This document shows positions 1-64,000 of a stretch of 64,000 bases of DNA, piece after piece (positions within the stretch are counted from its first letter, which is position 1; each line of letters starts with the position of its first letter). The translations under genes and the position numbers were made by a program. The notes under the pieces were generated by a model. That model was not told the origin of the DNA and did not search any database. It saw only the letters and a list, made by a program, of their open reading frames with translations. Source of the stretch: Leucobacter chromiisoli. Its GTDB lineage: Bacteria; Actinomycetota; Actinomycetes; Actinomycetales; Microbacteriaceae. The stretch covers positions 124,001-188,000 of the forward strand of contig NZ_JAEHOH010000006.1 in NCBI RefSeq assembly GCF_016522505.1, read 5' to 3'.

Positions 1-812
1 GCGCCCCCGACGCCGGGGCTCCGGCCGAGGGTCGGGAGACGACGGCCGCCGGCTCCGTGACGCTCTGGATCCCGCTCGTGCGCCGCACGAGGCCGCCGTT
101 CGAGGGTCGCTGGGCGCTCCCCGGCGGGCCCACGCAGTGGGACGAGACCCTCGTCGACACCGCCTCACGGACCCTCCACGACGCCGTGCTCCGTCCGCCG
201 GGGTACCTCGAGCAGCTCTACGCGTTCGGCAGCGTCGAGCGCTCGGCCGAGGCGCAGCGACTCGTCACGATCGGGTACTGGGCGCTGTACGGCGAGCGGG
301 ATCTGGCGGCTCCCCCGAGCGCGCCGGCGGGTCAGGGGGCCGGGGCACCCGTCGGCCGGACCCCGGTCGCAGCCCCGAGCCGGGGAGGCGGGGCGCCCGG
401 CCCGAGATGGGACGACGTGCCTCCCCAGTCCGGTCCCCGTCAGGAGGGCTCCGGAGGGCCCCCAGGCGAGAACGATCCCAACGTCGCCTGGTTCAGCGCC
501 GACCGCCTGCCGCGTCTCGCGTTCGACCACGTCGACATCGTCGAGTACGCGCTCTGGCGTCTGCGCCGCAAGACCGAGTACTCGGCGGTGGCCCACCGAT
601 TCCTCGGACCGGTGTTCACCCTCGCGCAGCTGCGCAGCGTGCACGAGGCGATCCTCGGGAACCGCGTCGACCCGGCGAACTTCCGCAGGCAGGCGCTCGC
701 CCAGGGGCACCTCGTGGACACCGGCGCCGTCGAGACCGGCACGCGGCATCGCCCGGCGAGGCTGTTCCGCTTCCGGGCGGAGCCGGAGGACGCCCCGCGC
801 CCCGACCGGTAG
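1..812 (+). CDS. nrtR: NrtR-type Nudix transcriptional regulator of NAD biosynthesis (5' end missing)
   Basis: The reading frame is open to the left edge, so the N-terminus lies outside the window. An internal GTG at 57 exists, but the family has more sequence before it. The visible protein has a Nudix fold (LTLWIPLVRR, GRWALPGG) followed by a C-terminal winged-helix region (about 580-770) with motifs typical of NrtR (WFSADRLP, LAFDHVDIVEYAL, FRRQAL). The Nudix box is degenerate: where hydrolases have REUXEEXGU this protein reads RTLHDAVLRPPG, so it is probably a ligand sensor and not an enzyme. NrtR proteins are known to bind ADP-ribose and repress NAD genes. The neighbour nadA starts 131 nt downstream on the same strand, which fits. 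A Gly/Pro-rich stretch of about 55 residues (about 310-475) interrupts the Nudix domain and is unusual. Confidence 0.85.
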   Translation, partial: APDAGAPAEGRETTAAGSVTLWIPLVRRTRPPFEGRWALPGGPTQWDETLVDTASRTLHDAVLRPPGYLEQLYAFGSVERSAEAQRLVTIGYWALYGERDLAAPPSAPAGQGAGAPVGRTPVAAPSRGGGAPGPRWDDVPPQSGPRQEGSGGPPGENDPNVAWFSADRLPRLAFDHVDIVEYALWRLRRKTEYSAVAHRFLGPVFTLAQLRSVHEAILGNRVDPANFRRQALAQGHLVDTGAVETGTRHRPARLFRFRAEPEDAPRPDR

Positions 813-895
813 ACCGTGCCCCCGATCCGATCTGGATCCCGCCAGACCCGACCAGCCCCGATCGATCCGCGAGGCCCGATCCGGAGCAGAGACAC

Positions 896-927
896 CGACC
901 GACACCAGACGCGACCGACACCAGACG
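896..927 (+). repeat. Perfect 16-bp tandem repeat in the nadA leader
   Basis: CGACCGACACCAGACG occurs twice head to tail (896-911 and 912-927), directly before the nadA ribosome binding site AAGGAG (928-933). It lies where an operator or leader element could act. A role as a regulator site is inference only, because the repeat is direct and not palindromic. Confidence 0.7.
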
Positions 928-942
928 AAGGAGCATGCAGCG

Positions 943-2271
943 ATGACGAGCGTGCAGGAACTCATCCGCGGAGCAGCGGCGGAGGAGGCCGAGCGGGGCC
1001 ACCGCCGCCCGATCGCGCTCCGGCCGACCGGCCGGTCGGCGCCCGGCCAGGCGGCGACGAGCTGCGACAGCGGTCTCGCGCGGGATCCGTGGGCGGTCGA
1101 CCGCGCCCCGGGCTACGGGCCCGGCGCCTCGACCGCCGACGCCATCCCGGGCGACGCGCCGCGGCAGGGCCCGCTGCCCGAGCGCTACACCGACGCGAGC
1201 GAGGAGGAGCTCGAGCGGCGGATCGTCGCGGCGAAGGCCCGGCTCGGCGACCGGGTCCGCATCCTGGGGCACTTCTACCAGCGCGACGAGATCGTGCGTC
1301 ACGCCGACTTCGTGGGCGACTCGTTCATGCTGGCGCAGGCCGCGAAGGCGAGCCCCGAGGCCGAGGCGTTCGTCTTCTGCGGCGTCCACTTCATGGCCGA
1401 GACGGCCGACATCCTCTCGGGGCCCGAGCAGGCCGTGATCCTGCCGAACCTCGCCGCGGGGTGCTCGATGGCCGACATGGCCACGATCGATCAGGTCGAG
1501 CGCTGCTGGCGGGAGCTCGTGCAGGTGCTGGGGCAGGAGCCCGACGCCGAGGGCCGTCAGCCGGTGATCCCGGTCACCTACATGAACTCCTCGGCGGCGA
1601 TCAAGGCCTTCTGCGGACGCAACGGGGGCATCGTGTGCACCTCGTCGAACGCGCGCGCCGTGCTCGAGTGGGCCTTCGAGCGCGGGCGGCGGGTCGTGTT
1701 CTTCCCCGACCAGCACCTCGGACGCAACACCGCCAAGGCCATGGGCGTCGCCGAGGAGGCGATGCCGCTGTGGCGCGCGCATCTGCCCCTCGGGGGCAAC
1801 ACCGCGGAGACGCTGCGCGAGGCGCGCGTGATCCTGTGGAACGGCTTCTGCTCCGTGCACAAGCGCTTCACCGTCGACCAGATCGAGCGGGCGCGCGCCG
1901 AGCACCCCGGCGTGCGGGTGATCGTGCACCCGGAGTGCCCGGCCGCGGTCGTCGAGGCCGCCGACGGCAGCGGGTCGACGGAGTACATCCGTCGCGAGAT
2001 CGCGGCGGCGGCGCCCGGCTCGGTGATCGCGGTGGGCACCGAGATCAACCTCGTGAACCGGCTGCAGCATCAGCACCCCGAGCTGACGATCTTCTGCCTC
2101 GACCCCGTGGTGTGCCCGTGCTCGACCATGTACCGCATCCACCCCGCCTACCTGGCGTGGACGCTCGAGTCGCTGCTCGAGGGGCTGACGCCGAACCGGA
2201 TCGCGGTGCCGCGCGCGGTCGCCGAGGAGTCGCGGGTGGCGCTCGAGCGCATGCTCGCGGCGAAGCCGTGA
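943..2271 (+). CDS. nadA: Quinolinate synthase A
   Basis: NadA condenses iminoaspartate with dihydroxyacetone phosphate to quinolinate, in the cytosol, using a [4Fe-4S] cluster. The 442-residue protein is the long actinobacterial form, with about 80 poorly conserved N-terminal residues before GHFYQRDEIV. Conserved segments are DFVGDSFMLAQAA, NLAAGCSMADM (Cys174), VIVHPECP (Cys332) and DPVVCPC (Cys391/Cys393). Three of these cysteines should hold the cluster. The ATG at 943 is preceded by AAGGAG with 9 nt spacing. The stop overlaps the nadB start as GTGA, so translation is probably coupled. The gene sits directly after nrtR and is its expected target. Confidence 0.97.
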   Translation: MTSVQELIRGAAAEEAERGHRRPIALRPTGRSAPGQAATSCDSGLARDPWAVDRAPGYGPGASTADAIPGDAPRQGPLPERYTDASEEELERRIVAAKARLGDRVRILGHFYQRDEIVRHADFVGDSFMLAQAAKASPEAEAFVFCGVHFMAETADILSGPEQAVILPNLAAGCSMADMATIDQVERCWRELVQVLGQEPDAEGRQPVIPVTYMNSSAAIKAFCGRNGGIVCTSSNARAVLEWAFERGRRVVFFPDQHLGRNTAKAMGVAEEAMPLWRAHLPLGGNTAETLREARVILWNGFCSVHKRFTVDQIERARAEHPGVRVIVHPECPAAVVEAADGSGSTEYIRREIAAAAPGSVIAVGTEINLVNRLQHQHPELTIFCLDPVVCPCSTMYRIHPAYLAWTLESLLEGLTPNRIAVPRAVAEESRVALERMLAAKP

Positions 2272-3917
2272 TCTGCGTCGTCGGATCCGGGGTCGCCGGG
2301 CTCTCCGCGACCCTCGCGGCCTGCGACGCCGGCGCCGAGGTGCTGCTCGTCACCCCCGGGAGGCTGGGCGGGGCGGACCCCGCGGCGGGCGGCAGCACCG
2401 CGCTCGCGCAGGGCGGGATCGCGGCGGCCCTGGGGCCGGGGGACGCTCCCGCCGATCACGCGGCCGACACCGTCGCCGCCGGCTGCGGGCTGACGGACGG
2501 CGAGGCCGCCGCCCTGCTCGCGACCGCCGGGGCGGCCGCCGTGCGCTCCCTGATCGCCGACGGCTTCGCGGCGGACCGCGACGCCCGCGGCCGTCTCGCC
2601 CTGGGGCTCGAGGCCGCCCACGGCCGGCCGCGCATCGTGCACGCCGGCGAGGATCGCAGCGGCGCGGTCCTGCACGCGCACCTGGGGCGGCGCGTCCTCG
2701 AGCGGGTGCGGGAAGGCCGGGTCGAGCTGCAGGAGGAGCGCACCGTCGTCTCGCTGCTCGCGGAGGCCGGCGCGGTCGTCGGGATCGTGCTGAGCGATGC
2801 CGAGGAGTGCGTCGCTCGCACCGTGCGCGGTGCCGGCGGCCGCGTGGCGCCCGCCGTGCGCCGCGTCGATGCGGTCGTGCTCGCGACCGGGGGATACGCC
2901 GCGCTCCACCCCCGCACGAGCAATCCCGCCGGATCGCGGGGCGAGGGCATCGTGCTGGCGGCCCGCGCCGGGGCCGCGCTCGCGGACCTCGAGCTCGTGC
3001 AGTTCCACCCCACGGCCCTCGCCGCTCCCGGTGCGGAGACCGACGGCTTCCTCGTCTCCGAGGCCGTGCGCGGGGCGGGGGCCGTGCTGCTCGACCGCCG
3101 CGGACGCCGGTTCATGCGCTCCGCGCACCCCGCCGCAGAGCTCGCCCCGCGCGACGTCGTCTCGGTGGCCGTCCACCGGGCGCTGCGCGCGGACGGGGGC
3201 GGGTCCGTGCGCCTCGACGCCACCCCGATCGAGCGCGAGGGCGGTCCGGGAACCCTCGCGCGCCGCTTCCCGAGGATCACCGCGGCGACCCGCGCCCTCG
3301 GGCTCGACTGGGCGCGGGAGCCCGTCCCCGTCGCGCCGGCGGCGCACTACACGATGGGCGGCGTCGCCACCGATCTCGACGGCCGCAGCAGCGTGCCCGG
3401 CCTCTACGCCGCGGGCGAGGTCGCCGCCACCGGCGTGCACGGCGCGAACCGGCTGGCATCGAACTCGCTGCTCGAGGGGCTCGTCTTCGGCGCCCGGGCC
3501 GGGGCGGCGGCCGCGCGCTCCGAGCCGTGGCGGCTGCGCGGGGCCGGCGTCTCGGAGCTCCTCGCGCGGGTCGAGCCGTTCGCCCGGGGTGGGGATGGGC
3601 CCCCAGACCGGAGGAGCGCGGACCCGGATGCGGTCGCCGGCGCCGTCGCCTCCGGGCTCGGCATCGAGCGCGACGCCGAGGGCCTCCGCGCGGCCGCGGC
3701 GGTGTTCGCGCGCTGCTCCGGAACGGAGGCGGCGCTCGCCGCGCTCGTCGCGGCCGCGGCGCTCGCGCGCACCGAGTCGCGCGGCGCGCATCGGCGGTCG
3801 GATCATCCGCACGCCGATCCCGCGCAGGCGCGTCGCTCGGCGCTGCTGCTCGCCCCCGGACGCCCCGTTCCGGCGCACCCCGATCCCGAGCCGACAAGGA
3901 GCCTCGCCCCGTGCTGA
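2268..3917 (+). CDS. nadB: L-aspartate oxidase
   Basis: NadB oxidises L-aspartate to iminoaspartate, the substrate of NadA, using FAD. The GTG at 2268 overlaps the nadA stop (GTGA) and gives 549 residues that begin at once with the dinucleotide-binding motif VVGSGVAGLSA. Other family marks are GGSTALAQGGIAAAL, LELVQFHPTAL, EAVRGAGAVL, APAAHYTMGGVATD and GANRLASNSLLEGLVFGARAG, all characteristic of the aspartate oxidase/fumarate reductase flavoprotein fold. The C-terminal 150 residues form the helical domain and end in a Pro/Ala/Arg-rich tail. The gene overlaps nadC by 7 nt. No strong ribosome binding site precedes the GTG, which fits coupling to nadA. Confidence 0.96.
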   Translation: MICVVGSGVAGLSATLAACDAGAEVLLVTPGRLGGADPAAGGSTALAQGGIAAALGPGDAPADHAADTVAAGCGLTDGEAAALLATAGAAAVRSLIADGFAADRDARGRLALGLEAAHGRPRIVHAGEDRSGAVLHAHLGRRVLERVREGRVELQEERTVVSLLAEAGAVVGIVLSDAEECVARTVRGAGGRVAPAVRRVDAVVLATGGYAALHPRTSNPAGSRGEGIVLAARAGAALADLELVQFHPTALAAPGAETDGFLVSEAVRGAGAVLLDRRGRRFMRSAHPAAELAPRDVVSVAVHRALRADGGGSVRLDATPIEREGGPGTLARRFPRITAATRALGLDWAREPVPVAPAAHYTMGGVATDLDGRSSVPGLYAAGEVAATGVHGANRLASNSLLEGLVFGARAGAAAARSEPWRLRGAGVSELLARVEPFARGGDGPPDRRSADPDAVAGAVASGLGIERDAEGLRAAAAVFARCSGTEAALAALVAAAALARTESRGAHRRSDHPHADPAQARRSALLLAPGRPVPAHPDPEPTRSLAPC

Positions 3918-4765
3918 CCCCGCAGATCGTCCGAACCTCCGTGCAGCGAGCGCTCGAGGAGGACGCCCCCTGGGGCGACCTCACCGCCCAGCTGGCGATC
4001 CCGGCGAGCGCCCGGCTCGACACCCGCCTGGTCGCGCGCGAAGCCGGCGTGTTCGCGGGCGGAGCCACCGTGGCCGAGACGTTCCGCCAGGTGGACGACT
4101 CGATCGCCGTCGAGGCGCTCATCGCCGACGGCGAGCCGTTCGACGCGGGCGACCGGCTGGCCCGCATCTCGGGCCCGGCGAGGGGCGTGCTCACGGGCGA
4201 GCGCGTCGCACTCAACTTCGCCCAGCGCCTGAGCGGCATCGCGACGCTCACCTCCCGCTACGTCGCCGAGGTCGCGGGCACGCGGGCCCGGATCGCCGAC
4301 ACCCGGAAGACCACCCCGGGCCTGCGGGCGCTGGAGAAGCACGCCGTGCTCGCGGGAGGCGGGTCGAACCACCGCTTCGGCCTCTCCGACGCGATCATGG
4401 TGAAGGACAACCACCTCGCGGCGCTCGGGGCGATCGACGACCGCACCACGACGGAGGCGCTGCGCTCGCTGCGGGAGCGCGCCGGTCACACCGTCTCGAT
4501 CGTCGTCGAGGTGGACCGTCTCGATCAGATCGAGGCCGTGCTCGCCGCGGGTGTGACGGGGGTGCTGCTCGACAACTTCACGCTCGACGAGCTCTCCGCG
4601 GGCGTTCGCCTCATCGGCGACCGGGCGATCGCGGAGGCGAGTGGAGGCGTCTCGCTCGCGACCGTCGGGGCGATCGCGCGGACGGGCGTCGACGTCGTCT
4701 CGGTCGGCCGGCTGACCCACGGAGCGCGCGCGCTCGACCTCGGCCTGGACGCGGTGGGATCGTGA
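3911..4765 (+). CDS. nadC: Nicotinate-nucleotide diphosphorylase (quinolinate phosphoribosyltransferase)
   Basis: NadC converts quinolinate and PRPP to nicotinate mononucleotide, the last step of de novo pyridine-ring synthesis. It starts at GTG 3911, with AAGGAG at 3896-3901 and 9 nt spacing, and overlaps nadB by 7 nt. The 284-residue product matches family length. Diagnostic segments are EDAPWGDLT, GERVALNFAQRLSGIAT, ADTRKTTPGLR (phosphate-binding Arg/Lys), GGSNHRFGLSDAIMVKDNH and GVLLDNF. The stop overlaps the nifS start (GTGA), continuing the translational coupling of the operon. Confidence 0.97.
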   Translation: MLTPQIVRTSVQRALEEDAPWGDLTAQLAIPASARLDTRLVAREAGVFAGGATVAETFRQVDDSIAVEALIADGEPFDAGDRLARISGPARGVLTGERVALNFAQRLSGIATLTSRYVAEVAGTRARIADTRKTTPGLRALEKHAVLAGGGSNHRFGLSDAIMVKDNHLAALGAIDDRTTTEALRSLRERAGHTVSIVVEVDRLDQIEAVLAAGVTGVLLDNFTLDELSAGVRLIGDRAIAEASGGVSLATVGAIARTGVDVVSVGRLTHGARALDLGLDAVGS

Positions 4766-5967
4766 GCCGCTACCTCGACGCCGCCGCCACGGCCCCCCTG
4801 CGCCCCGAGGCCCGTGCCGCGATGCTCGACGCCCTCGACGCGGGCCCCGGCAACCCCTCGAGCGTGCACGCCGCGGGCCACCGCGCGAGGAGCACGGTCG
4901 AGACGTCGAGGGAGCGCGTCGCGGCGGCGCTGGGCGCCCGGCCCGGCGAGCTGGTCTTCACCTCGGGCGGCACCGAGGCGAACAATCTCGCGGTCATCGG
5001 GCTGGCGCTCGCGAACCCGCGCGGGAGGCACCTGATCACCTCCCCGCTCGAGCATCCCTCGGTGCTCGAGAGCTGCCGCCTCCTCGCCCGCGTGCACGGC
5101 TTCGAGGTGACGGTGCTGCCCGTGGACGGCGCGGGGCGGATCGAGCCGTCGGACGCGGCCGCGGCGATGCGCGACGACACGACCCTCGCGACCATCGGGC
5201 TCGCGAACGCGGAGGTCGGCACCGTCCAGCCGCTGCCCGCGATCGCGCTCGAGGCTCGGAGACGGGGGGTGCTCGTGCACACCGACGCCGTGCAGGCCGC
5301 GGCGGGCCTCCCCGTCTCGTTCGGGTCGGGGGGCTGGCCGGGCGAGGGCGTCGACGCGATCTCCGTCGCCTCGCACAAGTTCGGCGGCCCGCAGGGAGCG
5401 GGAGCGCTCCTCGTGCGCGACCACCTGCCGATCGAGCCGCTGCTGCACGGCGGCGGGCAGGAGCGCGGCGCGCGATCCGGAACCGAGAACGTCGCGGCGA
5501 TCGCCGGGTTCGCCGCGGCGGTCGTCGCGGCCACGGCCTCGGTCGGCGGCCGCGCGCTCGAGCTGGTGCGATCCCGCGACGCGCTCGTGCGGCGGGTGCT
5601 CGACGAGGTCGTCGGGGCGAGACTCACCGGCGACCCCGTCGAGCGGCTGCCGGGGCACGCCTCCTTCGTGGTAGCGGGCGTGAGCGGGGAGTCGCTGCTC
5701 GTCGCGCTCGACGCCGCGGGGCTCGCCGTCTCCTCGGGCTCGGCCTGCGCGGCCGGCAGGGACGAGCCGTCGCCGGCGCTCCTCGCGATGGGGATCGAGC
5801 CGGGGCTCGCGCGGACCGCCATCCGCTTCACCCTCCCCGATCCGATTCCGGAGGCCGTCGTCGAGCGGATCGTCGACGTGCTCGGCCGCGAGACCCGGAG
5901 GCGCGGCGCCGAGCGGCGGAGCTACTCCACGAGCTTCCCCGCGACGGAGTCGTCGGACGCCGCGTAG
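4762..5967 (+). CDS. nifS: Cysteine desulfurase, NifS/IscS type, of the NAD operon
   Basis: This PLP enzyme takes sulfur from cysteine for iron-sulfur cluster assembly. The GTG at 4762 overlaps the nadC stop, giving 401 residues. It has GNPSSVHAAGHRAR, FTSGGTEANNLA, HTDAVQAA, the PLP lysine in SVASHKFGGPQG and the active cysteine in SSGSACAAG, so all catalytic parts are present. Its place as last gene of the nadABC operon suggests it serves the NadA [4Fe-4S] cluster, as reported for Bacillus NifS; that role is inference here. A separate SufS is encoded at about 11 kb. The last 46 nt overlap the 3' end of the convergent flavoprotein gene. Confidence 0.93.
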   Translation: MSRYLDAAATAPLRPEARAAMLDALDAGPGNPSSVHAAGHRARSTVETSRERVAAALGARPGELVFTSGGTEANNLAVIGLALANPRGRHLITSPLEHPSVLESCRLLARVHGFEVTVLPVDGAGRIEPSDAAAAMRDDTTLATIGLANAEVGTVQPLPAIALEARRRGVLVHTDAVQAAAGLPVSFGSGGWPGEGVDAISVASHKFGGPQGAGALLVRDHLPIEPLLHGGGQERGARSGTENVAAIAGFAAAVVAATASVGGRALELVRSRDALVRRVLDEVVGARLTGDPVERLPGHASFVVAGVSGESLLVALDAAGLAVSSGSACAAGRDEPSPALLAMGIEPGLARTAIRFTLPDPIPEAVVERIVDVLGRETRRRGAERRSYSTSFPATESSDAA

Positions 5968-7709
5968 GCCAGGTCGCGGAACGACGCCGGCGCCTCGGCG
6001 ACGGGCTCGAACACGACCCCGTCGGCGGGGCTCCAGACCATGCTGCCGCGCAGCTCCCCGCTCTGCTCGGGGAAGTCGGAGCGGTTGTGGCAGCCGCGCG
6101 TCTCGCGGCGCTCCAGCGCGCACTCGAGCGTGGCGCGCGCGGCGAGCATCGAACCGGAGAGGTCGAAGGCGTGGGCGAGGTCGTCGAAGCCGGCGATGTC
6201 CGGGTGCGCCGTGACGCGCGCCGCCCGCTCCTCCAGCTCGTCGAGCTTCGCGAGGCCGGCGGTGAGACCCGACTCGCTGCGCACCACGCCGGCGTGCTCG
6301 GTCATCAGGTCGCGGAGCGCGCGCTGCAGGCGCCGGGGGCTCTCGGAGCCTCGCATCCCCGCGGAAGCGGTCGCGGGTCGGCCCTCCAGGAGACCGAGCA
6401 TCTCGGCGCGCGCCTCGGCCACGGCCGCGGGGTCGCGACGCAGCTCGGTCAGGCCGGAGGCGTACTCGGCCGCGTCGGCGCCCGTGATCCGTCCGTACAC
6501 GAGCAGCTCGATCAGCGAGTTGCCGCCGAGCCGATTGGCGCCGTGCAGCCCGCTCGACGCCTCGCCGATCGCGTAGAGGCCCGCGACGCCCGTTCCGTGG
6601 TCCTCGGGACGCACCCACACCCCGCCCATCGAGTAGTGCGCCGTCGGGGCGATCTCGATCGGCTCGTCCGTGATGTCGAGCATCTGCAGATCGATGAGGG
6701 TGCGGTAGACGCGCGGCAGCTTCGCGAGGATCCGCTCCCGGGGCAGGTGGGACACGTCGAGGAAGACGCCGCCGTTCGTCGTGCCGCGGCCCTCGATGAT
6801 CTCCGTGTAGCTCGCGAGGGCGACGCGATCCCGGGTCGAGAGCTCCATGCGCTGCGGGTCGTAGCGCTCCATGAACCGCTCGCCGAGGGCGTTGCGCAGG
6901 ATCCCGCCCTCGCCGCGGGCGGCCTCCGACACGAGGGTGCCGGCCGCCTCGGCCGGTTCGAGGATGCCCGAGGGGTGGAACTGCACGAGCTCGGCGTCGC
7001 GGAGCCTGGCGCCCGCGAGTGCGGCGAGCCGGAACGAGTCGCCCGTGTTCTCGTCGCGACGGGACGACGTGTTGCGCCAGATGCGGGTGTGTCCGCCGGC
7101 GGCGAGGATCACGGCGTCGGCGTGGATCACCACGGGCGAGCCGTCGACGACGTCGAAGCCGTAAGCGCCGAAGACGCGTCCGTCGCCCACGAGCACGCGC
7201 GTGACGTAGACGGTGTCGATGACGGGCACGTTCAGCTCGCGGGCGCGCCGCATGAGGGTGCGCTGGATCTCGAGGCCCGTGTAGTCGCCCGCGTAGCAGG
7301 TGCGGCGGTACCGGTGGGCCCCGAAGAAGCGCTGGCTGATCCTGCCGTCGGCCTCGCGCGCGAAGGGCATGCCCCAGCGCTCGAGCTCCGCGATGCCCTC
7401 GGCGGCGCCGCGGGCGACGGTCTCGACGATGGCGGGGTCCGCGAGGAAGTAGGACTCGCGCAGCGTGTCGGCGGCGTGCTGCTGCCAGCTGTCCTCCGGG
7501 TCCATCGTGCCGAGGGCGGCGTTGATGCCCCCGGCGGCCAGCGTGGTGTGGGCGTCGTGGGCGCGCCGCTTGCCGACCGCGAGCACCTGCACGCCGCGCT
7601 CGGCGAGCTCGATCGATGCGCGGAGGCCGGCTCCGCCGGTGCCGATGACGAGGACGGAGGTGGCGAGCAGGCGCTCCGACCGGGAGGCTGAGGAATCGTG
7701 AGTGTGCAT
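5922..7709 (-). CDS. FAD-dependent fumarate reductase/succinate dehydrogenase-type flavoprotein
   Basis: The 595-residue protein has the full SdhA/FrdA/NadB layout: FAD motif VIGTGGAGLRASIE, HTTLAAGGINAALG, LVQFHPSGI, SEAARGEGGILRN, ERYDPQRMELSTRD, PTAHYSMGGV, HGANRLGGNSLIELLVYGR and a C-terminal helical domain. The natural electron acceptor or donor is unknown, because no iron-sulfur or membrane-anchor subunit lies beside it, so it may be a soluble oxidase or reductase. The ATG at 7709 was chosen because it lies 7 nt after a TAGCGT hexamer; longer in-frame starts up to 7766 would run into the divergent regulator's promoter. It is divergent from a LysR gene, probably its regulator, and overlaps nifS tail to tail by 46 nt. 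Confidence 0.85.
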   Translation of the reverse strand: MHTHDSSASRSERLLATSVLVIGTGGAGLRASIELAERGVQVLAVGKRRAHDAHTTLAAGGINAALGTMDPEDSWQQHAADTLRESYFLADPAIVETVARGAAEGIAELERWGMPFAREADGRISQRFFGAHRYRRTCYAGDYTGLEIQRTLMRRARELNVPVIDTVYVTRVLVGDGRVFGAYGFDVVDGSPVVIHADAVILAAGGHTRIWRNTSSRRDENTGDSFRLAALAGARLRDAELVQFHPSGILEPAEAAGTLVSEAARGEGGILRNALGERFMERYDPQRMELSTRDRVALASYTEIIEGRGTTNGGVFLDVSHLPRERILAKLPRVYRTLIDLQMLDITDEPIEIAPTAHYSMGGVWVRPEDHGTGVAGLYAIGEASSGLHGANRLGGNSLIELLVYGRITGADAAEYASGLTELRRDPAAVAEARAEMLGLLEGRPATASAGMRGSESPRRLQRALRDLMTEHAGVVRSESGLTAGLAKLDELEERAARVTAHPDIAGFDDLAHAFDLSGSMLAARATLECALERRETRGCHNRSDFPEQSGELRGSMVWSPADGVVFEPVAEAPASFRDLAYAASDDSVAGKLVE

Positions 7710-7716
7710 GGGCTCC

Positions 7717-7722
7717 ACGCTA
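7717..7722 (-). promoter_or_regulatory. -10 hexamer TAGCGT of the flavoprotein gene
   Basis: TAGCGT on the minus strand ends 7 nt before the ATG at 7709, leaving no room for a ribosome binding site. This points to a leaderless transcript and decides the start. Confidence 0.5.
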
Positions 7723-7745
7723 GGCAGCGACCCATGATTACTCCA

Positions 7746-7760
7746 ATGAATAGTGCTCAT
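7746..7760. promoter_or_regulatory. Candidate LysR-type operator (T-N11-A dyad)
   Basis: ATGA-N7-TCAT forms a short dyad that contains T-N11-A, the usual core of LysR-family sites. It lies in the 77-bp gap between the divergent flavoprotein and LysR genes. The assignment is by position and shape only. Confidence 0.4.
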
Positions 7761-7774
7761 GCTCACGATGCGGA

Positions 7775-7780
7775 TAGGCT
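7775..7780 (+). promoter_or_regulatory. -10 hexamer TAGGCT of the LysR gene
   Basis: TAGGCT ends 6 nt before GTG 7787 and directly abuts ATG 7781. The spacing favours the GTG as start of a leaderless message. Confidence 0.5.
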
Positions 7781-7786
7781 ATGAAC

Positions 7787-8740
7787 GTGAATCTCGAGCA
7801 GCTGCGCGGCTTCGTGGAGGTGGCGCAGCTCGGCCACTTCACGAGGGCCGCGGAGCGGCTGCACCTCGCGCAGCCCTCCCTGAGCCGGCAGATCTCGTCG
7901 CTCGAGGCCGATCTCGGCATCGAGCTGTTCCACCGCGCCAGGGGGAACGTGACCCTCACGGCGGCGGGCGAGCGGCTGCTGCCGCTCGCGCGGCGCATGC
8001 TCGCCGATGCCGGCACCGCGCGGAGCGAGATGGCGGAGCTCGCCGGCCTGCGCCGGGGGAGAGTTCGGCTGGGGGCTACGCCGACCCTGTGCACGAGCCT
8101 CGTCGCCGAGGTGCTCGTCGAGTTCCGGGTGAGGCACCCGGGCATCGACGTGGAGATCCTCGAGCGAGGATCGCGGAGCCTCATCGCCGCGCTCGTGGAG
8201 GGCTCCCTCGACCTCGCGCTCATCGTGACCAGCGTCTCCTCGGGCGTCGCCCGGGCGGTGATCGAGCGCGAGCCGATCCTGAGCGAGCGTCTCGTCGTGG
8301 TCTCCGCGGCCTCGGAACCCGACCCCTTCGAGCGCCCCGCCGCCACCGCCGCGGTCGAGCTGCGGGAGCTCGCGCGCGTGCCGCAGATCTCCTTTCCCGA
8401 GAGCTACGACCTGCGCGTCGCCCTGGACGCCGCCTTTCGCGACGAGGGCCTGACGCCCGCGGTCGCGGTGCAGGGGGCCGAGATGGATGCGGCGCTGCGC
8501 TTCGCCGAACGTGGCATCGGCGTCGCCGTGGTGCCCGCCATGGTCGCGGTGGAACGCCCCGCGCTCCGCTCGGCTCCGCTCGGGGGCGACGCGCTGACGC
8601 GGACCGTCAGCGTCGCGCGCCGAGCGGACATGGCGCCGACCCACGCGAGTCGCGCGCTGCGGGCCTTGGTCGGCGAGACCGCCGACGGGCTCGCCGCTCC
8701 CGGCAGCCGGACCGCTCATCTCGTGAGCCGCGTCCGCTGA
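7787..8740 (+). CDS. LysR-family transcriptional regulator
   Basis: A typical LysR protein of 317 residues. The N-terminal winged helix-turn-helix spans about residues 1-60 (NLEQLRGFVEVAQLGHFTRA, then QPSLSRQISSLE), a linker helix follows, and a two-lobed effector-binding domain covers about 90-300. GTG 7787 is preferred over ATG 7781 because of the promoter spacing and because family members usually begin with the NLEQLR segment. It is divergent from the flavoprotein gene, the usual arrangement for a LysR regulator and its target. The effector cannot be told from sequence. Confidence 0.9.
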   Translation: MNLEQLRGFVEVAQLGHFTRAAERLHLAQPSLSRQISSLEADLGIELFHRARGNVTLTAAGERLLPLARRMLADAGTARSEMAELAGLRRGRVRLGATPTLCTSLVAEVLVEFRVRHPGIDVEILERGSRSLIAALVEGSLDLALIVTSVSSGVARAVIEREPILSERLVVVSAASEPDPFERPAATAAVELRELARVPQISFPESYDLRVALDAAFRDEGLTPAVAVQGAEMDAALRFAERGIGVAVVPAMVAVERPALRSAPLGGDALTRTVSVARRADMAPTHASRALRALVGETADGLAAPGSRTAHLVSRVR

Positions 8741-8824
8741 GGGCTCGGCTCGCCCCCGCATCGTGGCGCGTGCATCGCCGTGCGCGTATCGTCGCAGGTC
8801 ATCGCCGCGGGCCCGCTCATGGGG

Positions 8825-10093
8825 TCACGGGGCGCTCCACCCGGGCGGCGTGACCGGGATCTCGACCAGGCGCCGCACCATGAGGGCGAGCGGATGCCCC
8901 GGGGCGATTCCCAGCGCCGTGCCGATGTGACGGCAGGCGACCGACTGCAGGCCGCGCATCCACCACATCCACGCGAGGAGCGTCAGCAGCGGAGGCCGCC
9001 GCTCCTCGGGCACGGAGCCGACGATGCCGCGCACCGCCTCGGTCGCGGCCCGCAGGCGCTCCCGATCGGGGGCCTCCGCCGTGAGCGAGGCGAGCAGGCG
9101 TCGCATCGACCCACCGCTGTCGGAGTCGACGGGGAGGTCGATGAAACGCGCGAGCCCGGAATCTCGCATGAGCTCCGCGACGAAGGCGGCCCTCGTGAGG
9201 ACCGACAGCACGAGCAGCAACCACTCCCCGGGGTGCTCGGCGCTGCGCACGGTCCGGGCGATCACCACCGCGTCCGCCTCGCCCGGCTCCGTCTGCAGCA
9301 ACTCGTCGATCAGGGCGGCGATCTCGACCGCGCGGGCGAGATGCGGCGCGTCGAGCCCTGAACCGGAGGCCGATGGGGGAGCGACCCCCGGTTCAGGGAG
9401 TCCAGGGGAAGAGAGGGCGTCGAGGGCGGCGCGCACCGCGGCGAGGCGCTCCGGAGGCGCGACGGCGATCTCGGCCAGGGCGGCGAGGTCGGGGACGGTC
9501 TCGCCCCGCGCCGCGGCCTCCCGGGCGATGGGGCTCTGCTCGATGTCGCTGAGCGGTCGACCCCCGGGCGGCGCGGCGGGATCGAGGTAGCTCGCCCACC
9601 CGTCCGGTGCCACGCAGCACAGCTCGCGGAGGCGCACGCCCTCTCGGCGAAGCCTGCGCTCGAGCCGCTCAGCGAGTCTGCGCCAGGGGGCGCCGCCCGC
9701 CTCTCGGAAGGTCTGCTCGCTCGTGATCACCAGCGCCGGAGGGTCGGACTCGGCGCCCGCGCTCCGGAGCACCGAGCAGATCATGTCGAGCAGCGCCCGC
9801 GTCTCGCGCGGTCCCTCGCCGGCGGGCAGGTCGAAGCGGGCGGCCGTGCCGGCCTGCTTGCCCGAGAACAGCACGAGGAACAGGCTGCCGGGCGCGGTGA
9901 ACCCCGCGATCTGCGGCAGGGCGGCGATGAAGTCGGCGGTGCCCTCGCAGCGGAGGACGCGCGGCCTCGGATGCGGAGGAGGGGACGCCGACGTCTGCGG
10001 TGCCCGCGCGCCATGCGGGGGCTGCCGGGGGAAGGACCGCGGGGTCTCACCCTGGGAAACGGTTGGGCGCTGGGAGATGTCGGTGCTGCTCAT
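8825..10093 (-). CDS. DUF4192 domain protein
   Basis: This 422-residue protein matches the actinobacterial DUF4192 pattern. A Pro-rich N-terminus (1-45) leads into TADFIAALPQIAGFTAPGSLFLVLFSGKQ, a central region with REGVRLRELCCVAPDGWASY, and a C-terminal helical part with TLLAWMWWMRGLQSVACRHIGTALGIAPGHPLA. The family is soluble and uncharacterised. Nothing in the neighbourhood (LysR gene convergent, sufU co-directional but 121 nt away) suggests a role. The start at 10093 has AGGA about 8 nt upstream, and no other strong start is visible. Confidence 0.75.
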   Translation of the reverse strand: MSSTDISQRPTVSQGETPRSFPRQPPHGARAPQTSASPPPHPRPRVLRCEGTADFIAALPQIAGFTAPGSLFLVLFSGKQAGTAARFDLPAGEGPRETRALLDMICSVLRSAGAESDPPALVITSEQTFREAGGAPWRRLAERLERRLRREGVRLRELCCVAPDGWASYLDPAAPPGGRPLSDIEQSPIAREAAARGETVPDLAALAEIAVAPPERLAAVRAALDALSSPGLPEPGVAPPSASGSGLDAPHLARAVEIAALIDELLQTEPGEADAVVIARTVRSAEHPGEWLLLVLSVLTRAAFVAELMRDSGLARFIDLPVDSDSGGSMRRLLASLTAEAPDRERLRAATEAVRGIVGSVPEERRPPLLTLLAWMWWMRGLQSVACRHIGTALGIAPGHPLALMVRRLVEIPVTPPGWSAP

Positions 10094-10214
10094 GCTCCGA
10101 TCCTGCGCCTCGCCCGGCGGCGCGGGGGCTTATGCACAGGAGAACGGCGCCGAAGAGGCGGGAACACGCCCTGTGAGCGGGGCCGAAGGGGCTCTCCTCC
10201 CGGCCTCGCGATCC

Positions 10215-10682
10215 CTAGCGCTGAGCGGCGACCTGCCGCAGATCGGCCTCCAGCGCCACCCACGAGAGCATCGCGCATTTGACGCGCATCACGAACTTCG
10301 AGACCCCCTGGAACGCGACGGCGTCGCCGAGCAGATCCTCGTCGGGATCCGCCTCGCCCCGCGACTGGATCATGTCCCGGAAGACGTCGATCCTGCGCTG
10401 CGCCTCCTCCACGTCCAGCTCGTCGTCGCGCACGAGCTGCGACAGCACCGAGGCCGAGGCCATCGAGATCGAGCAGCCCTGCCCCTCCCAGGCCAGACCG
10501 TCGATGCGACCCGTCTCCGGATCCACGGCGATGCTCAGCGTGAGCTCGTCGCCGCAGCTCGGGTTGAACTCGTGGTGCGAGGCCGTGAGCGACCCCTCGG
10601 CCGCGTCGAGCTCGCCCTTGCCGATCGGCCGCTTCGAGTGATCCAGGATCACCTCCTGGTACAGCCCGTCGAGTGCGCTCAC
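10215..10682 (-). CDS. sufU: SufU-type iron-sulfur assembly / sulfur-transfer protein
   Basis: The 155-residue product starts with GTG 10682 (VSALDGLYQEVILDHSKRP) and overlaps the upstream sufS stop by 4 nt. It carries the SufU zinc site: Cys43 and Asp45 in NPSCGDE, Cys70 in GQGCSIS and Cys136 in VKCAMLSW. SufU proteins take persulfide sulfur from SufS and pass it to the SufBCD scaffold. The longer insert between the second and third cysteine (71-135) is typical of SufU as opposed to IscU. No sufBCD genes are in this window. Confidence 0.94.
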   Translation of the reverse strand: MSALDGLYQEVILDHSKRPIGKGELDAAEGSLTASHHEFNPSCGDELTLSIAVDPETGRIDGLAWEGQGCSISMASASVLSQLVRDDELDVEEAQRRIDVFRDMIQSRGEADPDEDLLGDAVAFQGVSKFVMRVKCAMLSWVALEADLRQVAAQR

Positions 10683-11989
10683 GCCGATCCCTCCAATCCG
10701 AAGTACCGCTGTGCGCCGCGGATCGCGTCGAGGAAGCGGTCGATCTCCTCCTCGGTCGTGGTCACGTGCACGCTCGCACGCGTCGTCGAGGTCACTCCGA
10801 GCGCGCGGTGCAGCGGCTGCGCGCAGTGGTGGCCGACCCGCACCAGCACCCCCTGCTCGTCGAGGAACTGCCCGACGTCGTGCGCGTGCAGCCCCGCGAC
10901 CTCGACCGCCGCGAGCGCCACGCGCCGCGACGTGTCGGCCGGGCCGATGAGCCGCAGGCCGGGGTTCGCCGCGATCCCGTCGACCAGGCGTTCGACGAGC
11001 TCGTGCTCCCGCGCCGCGGCCCGATCCATGCCGATCGCACGCGAGAACTCCACGGCCGCGCCGAGACCGACGACCTGCGAGACGGGCTGCGTGCCCGCCT
11101 CGAAGCGCAGCGGAGGCGGCATGAACTCGGCGCTCTCCATCGTGACCCGGGTGATCATCGACCCGCCGGTGCGGGCGGGCGGCAGCGCGGCAAGCATCTC
11201 GGGCCTGCCGTAGAGCACGCCGATCCCGTTCGGGCCGAGCATCTTGTGCCCCGAGAACGCCGCGAAGTCGACGCCGAGCTCTGCGAAGTCCACCGGGATG
11301 TGCGGCACCGACTGGCAGGCGTCGAGCACGGTGATCGCGCCGACGGAGCGGGCGAGCTCCACGAGATCGGCGACCGGGGCGAGATACCCGGTGGTGTTCG
11401 AGACGTGCGAGAAGGCGAAGAGCCGGGTGCGCGCGGTCAGCGCTTCGCGGGCGTCGTCGAGCGTCCAGGTGCCGTCCTCGCACGCCGGGATCCAGCGCAG
11501 GCGGGCGCCGGTCTTCGCGGCGAGCCGCTGCCACGGGACGAGGTTCGCGTGGTGCTCGGCCTCGGTGACCAGGATCTCGTCGCCCGAGCCGAGCGCGAAC
11601 CGCTCCGAGCCGTCGACCCCGAGCCCCGCGTTCGCCTCGCCGATGCCGAGCGCGACGGTGTTCAGCGCGTCGGTGGCGTTCTCGGCCCATATGATCTGCT
11701 CGGGCATCCCGGCTCCGACGAAATCGGCGACCGCGGCCCGGGCGCCCTCGAAGAGGCCCGTCGCGGCTCCCACCGCCTGACTCGTGCCGCGGTGCACCGC
11801 GGCGTTCGCGGAGACCAGGAAGCTTCGTTCGGCGTCGAGCACGCTGAGCGGCCGCTGCGAGGTCGCGGCCGAGTCGAGGTAGGCGACGGGTCGGCCCCCG
11901 CTCTCGGGGAGGTCGGCGAAGTAGGGGAACGCCGCGCGAAGCTCGGCGACTTCCGCTGGGGTGATCGCGGGTGCAGGCATACCGTCCAT
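10679..11989 (-). CDS. sufS: SufS-type cysteine desulfurase
   Basis: A group II cysteine desulfurase of 436 residues. The N-terminal FPYFADLPESGGRPVAYLDSAATSQRP, the EAEHHANLVPWQ motif, the PLP lysine in AFSGHKMLGPNG, TGGSMI, and the active-site cysteine in RVGHHCAQPL are all present. SufS mobilises sulfur from cysteine and hands it to SufU, whose gene follows with a 4-nt overlap. ATG 11989 gives the full protein; ATG 11980 is an alternative. It belongs to the group with a short active-site loop and so differs from the NifS copy at 4762-5967. Confidence 0.95.
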   Translation of the reverse strand: MDGMPAPAITPAEVAELRAAFPYFADLPESGGRPVAYLDSAATSQRPLSVLDAERSFLVSANAAVHRGTSQAVGAATGLFEGARAAVADFVGAGMPEQIIWAENATDALNTVALGIGEANAGLGVDGSERFALGSGDEILVTEAEHHANLVPWQRLAAKTGARLRWIPACEDGTWTLDDAREALTARTRLFAFSHVSNTTGYLAPVADLVELARSVGAITVLDACQSVPHIPVDFAELGVDFAAFSGHKMLGPNGIGVLYGRPEMLAALPPARTGGSMITRVTMESAEFMPPPLRFEAGTQPVSQVVGLGAAVEFSRAIGMDRAAAREHELVERLVDGIAANPGLRLIGPADTSRRVALAAVEVAGLHAHDVGQFLDEQGVLVRVGHHCAQPLHRALGVTSTTRASVHVTTTEEEIDRFLDAIRGAQRYFGLEGSA

Positions 11990-12010
11990 TCTCTCACTCG
12001 GCGGGCTCGT

Positions 12011-12114
12011 GCGCAGGTTCTCGGGGCTCGCGCGCAGGTTCTCGCGGCGGTCCCGGGTGCCCCCTGCGCAGGTTCTCGGGGTGGTCCCGGGTGCCCCGTG
12101 CGCAGTTCTCGGGG
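12011..12114. repeat. Degenerate tandem repeats between sufS and the TRIC gene
   Basis: The unit GCGCAGGTTCTCGGGG recurs at 12011-12026, 12032-12047 (two changes), 12066-12081 and 12100-12114 (one base shorter). GGTCCCGGGTGCCCC is interspersed at about 12050 and 12083. The block fills the divergent sufS/TRIC intergenic space. No coding capacity is evident. Confidence 0.7.
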
Positions 12115-12247
12115 CCGTGCCCGGGTTCCCCGCCCGCAGGGAGTGGAACGGAGGCGGCGCCCCGCGTATTCCGGGTGCTCGGCGGTCCTGTCCCGCACCT
12201 TCCGGCCCGCCCCCTCCGCGATCCGGTCCGCGCCCTCCGCGGTTCAG

Positions 12248-12253
12248 TAGGAT
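12248..12253 (+). promoter_or_regulatory. -10 hexamer TAGGAT of the TRIC gene
   Basis: TAGGAT is followed by 7 nt and then GTG 12261, with no ribosome binding site between, so the transcript is probably leaderless. This also sets the start. Confidence 0.5.
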
Positions 12254-12260
12254 CGAGCGC

Positions 12261-12899
12261 GTGATCGGAACCGTGGTCTACGAGATCCTGCAGTTCGCGG
12301 GCATCCTCGCCTTCGCCATCTCGGGCGCGCTCGTCGGCGTGCGCCGGCGGCTCGACCTGCTCGGGGTGATCGTGGTCGGCACCTTCACGGGTGTCGGAGG
12401 CGGCGTGATCCGGGATCTCGTGCTCGGCGTGCACCCGCCCGTCTCCTTCGTCTACTGGCCGAACCTCGCCGTCGCCGTCGGCGGCTCGCTCGCCGTGTTC
12501 TTCATGCACCCGGGGATCACGCGGATCCGGTACTTCGAGGTCGTGTTCGACGCGTTCGGCCTCGGCCTCTTCTCCGCGAACGGGGCCGCGGTCGCCTTCG
12601 CATCGGGGGAGAGCCCGCTCACCGCGATCCTCGTCGGCACGATCACGGCGATCGGGGGAGGGGTGATCCGGGACGTGCTCGTGAACACCGTGCCCGGTGT
12701 GCTGACCCGCGAGCTCTACGCCGTCTCGGCGCTCACCGGGGCGGGCCTCTCCGTGCTGCTCATGGCGTGCGGCGGCCACGTGATCCTGGGCTCGCTCGTC
12801 GGAGGAGCCGTCGCGATCGCGCTGCGGCTCGTCTCGGTCTCCCGGGGCTGGCACCTGCCGAAGCCGCGCATCGCGCGCGAGGAGGAGCACCGGGACTGA
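12261..12899 (+). CDS. TRIC/UPF0126-family membrane protein (YicG-like)
   Basis: A 212-residue integral membrane protein with about seven helices, built from two repeated halves, each carrying the glycine-rich signature GGGVIRD (first half FTGVGGGVIRDLVLG, second ITAIGGGVIRDVLVN). This is the bacterial TRIC channel fold (UPF0126, YadS/YicG). Family members have been described as trimeric cation channels, and some as glycine transporters; the substrate here is unknown. The C-terminal tail is charged and cytoplasmic. The gene stands alone, convergent with an MFS gene and separated from it by a large palindrome. Confidence 0.88.
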   Translation: MIGTVVYEILQFAGILAFAISGALVGVRRRLDLLGVIVVGTFTGVGGGVIRDLVLGVHPPVSFVYWPNLAVAVGGSLAVFFMHPGITRIRYFEVVFDAFGLGLFSANGAAVAFASGESPLTAILVGTITAIGGGVIRDVLVNTVPGVLTRELYAVSALTGAGLSVLLMACGGHVILGSLVGGAVAIALRLVSVSRGWHLPKPRIAREEEHRD

Positions 12900-12940
12900 G
12901 GGGCGGGTGTGCGGGATCCCGGCCCCGATCGTCGCGATCC

Positions 12941-13017
12941 CGTGCGTCGGAGAAAATCGGATCCGTCGGAGTTTTGCCCGGCACTTCCTCCGACATTCGC
13001 GGGTTCTCCGACGCACG
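12941..13017. terminator. Large nested palindrome between convergent genes (terminator or repeat element)
   Basis: Outer arms CGTGCGTCGGAGAA (12941-12954) and TTCTCCGACGCACG (13004-13017) pair perfectly over 14 bp. Inner arms GTCGGAG (12965-12971) and CTCCGAC (12988-12994) pair too. It lies between convergent genes ending at 12899 and 13087, so it may stop transcription both ways. There is no T-tract. Confidence 0.6.
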
Positions 13018-13086
13018 CGGCCCTTCGCAGCGACTCGACCCACCGTACGCCCACAGCCCGGATCAGCCCATCGCCCAGCCCACTGC

Positions 13087-14322
13087 TCAACCCACCGTGC
13101 GGCTCCGGCCGCGATCCCGGCCCGGCGGCGTGAGGAACCAGTTCGCGACGCCGGCCGCGAGCGCCAGCGCACCAGCGCAGGCGGGCAGGAGCATCGCCGG
13201 CGCGGTGCCCGCCTGCTCGGCGACGAGGCCAGTGATCGCGGCCGCCGCCGACTGGCCGAGGGTGATCCCGGATCCGAGCATCGTCATCACGGTGGCGGAT
13301 CGCCCCTCCGGGCTGCGCTGCGCGCCGAAGCTGTAGAGCGTGACGAGCAGCGGGCCGATCCCGATGCCCGTGATCGCGAGGCCGAGCGCGACGCCCCCGA
13401 GGTCTCGGGCCGCCGAGAGCACGACCTCGCCCGCCACGATGAACCCGGCGAAGAGCAGCCAGCGGTAGCGCAGGGTGAACCTCGGCGAGAAGAGGGCCAC
13501 GCAGATGGCCAGGATCGCCGAGCCGACCCCCATGATCCCGTAGAGCAGGCCGGCGCTCTCGGGTGAGCCGCGATCCTGCATGAACGCCGTCAGCGAGGTG
13601 AGGGTGGTGCCGAAGACGAGGCCGACGGTGAGGATGCCGAACACGATCACGAGCAGCCGCGGGCGCCGGAGCTCCGCCGCCGGGGCGAGCACCGCGGCGC
13701 GCTCCGAGGCCGACCGGGCGGGAGCGCCCGTGCGGTGCAGCGCGAACGCGGTCACGAAGAAGAGCGTGAGCACGGCGGCGCCGGCGATGGGCGCCCACGC
13801 CCCGAACGCGGTGGCGAGCACCCCGACGATGACGGGGCCGAACACGAAGACGACCTCGTCGGCCGCCGATTCGTAGGCGAGCACGGTGCTCACCGTGCGG
13901 GGTCGGCGCTCCGGGGGCAGCTGCGTCGCGATGATCGTCACGAGCCGAGAGCGGGACATCGGCGAGGTCTGCGGCCCCGAGGCCCCCACGAGGAACGCGG
14001 CGGCGAACACCGCCCAGATCGAGAGCGGGCTGTACGCGGCCCAGGCCAGCGCGCCGAGCGACGCGCTGTTGACGACGGCGGTGATGAGCAGCGTCGGGCG
14101 CTGGCCGAAGCGGTCGGCCGCGGCGCCGAGCAGCGGCCCGAAGCACGCGGACCCGACCCCCACCACCGCGGATCCCAGCCCGCCGAGCTCGACCGAGCCC
14201 CGCGCGGAGACGATGAGGGTCAGCACGCCCACGACCATCATCGCGAACGGCACGCGCGCGATCAGGGCGAGCGGGAAGTAGGCGACGCCCGTGCGCGACA
14301 GGAGCGTCGCCTCGGCGCTCAG
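13087..14322 (-). CDS. Major facilitator superfamily transporter, probable CTG start
   Basis: A 12-helix MFS protein of about 411 residues (SAEATLLSRTGVAYFPLALIA, then GPLLGAAADRFGQRP as the loop 2-3 motif, and similar). Substrate unknown. The natural N-terminus begins at CTG 14322, whose CTGA overlaps the stop of the upstream DsbA-like gene. No ATG, GTG or TTG occurs in frame near it, and the next standard start (the double ATG in VPFAMMVV) would cut helix 1 in half. An AGGGGG lies 7 nt before the CTG. A rare CTG start with translational coupling is therefore the best reading. It forms an operon with the DsbA-like gene. Confidence 0.8.
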   Translation of the reverse strand: MSAEATLLSRTGVAYFPLALIARVPFAMMVVGVLTLIVSARGSVELGGLGSAVVGVGSACFGPLLGAAADRFGQRPTLLITAVVNSASLGALAWAAYSPLSIWAVFAAAFLVGASGPQTSPMSRSRLVTIIATQLPPERRPRTVSTVLAYESAADEVVFVFGPVIVGVLATAFGAWAPIAGAAVLTLFFVTAFALHRTGAPARSASERAAVLAPAAELRRPRLLVIVFGILTVGLVFGTTLTSLTAFMQDRGSPESAGLLYGIMGVGSAILAICVALFSPRFTLRYRWLLFAGFIVAGEVVLSAARDLGGVALGLAITGIGIGPLLVTLYSFGAQRSPEGRSATVMTMLGSGITLGQSAAAAITGLVAEQAGTAPAMLLPACAGALALAAGVANWFLTPPGRDRGRSRTVG

Positions 14323-15428
14323 AGCCGCACCCCCTGCTCGGCGAGGAAGTCGCGGAACGCGGCGGGATCGGCCGGATCGCCCGGGTAGGGCGCTCCGTTC
14401 ACGACCGCGAGGGGCGTGCCCTCGACGCGCAGCCCGGGATCCTGCGCGCCCGGCACGGGGTTGGCGGAGATCCAGCTGCCGAGCGCCTGGGCGAACGGGA
14501 CGAAGCGCTCGGCCTCGATGCAGGATCGCGCCTCGTCGCCGAGCCCGCCGGTCGCGTGCCCGAGCAGCTCGCCGATCTCGCGGTTGTCGTATCCCGGCGT
14601 GTTCTCGGGAGGCTGCACGGTCGGGTCGAGGAGCGCGCGGTGGGCGCTCCACGCGTCCGCGGGCTGCGCGTCGGCGACGCAGGCCACCGCGGCGGCGGCG
14701 CGCGACGAGTAGGAACTGCCCTGCGAGACGGAGTCGAGGAAGGTGAGCGGGTGGATCTCCAGCGTCGCCTCGCCGGCGTTCACGGCCTCCTCGAGCGCGT
14801 CGCCCGACGCCTCCTCGAAGACGGCGCAGTAGGGGCAGCGGTAGTCGACGTAGAGGCGGATGTCGGTGGGACCGCTCGCGCGGTCGGCCTCGAGGGGGCT
14901 CGGCAGCGCGTTGTGCGCGGGCGCATCGGAGCGCCGCGCCGACATCCCCTCCTCGAGGAGGATGCCGCCCGTGGCCATGTTGCGCGGCCACTCGACGGCG
15001 AGCTGCTGCTCGGGATCGGCGCCCGGCGCCGAGCCGGCACCGGCTCCCGCGGTGGGCCCGTCGGGCGCCAGGAGCGCGGCCGTCGCGAGGACTCCGGAGG
15101 CCAGCGCGACCGCGACTGCGAGACCCCCGGCGACGACGCCGGCGACGCTCGGCCAGATCGGACGCGTCCGCCGGGCGAGCGAGACCGCCCCGAGCGCGAG
15201 CGCCGCGATGCCGATCACCGCTCCGGCGACGGTGAAGGGGCTGAAGTAGAGGGCGGCGACGCCGGAGGTGAGGAGCGCGGCGAGACCCGCCGCCATCGCG
15301 GCGACACCGAGGCCCCCGCCGCGCACGGGACGAGCGGCGCCGGCGAAGGGGTTCGGCGGCGGGCCGGACGGGCCAGGCGCGCCGGCGACGGGTTCGGTGC
15401 CGCGGTGGGTCTGGGGCTCATCGCTCAT
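14319..15428 (-). CDS. Membrane-anchored DsbA-like thioredoxin-fold protein
   Basis: The 369-residue protein has a Pro/Gly-rich cytoplasmic start, about three transmembrane helices (about 41-62, 64-85 and 92-120; the first two resemble a DUF4190-type segment), and an extracytoplasmic thioredoxin fold with the redox motif CPYC at 198-201 (YVDYRCPYC) and a cis-proline region EGTPLAVVNG near 345. Two further cysteines (in VACVAD and RSCIEAE) may form a second disulfide. It probably makes or shuffles disulfides outside the membrane. It is the first gene of a two-gene operon with the MFS transporter. Confidence 0.85.
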   Translation of the reverse strand: MSDEPQTHRGTEPVAGAPGPSGPPPNPFAGAARPVRGGGLGVAAMAAGLAALLTSGVAALYFSPFTVAGAVIGIAALALGAVSLARRTRPIWPSVAGVVAGGLAVAVALASGVLATAALLAPDGPTAGAGAGSAPGADPEQQLAVEWPRNMATGGILLEEGMSARRSDAPAHNALPSPLEADRASGPTDIRLYVDYRCPYCAVFEEASGDALEEAVNAGEATLEIHPLTFLDSVSQGSSYSSRAAAAVACVADAQPADAWSAHRALLDPTVQPPENTPGYDNREIGELLGHATGGLGDEARSCIEAERFVPFAQALGSWISANPVPGAQDPGLRVEGTPLAVVNGAPYPGDPADPAAFRDFLAEQGVRL

Positions 15429-15510
15429 GCTCCGATTCTCCCAGGTCCGAGCCCGGTCCCCGGCCCGCTCCTCGTCCGGCGCCGCGGCCCGGGGGCGCCG
15501 CGTCCGGGAC

Positions 15511-15516
15511 TACGAT
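15511..15516 (+). promoter_or_regulatory. -10 hexamer TACGAT of rsmI
   Basis: TACGAT is followed by 6 nt (GGAGAC) and ATG 15523. The short purine run is too close to serve as a normal ribosome binding site. Confidence 0.45.
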
Positions 15517-15522
15517 GGAGAC

Positions 15523-16359
15523 ATGATCCTGCTCGCCGCGACCCCCATCGGCAACCTGGGGGACGCCTCGCCGCGGCTGCGGGAGGTTCTGGCGAGCGCC
15601 CGCGTGATCGCGGCGGAGGACACCCGTCGTACGGCGCAGCTGCTGCGCCTGCTCGAGATCGACGCCCGCCCCGAACTCGTGGCCCTGCACGATCATAACG
15701 AGCACGACCGCGCCGGGGCGCTCGTCGAGCGTGCGGTCGACGAGGACATCGTGCTCGTGAGCGACGCCGGCATGCCGACCGTGTCGGATCCGGGCTTCAG
15801 GGTGGTGCAGCTCGCGGCCGAGCGGGGCGTGCCGGTCAGCGCGATCCCCGGCCCGAGCGCCGTCGTGACCGCGCTGGCGGTGGCCGGCCTGCCGACCGAC
15901 CGCTTCGCCTTCGAGGGCTTCCTGCCGCGCAAGGCCGGGGAGCGATCCCGGGCCCTCTCGGCGCTCGCCGCGGAGCGCCGCACGCTCGTCTTCTTCGAGG
16001 CGCCCACCCGCCTGGCCGATACGCTCGCGGCGCTCGCGGGAGCCTTCGGCCCCGAACGCCCCGCGGCGGTGTGCCGCGAGCTCACGAAGCTGCACGAAGA
16101 GGTGCGCCGCGGCACGCTCGGCGGGCTGGCCGAGTGGGCGGCCGGCGGCGTGCGCGGCGAGATCGTGCTGGTGGTCGGGGGCGCTCCGGAGCAGGAGGTC
16201 TCGGCGGAGGCCGCGCTCGACGAGGTGCGCCGCCGCGTCGCGGACGGCGAGCGGCTGAAGGACGCCGCGCGGGCCGTGGCGGAGGCGACGGGCCGCTCGA
16301 GCCGAGAGCTCTACGCCGCGGCCCTCGCCGCGCGCCAGGAGCAGGAGGAGTCGCGGTGA
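15523..16359 (+). CDS. rsmI: 16S rRNA (cytidine1402-2'-O)-methyltransferase
   Basis: A tetrapyrrole-methylase-fold RNA methyltransferase of 278 residues. RsmI methylates the ribose of C1402 in the decoding centre with S-adenosylmethionine. Family motifs are LLAATPIGNLGDAS at the start, AEDTRRTAQLL, DHNEHDR, VSDAGMPTVSDPG, IPGPSAVVTALAVAGLP, FEGFLPRK, FFEAPTRL, RELTKLHEE and RGEIVLVVGG. The stop overlaps the next gene by 4 nt (GTGA). Confidence 0.96.
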   Translation: MILLAATPIGNLGDASPRLREVLASARVIAAEDTRRTAQLLRLLEIDARPELVALHDHNEHDRAGALVERAVDEDIVLVSDAGMPTVSDPGFRVVQLAAERGVPVSAIPGPSAVVTALAVAGLPTDRFAFEGFLPRKAGERSRALSALAAERRTLVFFEAPTRLADTLAALAGAFGPERPAAVCRELTKLHEEVRRGTLGGLAEWAAGGVRGEIVLVVGGAPEQEVSAEAALDEVRRRVADGERLKDAARAVAEATGRSSRELYAAALAARQEQEESR

Positions 16360-16880
16360 CGGGGACGGACTCGAACGGGAGCGGGAGCATGCCCGGGGCC
16401 GGGAGCGGCACCGCGGGCCCGCTGAGGAGATCGGTGCGGACCGAGCTGTGGCGGCTCGTGCTCGTCGTGCTCTGGCTCGGGATGGTCGCAGCGATCTCCT
16501 TCATCGAGGCGCCGCTCAAGTTCCAGGCCCCCGGCATCACGATCCCCCTCGGTCTCGGCATCGGGCGGCTCGTCTTCGCGGCGCTGAACATCGCCGAGGC
16601 CGCGCTGCTCGTCGCGTTCACGGTGCTGAGCCTCTGGCCCTCGGCGGTCAGGATCGCCGGCGCGCGGCTCTTCGCCTGGTCGGCGCTCGCCGTCGTCTTC
16701 GTCGTCAAGATCGCGGTCGTGCGGCCGCCGCTGAACGCCCGCACCGACCTCGTGCTCGCCGGAGCGGACCCCGGGCAGTCGCCGTGGCACTACGTCTACA
16801 TCGCCTGCGACCTGGTGACCATGGCGCTGCTCGTGATCCTCGCCGTGCTGACGGCCCGCGCGGTGCTGCGCCGGCTCTGA
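16356..16880 (+). CDS. Small four-helix membrane protein, unknown function
   Basis: The GTG at 16356 overlaps the rsmI stop and gives 174 residues. A Gly/Ser-rich N-terminus (1-30) is followed by four predicted helices (about 36-55, 72-95, 103-122, 150-172). The most conserved-looking part is FIEAPLKFQAPGITIPLGLGIGR at the end of helix 1. The layout is loosely like the DUF4149/TMEM205 group, but I cannot assign it. Coupling to rsmI is by position only. Confidence 0.7.
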   Translation: MTGTDSNGSGSMPGAGSGTAGPLRRSVRTELWRLVLVVLWLGMVAAISFIEAPLKFQAPGITIPLGLGIGRLVFAALNIAEAALLVAFTVLSLWPSAVRIAGARLFAWSALAVVFVVKIAVVRPPLNARTDLVLAGADPGQSPWHYVYIACDLVTMALLVILAVLTARAVLRRL

Positions 16881-16956
16881 CCGCGCGAGAGAAGGGGCCA
16901 GGGCTGAGGAAGAGCCCGGGCGAGGAGCGGTCGAGGAGCGGGAGGAGAGCCCCGGA

Positions 16957-17637
16957 TTAGGCCCCGCGGCCGCCCTCCGCGAAGCCGTCGGCGAACTCCT
17001 GTCCCGTGAGGGCGTGGATCGCGGACATGATGCGCTCGGTCGCCTCGTGCCGCGCGCGACCGGCGGGGAGACCCGCGAGGTCGTCCAGGGGCACGGGATC
17101 GCCGAAGCGCACCTCCATGCGCGGAGGCCGGCCGGTCGCGGGATCCCGCAGCGTCCGGTTCGTGCCGACGAGGCCGACCGGGATCACGGCCGCGCCCGTC
17201 TCGAGCGCCATCCAGGCGGCGCCGGTGCGCCCGCGATGCAGACGGCCGTCGCGCGATCGGCTGCCCTCGGGGAACACGGCGAACACCTGGCCGGCGGCCA
17301 GGACGTCGCGCCCCGCCTCGAGCGCGGCCTGAGCCGCGGCGCCCGCCTCCCGGTGCACGGGCACCGCGCCGATGCTGCGGAAGAACCACCCGCCGAGGCG
17401 GCCCTGGAAGAGGGAGGCCTTCGCGAGGAACTGGACCTCGCGGGTCGCGAACGAGGGGATCAGGATCGTGTCGATGCCCGAGAGGTGGTTGCTCGCGAGC
17501 AGCACCGGCCCCGTCGCGGGGATGCGCGACGCCCCCGAGATCCGCGGGCGGAACCGCAGGTGCAGCAGGGGACGGAGCACCGCGCGGCCGATCGTGAACA
17601 CGACGCCGGGGCGCGGGGGCGGGGCGTCGGTCGGCAT
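16957..17637 (-). CDS. 1-acyl-sn-glycerol-3-phosphate acyltransferase-like protein
   Basis: A PlsC-family acyltransferase of 226 residues. The catalytic HX4D box is NHLSGID (His51, Asp56), block II is about FFRSIGAVPVHR, and block III is VFAVFPEGSRSRDG, followed by GAAWMALETGAAVIPVGLVGTN. Such proteins add the second acyl chain in phospholipid synthesis at the inner membrane face. The exact acceptor cannot be told, as actinobacteria carry several paralogues. The gene is monocistronic, with its own promoter next to the FKBP gene's upstream region. Confidence 0.88.
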   Translation of the reverse strand: MPTDAPPPRPGVVFTIGRAVLRPLLHLRFRPRISGASRIPATGPVLLASNHLSGIDTILIPSFATREVQFLAKASLFQGRLGGWFFRSIGAVPVHREAGAAAQAALEAGRDVLAAGQVFAVFPEGSRSRDGRLHRGRTGAAWMALETGAAVIPVGLVGTNRTLRDPATGRPPRMEVRFGDPVPLDDLAGLPAGRARHEATERIMSAIHALTGQEFADGFAEGGRGA

Positions 17638-17643
17638 GCACCG

Positions 17644-17649
17644 AGCGTA
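17644..17649 (-). promoter_or_regulatory. -10 hexamer TACGCT of the acyltransferase gene
   Basis: TACGCT on the minus strand ends 6 nt before ATG 17637, consistent with a leaderless message. Confidence 0.45.
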
Positions 17650-17781
17650 CCCCGCGGCCCGCTCCGCCCCGGCATCTCGGCGATTCCACAGACGGCGGGC
17701 AGGCGGATGAGGCAGACTCGAACCCGTCGCGGGCGCGCAGCTCCCGCGGCGAAGCCCGGCCCCCGACGCAGAGGAACCTCC

Positions 17782-18795
17782 GTGAAGCGCACCCGTATCC
17801 TGATCCCCGCCGCCGTCGCGGCCGCCCTCGTGCTGGCCGGCTGCTCGGCCGCCTCCGGTCCGAGCGAGGACGCGAACGGGGAGGCGTGCGCTCCCGCGGG
17901 CGAGGCGAGCCAGGCGGTCAAGGTCAGCGGCGACGCGGGCGGCGAGCTGACGCTCGACGCGGAGACCCCGCTCAAGGCCACCCAGGTGGAGCGCTCGGTG
18001 CTGACGAACGGGGAGGGCGAGGTGCCCGAGACCGACGCGAGCGTGAACGTCGCCGTGACCTACTTCAACGGCAGCACGGGCGACATCGTCACGCAGATCC
18101 CCGAGGCGCCGCTCCCCAACAGTCAGGAGCAGCTCCAGGCGGGCGGCGCCGCGTGGATGTACGACGCCGTGCGCTGCTCCGTGCCGGGGCAGCGGGTCGC
18201 CCTCGCCGTGCCGGTCGAGGACGCGCTCGGCGGCCTCACCGCGGAGGAGTCCGGGATCCCGGGGCTGAAGGACGAGGACTCCGTCATCGCGGTGTTCGAC
18301 TTCGGCGAGGCCGTCGAGAGCGCGGCCGAGCAGTGCGAGGAGCTGAAGCCCCGCGACGAGAAGTACCCCGAGGTCGAGACCTTCGACGATCAGGCACCCG
18401 AGATCACGATCCCCGAGTGCATGGAGGCCCCCGAGGAGCTCGAGGTGCAGGTGCTCGAGGAGGGCGACGGCGCCGTCGTGAAGGAGGGCGACGAGGTCAG
18501 CGTGCAGTACCGCGGGATCATCTGGCGCACCGGCGAGGAGTTCGACTCGAGCTGGTCCCGCGGCGAGCCCGCCTCCTTCCCGGCGCGCGAGGGCAAGCCG
18601 GAGGAGGGGATCGACGGCGTGATCCGCGGGTTCTCGGAGGCGCTGATCGGCCAGAAGGTCGGCTCCCAGATCATGTCAATCGTCCCCGCCGAGGACGGCG
18701 GCTACGGCGCGGCCCGGCTGCAGCAGATGGGGCACGCGCCCGACGACGTGATGGTGTTCGTGCTCGAGATCGTCGACACGCAGGCGGCCGAGTAG
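17782..18795 (+). CDS. FKBP-type peptidyl-prolyl isomerase lipoprotein
   Basis: The 337-residue product starts at GTG 17782, preceded by AGAGGAA (17770-17776). It has a lipoprotein signal peptide (KRTRILIPAAVAAALVLAGC, lipobox LAGC, lipidated Cys21), a central region of about 190 residues seen in actinobacterial homologues, and a C-terminal FKBP domain from about residue 225 (VKEGDEVSVQYRGIIWRTGEEFDSS, then GVIRGFSEALIGQKVGS, and VFVLEIVDT at the end). It should act outside the membrane, speeding folding of secreted proteins. The insert EDGGYGAARLQQMGHAPDD replaces the usual aromatic loop, so activity is likely but not certain. Confidence 0.9.
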   Translation: MKRTRILIPAAVAAALVLAGCSAASGPSEDANGEACAPAGEASQAVKVSGDAGGELTLDAETPLKATQVERSVLTNGEGEVPETDASVNVAVTYFNGSTGDIVTQIPEAPLPNSQEQLQAGGAAWMYDAVRCSVPGQRVALAVPVEDALGGLTAEESGIPGLKDEDSVIAVFDFGEAVESAAEQCEELKPRDEKYPEVETFDDQAPEITIPECMEAPEELEVQVLEEGDGAVVKEGDEVSVQYRGIIWRTGEEFDSSWSRGEPASFPAREGKPEEGIDGVIRGFSEALIGQKVGSQIMSIVPAEDGGYGAARLQQMGHAPDDVMVFVLEIVDTQAAE

Positions 18796-18890
18796 GCGGA
18801 GGTGCCGGCACCCCGGCCTGAGCGCGGCCGGGGCCCGGCGTCCCCGCCGCTCGGGGGCGGCCGCCCTCGCCGAGGCCGGCGGCGATGCCC

Positions 18891-18896
18891 TAGCCT
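18891..18896 (+). promoter_or_regulatory. -10 hexamer TAGCCT of dxr
   Basis: TAGCCT is followed by 7 nt and ATG 18904, consistent with a leaderless start. Confidence 0.5.
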
Positions 18897-18903
18897 GGAG
18901 GGC

Positions 18904-19986
18904 ATGAAGCGCGTCATCATCCTCGGGTCCACCGGTTCCATCGGCGAGCAGGCGCTCGACGTGATCCGCAAGAACCCGTCCCGCTTCCAGGTGGTGGGGC
19001 TCGCCGCCGGCACCAACGCCGAGCAGGTGCGGAGCCAGGCCGACGAGTTCAACGTCGAGCACACCGCGATGGGTGCGGACGAGGCCGCGACGCTCGTGCG
19101 CGACGTGCCGGCCGACGTGGTGCTCAACGGCATCACCGGGTCGATCGGGCTCGGCCCGACGATCGCGGCCCTCGAGGCGGGCAGGACGCTGGCGCTGGCG
19201 AACAAGGAGTCGCTCATCGTGGGCGGCGACCTCGTCACGCGCATGGCGAAGCCGGAGCAGATCGTGCCGGTCGACTCCGAGCACTCGGCGATCGCGCAGG
19301 CGCTGCGGGCGGGGGATCACTCCGAGGTGCAGCGGCTCGTGGTGACGGCATCCGGAGGCCCCTTCCGGGGTCGCAGCAGGAACTCGCTGCGCGACGTCAC
19401 CCCCGCCGAGGCGCTCGCACACCCGACGTGGGACATGGGCCGGGTCGTGACGACGAACTCGGCGACGCTCGTGAACAAGGGGCTCGAGGTGATCGAGGCG
19501 CACCTGCTCTTCGGCATCTCCTACGGCGACATCGACGTCGTGGTCCACCCTCAGTCGATCGTGCACTCGATGGTGGAGTTCCGCGACGGCTCGACGATCC
19601 TGCAGGCGTCGCCGCCCGACATGCGCCTCCCGATCGCGCTGGGTCTCTCCTGGCCGACCCGCATCTCCGGCGTGGGCGCTCCGCTCGACTGGAGCCGCGC
19701 GTCGAGCTGGACCTTCGAACCGCTCGACGAGGCCGCCTTCCCCGCAGTGGCGCTCGCCAAGGAGGTCGGCCGGGCGCGCAAGACCTACCCGGCCGTCTAC
19801 AACGCGGCGAACGAGGAGGCGGTCGAGGCCTTCCACGCGGGCCGGATCGGCTTCCTCGACATCGTCTCCACGATCGAGCGCGTCCTCGAGGCGCACACGG
19901 CGCCCGAGCAGCTGACGCTGGAGGCGCTCGCCGAGGCCGAGGACTGGGCGCGCAGGCAGGCGGAGAAGCTGATCTCCGCGAAGTAG
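18904..19986 (+). CDS. dxr: 1-deoxy-D-xylulose-5-phosphate reductoisomerase
   Basis: Dxr makes 2-C-methyl-D-erythritol 4-phosphate, the first committed step of the MEP isoprenoid pathway, using NADPH and a divalent metal. The 360-residue protein has the NADPH motif ILGSTGSIGEQALDVI, ALANKESLIVGG, the metal and substrate motif VPVDSEHSAIAQAL, TASGGPFRGRS, TWDMGRVVTTNSATLVNKGLEVIEAHLLF and VHPQSIVHSMVEF. It is followed 47 nt downstream by the site-2 protease gene, the usual actinobacterial order. The third partner of this set, ispG, is displaced to 30942. Confidence 0.97.
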   Translation: MKRVIILGSTGSIGEQALDVIRKNPSRFQVVGLAAGTNAEQVRSQADEFNVEHTAMGADEAATLVRDVPADVVLNGITGSIGLGPTIAALEAGRTLALANKESLIVGGDLVTRMAKPEQIVPVDSEHSAIAQALRAGDHSEVQRLVVTASGGPFRGRSRNSLRDVTPAEALAHPTWDMGRVVTTNSATLVNKGLEVIEAHLLFGISYGDIDVVVHPQSIVHSMVEFRDGSTILQASPPDMRLPIALGLSWPTRISGVGAPLDWSRASSWTFEPLDEAAFPAVALAKEVGRARKTYPAVYNAANEEAVEAFHAGRIGFLDIVSTIERVLEAHTAPEQLTLEALAEAEDWARRQAEKLISAK

Positions 19987-20021
19987 CAGCCCGCTCGCAG
20001 ACCCTCCCCAGCGCCCGGCGC

Positions 20022-20027
20022 TAGCCT
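20022..20027 (+). promoter_or_regulatory. -10 hexamer TAGCCT of the site-2 protease gene
   Basis: TAGCCT is followed by 6 nt and GTG 20034. It suggests that rip has its own leaderless promoter in addition to read-through from dxr. Confidence 0.5.
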
Positions 20028-20033
20028 GGGCGG

Positions 20034-21530
20034 GTGCTGCTCGATATCTTGCTCTACGCCCTCGGGATCCTCATCATCCTGGGCGGTCTCGCGCTCTCCA
20101 TCGGGCTGCACGAGATCGGGCACCTCGTGCCGGCGAAGCTGTTCGGCGTGAAGGTGACGCAGTACATGGTCGGCTTCGGCAAGACGCTCTGGTCGAAGCG
20201 GAAGGGCGAGACCGAGTACGGGGTGAAGGCGATCCCGCTCGGCGGCTACGTCGCGATGACCGGCATGTTCCCGCCCGGTCGCGGCGGCGAGGCGCGGGCC
20301 TCCACGACCGGCTTCCTGAACACCGTGGTGCAGGAGGGATCGGCGGCGGCGAGCCGGCAGCGGCCCTCCGACGTCGCGGCCGAGATCGAGCGGGTCGGGG
20401 ATCCGGAACCCGCGCGCGCCGGTGCTCCGGACGCTCCGGACGCTCCGGAGCTCCTCTCCGAGGAGGAACGCCGCGGCGGCATCTCGGGGATGGTCGAGGA
20501 CGCCAGGATCGCGAGCGCCGAATCGATCGGCGCGGGCGAGGACCACCGCACCTTCTACCGCCTGCCCATGTGGAAGAAGATCGTCGTCATGCTCGGCGGC
20601 CCGCTCATGAACCTCGTGCTGGCCGCCCTGTTCTTCGGGATCGTGCTCGTCGGCTTCGGCCTGCCGCAGAACTCGACGACGCTGGGCGCGGTCAGCGAGT
20701 GCCTGCTGCCGGCCACGAGCACCGCGACCGCGTGCTCGGACGACGATCCCGCCGCCCCAGCAGCGGAGGCGGGGCTGCGCCCCGGCGACCGGATCGTGTC
20801 GGTGAACGGGACCGAGATCGAGGGGTGGGAGCAGTTCCGCGGAATCGTGAGCGGCTCGCCCGGTCGCGCGCTCGACGTGGTCATCGAGCGCGACGGCGCC
20901 GAGCAGGCGCTGACGATCACCCCCGCGGCGAACGAGCGCCCGGTCACCGACGAGGCGGGGGCCGTCGTCGAGGGCGAGGACGGCGAGCCCGTGCTCGAGC
21001 GGGTGGGCATGATCGGCGCCACCCCGGCCGCCGAGACGGTGCGCCGGCCGGTCACCGACGTACCGGTCTACGTCGGCGACACGGTGGCGAACATGGCGGG
21101 CGTGATCGTGCGACTGCCCGAGCGCATGGTCGACGTGTGGAACGCCGCGGTCGGCACCGAGGAGCGCGATCCGAACGGCCTCATCGGGGTGGTCGGCGTC
21201 GGACGCCTCGCGGGAGAGATCACGAGCACCGATGAGATCCCGGTCGCCTCCAAGGCCGCGACAATGTTCAGCCTGCTCGGGTCGCTGAACGTCGCGCTGT
21301 TCGTGTTCAACCTGGTGCCGCTCATGCCACTCGACGGCGGGCACATCGCGGGCGCCCTCTACGAGGGGCTGAAGCGCGGGATCGCGAGGCTGCTCGGGCG
21401 CCCCGATCCCGGCCCCGTCGACACCGCTCGCATGGTGCCCGTCACGTTCGTCGTCGTGATCGCGCTGGGGGCCATGATGCTGCTGCTCGTCTACGCCGAC
21501 CTCTTCAAGCCCGTCTCCCTGTTCGGCTGA
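20034..21530 (+). CDS. rip: M50 site-2 protease (RseP/Rip1-like)
   Basis: An intramembrane zinc metalloprotease of 498 residues. The zinc motif HEIGH is at 26-30 in helix 1, a PDZ domain lies at about 235-330 (LRPGDRIVSVNGTEIEGWEQF), and the third zinc ligand and active region is MPLDGGHIAGALYEG in the C-terminal membrane part. Such enzymes finish the cleavage of membrane-bound anti-sigma factors and other single-pass proteins. A low-complexity insert of about 70 residues (about 85-155, Ala/Asp/Pro-rich) sits between the first membrane domain and the helix before the PDZ domain. Located directly after dxr as in most actinobacteria. Confidence 0.94.
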   Translation: MLLDILLYALGILIILGGLALSIGLHEIGHLVPAKLFGVKVTQYMVGFGKTLWSKRKGETEYGVKAIPLGGYVAMTGMFPPGRGGEARASTTGFLNTVVQEGSAAASRQRPSDVAAEIERVGDPEPARAGAPDAPDAPELLSEEERRGGISGMVEDARIASAESIGAGEDHRTFYRLPMWKKIVVMLGGPLMNLVLAALFFGIVLVGFGLPQNSTTLGAVSECLLPATSTATACSDDDPAAPAAEAGLRPGDRIVSVNGTEIEGWEQFRGIVSGSPGRALDVVIERDGAEQALTITPAANERPVTDEAGAVVEGEDGEPVLERVGMIGATPAAETVRRPVTDVPVYVGDTVANMAGVIVRLPERMVDVWNAAVGTEERDPNGLIGVVGVGRLAGEITSTDEIPVASKAATMFSLLGSLNVALFVFNLVPLMPLDGGHIAGALYEGLKRGIARLLGRPDPGPVDTARMVPVTFVVVIALGAMMLLLVYADLFKPVSLFG

Positions 21531-21545
21531 CGGGCGGGGGTCCGC

Positions 21546-22409
21546 TCAGTACGTGGGCGCTGCCGGCAGCCCGAAGTAGGTCTCGAGGTTCTGCTCGCCC
21601 CGGTTCATCATGTCGGTCGCCACGTCGACGCCGACGTATCGGAAGTGCCACGGCTCGTACATGTAGCCCACGACGGGTTCGGCGCCCTGGTGGTAGCGCA
21701 GGATGAACCCGAAGCGGTGGGCGTTCTCGGCGAGCCACACGCCGGTGGGCGTCTCGCCGAAGCACGACATGAACGCGCATCCCGAGCCGTCGTCGAGGTC
21801 GGCCGCGAGGCCGGTCTGGTGCTCGGAGTGCCCGGCCCGGGCCGAGTACGTCTCGGCCGCGGCCACCCCGTCCCTCGCGACGTACGAGTCGAAGAGGCCG
21901 ACCTGCATGTCGTAGGAGCGGTACGCGCTCGTGATGACGAAGGGGTAGCCCGCGGCGGCGGCCTCGGCGTACATGGTCTCGAGCGCCTGCGCGGCCTCGG
22001 CGCGCATGGGCTGACCGTTGGTGTTGGCGATGCCCGCCGGCATCACGAGATCCTGCGGCTCCCACCCCTCGGGCAGCGGCCGCTGCTTGTTCACGACGAC
22101 GGTGATCGACTCCGGAGTGTCGAGGTCGTGCGCCGGAGGTTCGGGTTCGGGTTCGGGCTCGGGTGCCGGCGGCTCAGGGGTGGGGGTCGGTGTCGGTTCG
22201 GGCTCCGCGATGGTCGGCTCGGGCTCCGGGGTCGCCTCCGCGCGGGCGGGCTCCGGCTCGCCCTGGCCGATCACGGCCCATGCGGCGGTGCCGCCGCCGA
22301 GCAGGAGCACGAGCGCGGCGGCCCCCGCGATCAGCGCGCGGCGGCGCTGTGCGAGACGCCTGGCGGGTCGACGGCGAACCGCGGAACCGGGGAGCGGGGG
22401 AAGTGCCAT
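21546..22409 (-). CDS. VanY-type D-alanyl-D-alanine carboxypeptidase
   Basis: The 287-residue protein has a basic N-terminus, one transmembrane helix (about 28-50), a Pro/Glu repeat spacer (about 55-100, PEPEPT-type) and an extracytoplasmic VanY peptidase domain. Zinc and catalytic motifs are SAYRSYDMQ, GHSEHQTGLAADLDD (His and Asp ligands) and EPWHFRYVG. The spacer probably lets the enzyme span the cell wall. It should trim the terminal D-Ala from peptidoglycan stem peptides. ATG 22409 lacks a ribosome binding site but has a well-placed -10 hexamer. Confidence 0.9.
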   Translation of the reverse strand: MALPPLPGSAVRRRPARRLAQRRRALIAGAAALVLLLGGGTAAWAVIGQGEPEPARAEATPEPEPTIAEPEPTPTPTPEPPAPEPEPEPEPPAHDLDTPESITVVVNKQRPLPEGWEPQDLVMPAGIANTNGQPMRAEAAQALETMYAEAAAAGYPFVITSAYRSYDMQVGLFDSYVARDGVAAAETYSARAGHSEHQTGLAADLDDGSGCAFMSCFGETPTGVWLAENAHRFGFILRYHQGAEPVVGYMYEPWHFRYVGVDVATDMMNRGEQNLETYFGLPAAPTY

Positions 22410-22416
22410 GCGTCGT

Positions 22417-22422
22417 ACTCTA
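22417..22422 (-). promoter_or_regulatory. -10 hexamer TAGAGT of the VanY gene
   Basis: TAGAGT on the minus strand ends 7 nt before ATG 22409. No Shine-Dalgarno sequence is present, so a leaderless message is likely. Confidence 0.5.
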
Positions 22423-22498
22423 ACAACCGTTCGCGACGATCGTCGTCCGCCGGCCGGGCTCGCCGCGCCGTTCCGCAGCTCCGGGGCCCGTTTGCCGC

Positions 22499-23509
22499 TC
22501 AGCGCACCGGCCCGTCCGCGGTCCAGGCGTGGGGCACGGTCTCGCCCGCGGCCCAGCGCTCGAAGATCTCGACGGCGATGCGGGAGTGCTCGAGCACCAC
22601 GTCGTCGGAGGCGCCCGCGATGTGCGGCGTCAGCGTGACGTTCGCGAAATCGAAGAGCTCCGAGTCGGGGGAGAGCGGTTCGTCGTAGAACACGTCGAAG
22701 CCGGCTCCCGCGATCCTGCCCTCGCGGAGCATGCGCATGAGCGGCTCCTCCTCGATGAGCGCCGCGCGGCCGGCGTTGATGAGGTAGGCGGTGGGCTGCA
22801 GCATGGCGAGCTCCTCGGCACCGATGAGGCCCCGCGTCTCGGGGGTGAGCGGCGCGTGCACGCTCACGATGTCCGAGGTCGACATGAGCGTCGGCAGGTC
22901 GACGATCCGAGCGTCGCCGCCGAAGGCGTCCTCGGGCAGGAACGGGTCGTAGACCTGCACCTCCATGTCGAAGCCGAGGGCGCGCCGCATCACCCGCCGC
23001 CCCACGGCGCCGCCGCCGACGATGCCGAGCGTGCGGCCGGAGAGCCCGATGCTGCGGAACGTCTCGTACGGCTCGAACACGTCGTCGGGAGACCAGGATC
23101 CCGCCCGCAGCCACCGCTCGGACTCGCTGAGCCTGCGCACCGTGGCGAGCAGCAGGGCGAAGCTGAAGTCTGCGGTGACCGCGGCGTTCCTGCCGGGGGT
23201 GGCGGCGACCACGACCCCGCGCTCGGCGCAGGCGGCGAGATCGACGTTCACGGGGTTCGCGTGGCAGGAGATCACGAGCCGGAGGCGCGGCGCGGCGTCG
23301 AGCGTCGCGCGATCAATCCGGTCGAGCTCGGCGACGATCACCTCGACCTCCGAGAGCGCGTCGGCGATGCCCCGGTCGGTGAGGCCCCGGTCGGCGAGCG
23401 AGCCGCCCGTGATGAGCGGCTCGGCGCCGGTCACGGCGTGCCCCTCGGCGAGCTCGGCCAGCCGCGCGTCGTCGAAGGGGGCGGTGATGAGGATGCGGTG
23501 CGAGGTCAT
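22499..23509 (-). CDS. D-2-hydroxyacid dehydrogenase (phosphoglycerate dehydrogenase-like)
   Basis: The 336-residue protein has the Rossmann motif GIVGGGAVGRRVMRRALGF and the catalytic triad of the family: Arg in INAGRAALI, Glu in FDVFYDEPLS and His in LTPHIAGAS. It should interconvert a 2-hydroxy acid and a 2-keto acid with NAD(H). It is the last gene of a three-gene operon with FGGY and PfkB kinases (4-nt ATGA overlap with the FGGY gene), so a sugar acid is a plausible substrate. That is inference. Confidence 0.88.
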   Translation of the reverse strand: MTSHRILITAPFDDARLAELAEGHAVTGAEPLITGGSLADRGLTDRGIADALSEVEVIVAELDRIDRATLDAAPRLRLVISCHANPVNVDLAACAERGVVVAATPGRNAAVTADFSFALLLATVRRLSESERWLRAGSWSPDDVFEPYETFRSIGLSGRTLGIVGGGAVGRRVMRRALGFDMEVQVYDPFLPEDAFGGDARIVDLPTLMSTSDIVSVHAPLTPETRGLIGAEELAMLQPTAYLINAGRAALIEEEPLMRMLREGRIAGAGFDVFYDEPLSPDSELFDFANVTLTPHIAGASDDVVLEHSRIAVEIFERWAAGETVPHAWTADGPVR

Positions 23510-25089
23510 GCGGGTGTTCTCCTCTGCGGGATCTCCGGGATCGGCGGATGCTCGGCGTGCGACGGACGGCCGAGCCGGTGCAGGCTCGGCCAGAGGGGGC
23601 GCAGCGCGTCGCGGACGTCGCGGAACGCCTCGAAGGCGGCGGTCGCGGCGGCGCGGCGGGTCGGCTCGGGGGTGAAGCTCTCGGTCTCGGGCTTGAGCGC
23701 GGCGACCGCGGCGGCGAGATCCGGCGCGCCCCCCGCCGCGGCCAGGGCCACGGCGGCCGCTCCGCGGGCTCCGACCTCGCCGTCGACCTGCCGGATCACG
23801 GTGCGGCCGCTGAGGTCGGCGAGCATGCGGCACAGCAGCGGCGACTGCGCGCCGCCCCCGCCGATCGTGATGCTCGCGTCGCCGGAGGCCGCGTCGCCGG
23901 GCTCGCCGGCGGCCCCGCCGTCGAGTCCCAGGACGGACTCGTACACGGAGTGCGCGAGCCCCGCGTAGACCGCGCGCAGCAGCGCCCACTTCGACGTCGT
24001 GACGTGGGCGCCGACCCAGCCGGCGGAGGCGTGCAGGTCGCGGAAGGGCGCGCGCTCGCCGCTCGGCGAGGTGTAGGGCAGGAAGAGCGCGCCGGCGCCG
24101 TCGTCCGGGCCGGCCAGCCGCTCCTCGATCTCCGTCCAGTCGTGGGCGTCGAGTCCGAGGGTGGCGCGGGCCCAGTCGAGATTCGGCATGCCCGACATCT
24201 GTGCGAGGCACTCGGTGACCTGCTCGCCGCGGCCCGTGCGCAGCAGGATCGAGTCGGGGTGGTGCCGCTCGCGAGCGGAGGGCTGGTTCGTGCAGACGAC
24301 CGCGGTGGTGCCGAGCACGACGTAGGAGTCGCCGTCGGCGATCGCTCCGAGGCCCACCCCGGCCGCGACGGTGTCGAAGACCCCGACGGCGACGGGCACG
24401 GCGGCGTCGAGTCCCAGCAGGCGCTGCACGTCGGGAAGCAGGGTGCCGGCGATCCGCTCGGAGGGGAGAGGCTCCGGCAGCATCGCCAGCAGCTCCTCGT
24501 GGCCGAGCGCCGCAGCGAGGTCCGTCGAGTACTCGCCGGTTGCCGTGTCGAGGTAGGTGCGCGACGCCTCGGTGGGATCGGTCGCCATCGCGCCGACGAG
24601 GCGGTAGCGGATCCAGTCCTTGCAGTTCAGGTGGTGGGCGGCCGCGGGCTGCGCCCCGTCGCGGCGCAGCGCCTCCCAGATCGCGGGCAGCGCGCCCGGG
24701 TGGATGGGCGACCCGGTCGCGGCTCGCACCGCCTCGTTCGCGCCCGTGCCCTCCCACTCGCGCACCACCTCGGTGCTGCGGCCGTCGTTCCAGAGCACCG
24801 CCGGGCCGGCCGGAGCGCCCGACGCGTCGACGAACCAGGCCCCGTCCCCCTGACCGGTGACCCCGATCGCGACGATCTCGCGATCGGGGACCGCGTCGAT
24901 GACCTCCCGCAGCGTCTCGACGGCGAGACCCCACACCTCGTCCATGTCGCTCTCGGAGGCGGAGGAGGATGACGCGCCGCGGTTCACGCCGACGGTCCGC
25001 CTGGCGACGGCGAGCACCGTCCCGTCGAGCGAGAACGCCACCGACTTGATGGCGGTGGTTCCGGCGTCGATGCCGATGACAGCCCTCAC
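23506..25089 (-). CDS. FGGY-family carbohydrate kinase
   Basis: A 527-residue sugar or polyol kinase. The N-terminal phosphate-binding motif is GIDAGTTAIKSVAF, GVTGQGDGAWFVD follows, LNCKDWIRYRLVG lies in the first domain, the catalytic Asp is in GVFDTVAAGVGLG, and the ATP site is ITIGGGGAQSPLLCRMLADL. The pattern is closer to L-xylulose/erythritol kinases than to glycerol kinase. The substrate is not determined. It overlaps both neighbours by 4 nt (ATGA), so pfkB-FGGY-dehydrogenase is one tightly coupled operon, divergent from the ABC importer. Confidence 0.88.
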   Translation of the reverse strand: MRAVIGIDAGTTAIKSVAFSLDGTVLAVARRTVGVNRGASSSSASESDMDEVWGLAVETLREVIDAVPDREIVAIGVTGQGDGAWFVDASGAPAGPAVLWNDGRSTEVVREWEGTGANEAVRAATGSPIHPGALPAIWEALRRDGAQPAAAHHLNCKDWIRYRLVGAMATDPTEASRTYLDTATGEYSTDLAAALGHEELLAMLPEPLPSERIAGTLLPDVQRLLGLDAAVPVAVGVFDTVAAGVGLGAIADGDSYVVLGTTAVVCTNQPSARERHHPDSILLRTGRGEQVTECLAQMSGMPNLDWARATLGLDAHDWTEIEERLAGPDDGAGALFLPYTSPSGERAPFRDLHASAGWVGAHVTTSKWALLRAVYAGLAHSVYESVLGLDGGAAGEPGDAASGDASITIGGGGAQSPLLCRMLADLSGRTVIRQVDGEVGARGAAAVALAAAGGAPDLAAAVAALKPETESFTPEPTRRAAATAAFEAFRDVRDALRPLWPSLHRLGRPSHAEHPPIPEIPQRRTPA

Positions 25090-26057
25090 GCCTCCGGCCT
25101 CCGCGCTGCGGTCCGCACGAAGCGCAGCAGCGCGTTCCGATCGGTCAGGCCGGCGTCGGATCCGAGGCCCGTCGCCACGAGGGAGCCGCAGGCGACCCCC
25201 AGCTCGACGGCCTCCCTCGCGCCGTGCCCCTCCACTAGCGCCGCGATGAACCCGGCCGAGAACGCGTCGCCGCAGCCCGTGGTGTCCACGACCTCGACGT
25301 CGAAGGCGGGCACGCGGAACTCCTCCACGGTCCCCGCATCGGCGCCCCGCGCGGCGTAGGCGGCGCCGTCCGCCCCGAGCGTCACGGCGACCGCGCCGAC
25401 CCCGCGGTCGAGGAACCAGGCAGCCGCGTCGCCACGGTCTGTCGCCCTGGAGATCGCGAGCGCGTCCTCCTCGTTCGGGAGGAAGTAGTCGAGGTGCTCG
25501 TAGCAGGGACCGAGCAGACGCTCGTAGTCGGCCGCGGGGTCGAAGATCAGATCGAGGGAGGTGGTCATCCCGAGACCGCGGGCGCGCTCGAGGACGCGCG
25601 CCGTCGCCTCGCCGTCGAGCAGCGGCAGCAGGGAGGTGCCGCCCACGTGCAGGTGGCTCGCGCCGCCGAGGGCGTCCCAGTCGATGAGCTCCTCATCCAC
25701 GAGCGAGTTCGCGCCGCGCACGTGCAGCGCGGGGCGCTCGCCGTTCGGCCTGATCGGCAGCATCGTCGCCGAGGTGGGGGAGCGATCCGACGTGCGCAGC
25801 CCCGAGACGTCGACGCCCTCCTCCGCGAGGCGGCCGCGCAGCCAGCTCCCCAGGTCGTCGTCGCCGACGTACCCGAGCGTCGCGACCGGGATCCCGAGCC
25901 TCGCGAGACCCATCGCCGTGGCGGCGCAGGTGCCGGCGGGGGTCATGCGGATCTCGTCGAGGAAGGCGATCCCCTGCCCCTCGGGCACGGCGGCGACGGG
26001 GTGGCCGAGGATGTCGACGATGTGGATGCCGATGGTGACGACGGAGGGAGGGGTCAT
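25086..26057 (-). CDS. PfkB-family (ribokinase-type) carbohydrate kinase
   Basis: A 323-residue ribokinase-fold kinase. It starts VVTIGIHIVDILGHPV, has the substrate region DEIRMTPAGTCAATAMGLARLG, the di-Gly hinge area LGYVGDDDLGSW, and the catalytic signature VVDTTGCGDAFSAGFIAAL with the base Asp. It is the first gene of the minus-strand sugar operon. The AAGGA before ATG 26057 is almost adjacent to it, and no other start is possible in frame nearby, so initiation may be weak or leaderless. Two different kinases in one operon suggest two phosphorylation steps or two substrates. Confidence 0.87.
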   Translation of the reverse strand: MTPPSVVTIGIHIVDILGHPVAAVPEGQGIAFLDEIRMTPAGTCAATAMGLARLGIPVATLGYVGDDDLGSWLRGRLAEEGVDVSGLRTSDRSPTSATMLPIRPNGERPALHVRGANSLVDEELIDWDALGGASHLHVGGTSLLPLLDGEATARVLERARGLGMTTSLDLIFDPAADYERLLGPCYEHLDYFLPNEEDALAISRATDRGDAAAWFLDRGVGAVAVTLGADGAAYAARGADAGTVEEFRVPAFDVEVVDTTGCGDAFSAGFIAALVEGHGAREAVELGVACGSLVATGLGSDAGLTDRNALLRFVRTAARRPEA

Positions 26058-26071
26058 TTCCTTAAGTTTCT

Positions 26072-26087
26072 TTCCGTTACGGCGGAA
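26072..26087. promoter_or_regulatory. Inverted repeat near the pfkB start (candidate operator)
   Basis: TTCCGTTACGGCGGAA has arms TTCCG/CGGAA and an internal CCGTTACGG palindrome. It lies 15 bp upstream of pfkB, in the divergent control region. Confidence 0.4.
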
Positions 26088-26162
26088 GGCGCCCGGGTGC
26101 GGTCTGGAGGACTCCGATGGGTTACATTCGTTCTGGTTCATGGACAGGTGTGCGGTCAACTG

Positions 26163-26176
26163 CACGGTCGACCGTG
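26163..26176. promoter_or_regulatory. Perfect 14-bp palindrome before the binding-protein gene (candidate operator)
   Basis: CACGGTCGACCGTG reads the same on both strands and lies 36 bp upstream of the binding-protein start. Length and place fit an operator of a LacI, GntR or similar repressor, but no such gene is in the cassette. Confidence 0.5.
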
Positions 26177-26211
26177 AAGCTCCGGCATCGTCAAGACACG
26201 AAGGTAGCGAA

Positions 26212-27228
26212 ATGCAACGACGCGGCGTTAAGAGAACTCTACTTCCCCTGGCACTGCTCGCCGGGCTCGGCCTGAGCGCCTGTACGACGGGCGCCGCCGC
26301 CGGCGGCGGGGACGCTCCGGCCGACGGCGAGCTGTCGCTCGCGGGCAAGACGATCGGCGTGGCGGTCGTGAGCACGCAGACGTTCTGGGACCGCGAGGCC
26401 TTCCAGGGCGCGGTCGACGAGGTCGAGCGCCTCGGCGGCGTCGTCGTGCCGACGGACGGCAACCGCGACAACACCCTGCACGCGGAGAACCACGACATCT
26501 TCCTGAGCCAGCAGGTCGACGCGGTCATCACGATCCTCGGCGACGACTCGGTCGAGCCGAAGCTCGAGGCGATCTCGGAGGCCGGCATCCCCGTCTTCGG
26601 CGTGGACCGCGCCTCGGAGCACGTCGTGAACAACGCCCAGTCGAACAGCACCGAGGCGGGCGAGGCGATCGCCTCCATCATGGGCGAGCAGCTGGGCGGC
26701 GAGGGCAAGGTCGCGGTGTTCAACGCCTTCAGCGAGACGCTCACCTTCTGCGGCGAGCGCTACAACTCGTGGAAGGACAAGATGACGGCCGACTACCCCG
26801 ACGTCGAGCTGCTCACCCCCGAGCTCGCCGAGGAGTTCGCGAACGCTCCCGAGGACGCGCGCCAGCAGACCCTGACGCTGCTCGAGCGCTACCCGGAGGG
26901 CGAGCTCGACGCCATCCACGTCGCCTGCTGGGATCAGCCCGCGATCGGCGTCGTGCAGGCGCTCGAGGAGGCCGGCCGCACCGAGGTCAAGGTGACCGCG
27001 ATCGACGCGGGGCCCGACACGCTCGAGATCATGATGGAGCCGGACAGCCCGTTCGTCGGCAACGTGGCGCAGCAGCCGCGGGAGATCGGCAAGGTCTCGG
27101 CCGACAACGTCGCGAAGCACCTGGCCGGCGAGGACGTCGAGGCGGAGAGCTTCGTCGAGACCTACCCCGTCGACGGCGCCGCGGGGGCCGAGGAGGTCTA
27201 CGCGAAGCTGGGTTACGACAAGCAGTAG
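26212..27228 (+). CDS. Sugar ABC transporter substrate-binding lipoprotein (RbsB-like)
   Basis: A 338-residue binding protein of the ribose/galactose type. The signal peptide ends in the lipobox LSAC (Cys24). Mature regions include GKTIGVAVVSTQTFWDREAF, FLSQQVDAVITILGDDSVEP, GIPVFGVDR, SNSTEAGEAIASIMGEQLGG, GELDAIHVACWDQPAIGVVQAL and FVGNVAQQPREIGKVSADNV. It would catch the sugar outside the membrane and feed the downstream permeases. It is the first gene of the plus-strand import operon. A strong hairpin follows it, as is common where the binding protein is needed in excess. Confidence 0.92.
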   Translation: MQRRGVKRTLLPLALLAGLGLSACTTGAAAGGGDAPADGELSLAGKTIGVAVVSTQTFWDREAFQGAVDEVERLGGVVVPTDGNRDNTLHAENHDIFLSQQVDAVITILGDDSVEPKLEAISEAGIPVFGVDRASEHVVNNAQSNSTEAGEAIASIMGEQLGGEGKVAVFNAFSETLTFCGERYNSWKDKMTADYPDVELLTPELAEEFANAPEDARQQTLTLLERYPEGELDAIHVACWDQPAIGVVQALEEAGRTEVKVTAIDAGPDTLEIMMEPDSPFVGNVAQQPREIGKVSADNVAKHLAGEDVEAESFVETYPVDGAAGAEEVYAKLGYDKQ

Positions 27229-27235
27229 CGTCGAC

Positions 27236-27269
27236 GCGGGCGGCGCCGGGGATCCCGGGCGCCGCCCGC
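27236..27269 (+). terminator. Intercistronic hairpin after the binding-protein gene
   Basis: Perfect 12-bp arms GCGGGCGGCGCC (27236-27247) and GGCGCCGCCCGC (27258-27269) enclose a 10-nt loop. There is no T-tract, so it may protect the upstream mRNA or reduce read-through into the ATPase gene. Confidence 0.65.
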
Positions 27270-27307
27270 ACCCCTCTGTCAGCCGAGGAACCAGGGCGAG
27301 GAACCAG

Positions 27308-28843
27308 ATGGAAACGGCAAGACCCGCGAGCGCGCTGCGCATGGTCGACATCGACAAGAGCTTCCCGGGCGTGCGGGCGCTCGACGGCGCCGGCCTCGAC
27401 GTCGCCGCCGGTGAGGTGCACGGCCTCGTCGGCGAGAACGGCGCGGGCAAGTCCACTATCATCAAGGTGCTCGCGGGCGTCTACACCCCCGACGCCGGAT
27501 CGGTCGAGATCGGGGGAGAGCGCGTGCCCGTCCTCACGCCGCAGGCGGTGCATGAGCGCGGTGTGCGCTTCATCCATCAGGAGCTGCACCTCGTCCCCCA
27601 CTTCACGGTCGCGGAGTCGGTCTTCATGGGGCACGAACTGCAGGGGCGACTCGGGCTGCGCAAGCGCGAGATGCGGGATCGGGCGGCGCGGATCCTCGAG
27701 GAGCAGCTCGGCCTCGCGCTCGACCCGGGCGCGCTGATCCGGGATATCAGCCCGGCGCAGAAGAAGCTCGTCCAGATCGCGCGCGCCCTCACCGACGACG
27801 ACATCCGCCTCATCGTCTTCGACGAGCCCACCGCCCCCCTCGCCGCGACCGAGGTGGACCAGGTGCTCGGGGCCGTCCGCAGGCTCCGCGACGCCGGCGT
27901 CGCATCGCTGTACGTCTCGCACTATCTGGGCGAGATCACCGAGCTCTGCGATCGGGTCACGGTGTTCAGGAACGGCAGTGACGTGGGCCGGATCGACGAG
28001 CCCGGTCCCGACTCCGCCAGGGAGATGATCCGGCTCATGACCGGGAAGGAGGCCGGGCAGCTCTTCCCCGAGCGCGCGCGACCCACCGACCGGGAGGTGC
28101 TCTCGGTCTCCGGTCTCACCGACGGTTCCGCCTTCGCGGGGGTCGACCTGTCGATCCGCGCCGGCGAGGTGCTCGGCGTCGCGGGGCTGCTGGGCTCCGG
28201 CACGGAGGAGCTCGTCGACTGCCTCGTCGGGCTGCGGCGCGCCCGGGGCGGCGAGCTGCGCGTCGAGGGGCGGGCCCGGCGCTTCCGCTCGCCCGCGGAC
28301 GCCCTGCGGCAGGGCGTGGTGCTGATCCCGCGCGACCGCCGTCACGACGGCCTCGTGCTCGACCTGCCCGTGCAGGACAACGTCAACCTCTCGACCCTCG
28401 ACGATGCGAGCGTGCTCGGCGCGATGCTCAGCGGGAGGAGGATCGCCGAGCGGGCGAAGAGGATGGTCGCGGCCCTCGACGTGCGCCCCGCCGACCCCGA
28501 GCGCAAGGTGCGCCTGCTCAGCGGCGGCAACCAGCAGAAGGTCGTCATCGCCCGATCGCTGCTCACCGAGGCGAGGATCATCATCCTCGACGAGCCGACG
28601 GTCGGCGTCGACATCGGCGCCAAGGCCGAGATCTACCGGCTCGTCGCCTCGCTCGCCGAGCAGGGCGCCGCGGTGCTCGTCTCCTCCAACGACCCGATCG
28701 AGCTGCTGGGCCTGTGCCACCGCGTCGAGGTGATGGTGCGCGGCCGGATCGTCGGCACCCACGACTCGGAATCCCTCACCCGGGACAGCCTGCTCGAAGC
28801 GATGACCGCGAGCACCGCCGCAGCCGAAGGAGCCCACGCATGA
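27308..28843 (+). CDS. Sugar ABC transporter ATPase, two fused nucleotide-binding domains (RbsA-like)
   Basis: A 511-residue protein with two ABC domains, the layout of RbsA/MglA/XylG. Domain 1 has Walker A GENGAGKSTI, the altered signature ISPAQKKLVQIARAL and Walker B LIVFDEPT. Domain 2 has a degenerate Walker A (GVAGLLGSGTEEL), a full signature LSGGNQQKVVIARSL and Walker B IIILDEPTVGVD. The unequal pair is normal for this family. It powers the two permeases encoded next and overlaps the first of them by 4 nt (ATGA). Confidence 0.93.
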   Translation: METARPASALRMVDIDKSFPGVRALDGAGLDVAAGEVHGLVGENGAGKSTIIKVLAGVYTPDAGSVEIGGERVPVLTPQAVHERGVRFIHQELHLVPHFTVAESVFMGHELQGRLGLRKREMRDRAARILEEQLGLALDPGALIRDISPAQKKLVQIARALTDDDIRLIVFDEPTAPLAATEVDQVLGAVRRLRDAGVASLYVSHYLGEITELCDRVTVFRNGSDVGRIDEPGPDSAREMIRLMTGKEAGQLFPERARPTDREVLSVSGLTDGSAFAGVDLSIRAGEVLGVAGLLGSGTEELVDCLVGLRRARGGELRVEGRARRFRSPADALRQGVVLIPRDRRHDGLVLDLPVQDNVNLSTLDDASVLGAMLSGRRIAERAKRMVAALDVRPADPERKVRLLSGGNQQKVVIARSLLTEARIIILDEPTVGVDIGAKAEIYRLVASLAEQGAAVLVSSNDPIELLGLCHRVEVMVRGRIVGTHDSESLTRDSLLEAMTASTAAAEGAHA

Positions 28844-29871
28844 GCGTACGCACGAGCGCCGGGACCGGCCCGGCGCAGCACGGCCTCGGGGCGCCCGCCA
28901 GGCCCGGACTGACCGCGGCGCGGCGCTTCCTCACGCGCCGCGGCCCCCTGCTCATCTTCTTCGTGCTGCTCGCCTACCTCGCGGCGAACTCGCCGGCCGT
29001 GCTCACGACGAACAACCTCTGGTCGAGCCTCACGCAAGCCGCTCCCATCGCGGTGGTGGCGTGCGGCCTGGCCATCGTCGTGATCGGCGGAGGCGGGGAC
29101 GCGATCTCCGGCGGCATCGACCTCTCGATCCCCGGCTCCGCGGCCATGGCCACCCTCATCCTCAGCCTGCAGCTCCAGGATCCGAACGCGTCGTTCTGGC
29201 TCGCGTTCCTCACGGCGCTGCTCGCCGCCCTCGCGGTGGGGCTCGTGAACGCGGTGCTGGTCTCGGTCGTCGGCCTCAGCCCGATCCTCGCGACGCTCGC
29301 GACCTACGTGAGCGTCATCGGCATCAACCGGGTGCTGAGCCAGAACAAGCGCATCAACGTCTCGCACGAGTCGATGCTGCTGGTGCGCGACGGCAAACTG
29401 CTCGGGATCCCCGCCGCGGTGATCGTCGCGCTCGTCGTGGTGATCCTGCTGTGGCTCCTGCTGCACCGCACCCGCTTCGGCGCGCACGTGCAGACCGTCG
29501 GCGGCAGCCGCGATGCCGCCGTCTCGGCGGGCCTGAGCGTGAACCGCATCCTCGCGAGCACCTACGTGCTCGCGGCGGCGACCGCGGCCGTCGCGGCCGT
29601 CCTGCTCGTGGCGAGGGGCTCCGGATCGAGCCCCGGCATCGACGACCGCCTGCTCGTCGACATGGTGCTCGCGACCTTCGTGGGCGCGGCGTTCTCGGCC
29701 CGCAACGTCGTGACGATCCCCGGAGCGGCGCTCGGGGCCGTGCTCGTCGCGTTCATGTCGAACGGGCTGATCCTGAACCGGGTCCAGAACTCCTGGGTGG
29801 ACGGCTGGAAGGGCGCGCTCATCCTGCTCGTCGTCTCCGCGGCCGCGCTGCAGAATCGAGACAGAAAATGA
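28840..29871 (+). CDS. Sugar ABC transporter permease 1 (RbsC-like)
   Basis: A 343-residue inner-membrane permease of the BPD_transp_2 family with about ten helices. Landmarks are IDLSIPGSAAMATLI, GLVNAVLVSVVGLSPILATLAT (the ATPase-contact region of the family), GSRDAAVSAGLSVNRI and ARGSGSSPGIDDRLLVDMV. It overlaps the ATPase stop and the next permease start by 4 nt each. With permease 2 it should form a heterodimeric channel. Confidence 0.91.
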   Translation: MSVRTSAGTGPAQHGLGAPARPGLTAARRFLTRRGPLLIFFVLLAYLAANSPAVLTTNNLWSSLTQAAPIAVVACGLAIVVIGGGGDAISGGIDLSIPGSAAMATLILSLQLQDPNASFWLAFLTALLAALAVGLVNAVLVSVVGLSPILATLATYVSVIGINRVLSQNKRINVSHESMLLVRDGKLLGIPAAVIVALVVVILLWLLLHRTRFGAHVQTVGGSRDAAVSAGLSVNRILASTYVLAAATAAVAAVLLVARGSGSSPGIDDRLLVDMVLATFVGAAFSARNVVTIPGAALGAVLVAFMSNGLILNRVQNSWVDGWKGALILLVVSAAALQNRDRK

Positions 29872-30878
29872 CACAGGCACCCACCACCCTCCCCGCCGCC
29901 GCGGCCGCGGAGGAGCGCCCGGGCTCGGCGCTCCTCGGCGGGCTGCTGCGCTACGCCTTCCTCTTCGCGTTCGCCGCGATGTTCGTGTTCTTCAGCCTGC
30001 GCACCCCGACGTTCCTCGGCGGCAGCAACCTCCTCAACATCCTGCAGGGCAGCGCCCTGCTGACGCTCGTGGCACTCGCCCTCACCGTCGTGGTCGCCGC
30101 CGGCGGGATCGATCTGTCGGTCGGCGTCGCACTCGACTTCGGGGCCTGGTTCTCGATCGTCGCGATGCTCTCCTTCGGACTGCCCTGGCCCGTGGCGCTT
30201 CTCTGCGGCCTCGCCGGCGGCGCGCTCATCGGGGCCGTCAACGCCTTCCTGATCGTGCAACTCGGCGTCACGCCCTTCCTCGCGACGCTCGGCACCTTCT
30301 TCATCGGGCGCAGCGCGCAGCTGATCGGCACCAACGGCGGCGCGAACATCAACTTCCGGCAGATGCCCGAGGGCTTCCAGGCGGTCGCCGGCGGCTCGGC
30401 GCTCGGCGTCTCGAACCAGCTGGTCGTCGTCGCCGTCATCGCGGCGCTGTACTACCTGCTGCTGAACCGCTCGAAGTACGGCGCCAGGATCGGTGCGATG
30501 GGCATCCAGAACAGCGCGGCCCGAGTGGCCGGGATCCCGACCCGCAAATACCGCGCCACGGTGTTCGTGCTCGCCGGCCTCACGGCCGGCGTCGCGGGCG
30601 TGCTGCTGAGCTCCGACCTGCGCATCTACACCCCGAACGCCGGGTTCTCGTATCTGCTCGACGGCATCGCCGCCGTGTTCATCGGCGCGTCGATGCACCG
30701 CGACTCCCGCCCCAACGTGCTGGGCACCATCGTGGGCGTGCTCTTCCTGAGCACGCTCAGGGTGGGGCTCGACCTGCTCGGTCTCGACTTCAACGTGAAG
30801 GCCGCGCTGAACGGGATCGTGCTGCTCGCCGCGCTCGTGCTCGCCTACGCCGTCTCGAAGCGAGCGCGCCGCACGTAG
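29868..30878 (+). CDS. Sugar ABC transporter permease 2 (RbsC-like)
   Basis: A 336-residue permease of the same family. Landmarks are GGIDLSVGVALDFGAW, GALIGAVNAFLIVQLGVTPFLATLGTFF, GIQNSAARVAGIPTRKYR and LLDGIAAVFIGASM. Unlike permease 1 it keeps the common G-DLSVG motif. It ends the import operon. A short TCCC-TGA-GGGA stem lies just after it, at about 30889. Confidence 0.91.
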   Translation: MTQAPTTLPAAAAAEERPGSALLGGLLRYAFLFAFAAMFVFFSLRTPTFLGGSNLLNILQGSALLTLVALALTVVVAAGGIDLSVGVALDFGAWFSIVAMLSFGLPWPVALLCGLAGGALIGAVNAFLIVQLGVTPFLATLGTFFIGRSAQLIGTNGGANINFRQMPEGFQAVAGGSALGVSNQLVVVAVIAALYYLLLNRSKYGARIGAMGIQNSAARVAGIPTRKYRATVFVLAGLTAGVAGVLLSSDLRIYTPNAGFSYLLDGIAAVFIGASMHRDSRPNVLGTIVGVLFLSTLRVGLDLLGLDFNVKAALNGIVLLAALVLAYAVSKRARRT

Positions 30879-30927
30879 CGCGGATTCCTCCCTGAGGGAA
30901 CACCGGCCGGGGCTCAGGACCGGGCGG

Positions 30928-30933
30928 TAGACT
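30928..30933 (+). promoter_or_regulatory. -10 hexamer TAGACT of ispG
   Basis: TAGACT is followed by 8 nt and GTG 30942. It favours this start over GTG 30936 and gives ispG its own promoter after the inserted cassette. Confidence 0.5.
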
Positions 30934-30941
30934 GTGTGCTC

Positions 30942-32093
30942 GTGGCAGCAATCAATCTGGGAATGCCGAAGGTGCCCGAGGTCCTCGCACCGCGGCGCAA
31001 GAGCCGGCAGATCAAGGTCGGCAAGGTGTCGGTCGGCGGAAACGCACCCGTGTCGGTGCAGTCGATGACCACGACGCCGACGACCGACATCAACGCGACC
31101 CTGCAGCAGATCGCCGAGCTCACGGCGTCCGGCTGCGACATCGTGCGCGTCGCCTGCCCCTCGCGCGACGATGCCGAGGCGCTCCCCATCATCGCGAAGA
31201 AGAGCCAGATCCCGGTCATCGCCGACATCCACTTCCAGCCGAACTACGTCTACGCGGCGATCGACGCCGGATGCGCCGCCGTGCGCGTCAACCCGGGCAA
31301 CATCCGCAAGTTCGACGACCAGGTCGGCGAGATCGCGAAGCGCGCCAAGGCCGCCGGCGTCTCGCTGCGCATCGGCGTGAACGCCGGGTCGCTCGACCCC
31401 CGTCTGCTGCAGAAGTACGGCAAGGCGACCCCCGAGGCCCTCGTGGAGAGCGCGGTCTGGGAGGCGTCGCTGTTCGAGGAGCACGACTTCCACGACTTCA
31501 AGATCTCGGTCAAGCACAACGATCCGATCGTCATGGTGAAGGCCTACCGCCTGCTCGCCGAGCGGGGTGACTGGCCGCTGCACCTCGGCGTCACCGAGGC
31601 CGGCCCCGCGTTCCAGGGCACCATCAAGAGCGCGACCGCCTTCGGCATCCTGCTCTCTGAGGGCATCGGCGACACGATCCGCGTCTCGCTCTCGGCCCCG
31701 CCGGTCGAGGAGGTCAAGGTGGGCCTGCAGATCCTGCAGTCGCTGAACCTCCGCGAGCGCAAGCTCGAGATCGTGTCCTGCCCCTCCTGCGGCCGCGCCC
31801 AGGTGGACGTCTACACGCTGGCCGACGAGGTCACGAAGGGCCTCGAGGGCATGAGCGTGCCGCTGCGCGTGGCCGTGATGGGCTGCGTGGTGAACGGCCC
31901 GGGCGAGGCCCGCGAGGCCGACCTCGGCGTCGCGAGCGGCAACGGCAAGGGGCAGATCTTCGTGAAGGGCGAGGTCATCAAGACCGTGCCCGAGAGCGAG
32001 ATCGTCGCCACGCTCATCCAGGAGGCGAACCGCATCGCCGACGAGATGGGCGCCTCCGCGGGCACCGGGGCCCCCGAGGTCGTCGCCGTCTAG
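30942..32093 (+). CDS. ispG: (E)-4-hydroxy-3-methylbut-2-enyl-diphosphate synthase
   Basis: IspG converts MEcPP to HMBPP in the MEP pathway with a [4Fe-4S] cluster. The 383-residue product begins [26 protein letters not shown] and has [30 protein letters not shown]-type barrel motifs, [14 protein letters not shown], and the cluster region [13 protein letters not shown] (cysteines near 280 and 283) with [11 protein letters not shown] (cysteine near 315). The coding sequence is complete. Its stop codon TAG lies inside the target duplication of the IS481 element and is shared with the antisense stop of the transposase. Confidence 0.97.
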
Positions 32094-32094
32094 A
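32089..32094. repeat. Target-site duplication TCTAGA, left copy
   Basis: TCTAGA here and at 33158-33163 flank the IS directly. It fits the NCTAGN target known for IS481. The copy contains the ispG stop codon (32091-32093) and, on the other strand, the transposase stop (32090-32092). Confidence 0.9.
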
Positions 32095-33064
32095 TGTATT
32101 GACCTCGACCGTTGTTGATTCGGTCGATGGGGGACTTTCCGCCGATGCCGAGGTGGGCTCTGTCTAGGTTGTAGTGATCGAGCCAGGGCGTCAATCCTGC
32201 TCGGCGCTCGTCGTTGGAGGTCCAGGGGTGGGCGTAGGCCCATTCGGTCGCGAGGGTCCGGTTGAGGCGTTCGACTTTCCCGTTCGTCCAGGGGCAGTGG
32301 GGTTTGATGAAACGCTGCCGGATGCCGTGGGCATCGATCACGTTGCGGAACGCGGTCGAGTGGCGGTAGGCGAATGCGTTGTCGCTGATGACGCGCTCGA
32401 CGGTGACGCCGAGGCCCGCGTAGAACGCGATCGCGCGTTCGAGAACGCCTGCGGCCGTGGCGCCCTTCTCATCGTCGTGGATCTCGGCGTAAGCGACCCG
32501 GGAGTGATCGTCGATGACGGTGTGGACGTAGTCGTAACCCAGTCCCCGCTTGCTGCTGGGTCGTTCGCCGCGGCCGTGCAGACGCCACCCGCCGCCGTCA
32601 GGGATACGGCCGAGTTTCTTCACGTCGACGTGGATCAGGGAACCGGGATGGTCGTGCTCGTAGCGCTGCGCGGAACGGCGGGTGGCGCGCACCACCGTCC
32701 CGGTCACCGGGTCCAGCTCCCGCAGCAGCGGCGTCCGGTGGCGGCGCAGCACACGTCCGACGGTCGAGGCGTGCATACCGAGCTTGCTCGCGATGAACAC
32801 CGGCCCGCGTCGGGTGAGGTGCCGCATGATCCGCGCCCGCGTCTCCATGCACGGGACAGTGCGGTGCGGGTGGGCGTGAGCGACGCTGGAGCGGTCGATC
32901 AACCCAGCCGGCCCCTGCTCGCGGAACCGTCGCCACCACCGCCACGCGGTCGTGCGAGAGATACCCATCTCTGCCGCGACGTGCGCGACTGCACGACCCG
33001 ATTGGATGTGCTGGACAAGGATCAACCTGCCGGCCGGAGCCAGCCGGGCATTACCGTGGGACAC
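32090..33064 (-). CDS. IS481-family transposase
   Basis: A 324-residue DDE transposase. An N-terminal helix-turn-helix region (about 1-60, [21 protein letters not shown]) is followed by the rve-type catalytic core: first Asp in [14 protein letters not shown], second in [12 protein letters not shown] and the Glu in [15 protein letters not shown], then [18 protein letters not shown] at the C-terminus. The start is GTG 33064 with GGAGG 6 nt upstream. The stop TAG is not within the element but is completed by the target duplication. The ribosome binding site lies in one arm of a 13-bp inverted repeat. Confidence 0.95.
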
Positions 33065-33157
33065 GAGAGACCTCCGTGTGAACGAGCAGGGGAACTAGAC
33101 AGCTCCAACTCGACTACGGAGGTCTCTCCTACGTCAACAACGATCCGAGTCAGTACA
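32095..33157 (-). mobile_element. Complete IS481-family insertion sequence, 1063 bp
   Basis: The ends are 24-bp inverted repeats with 19 matches (32095-32118 and 33134-33157), both beginning TGTA and ending GTTGTTGA. A perfect 6-bp direct repeat TCTAGA lies outside both ends. One transposase gene runs from the right end to the left end and out into the flanking DNA. Intact ends, an intact reading frame and an exact duplication suggest a recent insertion. Confidence 0.95.
33065..33128 (-). promoter_or_regulatory. Inverted repeat that could mask the transposase ribosome binding site
   Basis: GAGAGACCTCCGT (33065-33077) and ACGGAGGTCTCTC (33116-33128) are perfect 13-bp arms. A transcript entering the element from outside on the minus strand would fold here and hide the GGAGG of the transposase, while one starting inside the loop would not. 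Confidence 0.65.
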
Positions 33158-33163
33158 TCTAGA
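33158..33163. repeat. Target-site duplication TCTAGA, right copy
   Basis: Identical to 32089-32094. It follows the terminal TACA of the right inverted repeat. Confidence 0.9.
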
Positions 33164-33179
33164 CCCGGCGGCGTCTCGG

Positions 33180-33215
33180 TATCTCTGCGCTGGTCAGTAT
33201 CTCTGCGCTGGTCAG
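33180..33215 (+). repeat. Perfect 18-bp tandem duplication
   Basis: TATCTCTGCGCTGGTCAG occurs twice in a row (33180-33197, 33198-33215), a few bases past the IS right end, in DNA that was directly downstream of ispG before the insertion. Confidence 0.85.
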
Positions 33216-33223
33216 TAGATGTC

Positions 33224-33247
33224 GGTGTGCTCGCCGAAACGAGCACC
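33224..33247. terminator. Hairpin between ispG/IS and the convergent RNB gene
   Basis: GGTGTGCTCG and CGAGCACC pair around CCGAAA with one bulged T. It may be the original ispG terminator, now 1.1 kb away, or serve the convergent gene. No T-tract. Confidence 0.4.
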
Positions 33248-33275
33248 TACTGCCGAGCTGGGGTGGGGACCGCGG

Positions 33276-34541
33276 CTAGGCTGCGCGGGAGGCGCTCGCG
33301 GCGCACGCCTCCTCGACGAGGTCGATCGCCGCGCCCTCGGCGCGCGATGCGCGCTGGCCCGCGGCGCGCATGAGCGCCGGGAGGTCGGCGAGGCTCGACC
33401 GGACCCAGTCGGGGACCTCGTCGCCCTCGCACAGCGCGAGGCAGATCGCGAGGCCCCACCGGTCCACGAGCCGGCGCAGGGGTGCCGTGACGTGCGCGTA
33501 GGGCGCGGCGAGCGCGGCCTGCGTCGTGAGCTCGGGAATCGCGCCGTCGAACGGCGTGTATCCCGCGCCCCGGAAGAGCGAGGTGGCGGCCTCCAGGATC
33601 TCCATCCCGCGCGGGGCGGCAGGATCGACGCCGCGCAGGTAGTCGCCGTAGCGCACTCCCGCCGCCCAGGGGGAGCCGATCTCGGCCACCTCGGCGCGGA
33701 ACCTCGCGAGCGACGCCTCGTCGGGCGCCGGCATGGTGCGCAGAATGCCGACGCCGCCCGAGAGCATGATCCCGGCGGCCGCCATCCCCGTGAGCAGCGA
33801 CAGCTGGGCGTTCCACTCCTCGACCGGCAGGGGGCTGCGGCGTTCGATCCGGTACCCGTCATCGGGGTCGACCACGACCTCCTCCTCGGGCATGGGCAGG
33901 CTCGCGCCGCCCCGGGCGCGCTCCTGACCGATCCTGAGCTCTCCCACGACCCGCAGCAGCTCCAGCTGCTCGTCGTGCCGGCCCGCGTCGATCTCCGCCT
34001 GGGCGCCGGCGTAGTCGCGCTGCTCGCGCGATCGCACGAGCGCGCGCTCGACTCTCGCCGAGGTCTGCGCGCCCGCGGCGTCGAGCTCGATCGTCCAGAC
34101 GAGCGCAGGCCGGTCCTCACCCGCGAGCAGCGAGGCGCGGCCCTCGCTGAGCGTGCGCGGATGCAGCGGGATCGAGCCATCCGGCAGGTAGATCGTCTGC
34201 CCGCGGCGGCGGGCCTCGGCGTCGACGGCCCCGCCCGGGCGCACGAAGCCGGGCACGTCGGCGATCGCGTACCGCACGGCGAAGCCGGAGCCCGCGCGTT
34301 CCAGGTGGAACGCCTGGTCGAGATCCCGTGAGCCCGCGGGGTCGAGCGTCGTGAAGGGGATCTCGCGCAGGTCGAGGCCCGGGGGCTCGACGGCGGCGGA
34401 CTCGGCCTCGGCGAGGGCCTCGGGGGAGAACCCCTCCGGCAGGTCCAGCTCGCCGCGCAGTTCGCTCAGACGGGCTTCGAGCGACGCTCGCTCGCTCGCG
34501 ACGCGCGGGTCGCGGGTCAGGGAGAGGTGCCGTTGGGGCAT
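33276..34541 (-). CDS. RNB-domain ribonuclease (RNase II/R-like), single-domain form
   Basis: The 421-residue protein is essentially the RNase II catalytic domain without recognisable cold-shock or S1 domains. The metal site reads DPAGSRDLDQA (Asp67, Asp73, Asp75), with Gln76 where E. coli RNase II has its fourth aspartate. Later motifs are YAIADVPGFV, GQTIYLPDGSIPLHP, NAQLSLLTGMAAAGIM and AHVTAPLRRLVDRW. It should be a 3'-5' exoribonuclease, but the missing acid and the lack of RNA-binding domains make substrate and activity uncertain. Its promoter is divergent from the LOG gene. Confidence 0.85.
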   Translation of the reverse strand: MPQRHLSLTRDPRVASERASLEARLSELRGELDLPEGFSPEALAEAESAAVEPPGLDLREIPFTTLDPAGSRDLDQAFHLERAGSGFAVRYAIADVPGFVRPGGAVDAEARRRGQTIYLPDGSIPLHPRTLSEGRASLLAGEDRPALVWTIELDAAGAQTSARVERALVRSREQRDYAGAQAEIDAGRHDEQLELLRVVGELRIGQERARGGASLPMPEEEVVVDPDDGYRIERRSPLPVEEWNAQLSLLTGMAAAGIMLSGGVGILRTMPAPDEASLARFRAEVAEIGSPWAAGVRYGDYLRGVDPAAPRGMEILEAATSLFRGAGYTPFDGAIPELTTQAALAAPYAHVTAPLRRLVDRWGLAICLALCEGDEVPDWVRSSLADLPALMRAAGQRASRAEGAAIDLVEEACAASASRAA

Positions 34542-34547
34542 GTCGAC

Positions 34548-34553
34548 AGCCTA
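34548..34553 (-). promoter_or_regulatory. -10 hexamer TAGGCT of the RNB gene
   Basis: TAGGCT on the minus strand ends 6 nt before ATG 34541; leaderless spacing. Confidence 0.5.
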
Positions 34554-34597
34554 GGGCACCGGCGCGCCGTTGCCGGGGACGGCCCGGCGGTGCGCCC

Positions 34598-34603
34598 TAG
34601 ACT
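34598..34603 (+). promoter_or_regulatory. -10 hexamer TAGACT of the LOG gene
   Basis: TAGACT is followed by GGGGGC and GTG 34610; leaderless spacing. Confidence 0.5.
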
Positions 34604-34609
34604 GGGGGC

Positions 34610-35680
34610 GTGGACCCGACGCCGAACGAAGCCGCCCTCGACGAGGCAGTCGCCGGCCTGCTCGACGCCGCCGGCATCACGGCGCAGCGCAAGCTCATCG
34701 CCCGCATCCTCTCGGCCGGCCTCGGGCTCGGGCACGACGGGGCGTCGCGCCTCGACCTCAAGATCACCGCCGCCGCCGTCGAGGAGATGCGCGCGGCGTA
34801 CCGGCTGTTCAAGCCGTACTCGGCGACGCCCAAGGTGACCATCTTCGGATCGGCGCGCACGCGGGCCCACGACCCGCTGTGGGTCGGCGCCGAGGGCGTG
34901 GCACGAGGACTCACCGAGCAGGGCTGGATGGTGGTGACCGGGGCCGGCCCCGGCATCATGGAGGCCGCCGCGACCGGGGCGGGCCCCGACCGGGCGCTCG
35001 GCGTGTCGATCCGGCTGCCGTTCGAGGAGCGGCCGAACAGCGCCCTCGCGCAGGACAACGGGCACCTCGTCTCGATGAAGTACTTCTTCACCCGCAAGCT
35101 GATGCTCGTGAAGGAGTCGCGCGGCTTCGTCTGCCTGCCCGGCGGCTTCGGCACCATGGACGAGACGTTCGAACTGCTCACGCTGCAGCAGACCGGCAAG
35201 ATGGAGCCGGTGCCCATCGTGCTGCTCGACCGACCCGACGGCACCTTCTGGCGGGGGTTCGCGCGCTTCGTGACGGAGGAGCTCGCGGGATCCGGGATGA
35301 TCGCCGTCGACGACCTCGATCGGGTGCTCGTCACCGACTCGGTGGACGCCGCGATCGACGAGATCACGGGGTTCTGGCGCAACTACGACTCGCTGCGGTG
35401 GTTCGACGATCGCCTCGTGCTGCGGTTGCGCGCCGAGCCGAGCGACGCCGAGCTGGCCGAGCTCGGCGAGCGCTTCTCCGGCCTGTGCCTCACGGGCGGC
35501 ATCGAGCGCACCGAGCCCTTCCCCGCCGAGCGCTCCGATCGGGATCGCCTCGAGCTGCCGCGCATCGTGCTGGTCCCGCGTGAGCGGGCCGTCGGCGACC
35601 TCTACCGGTTGATCCGCGCCCTCAACGAGCTGCCCTCCGCGCCGCCGCCCGCGGTGGCGGAGACGCACCCGGCACCCTAG
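34610..35680 (+). CDS. LOG-family (lysine decarboxylase-like) nucleotide hydrolase
   Basis: The 356-residue protein has a LOG Rossmann domain at about 70-270: VTIFGSARTRAHDPLW, VVTGAGPGIMEAA, and the signature CLPGGFGTMDETFE (PGGxGTxxE). LOG proteins cleave ribose 5-phosphate from nucleotide monophosphates; in plants and some bacteria this frees cytokinins. The extra N-terminal helices and about 80 residues at the C-terminus are the long bacterial form. Substrate unknown, and no isoprenyl transferase is nearby. Confidence 0.87.
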   Translation: MDPTPNEAALDEAVAGLLDAAGITAQRKLIARILSAGLGLGHDGASRLDLKITAAAVEEMRAAYRLFKPYSATPKVTIFGSARTRAHDPLWVGAEGVARGLTEQGWMVVTGAGPGIMEAAATGAGPDRALGVSIRLPFEERPNSALAQDNGHLVSMKYFFTRKLMLVKESRGFVCLPGGFGTMDETFELLTLQQTGKMEPVPIVLLDRPDGTFWRGFARFVTEELAGSGMIAVDDLDRVLVTDSVDAAIDEITGFWRNYDSLRWFDDRLVLRLRAEPSDAELAELGERFSGLCLTGGIERTEPFPAERSDRDRLELPRIVLVPRERAVGDLYRLIRALNELPSAPPPAVAETHPAP

Positions 35681-35734
35681 CACCGGAACGCCGCAACACC
35701 GGAACGCCGGAGCGCCGGAACACCGGAACACCGG
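35681..35734. repeat. Short tandem repeat, 8-bp unit, between convergent genes
   Basis: Seven degenerate copies of AACACCGG (variants AACGCCGG, AGCGCCGG, AACGCCGC) run from the end of the LOG gene to just before the UvrA-like stop. The block fills almost all of the 72-bp gap. Confidence 0.8.
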
Positions 35735-35752
35735 AGCGAGCGGGCCGCGCCG

Positions 35753-38146
<2,394 letters not shown>

Positions 38147-38153
38147 GCGAAAC

Positions 38154-38159
38154 AGAGTA
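38154..38159 (-). promoter_or_regulatory. -10 hexamer TACTCT of the UvrA-like gene
   Basis: TACTCT on the minus strand ends 7 nt before ATG 38146; leaderless spacing. Confidence 0.45.
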
Positions 38160-38235
38160 GCGCGGGGAGCCGACCCCGGGCTTCTCCGATCCAGACCGGT
38201 TCCGCGGGACGACCCGGAGGCGCGGGCGCGGTTGC

Positions 38236-38241
38236 TAGGCT
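38236..38241 (+). promoter_or_regulatory. -10 hexamer TAGGCT of the gene at 38248
   Basis: TAGGCT is followed by 6 nt and ATG 38248; leaderless spacing. Confidence 0.5.
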
Positions 38242-38247
38242 CGCATC

Positions 38248-38634
38248 ATGAGCCTTCCCGAGTCCTGGATCCCGCACCGCCGCGAGGACGGCGAGCTGGT
38301 CGGGTGGATCGAGCCCGTCGGCGAGGGCTTCGTGACCCACGACCTGCTCGGCCGGACCCGGCAGGCGGAGCCGATCGACTGGCTGGACGCGGAGGAGGAT
38401 CTCGAGGCGCTCGGGATCGGGTACCTCGCAGACGTCTACGCGGTCCGCGCGGACGACGGCGGCTGGGTGCGCTCGCGCATCACGGAGGTCTCGACCGACG
38501 GCATCGGCGCCAAGGACGACGACTTCGGCGACGTCGGGGCGCCCGTCGCCCGGTACCGGATCCCCTTCCCGATCGACGACCGGATCGTGCCACTCGCCGA
38601 CGCGCCCGGCGAGGTGCGCGGCCTGCTGGACTGA
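38248..38634 (+). CDS. Conserved-looking small acidic protein, unknown function
   Basis: I do not recognise this 128-residue protein. It is soluble, acidic and rich in aromatic residues at the start (SLPESWIPHRREDGELVGWI), and it ends in a hydrophobic PFPIDDRIVPL segment. Codon use matches the neighbours and a promoter hexamer is well placed, so it is probably real. Its stop overlaps the next gene's start (TGATG), so the two are translationally coupled and may act together at the membrane. Confidence 0.75.
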   Translation: MSLPESWIPHRREDGELVGWIEPVGEGFVTHDLLGRTRQAEPIDWLDAEEDLEALGIGYLADVYAVRADDGGWVRSRITEVSTDGIGAKDDDFGDVGAPVARYRIPFPIDDRIVPLADAPGEVRGLLD

Positions 38635-39542
38635 TGAGGGCGAACGGGGCGGGGACGCCGGCGGCGCGGCCAGGCGCGCTCGCGGCGCTCGCGGCCGCCC
38701 TCGTGTGCGCGATGGCGCCGACATGGTTCGTGCTGGAGCAGCTCTGGCTCGGGGCGGCGCTCGGGGCAGCCGGTCTCGCGGTCGCGGCCCTCGCGGGGAG
38801 GCCCGGGCCGCACCGGGAGAGCGCCGGCGGCGCCGGATCCCGCCCGGCGGAGGGCGACTCCGGTCCGGTGGACGCCGCCGGCCCGTCGGGCGCATCGCCG
38901 GCCCGAACGCCGTCGCTGCTGCGGGATCTGTCGCTCATCGCGGTCGGGCTCGGGATCATCCGCCTCATCCCGCTCGCCGCGGAGCTCGACGACGCCGCGA
39001 TGCTGCGCTTCGCGCTCGCGCTGGGCGGCGCCGTCGCGGTGCCGTACCTCGTCTCGCGCCTCGTCTACCGAGATCGCGCGATCCGCTTCCCGTGGGCCGG
39101 GGGCGGCCGCTGGCGGGTCCCGCACTACGCCTGGCTGCTCGGGGTCGTGGCGCTCGCGGCACTGATCCTGCCCTGGTACTTCATCTCCTCCGGGGTCTAC
39201 CGGAACTGGCCCGTCGTCGACTCCCCGGACCTCATCGCCCGACTCTTCCTCGGCGTCGGCGCGGTCGGCATCTGGGACGAGCTGTTCTTCATCTGCACGG
39301 TGTTCGCGCTGCTGCTGCGTCACTTCCCGGTGTGGCTCGCGAACGCGTTGCAGGCCGTCGTCTTCGTCTCGTTCCTGTGGGAGCTCGGGTATCGGGCCTG
39401 GGGGCCGCTGCTCACGATCCCCTTCGCCCTCGCCCAGGGCCTCATCTTCCTCCGCACCCGCTCGCTCGCCTACGTGGTGACGGTGCACCTGCTCTTCGAC
39501 GCCGTCGTGTTCGCGGTGATCGTCTACGCGCACAACCGGTAG
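38634..39542 (+). CDS. CPBP-like membrane protein
   Basis: A 302-residue protein with two N-terminal helices, a low-complexity loop (about 57-90) and about six further helices. The C-terminal half resembles the CPBP/Abi membrane protease fold: GIWDELFFICTVFALLLRH stands where the EExxxR motif is expected, followed by VVFVSFLWELGY and a last motif TVHLLFDAVVF (HxxxD). The first Glu of the motif is Asp and the Arg is absent, so proteolytic activity is doubtful. It overlaps the upstream small gene by one base. Confidence 0.65.
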   Translation: MRANGAGTPAARPGALAALAAALVCAMAPTWFVLEQLWLGAALGAAGLAVAALAGRPGPHRESAGGAGSRPAEGDSGPVDAAGPSGASPARTPSLLRDLSLIAVGLGIIRLIPLAAELDDAAMLRFALALGGAVAVPYLVSRLVYRDRAIRFPWAGGGRWRVPHYAWLLGVVALAALILPWYFISSGVYRNWPVVDSPDLIARLFLGVGAVGIWDELFFICTVFALLLRHFPVWLANALQAVVFVSFLWELGYRAWGPLLTIPFALAQGLIFLRTRSLAYVVTVHLLFDAVVFAVIVYAHNR

Positions 39543-39559
39543 TCTCCGGGCGCGCGGTC

Positions 39560-39604
39560 GGGGCCGCCCCGCCCGGGGCCGTCCCGCCCGGGGCCGGCCC
39601 GCCC
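39560..39604. repeat. Three tandem 15-bp GC-rich units between convergent genes
   Basis: GGGGCCGCCCCGCCC, GGGGCCGTCCCGCCC and GGGGCCGGCCCGCCC run head to tail (39560-39604). Each can fold on itself (GGGGC/GCCCC-type), so the block may stop transcription from both sides. Confidence 0.7.
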
Positions 39605-39634
39605 GCGGCGCCGCCCCGCCCGCGCGGCGGGGAT

Positions 39635-40075
39635 TCAGCCCGCGAGGAGGGTCGCCAGCCGGCGCACGGCGAACGCGTATCCCTGGGCGCCGCAGCCGGC
39701 GATCACGAAGTCGGCGATGGGGGAGACGTAGGAGCGGTGGCGGAAGGGCTCGCGCGCGTGCACGTTCGAGAGGTGCACCTCGGCGATCGGCAGCGCGACC
39801 CCCGTGAGCGCGTCGCGCAGCACGACCGAGGTGTGGGTGAGCCCGCCGGGGTTGATCACGATGGCGTGGCAGTCCTCGCGCGCTGCGTGGATCGCGTCGA
39901 TGAGCACGCCCTCGTGGTTGCTCTGCACCGGGCGCACCTCCATGTCGAACTCTGCTGCGGTGCGCGCGGCGAGCGCCTCGACGTCTGCGAGGGTCTCGCG
40001 GCCGTAGATATCGGGCTCGCGGGTGCCGAGGAGGTTGAGGTTCGGGCCGTTCACCAGCAGGATTCGCCTGGACAT
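39635..40075 (-). CDS. aroQ: 3-dehydroquinate dehydratase, type II
   Basis: AroQ removes water from 3-dehydroquinate in the shikimate pathway. The 146-residue product is of family length, with [21 protein letters not shown] (catalytic Arg and Tyr), [50 protein letters not shown] (catalytic His and Arg) and [12 protein letters not shown] 40075 has GGGAG upstream. No other shikimate gene is adjacent. The Pr6Pr gene lies upstream on the same strand with a 40-nt gap. Confidence 0.96.
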
Positions 40076-40115
40076 GTCGTTGCTCCCTCGATCCGCGGAT
40101 GCTGTTGCTCCGATG

Positions 40116-40904
40116 CTACCGGGTGCCGGGTTCCCGGAAGCGGGACCCGGCGGCGCGGGGCTCCCGGGAGCGGGACCCGCGGGAGCGGGACCCGCGGGAG
40201 CGGGACCCGCGGGAGCGGGGCTCCCGGGAGCGGGACCCGCGGGCGCGGGGCTTCCGGGAGCGGAGGCGGATCCGCCCGATCGCGAAGACGAGCGCGCCGA
40301 CGCCCAGGATGGTCGCGGCGATGCCGGCGCAGACGGCGAAGACGGCGGGCGCGCCGTTCTCCGGCGCGAGGAACGGGTACGGCACCCATCCGTCGGTGGC
40401 GCCTCGCGCGAGCACGACGGCGATCCACACCGCGGGGTAGACGAGCAGAGCCCAGAGCCTGCTCCACGGGATCGGCGCCCGTTCGGGGGCGAGGATCCAG
40501 TCGAGCGGCAGCAGGATCGGAGCGGCGATGTGCAGCACGGTGTTCGCCCACTCCACCGAGATGCCCCCGATGTCGCCGAGGGGAGCCAGCAGCAGCGCGT
40601 AGACCGCACCCACGACGACCACGTAAGTCGTCGCAGCCGCTCGAAGGAGGGGGACGAGGCCGCCGCGCGGCGCGCCCCGGAGGAGCGCGGACGCCGAGAG
40701 CACGAGCACTGCCGCTCCGAGCAGATTGCTCTGGATCGTGAAGTACCCGAAGAAGTTGAACGGGTTCGGCGGGCCGCCGATGCGCTTCCAGGTGTCGACG
40801 TAGCTCGCCGCGACCGCGGCCAGGACGAGCGCCGCCAGCGCGACGCGCAGCACCGCGACGACCGCCCGAACGGCGCCGCCTCGCCCCCTCGTATCGACCG
40901 GCAC
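40116..40904 (-). CDS. Pr6Pr-family membrane protein with Arg/Ser repeat tail
   Basis: The 262-residue product begins at GTG 40904. Residues 10-215 hold about six helices of the Pr6Pr family ([58 protein letters not shown]), of unknown function. The last 45 residues are a low-complexity tail of SRG/SRE/SRS repeats coded by a 15-bp minisatellite. The tail is strongly basic and cytoplasmic. Without it the protein would have the usual family length, so the tail looks like an expansion past the original end. Confidence 0.82.
40132..40255. repeat. 15-bp minisatellite in the 3' end of the Pr6Pr gene
   Basis: GGGAGCGGGACCCGC is exact at 40166-40180, 40181-40195, 40196-40210 and 40226-40240, with variant units at 40211-40225 and 40241-40255 and a decayed one before 40166. 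The unit length keeps the reading frame. Confidence 0.85.
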
Positions 40905-40910
40905 GGGGCC

Positions 40911-40916
40911 AGCCTA
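40911..40916 (-). promoter_or_regulatory. -10 hexamer TAGGCT of the Pr6Pr gene
   Basis: TAGGCT on the minus strand ends 6 nt before GTG 40904 and fixes that start. Confidence 0.5.
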
Positions 40917-40943
40917 GTGTTCGCGCGGCCCGCGATACCGCGC

Positions 40944-40949
40944 TAGCGT
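40944..40949 (+). promoter_or_regulatory. -10 hexamer TAGCGT of trmB
   Basis: TAGCGT is followed by 6 nt and GTG 40956; leaderless spacing. Confidence 0.5.
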
Positions 40950-40955
40950 AGTCGG

Positions 40956-41765
40956 GTGACCGAGAACGTCGACCAGACCGAGCGCGCCGATCGCGCGGAG
41001 CACGCGAAGAACCCCGAGCACGCCGGCGGGCAGCCGCTGCCCCCGAAGAGCTTCGACCCGGGCACCTTCCGCGACAAGCCCGTGTCGTTCGTGCGCCGCG
41101 GAGGCCGCATGACGCCCTCGCAGGAGCGCGCCTGGGCCGACCACCACGAGAAGTACGTGCTGGACATCCCGCGCGCCGCCGCCGCGACGAGCGTCGCCGA
41201 CGGGGTCGCCCGCGATCCCGAGCAGATCTTCGGGCGGCGCGCCCCGCTCGTCGTCGAGGTCGGGTCGGGGCAGGGGCACGCGATCCTCCACGCCGCGGCC
41301 GAGCGCCCCGACACCGACTTCCTGGCGGTCGAGGTGTTCCGCGCGGGGCTCGCGCGCACGATCATCCGAGCCGAGCTCGCGGGGCTCGAGAACCTCCGCA
41401 TGGTCGAGGCGAACGCGCCCGAGGTGCTCGAGAAGCTCCTGCCCGAGGAATCGGCCGACGAGGTGTGGGTGTTCTTCCCCGACCCGTGGGCGAAGGCGCG
41501 CCACCACAAGCGCCGCCTCGTCTCGGCGGAGTTCGCGGAGATCACGGCCCGGGCGCTGAAGCCGGGCGGGATGCTGCGCCTCGCGACCGACTGGGAGGAC
41601 TACGCCGTGCAAATGCGCGAGGTGCTCGACGCCGCGCCCGCTTTCGAGCGCGACTTCGCGGGGGAGTGGGCCGAGCGATTCGAGGGGCGGGTGCTCACCG
41701 CCTTCGAGAAGAAGGGCGCCGACAAGGGGCGCGCGATCCGGGATCTGAGCTACCGCCGCCGCTGA
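40956..41765 (+). CDS. trmB: tRNA (guanine46-N7)-methyltransferase
   Basis: TrmB methylates G46 in the tRNA variable loop with S-adenosylmethionine. The 269-residue protein has a charged N-terminal extension of about 60 residues, the SAM motif VVEVGSGQGHAILHAA, FLAVEVFRAGLART, and the signature WVFFPDPWAKARHHKRRLV, then LKPGGMLRLATDWEDYA and TAFEKKG near the end. It is monocistronic and ends at a strong bidirectional hairpin. Confidence 0.95.
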   Translation: MTENVDQTERADRAEHAKNPEHAGGQPLPPKSFDPGTFRDKPVSFVRRGGRMTPSQERAWADHHEKYVLDIPRAAAATSVADGVARDPEQIFGRRAPLVVEVGSGQGHAILHAAAERPDTDFLAVEVFRAGLARTIIRAELAGLENLRMVEANAPEVLEKLLPEESADEVWVFFPDPWAKARHHKRRLVSAEFAEITARALKPGGMLRLATDWEDYAVQMREVLDAAPAFERDFAGEWAERFEGRVLTAFEKKGADKGRAIRDLSYRRR

Positions 41766-41776
41766 GCGAGCGGCCC

Positions 41777-41825
41777 CGGATCGGGCGGGCGCGGCGCTCC
41801 GCCCCGCCCGATCCGAGAGCGTCGG
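41777..41825. terminator. Bidirectional hairpin between trmB and the OsmC gene
   Basis: Perfect 13-bp arms CGGATCGGGCGGG (41777-41789) and CCCGCCCGATCCG (41813-41825) lie between convergent stops at 41765 and 41837. Confidence 0.75.
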
Positions 41826-41836
41826 ACGGGCGGCGC

Positions 41837-42268
41837 TCAGGCGAGCGAGGCGCTGAGGGTGATGTCGACCGCCTTCAGCGCCTGGGAGACCGGGCAGCCG
41901 ATCTTCGCCGCCTCGGCGATGCGCTGGAAGTCCTCCTCGGAGATGCCGTCGACCCGGCCGTCGACCGTGAGATGGATGCCGGTGATGCCCGTCCCCGCGA
42001 CGAACGTGACCTCCGCGCTCGTGCTGAGCCGCGTCGGAGGGGTGCCGTTGCTCGCGAGCTCGTTGGAGAAGGCCATCGAGTAGCAGGTGGCGTGGGCGGC
42101 GGCGATCAGCTCCTCGGGGGTGGTCACCGCGCCCGACTCCTCGCCGCGCGCCTTCCAGTTGACGTCGAACGTGCCGACGCCGGAGGTCTCGAGCGTGGTC
42201 TTGCCTGAGCCGCTGGTCAGGTCGCCGTTCCAGACGGTGCTGGCCTTGTTCACGATCGGGGTGGGCAT
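41837..42268 (-). CDS. OsmC-family peroxiredoxin-like protein
   Basis: A 143-residue OsmC protein. The two redox cysteines are Cys62 in AAHATCYSMAFS and Cys125 in KIGCPVSQAL, the pair that reduces organic hydroperoxides in OsmC/Ohr enzymes. The N-terminus (VNKASTVWNGDLTSGSG) and the TTPEELIAAAHATC block are typical of the OsmC branch more than Ohr. ATG 42268 has a strong AGGAGG upstream, unlike many genes here, which suggests high expression. Monocistronic. Confidence 0.92.
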   Translation of the reverse strand: MPTPIVNKASTVWNGDLTSGSGKTTLETSGVGTFDVNWKARGEESGAVTTPEELIAAAHATCYSMAFSNELASNGTPPTRLSTSAEVTFVAGTGITGIHLTVDGRVDGISEEDFQRIAEAAKIGCPVSQALKAVDITLSASLA

Positions 42269-42449
42269 GTCGTTCCTCCTGATGTGCGATGGGTGCGAGA
42301 CCGTCGATCCCGCGCGGCGGCGACGGCCTCGTCGTCCGTGCAGCCAGGCTACCGGACGGGTTCCGAGCCGTCGAGGGACGCGCAGCCGCCCATCGCCGAG
42401 AGCGAGGCTGAGGCTCGGGATCTCCGGCGGAGAATGCGCGATGGCAGAA

Positions 42450-42488
42450 AGCGGGCCTGATCGGCTGTTCCCGCCGATCAGGCCCGCT
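42450..42488 (-). terminator. Strong intrinsic terminator of the tRNA-Arg gene
   Basis: Perfect 16-bp arms AGCGGGCCTGATCGGC and GCCGATCAGGCCCGCT enclose 7 nt, followed on the minus strand by TTCT. It lies 10 nt past the tRNA 3' end. Confidence 0.85.
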
Positions 42489-42498
42489 GTGTCGCTCG

Positions 42499-42571
42499 TG
42501 CCCCCGGAGGGATTCGAACCCCCGACCTACGGTACCGGAAACCGGCGCTCTATCCCCTGAGCTACGGAGGC
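42499..42571 (-). tRNA. tRNA-Arg (anticodon CCG)
   Basis: The 73-nt minus-strand sequence folds as a cloverleaf. The acceptor GCCTCCG pairs with CGGGGGC (one G-U), D-stem GCTC/GAGC, anticodon loop TTCCGGT with anticodon CCG read after T33, and T-arm GGGGG-TTCGAAT-CCCTC. The discriminator is A and CCA is not encoded. It decodes CGG, a frequent arginine codon in such GC-rich genomes. It is divergent from argS, the enzyme that charges it. Confidence 0.95.
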
Positions 42572-42697
42572 GAGCAGCGGCGACTCGACTAGCCTAGCGC
42601 AACTCGGAGCCGCCCCTGTACCGCCCCGCGCCGTCCGAGCGCTCCGCCGCGCGCCGAGCGCGGCACCACCGGGGCCGCGGCGGCGGGCGGCAGCAAC

Positions 42698-42703
42698 TAG
42701 ACT
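42698..42703 (+). promoter_or_regulatory. -10 hexamer TAGACT of argS
   Basis: TAGACT is followed by 8 nt and GTG 42712; leaderless spacing. Confidence 0.5.
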
Positions 42704-42711
42704 GTCTCCTC

Positions 42712-44394
42712 GTGACGCCACAAGAACTCGCCAGCGCCCTCGCCAGGATCCTCACCGACATCATCGCCTCCCGCGGCGACGCCGCCGAGGGCGTCGTCGT
42801 GACCGAGCAGGACACGCAGGTCGAGCGCCCGAAGAACCGGGAGCACGGCGACTGGGCGTCGAACGCGGCCATGAAGTTCGCGAAGCGCCTGGGCACGAAC
42901 CCGCGCGAGCTCGCGACCGAGATCGCGGATCGCGCGGCCGGGATCGACGGCGTCGCGAAGGCAGAGATCGCGGGCCCCGGCTTCATCAACATCACGCTCG
43001 ACGCCGCGAGCGCGGGCGAGACGGCCCGGCGCGTCGTGGAGCAGGGCGAGGCGTACGGCCGGGGCGATGCGCTCGCGGGGCAGCGGATCAACCTGGAGTT
43101 CGTGAGCGCGAACCCGACCGGTCCGCTGCACATGGGACACACCCGCTGGGCCGCGCTCGGCGACTCGACCGCGCGCGTGCTGAGGGCCGCGGGCGCCGAC
43201 GTGACGAGCGAGTACTACATCAACGACGCCGGTGCGCAGATGGACAAGTTCGGCCGCTCGGTCCTCGCCGCGGCGCTCGGCGAGGAGGCGCCGGAGGACG
43301 CCTACCCCGGCGAGTACATCCAGGATCTTGGCCGGCGGGTCGCGGAGCAGATCCCGGGTCTCGGAGAGCTGGCGCGCACCGACCGCGCCGCCGCGCTCGA
43401 GCAGGCGCAGGAGCTCGGCTACCGTCTGCAGCTCGCGGAGATCCAGGACTCGCTCGAGCGATTCAACGTGCACTTCGACGTGTTCTTCTCCGAGCGCACG
43501 CTGCACGCGGCGGGGCCGGACGGCGCGCCGAGCCCCATCGAGGCCGCCGTCGACCGGCTGCGCGAGCAGGGGCACGTCTTCGAGGAGGACGGCGCCATCT
43601 GGGTGCGCACGACCGACTTCGGCGACGACAAGGACCGGGTGTTCACCCGCGGCAACGGCGTCTACACCTACTTCGCCGCCGACGCCGCCTACTACCTCTC
43701 CAAGAAGGATCGCGGCTTCGGCGAGAAGATCTACCTGCTGGGTGCCGACCACCACGGCTACATCGGCCGTCTCACCGCGATCGCGGGCGCGGCGGGCGAC
43801 GATACCGAGACCGACATCACCGTGCTCATCGGCCAGCTGGTGAATCTCAACGGCGCCCGCCTCTCGAAGCGAGCCGGCAACATCATCGAGCTGAACGACC
43901 TGCTCGAGTGGCTCGGTTCTGACGCGCTGCGCTACTGGCTCGCCCGCTACCCGGCCGACTCGCCGCTCGCCCTCGACGGCGAGAAGGTGCGCAGCCGCTC
44001 CAACGACAACCCCGTCTTCTACGTGCAGTATGCCCACGCGCGCACCTGCGCGGTCGACCGCAACGCGGCGACCGCTGGCGTGCGGCGCGAGGACGGCTTC
44101 GCGCCGGGTCTGCTCACCCACGAGACGGAGGCCGAGCTGCTGGGCAAGCTGCAGCAGTACCCGGGCATCGTCGCGGGCGCGGCCGAGCTGCGCGAGCCGC
44201 ACCGGATCGCCCGCTACCTCGAGGAGCTCGCGGGCGCCTTCCACCGGTGGTACGACAACTGCCGCGTGATCCCGCTCCGCGAGGAGCCGGTCGGCGACCT
44301 GCATCGCACGCGCCTGTGGCTGAACGACGCCGCCGGTGTCGTGCTGCGCAACGGGCTCGACCTCCTCGGCGTCTCGGCGCCCGAGCGCCTCTGA
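42712..44394 (+). CDS. argS: Arginyl-tRNA synthetase
   Basis: A class I synthetase of 560 residues. The N-terminal Add-1 domain spans about 1-120, the HIGH motif is HMGH at about 140-143 (NPTGPLHMGHTR), the KMSKS counterpart is RLSKRAG near 383, and the C-terminal anticodon-binding helical domain ends in LRNGLDLLGVSAPERL. It is the first gene of a plus-strand group argS-lmeA-lysA-hom-thrB, the classical argS-lysA-hom neighbourhood of actinobacteria. The arginine tRNA next to it may be chance. Confidence 0.97.
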   Translation: MTPQELASALARILTDIIASRGDAAEGVVVTEQDTQVERPKNREHGDWASNAAMKFAKRLGTNPRELATEIADRAAGIDGVAKAEIAGPGFINITLDAASAGETARRVVEQGEAYGRGDALAGQRINLEFVSANPTGPLHMGHTRWAALGDSTARVLRAAGADVTSEYYINDAGAQMDKFGRSVLAAALGEEAPEDAYPGEYIQDLGRRVAEQIPGLGELARTDRAAALEQAQELGYRLQLAEIQDSLERFNVHFDVFFSERTLHAAGPDGAPSPIEAAVDRLREQGHVFEEDGAIWVRTTDFGDDKDRVFTRGNGVYTYFAADAAYYLSKKDRGFGEKIYLLGADHHGYIGRLTAIAGAAGDDTETDITVLIGQLVNLNGARLSKRAGNIIELNDLLEWLGSDALRYWLARYPADSPLALDGEKVRSRSNDNPVFYVQYAHARTCAVDRNAATAGVRREDGFAPGLLTHETEAELLGKLQQYPGIVAGAAELREPHRIARYLEELAGAFHRWYDNCRVIPLREEPVGDLHRTRLWLNDAAGVVLRNGLDLLGVSAPERL

Positions 44395-44445
44395 CCTCTC
44401 GCGGCCGCAGGAGGCGGCCGCACGACCCTGCGGAAGGAGCGCCCC

Positions 44446-45210
44446 GTGGCAGCTGAGGGAGCGAAGCCGGTCAGGCGGATCCTCGCGGTCGTCGTCGTCC
44501 TCGTGCTGCTCGCGGGCGCGGCGGAGCTCGCACTGCGGCTGATCCTGCCGAGCGTGATCGCCGCGGCGGTGCGCAGCCAGCTGCACCTCACCGCGGACCA
44601 CCCCGTCGACGTGTCCCTCGGCGGATCCGCGCTGCTGCACGCGGTCACGGGCAGGGTCGGGGACGTCACGATCGCCGTGGACGACGCGCCGGTGGGGCAG
44701 GGGATCGTGGTGGGCGCCTCCCTCCACGCCGACTCCGTACCCTTCAACCCGCTCTCCGGCGAGCTCCGCGGCGGCACCGCGCGACTCACCGTCTCGCAGG
44801 AGCAACTGCCGCCCGTCGTCTCGCTGCTCACGCGGGACGTCGCCCAGACGGGCGAGGTGCGGGACGGCGGCCTCGTGGTCGGGCGCGACATCGGCCTGTT
44901 CGGGCAGAACGTGCCGCTCACCTCGACGCTCCGGCTCGGGATCGCCGACGGCGGCGCCGTGGAGGTGCAGCCCACGGCGGTCGGCGTGGCCTCGTTCGAC
45001 CTGTCTGCCGACCAGATCTCCGAGTTCACGGGCGGCCTCCTCGACCCGATCCTGAAGCCCCACACGGTCTGCGTGCGCGACCGCCTGCCGGTGGGGATCG
45101 ACCTCACGGGCATCGAGCTGTCGACCACGGGCAGCGTGCACATCGACGCCGAACTCGCGCCCGGGATCCTCTCGGATCCGGCGCAGCGCGAGCCGGGGAG
45201 CTGCGCATAG
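44446..45210 (+). CDS. LmeA-like (DUF2993) phospholipid-binding protein
   Basis: The 254-residue product starts at GTG 44446 after AAGGAG. One N-terminal hydrophobic helix (about 10-34) should be a signal anchor, and the rest matches the DUF2993 pattern (VDVSLGGSALLHAVTGRVGDVTIAVDDAPV, LLTRDVAQTGEVRDGGLVVGRDIGLFGQNVPLTSTL). The mycobacterial member LmeA binds phospholipids and supports mannan maturation. The function in this organism is unproven. It sits between argS and lysA with a 51-nt gap to argS. Confidence 0.8.
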   Translation: MAAEGAKPVRRILAVVVVLVLLAGAAELALRLILPSVIAAAVRSQLHLTADHPVDVSLGGSALLHAVTGRVGDVTIAVDDAPVGQGIVVGASLHADSVPFNPLSGELRGGTARLTVSQEQLPPVVSLLTRDVAQTGEVRDGGLVVGRDIGLFGQNVPLTSTLRLGIADGGAVEVQPTAVGVASFDLSADQISEFTGGLLDPILKPHTVCVRDRLPVGIDLTGIELSTTGSVHIDAELAPGILSDPAQREPGSCA

Positions 45211-45232
45211 CGCCTCGGGGCGCCTGGCACGC

Positions 45233-45379
45233 TAAGCTGGTCGGGTCCGTTCAGAGAGCCGTCTTCTCCGTTCGCACGGCTTCAGGGGCCAATCCGGGTC
45301 CGCTCGCCACAGACTGTCTGCATCAGTCGCTGTCGCGAGCGCGAGGATCCCGCACTGTTGAAACCGTAAGGAGCGAGCG
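45233..45379 (+). promoter_or_regulatory. Probable promoter and structured leader of lysA
   Basis: A TAAGCT hexamer (45233-45238) is followed by about 140 nt without a gene. It can form small hairpins AGCCGT/ACGGCT (45257-45281), GACTG/CAGTC (45312-45328) and CGCT/AGCG (45328-45341). The leader ends with AAGGAG (45368-45373), 6 nt before the lysA ATG. It shows no clear match to the lysine riboswitch. Its length contrasts with the many leaderless genes around it. Confidence 0.4.
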
Positions 45380-46843
45380 ATGAGCCAGGCCGCCACCGAG
45401 CCGAGCGCGCCGACGGGCGCGGCGCCCGACGCGAGCCCGGGCGCCGACCCGAACGGCGCCGACCCGAACGGGATCGACGCGCGCGTGTTCCCGAGCACCG
45501 CCCGCCGCGGCCGGCGGTGCGGGCAGCTGAAGCTCGGCGGGGTGCGGGCGACGGAGCTCGTCGAGCGGCACGGCTCCCCGCTCTACGTGGTCGACGAGGA
45601 GGAGGCGAGGAACCGGGCCTGCACCATCCGCGAGGCGCTGCAGCGCGAGGCCGAGCGCATCGGCACCGAGGCGTCGGTCTACTACGCGGGCAAGGCCTTC
45701 CTCTGCGTCGAGGTGGCACGCTGGATGGCCGAGGAGGGCATGAGTCTCGACGTCGCGAGCGGCGGCGAGCTGGCCGTGGCCCTCGCCGCGGGTGTCGACC
45801 CCGCGAGGATCGGCTTCCACGGCAACAACAAGTCGGTCGCTGAGATCGAGCGCGCGGTCGCTGCGGGCGTCGGCACGATCGTGCTCGACAGCGAGATCGA
45901 GATCGAGCGCGTCGCCGAGGCGGCTCGCGCCGCCGGGGTCGTGCAGCGGGTGCGACTGCGCGTGAACAGCGGGGTGCACGCCTCGACCCACGACTTCCTC
46001 GCCACCTCGCACGAGGATCAGAAGTTCGGCCAGCCGCTCGCCGAGGCGCCGCGCATCGTCCGCGCGATCGCGGCCCATGACGCCCTCGACTTCGTCGGGC
46101 TGCACTGCCACATCGGTTCCCAGATCTTCGCGACCGACGGCTTCCGCGAGTCCGCGAGGCGGCTGCTCGGCGTCTATCGCGAGCTCGCCGAGATCCGGGG
46201 CGGGGCGATCCCCGAGCTCAACCTGGGCGGGGGCTTCGGCATCGCCTACACCTCCGCGCAGGCCGACGACGCGCCCGCGATCGAGACCATCGCCCGCGAG
46301 CTCGCCGACATCGTCGCCGAGACCTGCGACGCGCTCGGCGTGCCGATCCCGAAGCTCGCCTTCGAGCCCGGCCGCTCCGTGATCGGCCAGGCCGGCGTCA
46401 CGCTCTACACCGTCGGCACGACGAAGGCCGTGGCGCTCGCCGGCTCGGACGCCGGCGGCGACCCCGCCGACCTCGGCGCGGGCGAGCGGCTCTACGTGAG
46501 CGTCGACGGCGGCATGAGCGACAACGCCCGCCCCGCCCTCTACGGCGCCGACTACCAGGTGCGCATCGCGAACCGCGCGAGCGACGCCGAGCCGGCGCTC
46601 GTCCGCGTCGTCGGCAAGCACTGCGAGGCCGGCGACATCGTCGTGCAGCGGGATCTCTTGCCCGGCGACGTCGCCCCCGGCGACGTGCTCGCCGTCGCCG
46701 CCACGGGAGCCTACTGCTGGTCGCTCTCGAGCAACTACAACTACGTGCCGCGGCCCCCGGTGGTCGCGGTGCGCGAGGGATCGTCGCGCGTCATCGTGCG
46801 CGGCGAGACCGAGGACGAACTGCTCGCGAAGAGCGTCGTCTGA
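45380..46843 (+). CDS. lysA: Diaminopimelate decarboxylase
   Basis: LysA decarboxylates meso-diaminopimelate to lysine using PLP. The 487-residue protein has an extra low-complexity N-terminus of about 40 residues (repeat GADPNGADPNG), the PLP lysine Lys105 in VYYAGKAFL, GMSLDVASGGELAVAL, FHGNNKS, LHCHIGSQI, LNLGGGFGIAY, FEPGRSVIG, and the substrate cysteine in KHCEAGD, with AYCWSLSSNYN near the end. It is followed by hom after a 114-nt gap. Confidence 0.96.
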   Translation: MSQAATEPSAPTGAAPDASPGADPNGADPNGIDARVFPSTARRGRRCGQLKLGGVRATELVERHGSPLYVVDEEEARNRACTIREALQREAERIGTEASVYYAGKAFLCVEVARWMAEEGMSLDVASGGELAVALAAGVDPARIGFHGNNKSVAEIERAVAAGVGTIVLDSEIEIERVAEAARAAGVVQRVRLRVNSGVHASTHDFLATSHEDQKFGQPLAEAPRIVRAIAAHDALDFVGLHCHIGSQIFATDGFRESARRLLGVYRELAEIRGGAIPELNLGGGFGIAYTSAQADDAPAIETIARELADIVAETCDALGVPIPKLAFEPGRSVIGQAGVTLYTVGTTKAVALAGSDAGGDPADLGAGERLYVSVDGGMSDNARPALYGADYQVRIANRASDAEPALVRVVGKHCEAGDIVVQRDLLPGDVAPGDVLAVAATGAYCWSLSSNYNYVPRPPVVAVREGSSRVIVRGETEDELLAKSVV

Positions 46844-46874
46844 CGCTGAGGGGATCGCCGCGACCGCGGCGCCG

Positions 46875-46884
46875 CCCCCCCCCC
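46875..46884 (+). repeat. Poly-C tract (10 C) in the hom leader
   Basis: A run of ten C lies between lysA and hom. It is followed by three degenerate repeats around CACGACC (about 46891-46937). It is noncoding, but its length could vary. Confidence 0.7.
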
Positions 46885-46957
46885 GCGGGGCACGACCCGC
46901 ACCACGACCCACGCACCACGACCTACGGAACACGACCTCGACGAACGGAGAAACGAA

Positions 46958-48301
46958 GTGAACGGGTACCGCGATCTTCGAGTCGCGCTGCTGGGCTGCG
47001 GCTCGGTCGGTGCGCAGGTGGCACGGATCATCCTCGAGCACGGCGACGAGCTCGCGGCGCGCATCGGCGCCAAGCTCACCCTCTCGGGCATCGCCGTGCG
47101 CGACCTCGACGCGCCGCGGGACGCGCCGCTGCCGCGGGAGCTGTTCACGACCGACGCCGAGCAGCTCGTGCTCGGAGCCGACATCGTCGTCGAGCTGATG
47201 GGCGGCGTCGAGCCGGCCCGGAGCCTCATCCTGCGCGCGCTCGAGGGCGGCGCCGACGTCGTCACCGCGAACAAGGCGCTCATCGCCGCGCACGGCCCCG
47301 AGCTCGCCGACGCGGCCGAGCAGGTGGGCGCCCAGCTCTCCTACGAGGCCGCCGTGGCCGGGGCGATCCCCATCATCCGCCCGCTCAGGGAGAGCCTCGC
47401 CGGGGACCACATCACCCGCGTGCTCGGCATCGTCAACGGCTCGACGAACTACATCCTCGACCGCATGGACCGCTTCGGCGACAGCGCGGAGGACGCGATG
47501 CGGGTGGCGAGCGAGCTCGGCTACCTCGAGGCCGATCCGACCCTCGACGTCGAGGGCTACGATGCGGCGCAGAAGGCCACGATCCTCGCGAGCATCGCCT
47601 TCCACACCGAGGTGCCCGTCGACGCCGTGTACCGCGAGGGCATCACGAAGGTCACCGCCGAGCAGATCGAGGCCGCGAAGCACGCGGGCTACGTGATCAA
47701 GCTGCTCGCCATCGCCGAGCGGCTCACCGCGTCCGACGGCACCGACGGCGTCTCCGCCCGCGTCTACCCGGCCCTCATCCGCCGCGAGCACCCCCTCGCC
47801 GCCGTGCACGGCGGCAAGAACGCCGTCTTCGTCGAGGCCGACGCGGCGGGCGAGCTGATGTTCTACGGCGCGGGCGCCGGCGGCTCCGAGACGGCCTCGG
47901 CGGTGCTCGGCGACCTCGTCTCCGCGGCCCGGCGCCACGTCGTCGGCGGCCCCGGCATCCCGGGCTCGGCGCACGCCGCGCTGCCCATCCTGCCCGTCGG
48001 CGAGGTGAGCACGAGCTACCAGGTGATGCTCGAGGTGCGGGATCAGCCCGGCGTGCTCGCGACGATCGCGGGCATCCTCTCCGAGCACGGGGTCTCCGCG
48101 GCGAACGTCGAGCAGTCCGTGTCCACGCGGGGCGACGATGTCGCGGCGGGCGCGCCGCCCGAGGAGCCGGAGACAGCTACCCTGGTGATCGGCACCCACA
48201 CCGCGCGTGAGGCCGACCTCGCGGCCACCGTCGAGGCGCTCCGCGAGAGCGACGCGGTCACGGCGGTCGTCAGCGTCATCCGACTCGAAGGAAACTCATG
48301 A
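46958..48301 (+). CDS. hom: Homoserine dehydrogenase
   Basis: Hom reduces aspartate semialdehyde to homoserine, the branch point for threonine and methionine. The 447-residue protein has the NAD(P) motif VALLGCGSVGAQV, TANKALIAAHG, the catalytic region YEAAVAGAIPIIRPLRESL and GIVNGSTNYIL, EADPTLDVEGYDAAQKATILA, and a C-terminal ACT domain (about 352-447, SYQVMLEVRDQPGVLATIAGIL) expected to bind threonine. GTG 46958 follows CGGAG with 7 nt spacing. The stop overlaps a tiny ORF that leads into thrB. Confidence 0.97.
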   Translation: MNGYRDLRVALLGCGSVGAQVARIILEHGDELAARIGAKLTLSGIAVRDLDAPRDAPLPRELFTTDAEQLVLGADIVVELMGGVEPARSLILRALEGGADVVTANKALIAAHGPELADAAEQVGAQLSYEAAVAGAIPIIRPLRESLAGDHITRVLGIVNGSTNYILDRMDRFGDSAEDAMRVASELGYLEADPTLDVEGYDAAQKATILASIAFHTEVPVDAVYREGITKVTAEQIEAAKHAGYVIKLLAIAERLTASDGTDGVSARVYPALIRREHPLAAVHGGKNAVFVEADAAGELMFYGAGAGGSETASAVLGDLVSAARRHVVGGPGIPGSAHAALPILPVGEVSTSYQVMLEVRDQPGVLATIAGILSEHGVSAANVEQSVSTRGDDVAAGAPPEEPETATLVIGTHTAREADLAATVEALRESDAVTAVVSVIRLEGNS

Positions 48302-48333
48302 TCCACTCCCACCTCGCGCGAGGCCGCGCATGA
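48298..48333 (+). CDS. 11-codon linking ORF between hom and thrB
   Basis: ATG 48298 overlaps the hom stop (ATGA), and this ORF's own stop TGA (48331-48333) overlaps the thrB ATG 48330 (ATGA). It codes MIHSHLARGRA. An AAGGAA lies 4 nt before its ATG, while thrB has no clear site of its own. It may act as a relay that carries ribosomes from hom to thrB. The peptide itself shows no recognisable feature. Confidence 0.5.
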   Translation: MIHSHLARGRA

Positions 48334-49274
48334 GCCCGGAGCCGCGCGCGGTCCGGGTGCACGTCCCCGCCACCAGCGCCAACCTCGGCCCCGGCTTCGA
48401 CACCCTCGGCCTGGCGCTGGGCTACGGGGACGAGCTGATCGCCGTCACCCGTGAGGCGCCCGGCGTCACCGTCGAGGTGCGGGGGGTCGGCGCGGGCGAG
48501 GTCCCCACTGACGAGAGCAACCTCGTCGCGCGCTCGATCGCGCACGTCTACGACCGGCTGGGCCGCACCGTGCCGGGCCTCGACCTGCGCGCCGACAACC
48601 GCATCCCGCACGGCCGGGGGATGGGCTCGTCGGGCTCGGCCATCGTCGCCGGCGTGATGATCGCCGCCGGTCTGCTCGAGAGCGACCCGGAACAGCCGCT
48701 GAAGCTCGGCGAGGACGAGCTGCTCGCGTTCGCGACGGAGCTGGAGGGGCACCCCGACAACGTGGCGCCGGCGCTCTTCGGCGGGCTCACGATCGCGTGG
48801 ACGACCCCCCAGGGCCCGCGCTTCAAGCGGCTGCTCGTGCACCGGGGCGTGTCCCCCCTCGTGCTCGTGCCGAGCTTCACGATGTCGACGGAGCTCGCGC
48901 GCAGCCTGCAACCGAAGCACGTGCCGCACGAGGACGCGGTCTTCAACGTGTCCCGCTCCGCGCTGCTGGTCGCAGCGCTCACGCAGAGCCCCGAGCTGCT
49001 CTTCGAGGCGACCGAGGACCGCCTGCACCAGGACTACCGCGGCGAGGCGATGCCCCGCACGCGCGACCTGATCCGCGCGCTCCGCGACGGCGGGCACGCC
49101 GCCGTCGTCTCGGGGGCCGGGCCGTCGATCCTGGTGCTCGCCGGAGACCCCGCCGAGCGGCTCGCCGCGGTCGAGCTCGCCGAGGAGCACGGCTCCGATT
49201 GGCAGCCGCTGATCCTGGCCGTCGACATCAAGGGTGCTACAGTGGAGTCGATCCCTGTGGATTCCGCGCGCTAG
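48330..49274 (+). CDS. thrB: Homoserine kinase
   Basis: A GHMP-family kinase of 314 residues that phosphorylates homoserine. Motifs are VHVPATSANLGPGFDTLGLAL, the ATP loop PHGRGMGSSGSAIVAG (about 93-108), ELEGHPDNVAPALFGGL and the C-terminal AVVSGAGPSILVLA. The hom-thrB-rho order is typical for actinobacteria, but thrC, often between hom and thrB, is absent here and must be elsewhere. The gene depends on coupling through the small ORF just upstream, as no good ribosome binding site is visible. Confidence 0.96.
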   Translation: MSPEPRAVRVHVPATSANLGPGFDTLGLALGYGDELIAVTREAPGVTVEVRGVGAGEVPTDESNLVARSIAHVYDRLGRTVPGLDLRADNRIPHGRGMGSSGSAIVAGVMIAAGLLESDPEQPLKLGEDELLAFATELEGHPDNVAPALFGGLTIAWTTPQGPRFKRLLVHRGVSPLVLVPSFTMSTELARSLQPKHVPHEDAVFNVSRSALLVAALTQSPELLFEATEDRLHQDYRGEAMPRTRDLIRALRDGGHAAVVSGAGPSILVLAGDPAERLAAVELAEEHGSDWQPLILAVDIKGATVESIPVDSAR

Positions 49275-49390
49275 CGGGCACCCGCCCACTCCAGCGGAAC
49301 CGGGTCGCCGCTCCAGCGGTGCCGGCTCGAGGCAGATGGATCGTTCCCTCACCGGGTCGCAGATCCGGTGATCCGCACACTCGTGCATCG

Positions 49391-49431
49391 CCGCGAGACG
49401 ACGGGCCTTCGCCCGCACATCCGTCTCGCGG
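49391..49431 (+). promoter_or_regulatory. Strong hairpin in the rho leader
   Basis: Perfect 10-bp arms CCGCGAGACG and CGTCTCGCGG enclose an inner CGGGC-CTT-CGCCCG-type stem. It lies 24 nt before the rho start. A second small stem CACCGG/CCGGTG is at 49350-49370. rho genes are often autoregulated in their leaders; a role here is inference. Confidence 0.55.
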
Positions 49432-49454
49432 AGAACCGTTCCGAAAGGATGAAC

Positions 49455-51665
49455 GTGGAGCAGAACTCCGAAGAGACCACTGCCGCACTCGCCGAGGGCG
49501 CGGCAACCGACACCCCGACCCAGGCGCCGGCGCGCCGCCGCGCCTCGCGTCGAGTGAGCACCGCGGCGGGCGCGACCTCCGAGAGCGCGGCCGCGAGCGC
49601 CGCTCCCTCCGAGGCTGCGGCTCCGTCCGCCGACGCGGCGCCCGCCGCGTCCGGCGAGACCGCCGCGCCCACGGCGGAGGACGCCGCCGCCGAGCAGGCG
49701 CCGAAGAAGCGGGCGACCCGCAGCCGCAAGAAAGCGGCCGAGGATGCACCGTCCGACGCCCCCGAACCGGCCGCCGAGACCGACTCGGCTGCGGCTCCGA
49801 CGGCGGAGGGCGATGCCCCCGCCGAGCAGGCGCCGAAGAAACGGGCGACCCGCAGCCGCAAAAAGGCCGCCGAGCCCGAGGCCCCCGAGGCCGATGCCGC
49901 CGCGAAGCCGGGCGAGACCGCAGCCGACGTCGCGGCCGCCGCCGCTGCCGAGACCGCGGCCTCCGATGCGGCCGAGGCGATCGACGCGGAGCCCGCGAAG
50001 AAGACCGGCCGCGGCCGGAAGACGCGCGCCTCCGAGGCCGCGAAGACGGCCGAGACCGCCGATCAGCAGGGCGAGGCCGCGTCCGCGGGCGCCGGCGAGC
50101 AGCCCGCCGCAGAGGCGGGAGCCAAGCAGGAGCAGCCCGAGGGCGCTCCGACCGGCCGCCGCCGCCGTGGCCGCGGGCAGAAGAGCGAGGCCGCCGAGAA
50201 CGACGCGGCGAGCGCGGAGAGCGCGGAGCGGGCGGACGCCGGGAAGTCCGGCGACGCCAGGGCCGCGGACGGCGGTCAGGGCTCGGACGGCGGCAAGAGC
50301 CAGGACAACGCCAAGGGCGCCGAGAACGGCAAGGGCCGCGACGGCGGCAGATCGAAGGGCCGCGAGAACGGCAAGCAGCAGGAGGGCGGCCGCTCCGAGA
50401 AGGAGGAGCGCTCCGAGGGCGAGCGCAACGGCAAGAACGCCTCGGAGAGCTCGCGCTCGACCCGCACCCGGCAGCGTGACCGCAAGCGCCGCGGGCAGAA
50501 CGACGAGCTCGAGCCGGAGATCGCCGAGGACGACGTGCTGCTGCCGGTCGCCGGCATCCTCGACGTGCTCGACAACTACGCGTTCGTGCGCACGACGGGC
50601 TACCTCCCCGGCACCAGCGACGTCTACGTCTCGCTGGGCCAGGTCAAGAAGTACGGCCTGCGCCGCGGCGACGCCGTCGTGGGCGCGATCCGGCAGCCCC
50701 GAGAGGGCGAGGGCGGCGGCCGTCAGAAGTACAACGCGATCGTCAAGATCGACGCGATCAACGGGCGGGCCGTCGAGGACGATCAGAAGCGCCTGGACTT
50801 CGCGGAGCTCACCCCGCTCTACCCGCAGGAGCCCCTGCGGCTCGAGAGCGCTCCCGAGCGCCGCACGCAGCGCGTGATCGACCTCATCGCCCCGCTCGGC
50901 AAGGGGCAGCGCGCCCTCCTCACCGGGCCGCGCGGCACCGGCAAGTCCGCGATGCTGCGCGAGATCGCCGAGGGCGTCTCCGCGAACGCGCCCGACGCGC
51001 ACCTCATGGTCGTGCTCGTCGACGAGCGCCCCGAGGAGGTCACCGATCTGCAGCGCACCGTGAAGGGCGAGGTCGTCGCCTCGACGTTCGACCGCGCCGC
51101 CGAGGATCACATCACGGTGGCGGAGCTCGCGGTCGAGCGGGCCAAGCGCCTCGTCGAGCTCGGACACGACGTGGTCGTGCTCCTGGACTCGCTCACCGCC
51201 CTCGGCCACGCCTACGCGCAGAGCGCACAGGGGACGGGCCGCGGCGGCGGAGACCGCTTCGAGACCGTTGCGCTCCACCCCGTCAAGAAGCTGCTCGGGG
51301 CCGCCCGCAACATCGAGAACGGCGGCTCGCTCACCATCGTCGCGACCGCGCTGACGAAGACCGGGTCGGAGACCGACGAGGCGATCCTGCGCGAGCTCGT
51401 CGGCACGGCGAACAGCCGGCTGCGGCTCTCCCGGAAGCTCGCCGAGAAGCGCCTGTTCCCGGCGATCAAGCTCGCCGAGTCCTCCACCGACCGCGAGGAC
51501 CTGCTGCTCGGGGAGGCCGAGCTGCGGGCGACGGGCGCCCTGCGCCGGGATCTCGGCGGCGAGTCCGCCGCGGACGCGCTCGGGTCGCTGCTGAAGCGCG
51601 TGGGGGAGACCTCCTCGAACACCGTCGTCCTCCACACCCGGGCCCAGGCGGGGGGAGCGTCCTAG
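49455..51665 (+). CDS. rho: Transcription termination factor Rho with long N-terminal insert
   Basis: Rho is the hexameric RNA helicase that ends transcription. This 736-residue form has a very long low-complexity N-terminal part (about 1-355, rich in Ala, Glu, Lys, Arg, Gly), then the RNA-binding domain (about 358, VLLPVAGILDVLDNYAFVR) and the ATPase: Walker A GPRGTGKS near 492, Walker B VVVLLDSL and LSRKLAEKRLFPAI near the C-terminus. Basic N-terminal inserts are known from Micrococcus and Mycobacterium Rho and bind RNA. GTG 49455 is chosen because GAAAGGA lies 5 nt before it; ATG 49449 overlaps that site. Confidence 0.95.
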   Translation: MEQNSEETTAALAEGAATDTPTQAPARRRASRRVSTAAGATSESAAASAAPSEAAAPSADAAPAASGETAAPTAEDAAAEQAPKKRATRSRKKAAEDAPSDAPEPAAETDSAAAPTAEGDAPAEQAPKKRATRSRKKAAEPEAPEADAAAKPGETAADVAAAAAAETAASDAAEAIDAEPAKKTGRGRKTRASEAAKTAETADQQGEAASAGAGEQPAAEAGAKQEQPEGAPTGRRRRGRGQKSEAAENDAASAESAERADAGKSGDARAADGGQGSDGGKSQDNAKGAENGKGRDGGRSKGRENGKQQEGGRSEKEERSEGERNGKNASESSRSTRTRQRDRKRRGQNDELEPEIAEDDVLLPVAGILDVLDNYAFVRTTGYLPGTSDVYVSLGQVKKYGLRRGDAVVGAIRQPREGEGGGRQKYNAIVKIDAINGRAVEDDQKRLDFAELTPLYPQEPLRLESAPERRTQRVIDLIAPLGKGQRALLTGPRGTGKSAMLREIAEGVSANAPDAHLMVVLVDERPEEVTDLQRTVKGEVVASTFDRAAEDHITVAELAVERAKRLVELGHDVVVLLDSLTALGHAYAQSAQGTGRGGGDRFETVALHPVKKLLGAARNIENGGSLTIVATALTKTGSETDEAILRELVGTANSRLRLSRKLAEKRLFPAIKLAESSTDREDLLLGEAELRATGALRRDLGGESAADALGSLLKRVGETSSNTVVLHTRAQAGGAS
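49689..49874 (+). repeat. Two 54-bp direct repeats inside rho
   Basis: Copies at 49689-49742 and 49821-49874 code the identical peptide AEQAPKKRATRSRKKAAE and differ at only a few silent bases. They suggest the basic insert grew by duplication. Confidence 0.85.
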
Positions 51666-51713
51666 CGCTCTGCGGATCGCTGAGGGCTCGGGACGACAAG
51701 ACGGAGAGAGAGC

Positions 51714-52787
51714 ATGTTCGAACAGGTTGCGGGGCTGCTGCGCGAGCACGCCCAGCTGCAGGAGGACCTCGCGGATCCGGCGCTCCACGCCGACGCGGCG
51801 CGGGCGAAGAAGGTCAACCGGCGCTACGCCGAGCTGAGCAGGATCAAGGCGGCGCACGAGAACTGGCAGCAACTCGGCGACGACCTGGAGGCCGCCCGGG
51901 AGCTCGCGAAGGAGGACGAGGCCTTCGCGGAGGAGATCCCGGGGCTCGAGGAGTCCCTCGCGGAGGCGCAGGAGCGCGTGCGGCGCCTGCTGATCCCGCG
52001 CGACCCCGATGACGCCCGCGATGTGATCCTCGAGATCAAGGGCGGTGAGGGCGGCGCCGAGTCGGCGCTGTTCGGCGCCGATCTGCTGCGCATGTACCTG
52101 TACTACGCGGAGTCCAAGGGTTGGAAGACCGAGATGCTCGAGAAGGACGAGAGCGATCTCGGCGGCTACAAGAACGTGCAGGTCGCGATCAAGTCGAACG
52201 CCTCCGACCCCTCGCAGGGCGTGTGGGCGCACCTCAAGTACGAGGGCGGGGTGCACCGCGTGCAGCGCGTGCCCGTCACCGAGTCGCAGGGACGCATCCA
52301 CACCTCGACCACGGGCGTGCTCGTGTACCCCGAGGTGGACGAGCCGGAGGAGGTCGCGATCAACCAGAACGACCTCAAGATCGACGTCTACCGCTCGTCG
52401 GGGCCCGGCGGGCAGTCGGTGAACACGACCGACTCGGCCGTGCGCATCACCCACCTGCCGACCGGCATCGTGGTCGCGATGCAGAACGAGAAGTCGCAGC
52501 TGCAGAACCGCGAGGCCGCGATGCGCGTGCTCCGCGCCCGCCTGCTGGCCAAGCAGCAGGAGGAGGCGGCCGCCGAGGCGAGCGCGCACCGCTCGAGTCA
52601 GATCCGGACGATGGATCGCTCCGAGCGGATCCGCACGTACAACTTCCCGGAGAACCGCATCGCCGATCACCGCACCGGGTACAAGGCGTACAACCTCGAC
52701 CAGGTGATGAACGGGGCGCTCGACCCCGTCATCGACTCCTGCATCCGCATGGACGAGGAGGCCCGGCTCCAGGCGCTCGGCCAGTAG
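51714..52787 (+). CDS. prfA: Peptide chain release factor 1
   Basis: RF1 ends translation at UAA and UAG. The 357-residue protein has the stop-codon tripeptide PVT (187-189, the RF1 form P-A/V-T) and the catalytic GGQ at 232-234 ([17 protein letters not shown]). N-terminal helices are at 1-100, and [20 protein letters not shown] lies near the end. ATG 51714 follows GGAGAGAGAG. It comes 48 nt after rho. Its methyltransferase gene prmC, normally next, is displaced to 56172. Confidence 0.97.
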
Positions 52788-52837
52788 CCCGCGCCGGCGG
52801 GTGCCCCGCGGCTCCCCGCCCGTGCGACCGGGAGGAG

Positions 52838-52843
52838 TAGAGT
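52838..52843 (+). promoter_or_regulatory. -10 hexamer TAGAGT of the MFS gene
   Basis: TAGAGT is followed by 8 nt and ATG 52852. An overlapping AGGAA could also act as a weak ribosome binding site. Confidence 0.4.
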
Positions 52844-52851
52844 AGGAACCC

Positions 52852-54231
52852 ATGGGGAGCAGGCGATCTCGACTGGTGTGGGCGGTCTGGATCGTCGCGA
52901 TGCTCTGCTACGTCGTGGCGATCGTGAACCGCTCGTCGCTCTCGGCGCTCGGGCCCGTGGCGCAGCAGCACTTCGGCATCGACGCGACGATGCTCTCCGT
53001 GTTCATGGTCATCCAGCTGCTGGTCTACGCCTGCTGCCAGATCCCCGTCGGGATCCTGCTCGACCGCTTCGGGGCGACCGCCATGATCCTCGCCGGCGCC
53101 CTGCTGATGGCGGTCGGCCAGAGCCTGATGGCGACGGTCGACGGGCTCTGGCTCGCGATCGCCGCCAGGGTGCTCGTGGGCGCCGGCGACGCCTGCACGT
53201 TCATCTGCGTGATCCGGATGCTCGGGGAGTGGTTCCCCGTGCGGCAGCTGCCGGTCGTGACGCAGGTCACCGGGCTCGTCGGCCAGACGGGGCAGCTCGT
53301 CTCGGTCGTGCCGCTGTCGCTCGCGGTCGGCGCGTTCGGGTGGATGGGCGGCATGCTCGGCCTCGTCGCGGTGGGCGTGCTGATCGGGATCCTCGGCCTC
53401 GTCGTGCTGCGCGATCACCCCGGCGGCGGCACGGTCGTCGACCGTCTGCGCGGGCGACCGGGCAGGCCCGAGCGGAACGCGCAGTCCCCCCTCAGCGTCA
53501 CGTCGGTGCTCACGGACTCCGTTCCCGTGGTCACCGGCAGCATCCTGCTGCCCGGATCCGAGGGGGAGCCCCGGGGGCGCGCGCCGCTGCTCGGGCTGCT
53601 GCGACGGCCCGGGATCCGGCTCGCCTACTGGGTGCACTTCACCACGCCGTTCGCGATGCACACCTTCCTGCTGCTCTGGGGCACGCCGTTCCTCGTCGGC
53701 GGGATGGGACTCTCGAGCGAGGCCTCCGCCGGCGTGCTGAGCTACACCGTGGTCGTCTCGATGAGCGCCGGCCTGCTGCTCGGGCCGCTCACGGCGCGCT
53801 TCGCGGCGCAGCGCGTCTGGGTGGCGATCGGGATGTCGTCGCTCATCGTCGCGGCCTGGAGCTGGGTGCTGCTCTCGCCGGGGGCCGCGCCCCTCTGGCT
53901 GATCTTCGTGCTCGCGACGGTGATCGGCGTGGGCGGGCCGACGTCGATGATCTCCTTCGAGGTGCTGCGCACCCACGTGCCCCCCGAGCGGCTCGGGCTC
54001 GGCACGGGCCTCGTCAACACGGGCGGGTTCACCTCGGCCCTGCTCGTGATCCTCGGGATCGGCCTCATCCTCGACATGCTCGGCGCGGGATCGCCCGACA
54101 GCTACTCGACCGGGGCGTTCAAGATCGCGATGGCCTGGCAGCTGCCCTTCCTGCTGCTCGGGCTCGTCATGATGCTCGTCGAGTTCCCCCGGGCGAAGCG
54201 GGCCTTGCAGGCGCGAGGCGGCAGGCTGTAG
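52852..54231 (+). CDS. Major facilitator superfamily transporter
   Basis: A 12-helix transporter of 459 residues. Helix 1 is VWAVWIVAMLCYVVAIVNRSSLSALGP, the loop 2-3 motif is GILLDRFGATAMILAG, and a long cytoplasmic loop (about 190-255) joins the halves. The NRSSLSALGP start of the first loop resembles the nitrate/oxalate and aromatic-acid MFS groups, but the substrate is not assignable. It lies between prfA and cysE and is not part of the usual prfA-prmC pair, so it belongs to an inserted block. Confidence 0.88.
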   Translation: MGSRRSRLVWAVWIVAMLCYVVAIVNRSSLSALGPVAQQHFGIDATMLSVFMVIQLLVYACCQIPVGILLDRFGATAMILAGALLMAVGQSLMATVDGLWLAIAARVLVGAGDACTFICVIRMLGEWFPVRQLPVVTQVTGLVGQTGQLVSVVPLSLAVGAFGWMGGMLGLVAVGVLIGILGLVVLRDHPGGGTVVDRLRGRPGRPERNAQSPLSVTSVLTDSVPVVTGSILLPGSEGEPRGRAPLLGLLRRPGIRLAYWVHFTTPFAMHTFLLLWGTPFLVGGMGLSSEASAGVLSYTVVVSMSAGLLLGPLTARFAAQRVWVAIGMSSLIVAAWSWVLLSPGAAPLWLIFVLATVIGVGGPTSMISFEVLRTHVPPERLGLGTGLVNTGGFTSALLVILGIGLILDMLGAGSPDSYSTGAFKIAMAWQLPFLLLGLVMMLVEFPRAKRALQARGGRL

Positions 54232-54275
54232 GGCCCCGGCTCGCCGCGCCTCGGCTCGCGTGCGCGGGGCGCCGC

Positions 54276-54842
54276 TCAGATCACGTAGAAGTCCGCGGCG
54301 TCCGGCGTCTCGGCGGGGGCCCCGCGCCGCGGTCGCGCGTGGGCCGGGATCCCGGTCAGCGTCGTCCAGGGCGGAGCGGAACGCACGACGACGGCGTTCG
54401 ACCCCACGGCGCAGTCGTGGCCGAGCTCGATGTCGCCGAGCAGCTTCGCGCCGGCGCCGATCACGACGCGATCGCCGACGGTCGGGTGGCGCTTGCCGCT
54501 CGAGTGGCCCGTGCCACCGAGGGTCACGCCGTGGTAGATGAGCACGTCGTCGCCGACCACGGCGGTCTCGCCGATCACGACGCCCATGCCGTGGTCGATG
54601 AAGACGCGCCGGCCGAGCGTCGCCCCGGGGTGGATCTCGATGCCCGTGAAGAACCGGATGAGCTGCGAGATGGCGCGCGGCACGAATCGCCGGCCCCTCC
54701 GCCACAGCGCGTGCGACGCCCGATGCCACCAGACGGCGTGCAGCCCCGAGTACACCAGGAAGATCTCGATCGGGCCGCGCGCCGCGGGGTCGTGGGTCCG
54801 GGCGGCGGTGATGTCCTCGCGGATGCGGGCGAAGATGCTCAA
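54276..54842 (-). CDS. cysE: Serine O-acetyltransferase
   Basis: CysE acetylates serine, the first step of cysteine synthesis. The start is TTG 54842, with AAAGGA 7 nt upstream, giving 188 residues, the short actinobacterial/plant-like form. The left-handed beta-helix has IEIHPGATLGRRVFIDHGMGVVIGETA (catalytic His and Asp), YHGVTLGGTG and HPTVGDRVVIGAGAKLLGDIELG. It lies downstream of cysK on the same strand, separated by 155 nt that hold a strong hairpin. The two products normally form the cysteine synthase complex. Confidence 0.94.
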   Translation of the reverse strand: MSIFARIREDITAARTHDPAARGPIEIFLVYSGLHAVWWHRASHALWRRGRRFVPRAISQLIRFFTGIEIHPGATLGRRVFIDHGMGVVIGETAVVGDDVLIYHGVTLGGTGHSSGKRHPTVGDRVVIGAGAKLLGDIELGHDCAVGSNAVVVRSAPPWTTLTGIPAHARPRRGAPAETPDAADFYVI

Positions 54843-54939
54843 CGGTCGTCCTTTCTGGGATCCGGTGGGGCGGGCGGGGCCGGTGCGGCCGGTGGGTCCC
54901 GCGGGCGGGCCCGGCGCGTCCCGACGGCTGATGCGACAG

Positions 54940-54978
54940 CGCGGGGTCGATGCAGAACGTTCCTGCGTCGACCCCGCG
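54940..54978 (-). terminator. Hairpin between cysK and cysE
   Basis: Perfect 11-bp arms CGCGGGGTCGA (54940-54950) and TCGACCCCGCG (54968-54978), plus an inner GCAG/CTGC stem. It could lower read-through from cysK into cysE. No T-tract on the minus strand. Confidence 0.65.
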
Positions 54979-54997
54979 AGCTGTGCGATCGGATGGA

Positions 54998-55933
54998 TCA
55001 GACGTCGAGATCCTCGAAGAGCACGGTGGAGAAGTAGCGCTCGCCGAAGTCGGGCACCACGACCACGATCTTCTTGCCGGCGTTCTCGGGCCGCTTCGCC
55101 ACTTCGGTCGCGGCCCACACGGCTGCGCCGCCAGAGATGCCCGCGAGGATGCCCTCGTCGGTGCCGAGCGCGCGAGCCTTCGCGATCGCGTCGGGCAGAG
55201 CGACGTCGACGACCTCGTCGTAGATCTCGCGATCGAGGATCGAGGGCACGAAGTTCGCCCCGAGGCCCTGGATCTTGTGGGGGCCGGCCTTGCCCTCGGT
55301 GAGGAGCGGCGAGTCGACGGGTTCGACGGCGACGATCCTGACGTCGGGGTTCTGCTCCTTGAGGTAGCCGCCCGCGCCAGTGATGGTGCCGCCGGTGCCG
55401 ATGCCCGCGACGAGGATGTCGATCTGACCGTCGGTGTCGTTCCAGATCTCGGGGCCGGTGGTGGCGCGGTGCACGGCGACGTTGGCGGGGTTGTCGAACT
55501 GGCGCGCGAGCACGGCGCCCTCGGTGTCGGCCGCGATCTCCTCGGCCTTCGCGACGGCGCCCTTCATGCCGAGGGGGCCCTCGGTGAGCACGATCTCGGC
55601 TCCGTAGGCCTTGAGCAGCTTGCGGCGCTCGATGCTCATGGTCTCGGGCATCGTCAGGATCACGCGGTAGCCGCGCGCCGCGCCCACGAAGGCGAGCGCG
55701 ATGCCGGTGTTGCCGCTCGTGCCCTCGACGATGGTGCCGCCCGGCTTCAGCTCGCCCGACTGCTCGGCAGCGTCGATGATGGCGATGCCGATGCGGTCCT
55801 TGACGCTGCCCGCGGGGTTGTAGAACTCGAGCTTGGCGAGGACCTCGGCCTCCGCGCCCTCGGTCACCCGGTTCAGGCGAACCAGGGGCGTGTTGCCGAA
55901 TGCCTCGGTGATGTTGTCGTAGGTCCGTGCCAT
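54998..55933 (-). CDS. cysK: Cysteine synthase (O-acetylserine sulfhydrylase)
   Basis: CysK makes cysteine from O-acetylserine and sulfide using PLP. The 311-residue product has the PLP lysine Lys45 in [11 protein letters not shown], the substrate loop [33 protein letters not shown] for phosphate binding, and [12 protein letters not shown], with [11 protein letters not shown] later. ATG 55933 has GGGAG upstream. The upstream region is AT-richer than its surroundings and probably holds a regulated promoter. Confidence 0.97.
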
Positions 55934-56171
55934 GCGGGCTCTCCCTCTCGTGGTCTCGTGCGCATTCGGCCGCGTGCCGCTGCTCGTTGTCGCCGGCCGC
56001 TTCTCGCGGTCGCGGGTGGGGATCGCGGTCGTCCGCGATCCACCCAAACTATAGCGTGAAGTTATCTCAACACGCGCCCCACGTTATGTATTGTGTCGTC
56101 CTGTTGCGGGGTCTCGCCGCTCGTCCGCGGTGCGGAGGCGCGGCCCAGCGCGGATGTGGAAGAGTGGGGGA
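55934..56171. promoter_or_regulatory. Divergent cysK/prmC control region
   Basis: The 238-nt gap holds an AT-rich patch (about 56045-56095), rare in this window. On the minus strand TATAGT (56048-56053) is a good -10 hexamer for cysK. GTTAT occurs twice (56061 and 56083), 22 bp apart, about two helix turns, so a sulfur or redox regulator could bind. No gene is seen here. Confidence 0.45.
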
Positions 56172-57065
56172 GTGGACGATCGAGGTGAGGGCGGAGCCCG
56201 CGGCGCCCGGCCGGTCGGCGAACTGCTGGGCGAGGTCCGCGGCATGCTCGAGTCGGCGGGCGTCGAGAACGCGCACGCGGACGCGGAGCTGATCCTGGCG
56301 CACGTCATCGGGGAGACCCGGGGGCGCGTGCAGGCGCTATCCGTGATGGGGGCGACGGTGCTGGACGAGACCGTCGAAGCCGTCCGGGAGATGGCCGAGG
56401 AGCGGGCGAGGCGCGTTCCGCTGCAGCACCTCACGGGGCGCGCCCCCTTCCGCGGCATCGAGCTCTCGGTCGGGCCGGGGGTGTTCGTGCCGCGGCCCGA
56501 GACCGAGGTGGTCGCGCAGTTCGCCGTCGACGCGCTGCTGGCGGTCCCGGATCCCGAGCCCATCGCGGTCGACCTGTGCACGGGCAGCGGCGCCATCGCG
56601 CTCGCCCTCGCGAGCGAGGTGCCCACGGCGCGCGTCTGGGCGGTCGAGAAGAGCCGGGAGGCGCACGCCTGGGCGCAGCGGAACGTCGCGCGCCTCGGCG
56701 AGGGCAGGGTCGAGCTGCTGCTCGGCGACCTCGCCGAGGTCGATCTGGGGGCTCTGCGGGGGCGCGTGCACGTGCTCGTCTCGAACCCCCCGTACGTGCC
56801 CGACGCGATGGTGCCGCGCGACCCCGAGGTGCGCGATCACGATCCCGGGGCGGCACTGTACGGCGGGCCGGACGGCCTCGACGTCGTGCGGGCGATCAGC
56901 CGGCTCGCCCGCGACCTGGTGCTGCCCGGCGGTGCGCTCGTGCTCGAGCACGCCGAGGGTCAGGGGCGCGCGATCCGGGAGCTGCTCGCCGCCGACGGCT
57001 GGCTGGCGACCGCGACCCACGCCGACCTCACGGGGCGGGATCGCGCCACGACCGCCCTGCGCTGA
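56172..57065 (+). CDS. prmC: Release factor glutamine methyltransferase
   Basis: PrmC methylates the Gln of the GGQ motif in release factors. The 297-residue protein has an N-terminal helical domain, PLQHLTGRAPFRGIELSVGPGVFVPRPETE, the SAM motif VDLCTGSGAIALAL and the glutamine-binding VSNPPYVPDAM. GTG 56172 is the chosen start. AAGAGT lies 6 nt before it; ATG 56154 is an in-frame alternative. It is separated from prfA by the MFS-cysE-cysK block, although the pair is usually adjacent. Confidence 0.95.
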   Translation: MDDRGEGGARGARPVGELLGEVRGMLESAGVENAHADAELILAHVIGETRGRVQALSVMGATVLDETVEAVREMAEERARRVPLQHLTGRAPFRGIELSVGPGVFVPRPETEVVAQFAVDALLAVPDPEPIAVDLCTGSGAIALALASEVPTARVWAVEKSREAHAWAQRNVARLGEGRVELLLGDLAEVDLGALRGRVHVLVSNPPYVPDAMVPRDPEVRDHDPGAALYGGPDGLDVVRAISRLARDLVLPGGALVLEHAEGQGRAIRELLAADGWLATATHADLTGRDRATTALR

Positions 57066-57128
57066 GCGGGGAGAATCGCACCGCGATCCCCGTCCGTTCC
57101 CGCCCTCGCCCGAACCCGGCGTCACCTG

Positions 57129-57183
57129 AGGTGGGCAGAAAAGCACCCGGAATCGGTGTTCGGAGAGCATGTTCTGCCCACCT
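57129..57183. repeat. Palindromic intergenic repeat, copy 1
   Basis: Arms AGGTGGGCAGAA (57129-57140) and TTCTGCCCACCT (57172-57183) pair perfectly. The 31-nt loop starts AAGCACC and has an inner CACC/GGTG. A near-identical element lies at 61897-61950. The shared sequence covers loop as well as arms, so this is a repeated element and not a chance hairpin. Confidence 0.85.
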
Positions 57184-57192
57184 GTGGTGGGG

Positions 57193-57221
57193 TTGCGACG
57201 TACCGGTCGAGGAGTTACTCT
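57193..57221 (+). promoter_or_regulatory. Sigma-70-like promoter of the padR operon
   Basis: TTGCGA (57193-57198) and TACTCT (57216-57221) are 17 bp apart, the best -35/-10 pair in the window. The -10 lies inside the first of two operator-like dyads. Confidence 0.65.
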
Positions 57222-57241
57222 GTAATCAGTTACCGGGTAAC
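57214..57241. promoter_or_regulatory. Tandem 13-bp operators, probable PadR autoregulation site
   Basis: GTTAC-TCT-GTAAT (57214-57226) and GTTAC-CGG-GTAAC (57229-57241) are two dyads with the same arms, 15 bp centre to centre, covering the -10 and the likely transcription start. Repression by the PadR protein encoded 59 bp downstream is the natural reading. Confidence 0.65.
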
Positions 57242-57299
57242 CCCGTCGAAACGCCGCCGTCTGCGGCGGGGCGAACGGGGCCCGCCGAGGGAGGCAACG

Positions 57300-57965
57300 A
57301 TGTCCGTCAAACACGCCATGCTCGCGCTGCTCGCAGCGCAGCCGTCGTCCACCTATCAGCTGCGGAAGCGCTTCGACGCCTCGACGGGCGAGAGCTGGCC
57401 GCTCAACATCGGGCAGGTCTCCTCGACGCTGCAGCGCCTCGAGCGCGACGGCCTCGTCGTGCGCGGCGGCGAGGCGGCGGGTGCCCCGGCTGCCGCGTCC
57501 GCGGGGGACGAGGCCGGGGGCCAGCCGTGGCGGCTCACCGAGGCCGGCGTCGGCGAGCTCGCCGAGTGGTGGGCGAGGCCCGTGGCCTCGGCGCAGCGCG
57601 GCAGGGACGAGCTGGTCGTCAAGTTCGCGCTCGCCGTCGTGACGCCCGGGGTCGACATCGCCCGGCTCGTACAGACGCAGCGAGCCGCGACGCAGCGCGC
57701 GATGCACGACCTCACGCGGGTGCGGCGCGACGTCGAGCCCGACGGTCTCGTCGCGCGGCTGATCCTCGACCACCACCTCTTCGCGGCGGAGGCGGAGCTG
57801 CGCTGGCTCGACGACGTCGAGGCCTCGCTCGCCCGCGCGCATCGAGCCGCTGCGACGGGCTCGGCGAGCGGGATCGCCGACGACGGAGGCGCGGGGGCGG
57901 AAGATGCCCGCGGGATCGTCTCCGATGCGCGCGCCGGAACCGCCTCGAAGGCGAGCGGGCGATGA
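57300..57965 (+). CDS. PadR-family transcriptional regulator
   Basis: The 221-residue protein starts at ATG 57300 after GGGAGG. The N-terminal PadR winged helix is SVKHAMLALLAAQPSSTYQLRKRF with INIGQVSSTLQRLERDGLV-type wing residues (here LNIGQVSSTLQRLERDGLV), interrupted by an Ala/Gly insert (about 58-75). A C-terminal dimerisation helix region (Vir_C-like, VRRDVEPDGLVARLILDHHLF) and a low-complexity tail follow. It is the first gene of an operon with the ABC exporter (ATGA overlap). PadR proteins often sense drugs and control such exporters. Confidence 0.9.
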   Translation: MSVKHAMLALLAAQPSSTYQLRKRFDASTGESWPLNIGQVSSTLQRLERDGLVVRGGEAAGAPAAASAGDEAGGQPWRLTEAGVGELAEWWARPVASAQRGRDELVVKFALAVVTPGVDIARLVQTQRAATQRAMHDLTRVRRDVEPDGLVARLILDHHLFAAEAELRWLDDVEASLARAHRAAATGSASGIADDGGAGAEDARGIVSDARAGTASKASGR

Positions 57966-58729
57966 CGGGCGGGGCGGCTCCGATCACCGGGAGGCGACCC
58001 GGCGGCCCGGTCCTCGAACTGCGGGCGGCCGGCCGCGTGCACGGCGAGGGGCCGAGGCGGGTGCGGGCGCTCGCCGCCGTCGACCTCGCGGTCGCGAGCG
58101 GAGAGTTCGTCGCGGTCATGGGGCCCTCGGGGTCGGGCAAGTCGACGCTCCTGCACCTCGCCGGCGGGCTCGATGCCCCGAGCGAGGGCGAGGTGCTGGT
58201 GGAGGGCGCGCCGCTCGCCTCGATGCGCCCGTCCACGCTCGCCGCGCTGCGCCGCCGCAGCGTCGGGTACGTGTTCCAGGAGTTCAACCTCCTGCCCGGG
58301 CTGACCGCCGCCGAGAACGTGGCCTTCCCGCTCGAACTCGACGGCTGGGGGCTCCGGCAGGCGGGCGCCGCGGCGCGCTCCGTGCTCGCCGAGTGCGGCA
58401 TCGCCGACCTCGCGGACCGGCGCCCCGAGGACATGTCGGGCGGCCAGGCGCAGCGCGTCGCGATCGCCAGGGCCCTCGTCGGCCCGCGCCGCCTGCTCCT
58501 CGCCGACGAGCCGACGGGCGCGCTGGACTCGAAGACAGGCTCCACGATCCTCGAGCTGCTGCGCGACCGCGCGGACCGCGGCGCGGCCGTGGTGATGGTC
58601 ACGCACGAGGCCAGGTTCGCCGCCTGGGCGGATCGCACGGTCTACCTGCGCGACGGCAGGATCGCGGGATCCACCGGGCCCTCCGACCCGGCGGCGCTGC
58701 TCGGAACCGTCGACGCGGGAGCGCCGTGA
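57962..58729 (+). CDS. ABC transporter ATPase (MacB/LolD type)
   Basis: A 255-residue single ATPase: Walker A GPSGSGKSTLLHLAGGLD, Q-loop YVFQEFNLLPGLTAAENV, signature MSGGQAQRVAIARAL, Walker B LLLADEPTGALDS and H-loop VTHEARFA. This is the LolD/MacB/FtsE-like group that partners FtsX-type permeases. It overlaps padR by 4 nt. Its stop overlaps the GTG of the permease gene (GTGA). Confidence 0.93.
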   Translation: MTGGAAPITGRRPGGPVLELRAAGRVHGEGPRRVRALAAVDLAVASGEFVAVMGPSGSGKSTLLHLAGGLDAPSEGEVLVEGAPLASMRPSTLAALRRRSVGYVFQEFNLLPGLTAAENVAFPLELDGWGLRQAGAAARSVLAECGIADLADRRPEDMSGGQAQRVAIARALVGPRRLLLADEPTGALDSKTGSTILELLRDRADRGAAVVMVTHEARFAAWADRTVYLRDGRIAGSTGPSDPAALLGTVDAGAP

Positions 58730-61700
58730 GCGGCCGGCCCCTCCGGGCGCCGCGGCGCCCCGGGGGGAGCGCTCGCCTCGTGGCGGCCGGCGCTGCGGCT
58801 CGCCCGCCGCGACGCCCGGCGCCACCTCGCGCGCACGATCCTCGCGAGCCTGCTCATCGCGCTGCCGATCACCGCGGTCGTCGCCGTGGTCGCGTTCCAG
58901 GCGAGCGGCACGCCCAGCAGCGAGCGCGTGCTCGAGGGCATCCCCGAGGGGGCGCAGGCGGAGATCACGGCCGCCGCGATGCCTCGCGAGGCCCCGCCGC
59001 TGCCGCAGTTGCCCGAGGGGGTGCCGTGGCCGCTCATGGACGATTCCGAGACCCTGCCCGCGGGCCCCGACGAGATCGCGGGCGTGCTCGCCCCCGGCAC
59101 CGAGCTGTTCGAGCACTGGCGGTCGCCGCAGCTCTTCGTCTCGACCGAGCTCGGACTCGAGCCCGGCGAGCAGCGGGCGGCGGCGGAGCAGGAGTCGCAG
59201 CTCGCGGGGGCCGACCTGTCGCGGCTGAGCACCGCGCAGCTGACCGAGGCCGAGCCCGAGGCGCTGCCGCTGCTCGCCCCGGCCGTCGCCGAGGGGAGGC
59301 TGCCCGAGAGCCCGGACGAGCTGCTGCTCAGCCGCGCACTCGCCGATCGTGTCGGTGCCGGCATCGGCGACCCGGTCGGCCTCCTGGCGCCGCCCGACCA
59401 CGGGATGCGCAGCAGCGAGGGCAACACGATGGCGGCGATGCAGGACTCGCAGCGGGGATACGAGGTCGTCGGCGTCGCGGATGCCCCGGGAGAGACCGCC
59501 TGGGCGAGCGCCGGCTGGCTGCAGGGCCTCGTCGCCGAGCATCCGGAGGGGATCAAGCGGCACTGGCTCGCGGTTGGCGAGTCGCCCGTCACCTGGGAGC
59601 AGGCGAAGCAGCTGAACACGCTGCAGGCCTTCGCCGTCTCGCAGCACGTGCTCACCCACTACCCGAGCTCCGACGAGCTCTACCCGACGCCCTTCGATCC
59701 GCTGGCCCACATCGAGGCGGTGCTCGGCCTGGTCGCCGCCTCGGCGATCGGGGCGCTGCTCGTGCTCTTCCTCGTGACTCCCGCCTTCACGGTCGCGGCC
59801 GAGCAGCAGCGCCGCTCGCTCGGGCTCGCCGCCGCCGCGGGGGCCGCGCCCCGGGATCTGCACCGCACGATCCTCGCGCAGGGCGTGGTGCTCGGCGCGA
59901 CGGGCGGAGTCGTGGGCGCGCTGCTCGGCGTCGGCGCCTCCATCGGCTTCGTCGCCTGGCTGGAGTCGCTCGTCCGCGGCAGCGGCGCGAGCGATCCCGA
60001 GTACACGGTGGCGGGCATGCTCGCGCACTACCCGTGGTGGATGCTGCCGCTCGGCGCGCTCATCGCACTCGGCCTCGGCGCTCTCGCCGCGCTGCCTCCC
60101 GCCGTGCGCGCGGGGCGGCTCGCGCCGGTCGACGCGCTGCGGGATCGCCGCCCGGCGCCGAAGGCGCTCGGCCGGGGGCGCAGGCTGTTCGCCGCGCTCG
60201 GCGGCCCGGCGCTGCTGCTGACGGCGGTGGCGATCGCCTTCGCCGCGTTCCGGCTGCCGCTCGGCGAGCTCCCCGACGATCCGATGGCGGGCGGCGGGCC
60301 CTACGCCGAGCCCTCGGGAGCCGGCGCGCTCGGCGCACTCGTGCTGCTCGCCACGGCGCTCGCGGCGGCGGGGATCGTGTGCTGCGTGCGCGTGCTCGTC
60401 GCCTGGCTGGGGCGGCGGGGGCGGCGCGCCCGCCCGGCGCTCCGGCTCGCGCTGCGCGACGCGGCGGATCACCCGTCGCGCACGGTGCCGGCGACGCTCG
60501 GCGTGCTGTTCGCGGTGGCGACCGCGAGCAGCCTGCTCGTGATGACCGCGTCGGGGGCGGCGGACTTCCGCGATCGGGGCGCGGGCGGCATCGCCTGGGA
60601 CGGAACGTTCACCGCCGAGTCCACGGTGCCCGTGAGCGATGCCTTCGACCGCGCGCTCGCGGAGGCCACGATCGCCGGAGCCGCCGAGCGCTTCCCGCGG
60701 ATCGAGGGCAGCCTGCCGATCACCGGGGTCGCGGCGGACGCGGGCGTCGAACTGCAACCGCTGCAGCCGGAGCATCGCGCCTGCGCCGAGGGCGAGTTCC
60801 CCGATACCGCCTCGGCGCTGCACCCCGAGAAGGATCCCGGCGCGCCGCCCGCGCTGCGGTGCGTGTCCGATCGCTCGGGCGCCGTCTTCAACGCGGGCTA
60901 TCGCTTCGGCGCCTTCGCCAACGTCTGGAACATGCGGCTCCTGGACGGCGATGCGCTGCGCGCCATGCGGCTGCCCGGTGTCGCAGCGGAGGATGCCGAG
61001 CGCGCCGCGGCGGTGATCGACGCCGGAGGCATCGTGGTGAGCGACGCGACGCTCATCGACGACGACGGCACCGTGCGCGTCGCGGTGGCCCCCACGGGCG
61101 GCGCTCCGGCGGTGCCGCCGAGCGGGGAGGGCGCGCAGCGCGTCGAGCGGCTGCCCGCGGCCTTCCTCACCGGCATGGGCATGCCCCACGTGATGAGCGA
61201 GGAGACCGCGCGCGGTCTCGGCGTCGACGACTTCGCCTTCGTCGCGGGCATCGCCGTCACCTCCGAGCCGCTGAGCGCCGCCGAGCTGCGCGAGATCAGG
61301 GGCGACGAGCGCTTCGAGTCGCTCGTGTTCGTCGCGACGCCGGACGCCCGCAGCCCGTTCGCGGTGGACGGCGAACCCGCGAGCCTGTTCATGGCGCTGG
61401 CACCGATCCTGTTCCTCGGGCTCGTGGCGGTGTGCGCCGCGATCGTGTCGGTGCTGCTCTCGGCGACCCAGGTCAGGCGCGACGCGGCGACCATGCACGC
61501 CGTGGGCTCGGGCCGCGGCTTCCTGCTCGGCTTCGGCCTGGCGCGCGCCTGGGTGATCCTCGCCATCGGCGTGCCCGCCGGGATCGCCGCGGGGCTGGGC
61601 TTCAGCGCCTACCGGGTCGCCTGGAACCGGCACCTCGAGGTGAGCGGCGCCTGGCTGCAGACGATACCCGTGTGGGAGTGGCAGCTCGGGATCGCGGTGA

Positions 61701-61777
61701 GCGTCGCGGCCACCGCGCTCGCCGCCGCGGCGATCATCGCCAGGCCGAGGGGCCTCGTTCGTCGCGCCCTCGACTGA
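58726..61777 (+). CDS. FtsX-like ABC transporter permease, frameshifted near its 5' end
   Basis: From about 58781 the frame codes a 998-residue permease: WRPALRLARRDARRHLARTIL, helix 1 ASLLIALPITAVVAVVAF, an outer domain to about 290, an FtsX core (about 315-450), a second outer domain and a C-terminal FtsX core (about 870-980). No start codon exists in this frame upstream, since the ATPase stop is the first codon met. GTG 58726 is the expected start but is in another frame. Removing one G from the G6 run at 58762-58767 would join them (PRRPGGALASWRPAL). The gene may be broken, phase-variable or misread. If not, GTG 58886 gives a shortened protein. Confidence 0.8.
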
Positions 61778-61896
61778 CGGTGCGCCGGGCGGCCTCCGCC
61801 ACGCCCCGATCCGCCACGCCACGCTCCGCCGCCGCCCGGTCCCGCCCTCACCCGCCCGCCCTCACCCGCCCGCCCTCGCCCGCCCGCCCTCACCCG

Positions 61897-61950
61897 AGGT
61901 GGGCAGAAAAGCACCGGAATTCGGTGTTCGGAGCGCATGTTCTGCCCACC
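61897..61950. repeat. Palindromic intergenic repeat, copy 2
   Basis: Arms GGTGGGCAGAA (61898-61908) and TTCTGCCCACC (61940-61950) match copy 1 at 57129, as does most of the loop, with small changes including one deleted C. It lies between the permease and tsaC genes, just after a run of CCCGCCCT repeats (about 61848-61894). Confidence 0.85.
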
Positions 61951-61978
61951 CTGCGGCCGTCCGCACGGACGCCAGGAG

Positions 61979-61984
61979 TACAGT
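61979..61984 (+). promoter_or_regulatory. -10 hexamer TACAGT of tsaC
   Basis: TACAGT is followed by 8 nt and ATG 61993; leaderless spacing. Confidence 0.5.
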
Positions 61985-61992
61985 GGGTGGTT

Positions 61993-63147
61993 ATGGCCGA
62001 GGTGTACGACTGCTCTGACAGTTCCCAACTGCTGACCGGAACCCGCGTCGCCCGACAGGCGCTGAGCCGCGGCGATCTCGTCGTGCTCCCGACCGACACC
62101 GTGTACGGGGTCGCAGCCGATGCGTTCACGCCCGCCGCGGTGAAGCGCCTGCTCGACGCCAAGGGGCGCGGCCGCCAGTCACCGCCGCCCGTCCTCATCC
62201 CCAACACCGGCACGCTCTCCGCGCTCGCCGCCGAGGTTCCGCCGGCCGTGCACACGCTCGCCGCCGCCTTCTGGCCCGGCGCCCTCACGGTCGTGCTCAA
62301 GGCGAATCCGTCGCTCAGCTGGGATCTCGGCGACACCGGAGGCACCGTGGCGCTCAGGATCCCGAACCACCCGCTGACCCAGGAGCTGCTGCAGGAGACG
62401 GGACCGCTCGCCGTCTCCTCCGCGAACAAGACCGGCGAGCCGGCCGCCACCACCGCGACCGGTGCGCAGGAGATGCTCGGCGACTCGGTCGCCGTCTATC
62501 TCGAGGTCGGGCCGGTGGCGGGCGACGGCACCGCCTCGACCATCGTCGACGCGACGCGGCTCGACTCCGAGGGCGGCGGCGTGCTCCGCATCCTGCGCGA
62601 CGGCGGCGTCTCCCGCGAGGCCATCGCAGCGCTGCTGCCCGGGGTGACAATCACGGACCTCGAGACGGATCCCATCGTCGACGAGCGGACGGCGTCCGCC
62701 GAAGCGGCCGGGGCCGAAGGCGCGGAGGAGGCCGGGACGGAGACCGGAGCCGGAGATCCGGGTGAAGCCGGGGGTGCTGGCGAAGCCGGGGGTGCTGGCG
62801 AAGCCGGGGCCGGAACCGGAGGGCCGGAGGAGTCGGTGACGGGGGCCGGAGGCTCGGGCGAAGCCGCGACGGGGGCCGAGGCGGCGGTCCGAGGGCTCTC
62901 CGAAGAGTCCGCCCCCGCCCCCGCTGAGCCCGTCGAATCCCTCGAGCCCGCGGCCGCTCCCGCGCGGCGGAGGCCGGTGGGTCTCATCGACCCGGCCGAG
63001 CTGGACACCCCAGTCGACCTGAGCGAGCCGGTCGACGCCCCAACGCCCGGGGCGCCCGCCGCTGAGACCGATCCCGCCGGTCCCGCCGATCCCGCCGCGC
63101 AGGCCGATCCCGCGCCCCCGACCGCCCAGGGCTCCGCCGAGGCCTGA
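61993..63147 (+). CDS. tsaC: Threonylcarbamoyl-AMP synthase (TsaC/Sua5 type) with long C-terminal tail
   Basis: The enzyme makes threonylcarbamoyl-AMP for the t6A37 tRNA modification. Residues 1-215 are the YrdC fold: LPTDTVYGVAADAF, LLDAKGRGRQSPPPVLI, FWPGALTVVLKA, TVALRIPNHPL, LAVSSANKTGEPAATT and STIVDATR. The remaining about 165 residues are low-complexity (Gly, Ala, Glu, Pro; repeats of GEAGGA) and do not resemble the Sua5 C-terminal domain. The tail is in frame and codon use does not change, so it is probably translated. Its stop overlaps the next gene's ATG by one base. Confidence 0.92.
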   Translation: MAEVYDCSDSSQLLTGTRVARQALSRGDLVVLPTDTVYGVAADAFTPAAVKRLLDAKGRGRQSPPPVLIPNTGTLSALAAEVPPAVHTLAAAFWPGALTVVLKANPSLSWDLGDTGGTVALRIPNHPLTQELLQETGPLAVSSANKTGEPAATTATGAQEMLGDSVAVYLEVGPVAGDGTASTIVDATRLDSEGGGVLRILRDGGVSREAIAALLPGVTITDLETDPIVDERTASAEAAGAEGAEEAGTETGAGDPGEAGGAGEAGGAGEAGAGTGGPEESVTGAGGSGEAATGAEAAVRGLSEESAPAPAEPVESLEPAAAPARRRPVGLIDPAELDTPVDLSEPVDAPTPGAPAAETDPAGPADPAAQADPAPPTAQGSAEA

Positions 63148-64000
63148 TGACCTCCTACCTGGTGGTCGCGGCGGTCGCGGCCCTCGTCACGGCGGCGGCA
63201 TCGTTCGTGGTGCTGCAGCTCAGCCGTCGGTTCCGCCTGGCCCCCGAGGTGCGCGCCCGGGACGTGCACCGCACCCCGACGCCGCGCCTCGGCGGGGTCG
63301 CCATGTTCCTCGGGATCGTCGCGGCGTTCGTCGTCGGGGGCTCGCAGAGCGAGTTCGAGGGGCTCTTCGCCGATCCGGCGCAGATGTGGGCCGTGCTCGG
63401 CGCCTGCGCGCTCATCGCCGTCGTCGGCGTGCTCGACGACCTGCTCGACCTCGACTGGATGATCAAGCTCGCCGCGCAGCTCGCGGCCGCCGGCCTGCTC
63501 GCCTGGCAGGGCGTCCAGATCGTGTCGCTCCCGTTCGGGGACACGCTCATCGTCGCCTCGCCCGCGCTGAACTTCGTGCTCACCGTGTTCCTGATGACCC
63601 TGGTGATGAACGCCGTGAACTTCGTCGACGGGCTCGACGGGCTCGTGGCCGGGGTGGCCATCATCGCGAACTCGGTCTTCTTCATCTACACGCGCCTCTT
63701 GACGGAGCAGACCGGCAGGGTCGACGCGGTGACGCTCGCCAGCCTCATCGCCGCCGTCATCGTCGGCATGTGCGCCGGGTTCCTACCCTTCAACTGGCAT
63801 CGCGCGCGCATGTTCATGGGCGACACGGGGGCGCTGCTGGTCGGGCTGCTGATGGCCACCTCGACGGTGTCGGTCACGGGGCAGCTGAATCCGGCGGCGC
63901 TCGATCAGAAGCTGGTGCTCGCGAGCTACATCCCGATCATCCTGCCGATCGCGGTGCTGGCGCTGCCGCTCGCCGATTTCGTCATGGCGGTGATCCGCCG
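63147..64000 (+). CDS. wecA: Undecaprenyl-phosphate GlcNAc-1-phosphate transferase (WecA/TagO type), 3' end cut by window
   Basis: A polytopic membrane enzyme of the MraY/WecA family; 284 codons are visible and no stop is reached. It starts at ATG 63147 inside TGATGA at the tsaC end. Motifs are RDVHRTPTPRLGG, VVGVLDDLLDLDW (Asp-rich Mg site), NAVNFVDGLDGLVAG (catalytic region) and ARMFMGDTGALLVG. It should put GlcNAc-1-phosphate on undecaprenyl phosphate for cell-wall polymers. The position after prmC and sua5 is the common actinobacterial order; the ATP synthase operon usually follows. Confidence 0.93.
   Translation, partial: MTSYLVVAAVAALVTAAASFVVLQLSRRFRLAPEVRARDVHRTPTPRLGGVAMFLGIVAAFVVGGSQSEFEGLFADPAQMWAVLGACALIAVVGVLDDLLDLDWMIKLAAQLAAAGLLAWQGVQIVSLPFGDTLIVASPALNFVLTVFLMTLVMNAVNFVDGLDGLVAGVAIIANSVFFIYTRLLTEQTGRVDAVTLASLIAAVIVGMCAGFLPFNWHRARMFMGDTGALLVGLLMATSTVSVTGQLNPAALDQKLVLASYIPIILPIAVLALPLADFVMAVIR

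Follow-up and report, generated by a model that had tools for sequence, protein, structure and literature searches.

Does an insertion sequence choose its target because the target supplies a stop codon? This question is raised by an IS481-family element that lies on the stop codon of ispG, an essential gene of the MEP pathway, in Leucobacter chromiisoli. We analysed the locus within a 64,000-nt stretch of the genome (the window), and its features are collected in Table 1. The final codons of ispG, GTC TAG, fall within the left copy of the duplicated target TCTAGA. The transposase, read on the minus strand, has the final codons TAC ATC TAG. The element ends with the A of ATC; the TC of this codon and the TAG are both supplied by the same left copy. 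The frame of the transposase is thus open through the final base of the element, and its TAG starts two bases outside (hereafter, the +5 stop). A single CTAG, not two, terminates ispG and the transposase, which are arranged tail to tail. An earlier sequence-only reading had described an IS481 element that has no stop of its own, takes one from the duplication that also ends ispG, and leaves the ispG frame full-length; each of these points is borne out by the codons, domains and repeats of the locus. TCTAGA occurs in the window only at the two sites flanking the element, and two matches are not above the chance expectation (mean 2.42); the evidence for the duplication is the position of the copies, not their count.

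Table 1. Features of the element at the ispG stop and of its surroundings (window coordinates)
Feature	Position	Strand	Remarks
Left target copy TCTAGA	32089..32094	.	CTAG at 32090-32093 stops ispG (+) and transposase (-)
Right target copy TCTAGA	33158..33163	.	From the sequence
IS481-family insertion sequence, 1063 bp	32095..33157	-	Pfam, inverted repeats, exact duplication
Transposase gene, 324 aa, GTG start	32090..33064	-	TAG at 32090-32092 belongs to the host target
Terminal inverted repeat, transposase 3' end	32095..32118	-	Encodes the protein tail
Terminal inverted repeat, transposase 5' end	33134..33157	-	
ispG (GcpE), complete	30936..32093	+	TAG stop inside the left target copy; Pfam GcpE, E 1.6e-141
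Neighbour with RNB (ribonuclease) domain	33276..34541	-	Convergent with ispG
Leader hairpin, 5' arm	33116..33128	-	
Leader hairpin, 3' arm	33065..33077	-	Contains GGAGG ribosome-binding site, adjoins GTG start

The boundaries of the element follow from its inverted repeats together with the exact duplication; copies in close relatives have identical boundaries and an identical +5 stop. The inverted repeats are imperfect: the terminal sequences TGTATTGAC... and TGTACTGAC... agree in 15 of 20 positions, and complementarity reaches 84% over a pair of 31-nt arms in which the duplication is included. Both repeats start with TGT, which is typical of terminal inverted repeats in the IS481 family and is displayed by the relatives analysed here too. 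The transposase matches Pfam rve, rve_3 and LZ_Tnp_IS481, all above cut-offs, and its residues D147, D228 and E265, which we take to be the catalytic triad, are invariant across 11 sequences. The TCTAGA on both sides is a target duplication of the IS481 type, stated to be 6 bp in most members of the family (PMC10045372). The element has an intact transposase frame and is present as one full copy in the genome (3.35 Mb, 42 contigs); near-identical copies in a relative occupy many sites.

The ispG case is a fresh example of an arrangement that is already published. For IS481-family transposases of Leifsonia, a stop within the duplicated NCTAGN was stated in 2008 (PMC2516522), and the same source ascribes it to other family members as well, citing a 1998 paper on Tn5564. 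ISLxc2 and ISLxx4 of Leifsonia xyli thus resemble the window's element in family and in having the transposase stop in the NCTAGN host site, although ISLxc2 is 1105 bp long and carries a premature in-frame stop; the available text of PMC2516522 does not describe, for either of them, a site that also stops a host gene. In Rhodococcus equi, CTAG was reported in 2019 to give stops to the ISRe46 transposase and to some target genes, which are hence uninterrupted (PMC6794481). As described there, TnRErm46 shares with the window's element an IS481 transposase, an NCTAGN duplication and a target TAG serving as the transposase stop, and the target TAG also ends genes such as parB, which remain intact. 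It differs, however, in being a 6.9-kb transposon with cargo, and the transposase and the target gene are served by copies at opposite ends, whereas at ispG one copy serves both (PMC6794481).

Among the elements compared is that of Microbacterium lacticum DSM 20427 (L065 and others), with an 88% identical transposase, a length of 1064 bp, similar ends and the same +5 target stop. In M. lacticum and M. ihumii genomes, all 40 of the 40 candidates listed at 1064 bp are full-length matches. The M. lacticum element has a high copy number and a TTG start (L065, L066), whereas the window's element is a single full copy starting with GTG. ISBcen26 of Burkholderia (plasmid record NZ_CP022081.2), from another phylum and 38% identical across the matched part, likewise belongs to the IS481 family and has TAG at +5, in GCTAGC.

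To see where the transposases of relatives stop, we searched 54 genomes of the genus, 398 of the family and a named genome collection, which together with fetched copies yielded 219 loci. A near-complete transposase was found at 201 of them, and 127 had both ends and a 6-bp duplication under an end-finding rule that asks for the duplication and for agreement at no fewer than 12 of 20 repeat positions. These represent 126 distinct places, L095 and L156 being one place counted once. Ends located on one side only (61 of the 201) were placed via CTAG and were therefore excluded from the target counts, their tail type being used in the tree; no end was found at 13 of the 201. The stop lies at +5 in the target in 94 of the 126 distinct places (93 TAG, 1 TAA). 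In the remaining 32, the frame stops inside the element, 5 to 23 bases short of its end (31 TGA, 1 TAA). These self-stopped elements (e.g. L007, L175, L182) belong to the same family and have similar ends and a CTAG target, and differ from the window's element in the internal stop.

Multi-copy genomes were added to this tally, namely M. lacticum and M. ihumii (target-stopped) and G375 (self-stopped), with only those copies kept whose flanks matched, 36 of 42 in the M. lacticum group and 10 of 32 in G375. In total, 156 distinct copies have an exact 6-bp duplication. Among the 117 target-stopped copies, the core of the target is CTAG in 113, CTAA in three and TTAG in one; among the 39 self-stopped copies, it is CTAG in 38 and TTAG in one. 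A phylum-wide and plasmid sample of 33 loci gave 15 resolved elements, of which 13 (the window's included) are target-stopped, all at CTAG, and two are self-stopped, the target being CTAG in the first and GTAG in the second. In a relative from Microbacterium sp. YJN-G, the annotated CDS extends into the target. The rule of the target-supplied stop is not absolute, as right ends without a stop occur in L134, L169 and a contig-end copy in the window's genome. In G375, at least 40 near-full-length matches of a self-stopped IS481 element were observed (L304-L333), and the non-matching flanks of 22 of its 32 placed copies suggest rearrangement.

The window's genome contains both kinds of tail. A second IS481 element (L002-L004), represented by the right ends of three contig-end copies, is self-stopped with TGA; its tail reads ...SRLRPTP-stop, the stop lying 9 bases before the element end, and the three right ends are followed by GCTAGG, GCTAGC and TCTAGC. 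A different frame of this tail reaches the target TAG, which suggests that the distinction between the two tail kinds is one of reading register. A third element (L387, L388), seen at two contig ends, is target-stopped: in one copy the stop is provided by an adjoining GCTAGA, and the other copy adjoins TCGAAG and has no stop there, its frame continuing into host DNA. A weaker match is also present on contig 11.

How the two tails are related to each other was assessed in a tree built from 122 transposases, 90 of them target-stopped and 32 self-stopped, whose last 12 residues were left out. Tail kind changes only twice on this tree, versus 28.5 times in shuffles. The 32 self-stopped sequences and one target-stopped sequence form a clade with 85% support, which is joined with 98% support to an adjoining target-stopped clade containing the window's element, values at which the precise history of the tail kinds is not firm. 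Throughout the self-stopped clade the target stays CTAG. Since both this clade and the second element of the window's genome keep CTAG, the comparison indicates a target preference that holds independently of the stop, and a stop that exploits this preference.

These data bear on two other accounts of the locus. The frame might simply happen to lack an early stop in the window's copy, the TAG being coincidental, and open frames are indeed frequent at about 71% G+C. This candidate was ruled out by the recurring +5 register, which repeats in the 94 of 126 distinct places of the survey and in 13 of the 15 resolved elements of the phylum-wide and plasmid sample (window included), ISBcen26 being among the 13; we give it virtually no chance of being correct. 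The sequence-only reading had instead suggested that CTAG targeting is under selection, its advantage being a stop for the transposase and an unharmed host gene. As many as 117 of the 156 copies take the stop of the target, all four off-consensus targets of target-stopped copies retain a stop (TAA or TAG), and the sparing of the host is genuine at stop-codon sites. Yet self-stopped copies are equally strict on CTAG (38/39 compared with 113/117), and this strictness holds across the clade with the 32 self-stopped sequences and within the window's genome, where the second element has an internal TGA and nonetheless CTAG after all three right ends. The tail kinds are separated by two changes on the tree while the target is constant. 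Moreover, the target TAG lies outside the +5 register of the transposase in most self-stopped places, namely those with the stop 9, 12, 18 or 21 bases ahead of the element end. The off-consensus targets are uninformative, as the lone off-consensus self-stopped copy has the same CTAG-to-TTAG change: off-consensus sites are half-site changes (TTAG, CTAA) in both kinds, and retention of a stop in target-stopped copies therefore needs no selection. We thus consider selection for the stop very unlikely, although an ancient link between target and stop may have existed, because the target-stopped kind is the majority and is spread over the tree. The same reading had pointed to other copies and to family members as the place to look for internal stops. 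No internal stop was found in the element itself, its sole full copy and nearest relatives using the stop of the target; sister elements do have internal stops.

It could also be that insertions are steered to gene ends, or survive best there, beyond what the CTAG tetramer explains, the insertion at ispG being an instance; this would be compatible with a constant target preference. CTAG is about 11-fold rarer in the window's genome than expected from base composition (113 sites in 464 kb versus 1238), and the share of these sites on gene stops ranges from 13% to 41% depending on the method. A crude gene caller assigned 15 of 113 to stops, 44 to gene interiors and 54 to intergenic regions; a simple open-frame rule put 42 of 102 at gene stops; and frame competition classified 107 as 39 stop, 2 inside-like and 66 other, the three methods differing most in the inside count. 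According to the crude caller, 39% of CTAG lies inside genes, versus 68-74% for GATC, CATG, GTAC, AGCT, ACGT and GGCC, with A+T-rich words likewise low (TTAA 18%, TATA 40%, ATAT 47%). When frame competition was applied to 3000 random positions, 946 looked inside genes and 657 appeared as 'stop' through frame phase alone. Of the distinct insertions, 60 of 150 lie on gene stops (41/113 target-stopped, 19/37 self-stopped), as judged with a codon model trained on the window's genome. This does not differ from the CTAG background of the window's genome (39/107, p = 0.60); compared with CTAG in the flanks of the same loci (15/150 on stops), insertions are enriched (Fisher p 1.8e-9), the sampled flanks being short stretches in the vicinity of the insertions. 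Once the two multi-copy groups are set aside, the remaining mixed set has 51/107 insertions on stops versus 8/107 flank CTAG (p 2.4e-11), which reflects either a biased control or a real favouring of gene ends. No enrichment relative to flanks was detected within the M. lacticum group (3/33 versus 2/34) or G375 (6/10 versus 5/9). The two backgrounds thus disagree on the stop-codon excess, and steering or better survival at gene ends, while possible, strikes us as rather unlikely. Self-stopped elements strike stops no less often than target-stopped ones, which lends no help to the idea of selection for the stop. In 22 of the 113 target-stopped insertions, the transposase and a host gene meet tail to tail on a single CTAG as they do at ispG (19, and a further 3 with a gene to either side).

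The ispG loci of the genus were examined as well, 30 being read (the window's included) from 51 same-genus genomes with a match. The stop is TAG in 20, TGA in nine and TAA in one. CTAG is found at the ispG stop in 7 of the 30 loci, or in 6 of 29 without the window. A convergent RNB-domain gene lies 218 to 582 bp downstream of ispG in 12 of the 29 other loci and was not detected downstream of ispG in the other 17. These sequences are compatible with an old CTAG stop of ispG, being no proof of an empty site.

Taken together, the locus very probably represents an ordinary IS481-family insertion, in which the target preference is constant and the use of the stop is built on it. The transposase would insert at NCTAGN and duplicate 6 bp; such duplications are seen in many copies, and the action of the enzyme is as expected from what is known of the family. 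Near-universal landing on CTAG, combined with the fixed register between frame and element end that is observed directly, would place a TAG two bases outside the element. With a TAG there at nearly every insertion, the element would need no stop of its own. Using the target as the stop would then be one of two tail solutions atop a constant target preference, as the tree suggests. ispG would have come through intact because its original CTAG end was restored by the insertion. Frequent insertions on stop codons in the window's genome may just mirror where CTAG remains, and some added steering or better survival at gene ends may be superimposed. The site CCTAAC is given for IS481 of Bordetella pertussis (PMC3053399).

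The head of the transposase gene displays a second conserved feature. The two arms of the leader form a perfect 13-bp inverted repeat, and the leader including this hairpin is predicted to fold at -44.6 kcal/mol (z -2.67), 2 of 200 shuffles folding as well. Perfect arms of 9 to 15 bp are present near the start in 76 of 85 distinct leaders, representing both tail kinds, and there are 43 distinct 3' arms over all 85 leaders. When 67 leaders of lower mutual similarity, again of both tail types, were aligned, 9 of the 11 hairpin pairs showed changes on both sides. Two-sided changes fill 66 cells, versus 24.1 in shuffles and 5 to 21 for a slid helix, the helix having been defined from one aligned sequence and hence being favoured over its slid versions; cells able to pair amount to 90.6% versus 83.8% in shuffles. 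On these comparative grounds, the IS481 elements studied share a predicted covarying hairpin over the ribosome-binding site of the transposase. IS10 and IS50 are protected against outside transcripts, and the IS481 leader hairpin may resemble their protection. The leader structure of ISPpu9, said to belong to another family, has reportedly been studied. An internal CTAG of the element (33094-33097) is located in the loop of the leader hairpin and is a possible self-target.

Both ends of the transposase gene might be tied to the integrated state, the stop being gained only upon insertion at CTAG, CTAA or TTAG and the hairpin over the ribosome-binding site shielding the head from transcription that enters from the neighbourhood. 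The target would then impose a mild quality control on the copies, without having been chosen for it. We regard this as unlikely; if true, a copy landing at any other site would produce a lengthened protein and might fare worse. Comparison of the two tails makes the idea of a target chosen for its stop testable, and the idea is so far unfavoured. Many IS481 genes have their final codons in host DNA, which calls for caution in annotation. Finally, the ispG locus shows how an element can occupy the stop of a housekeeping gene and leave that gene intact, as CTAG is scarce in this G+C-rich genome and is often itself a stop codon.
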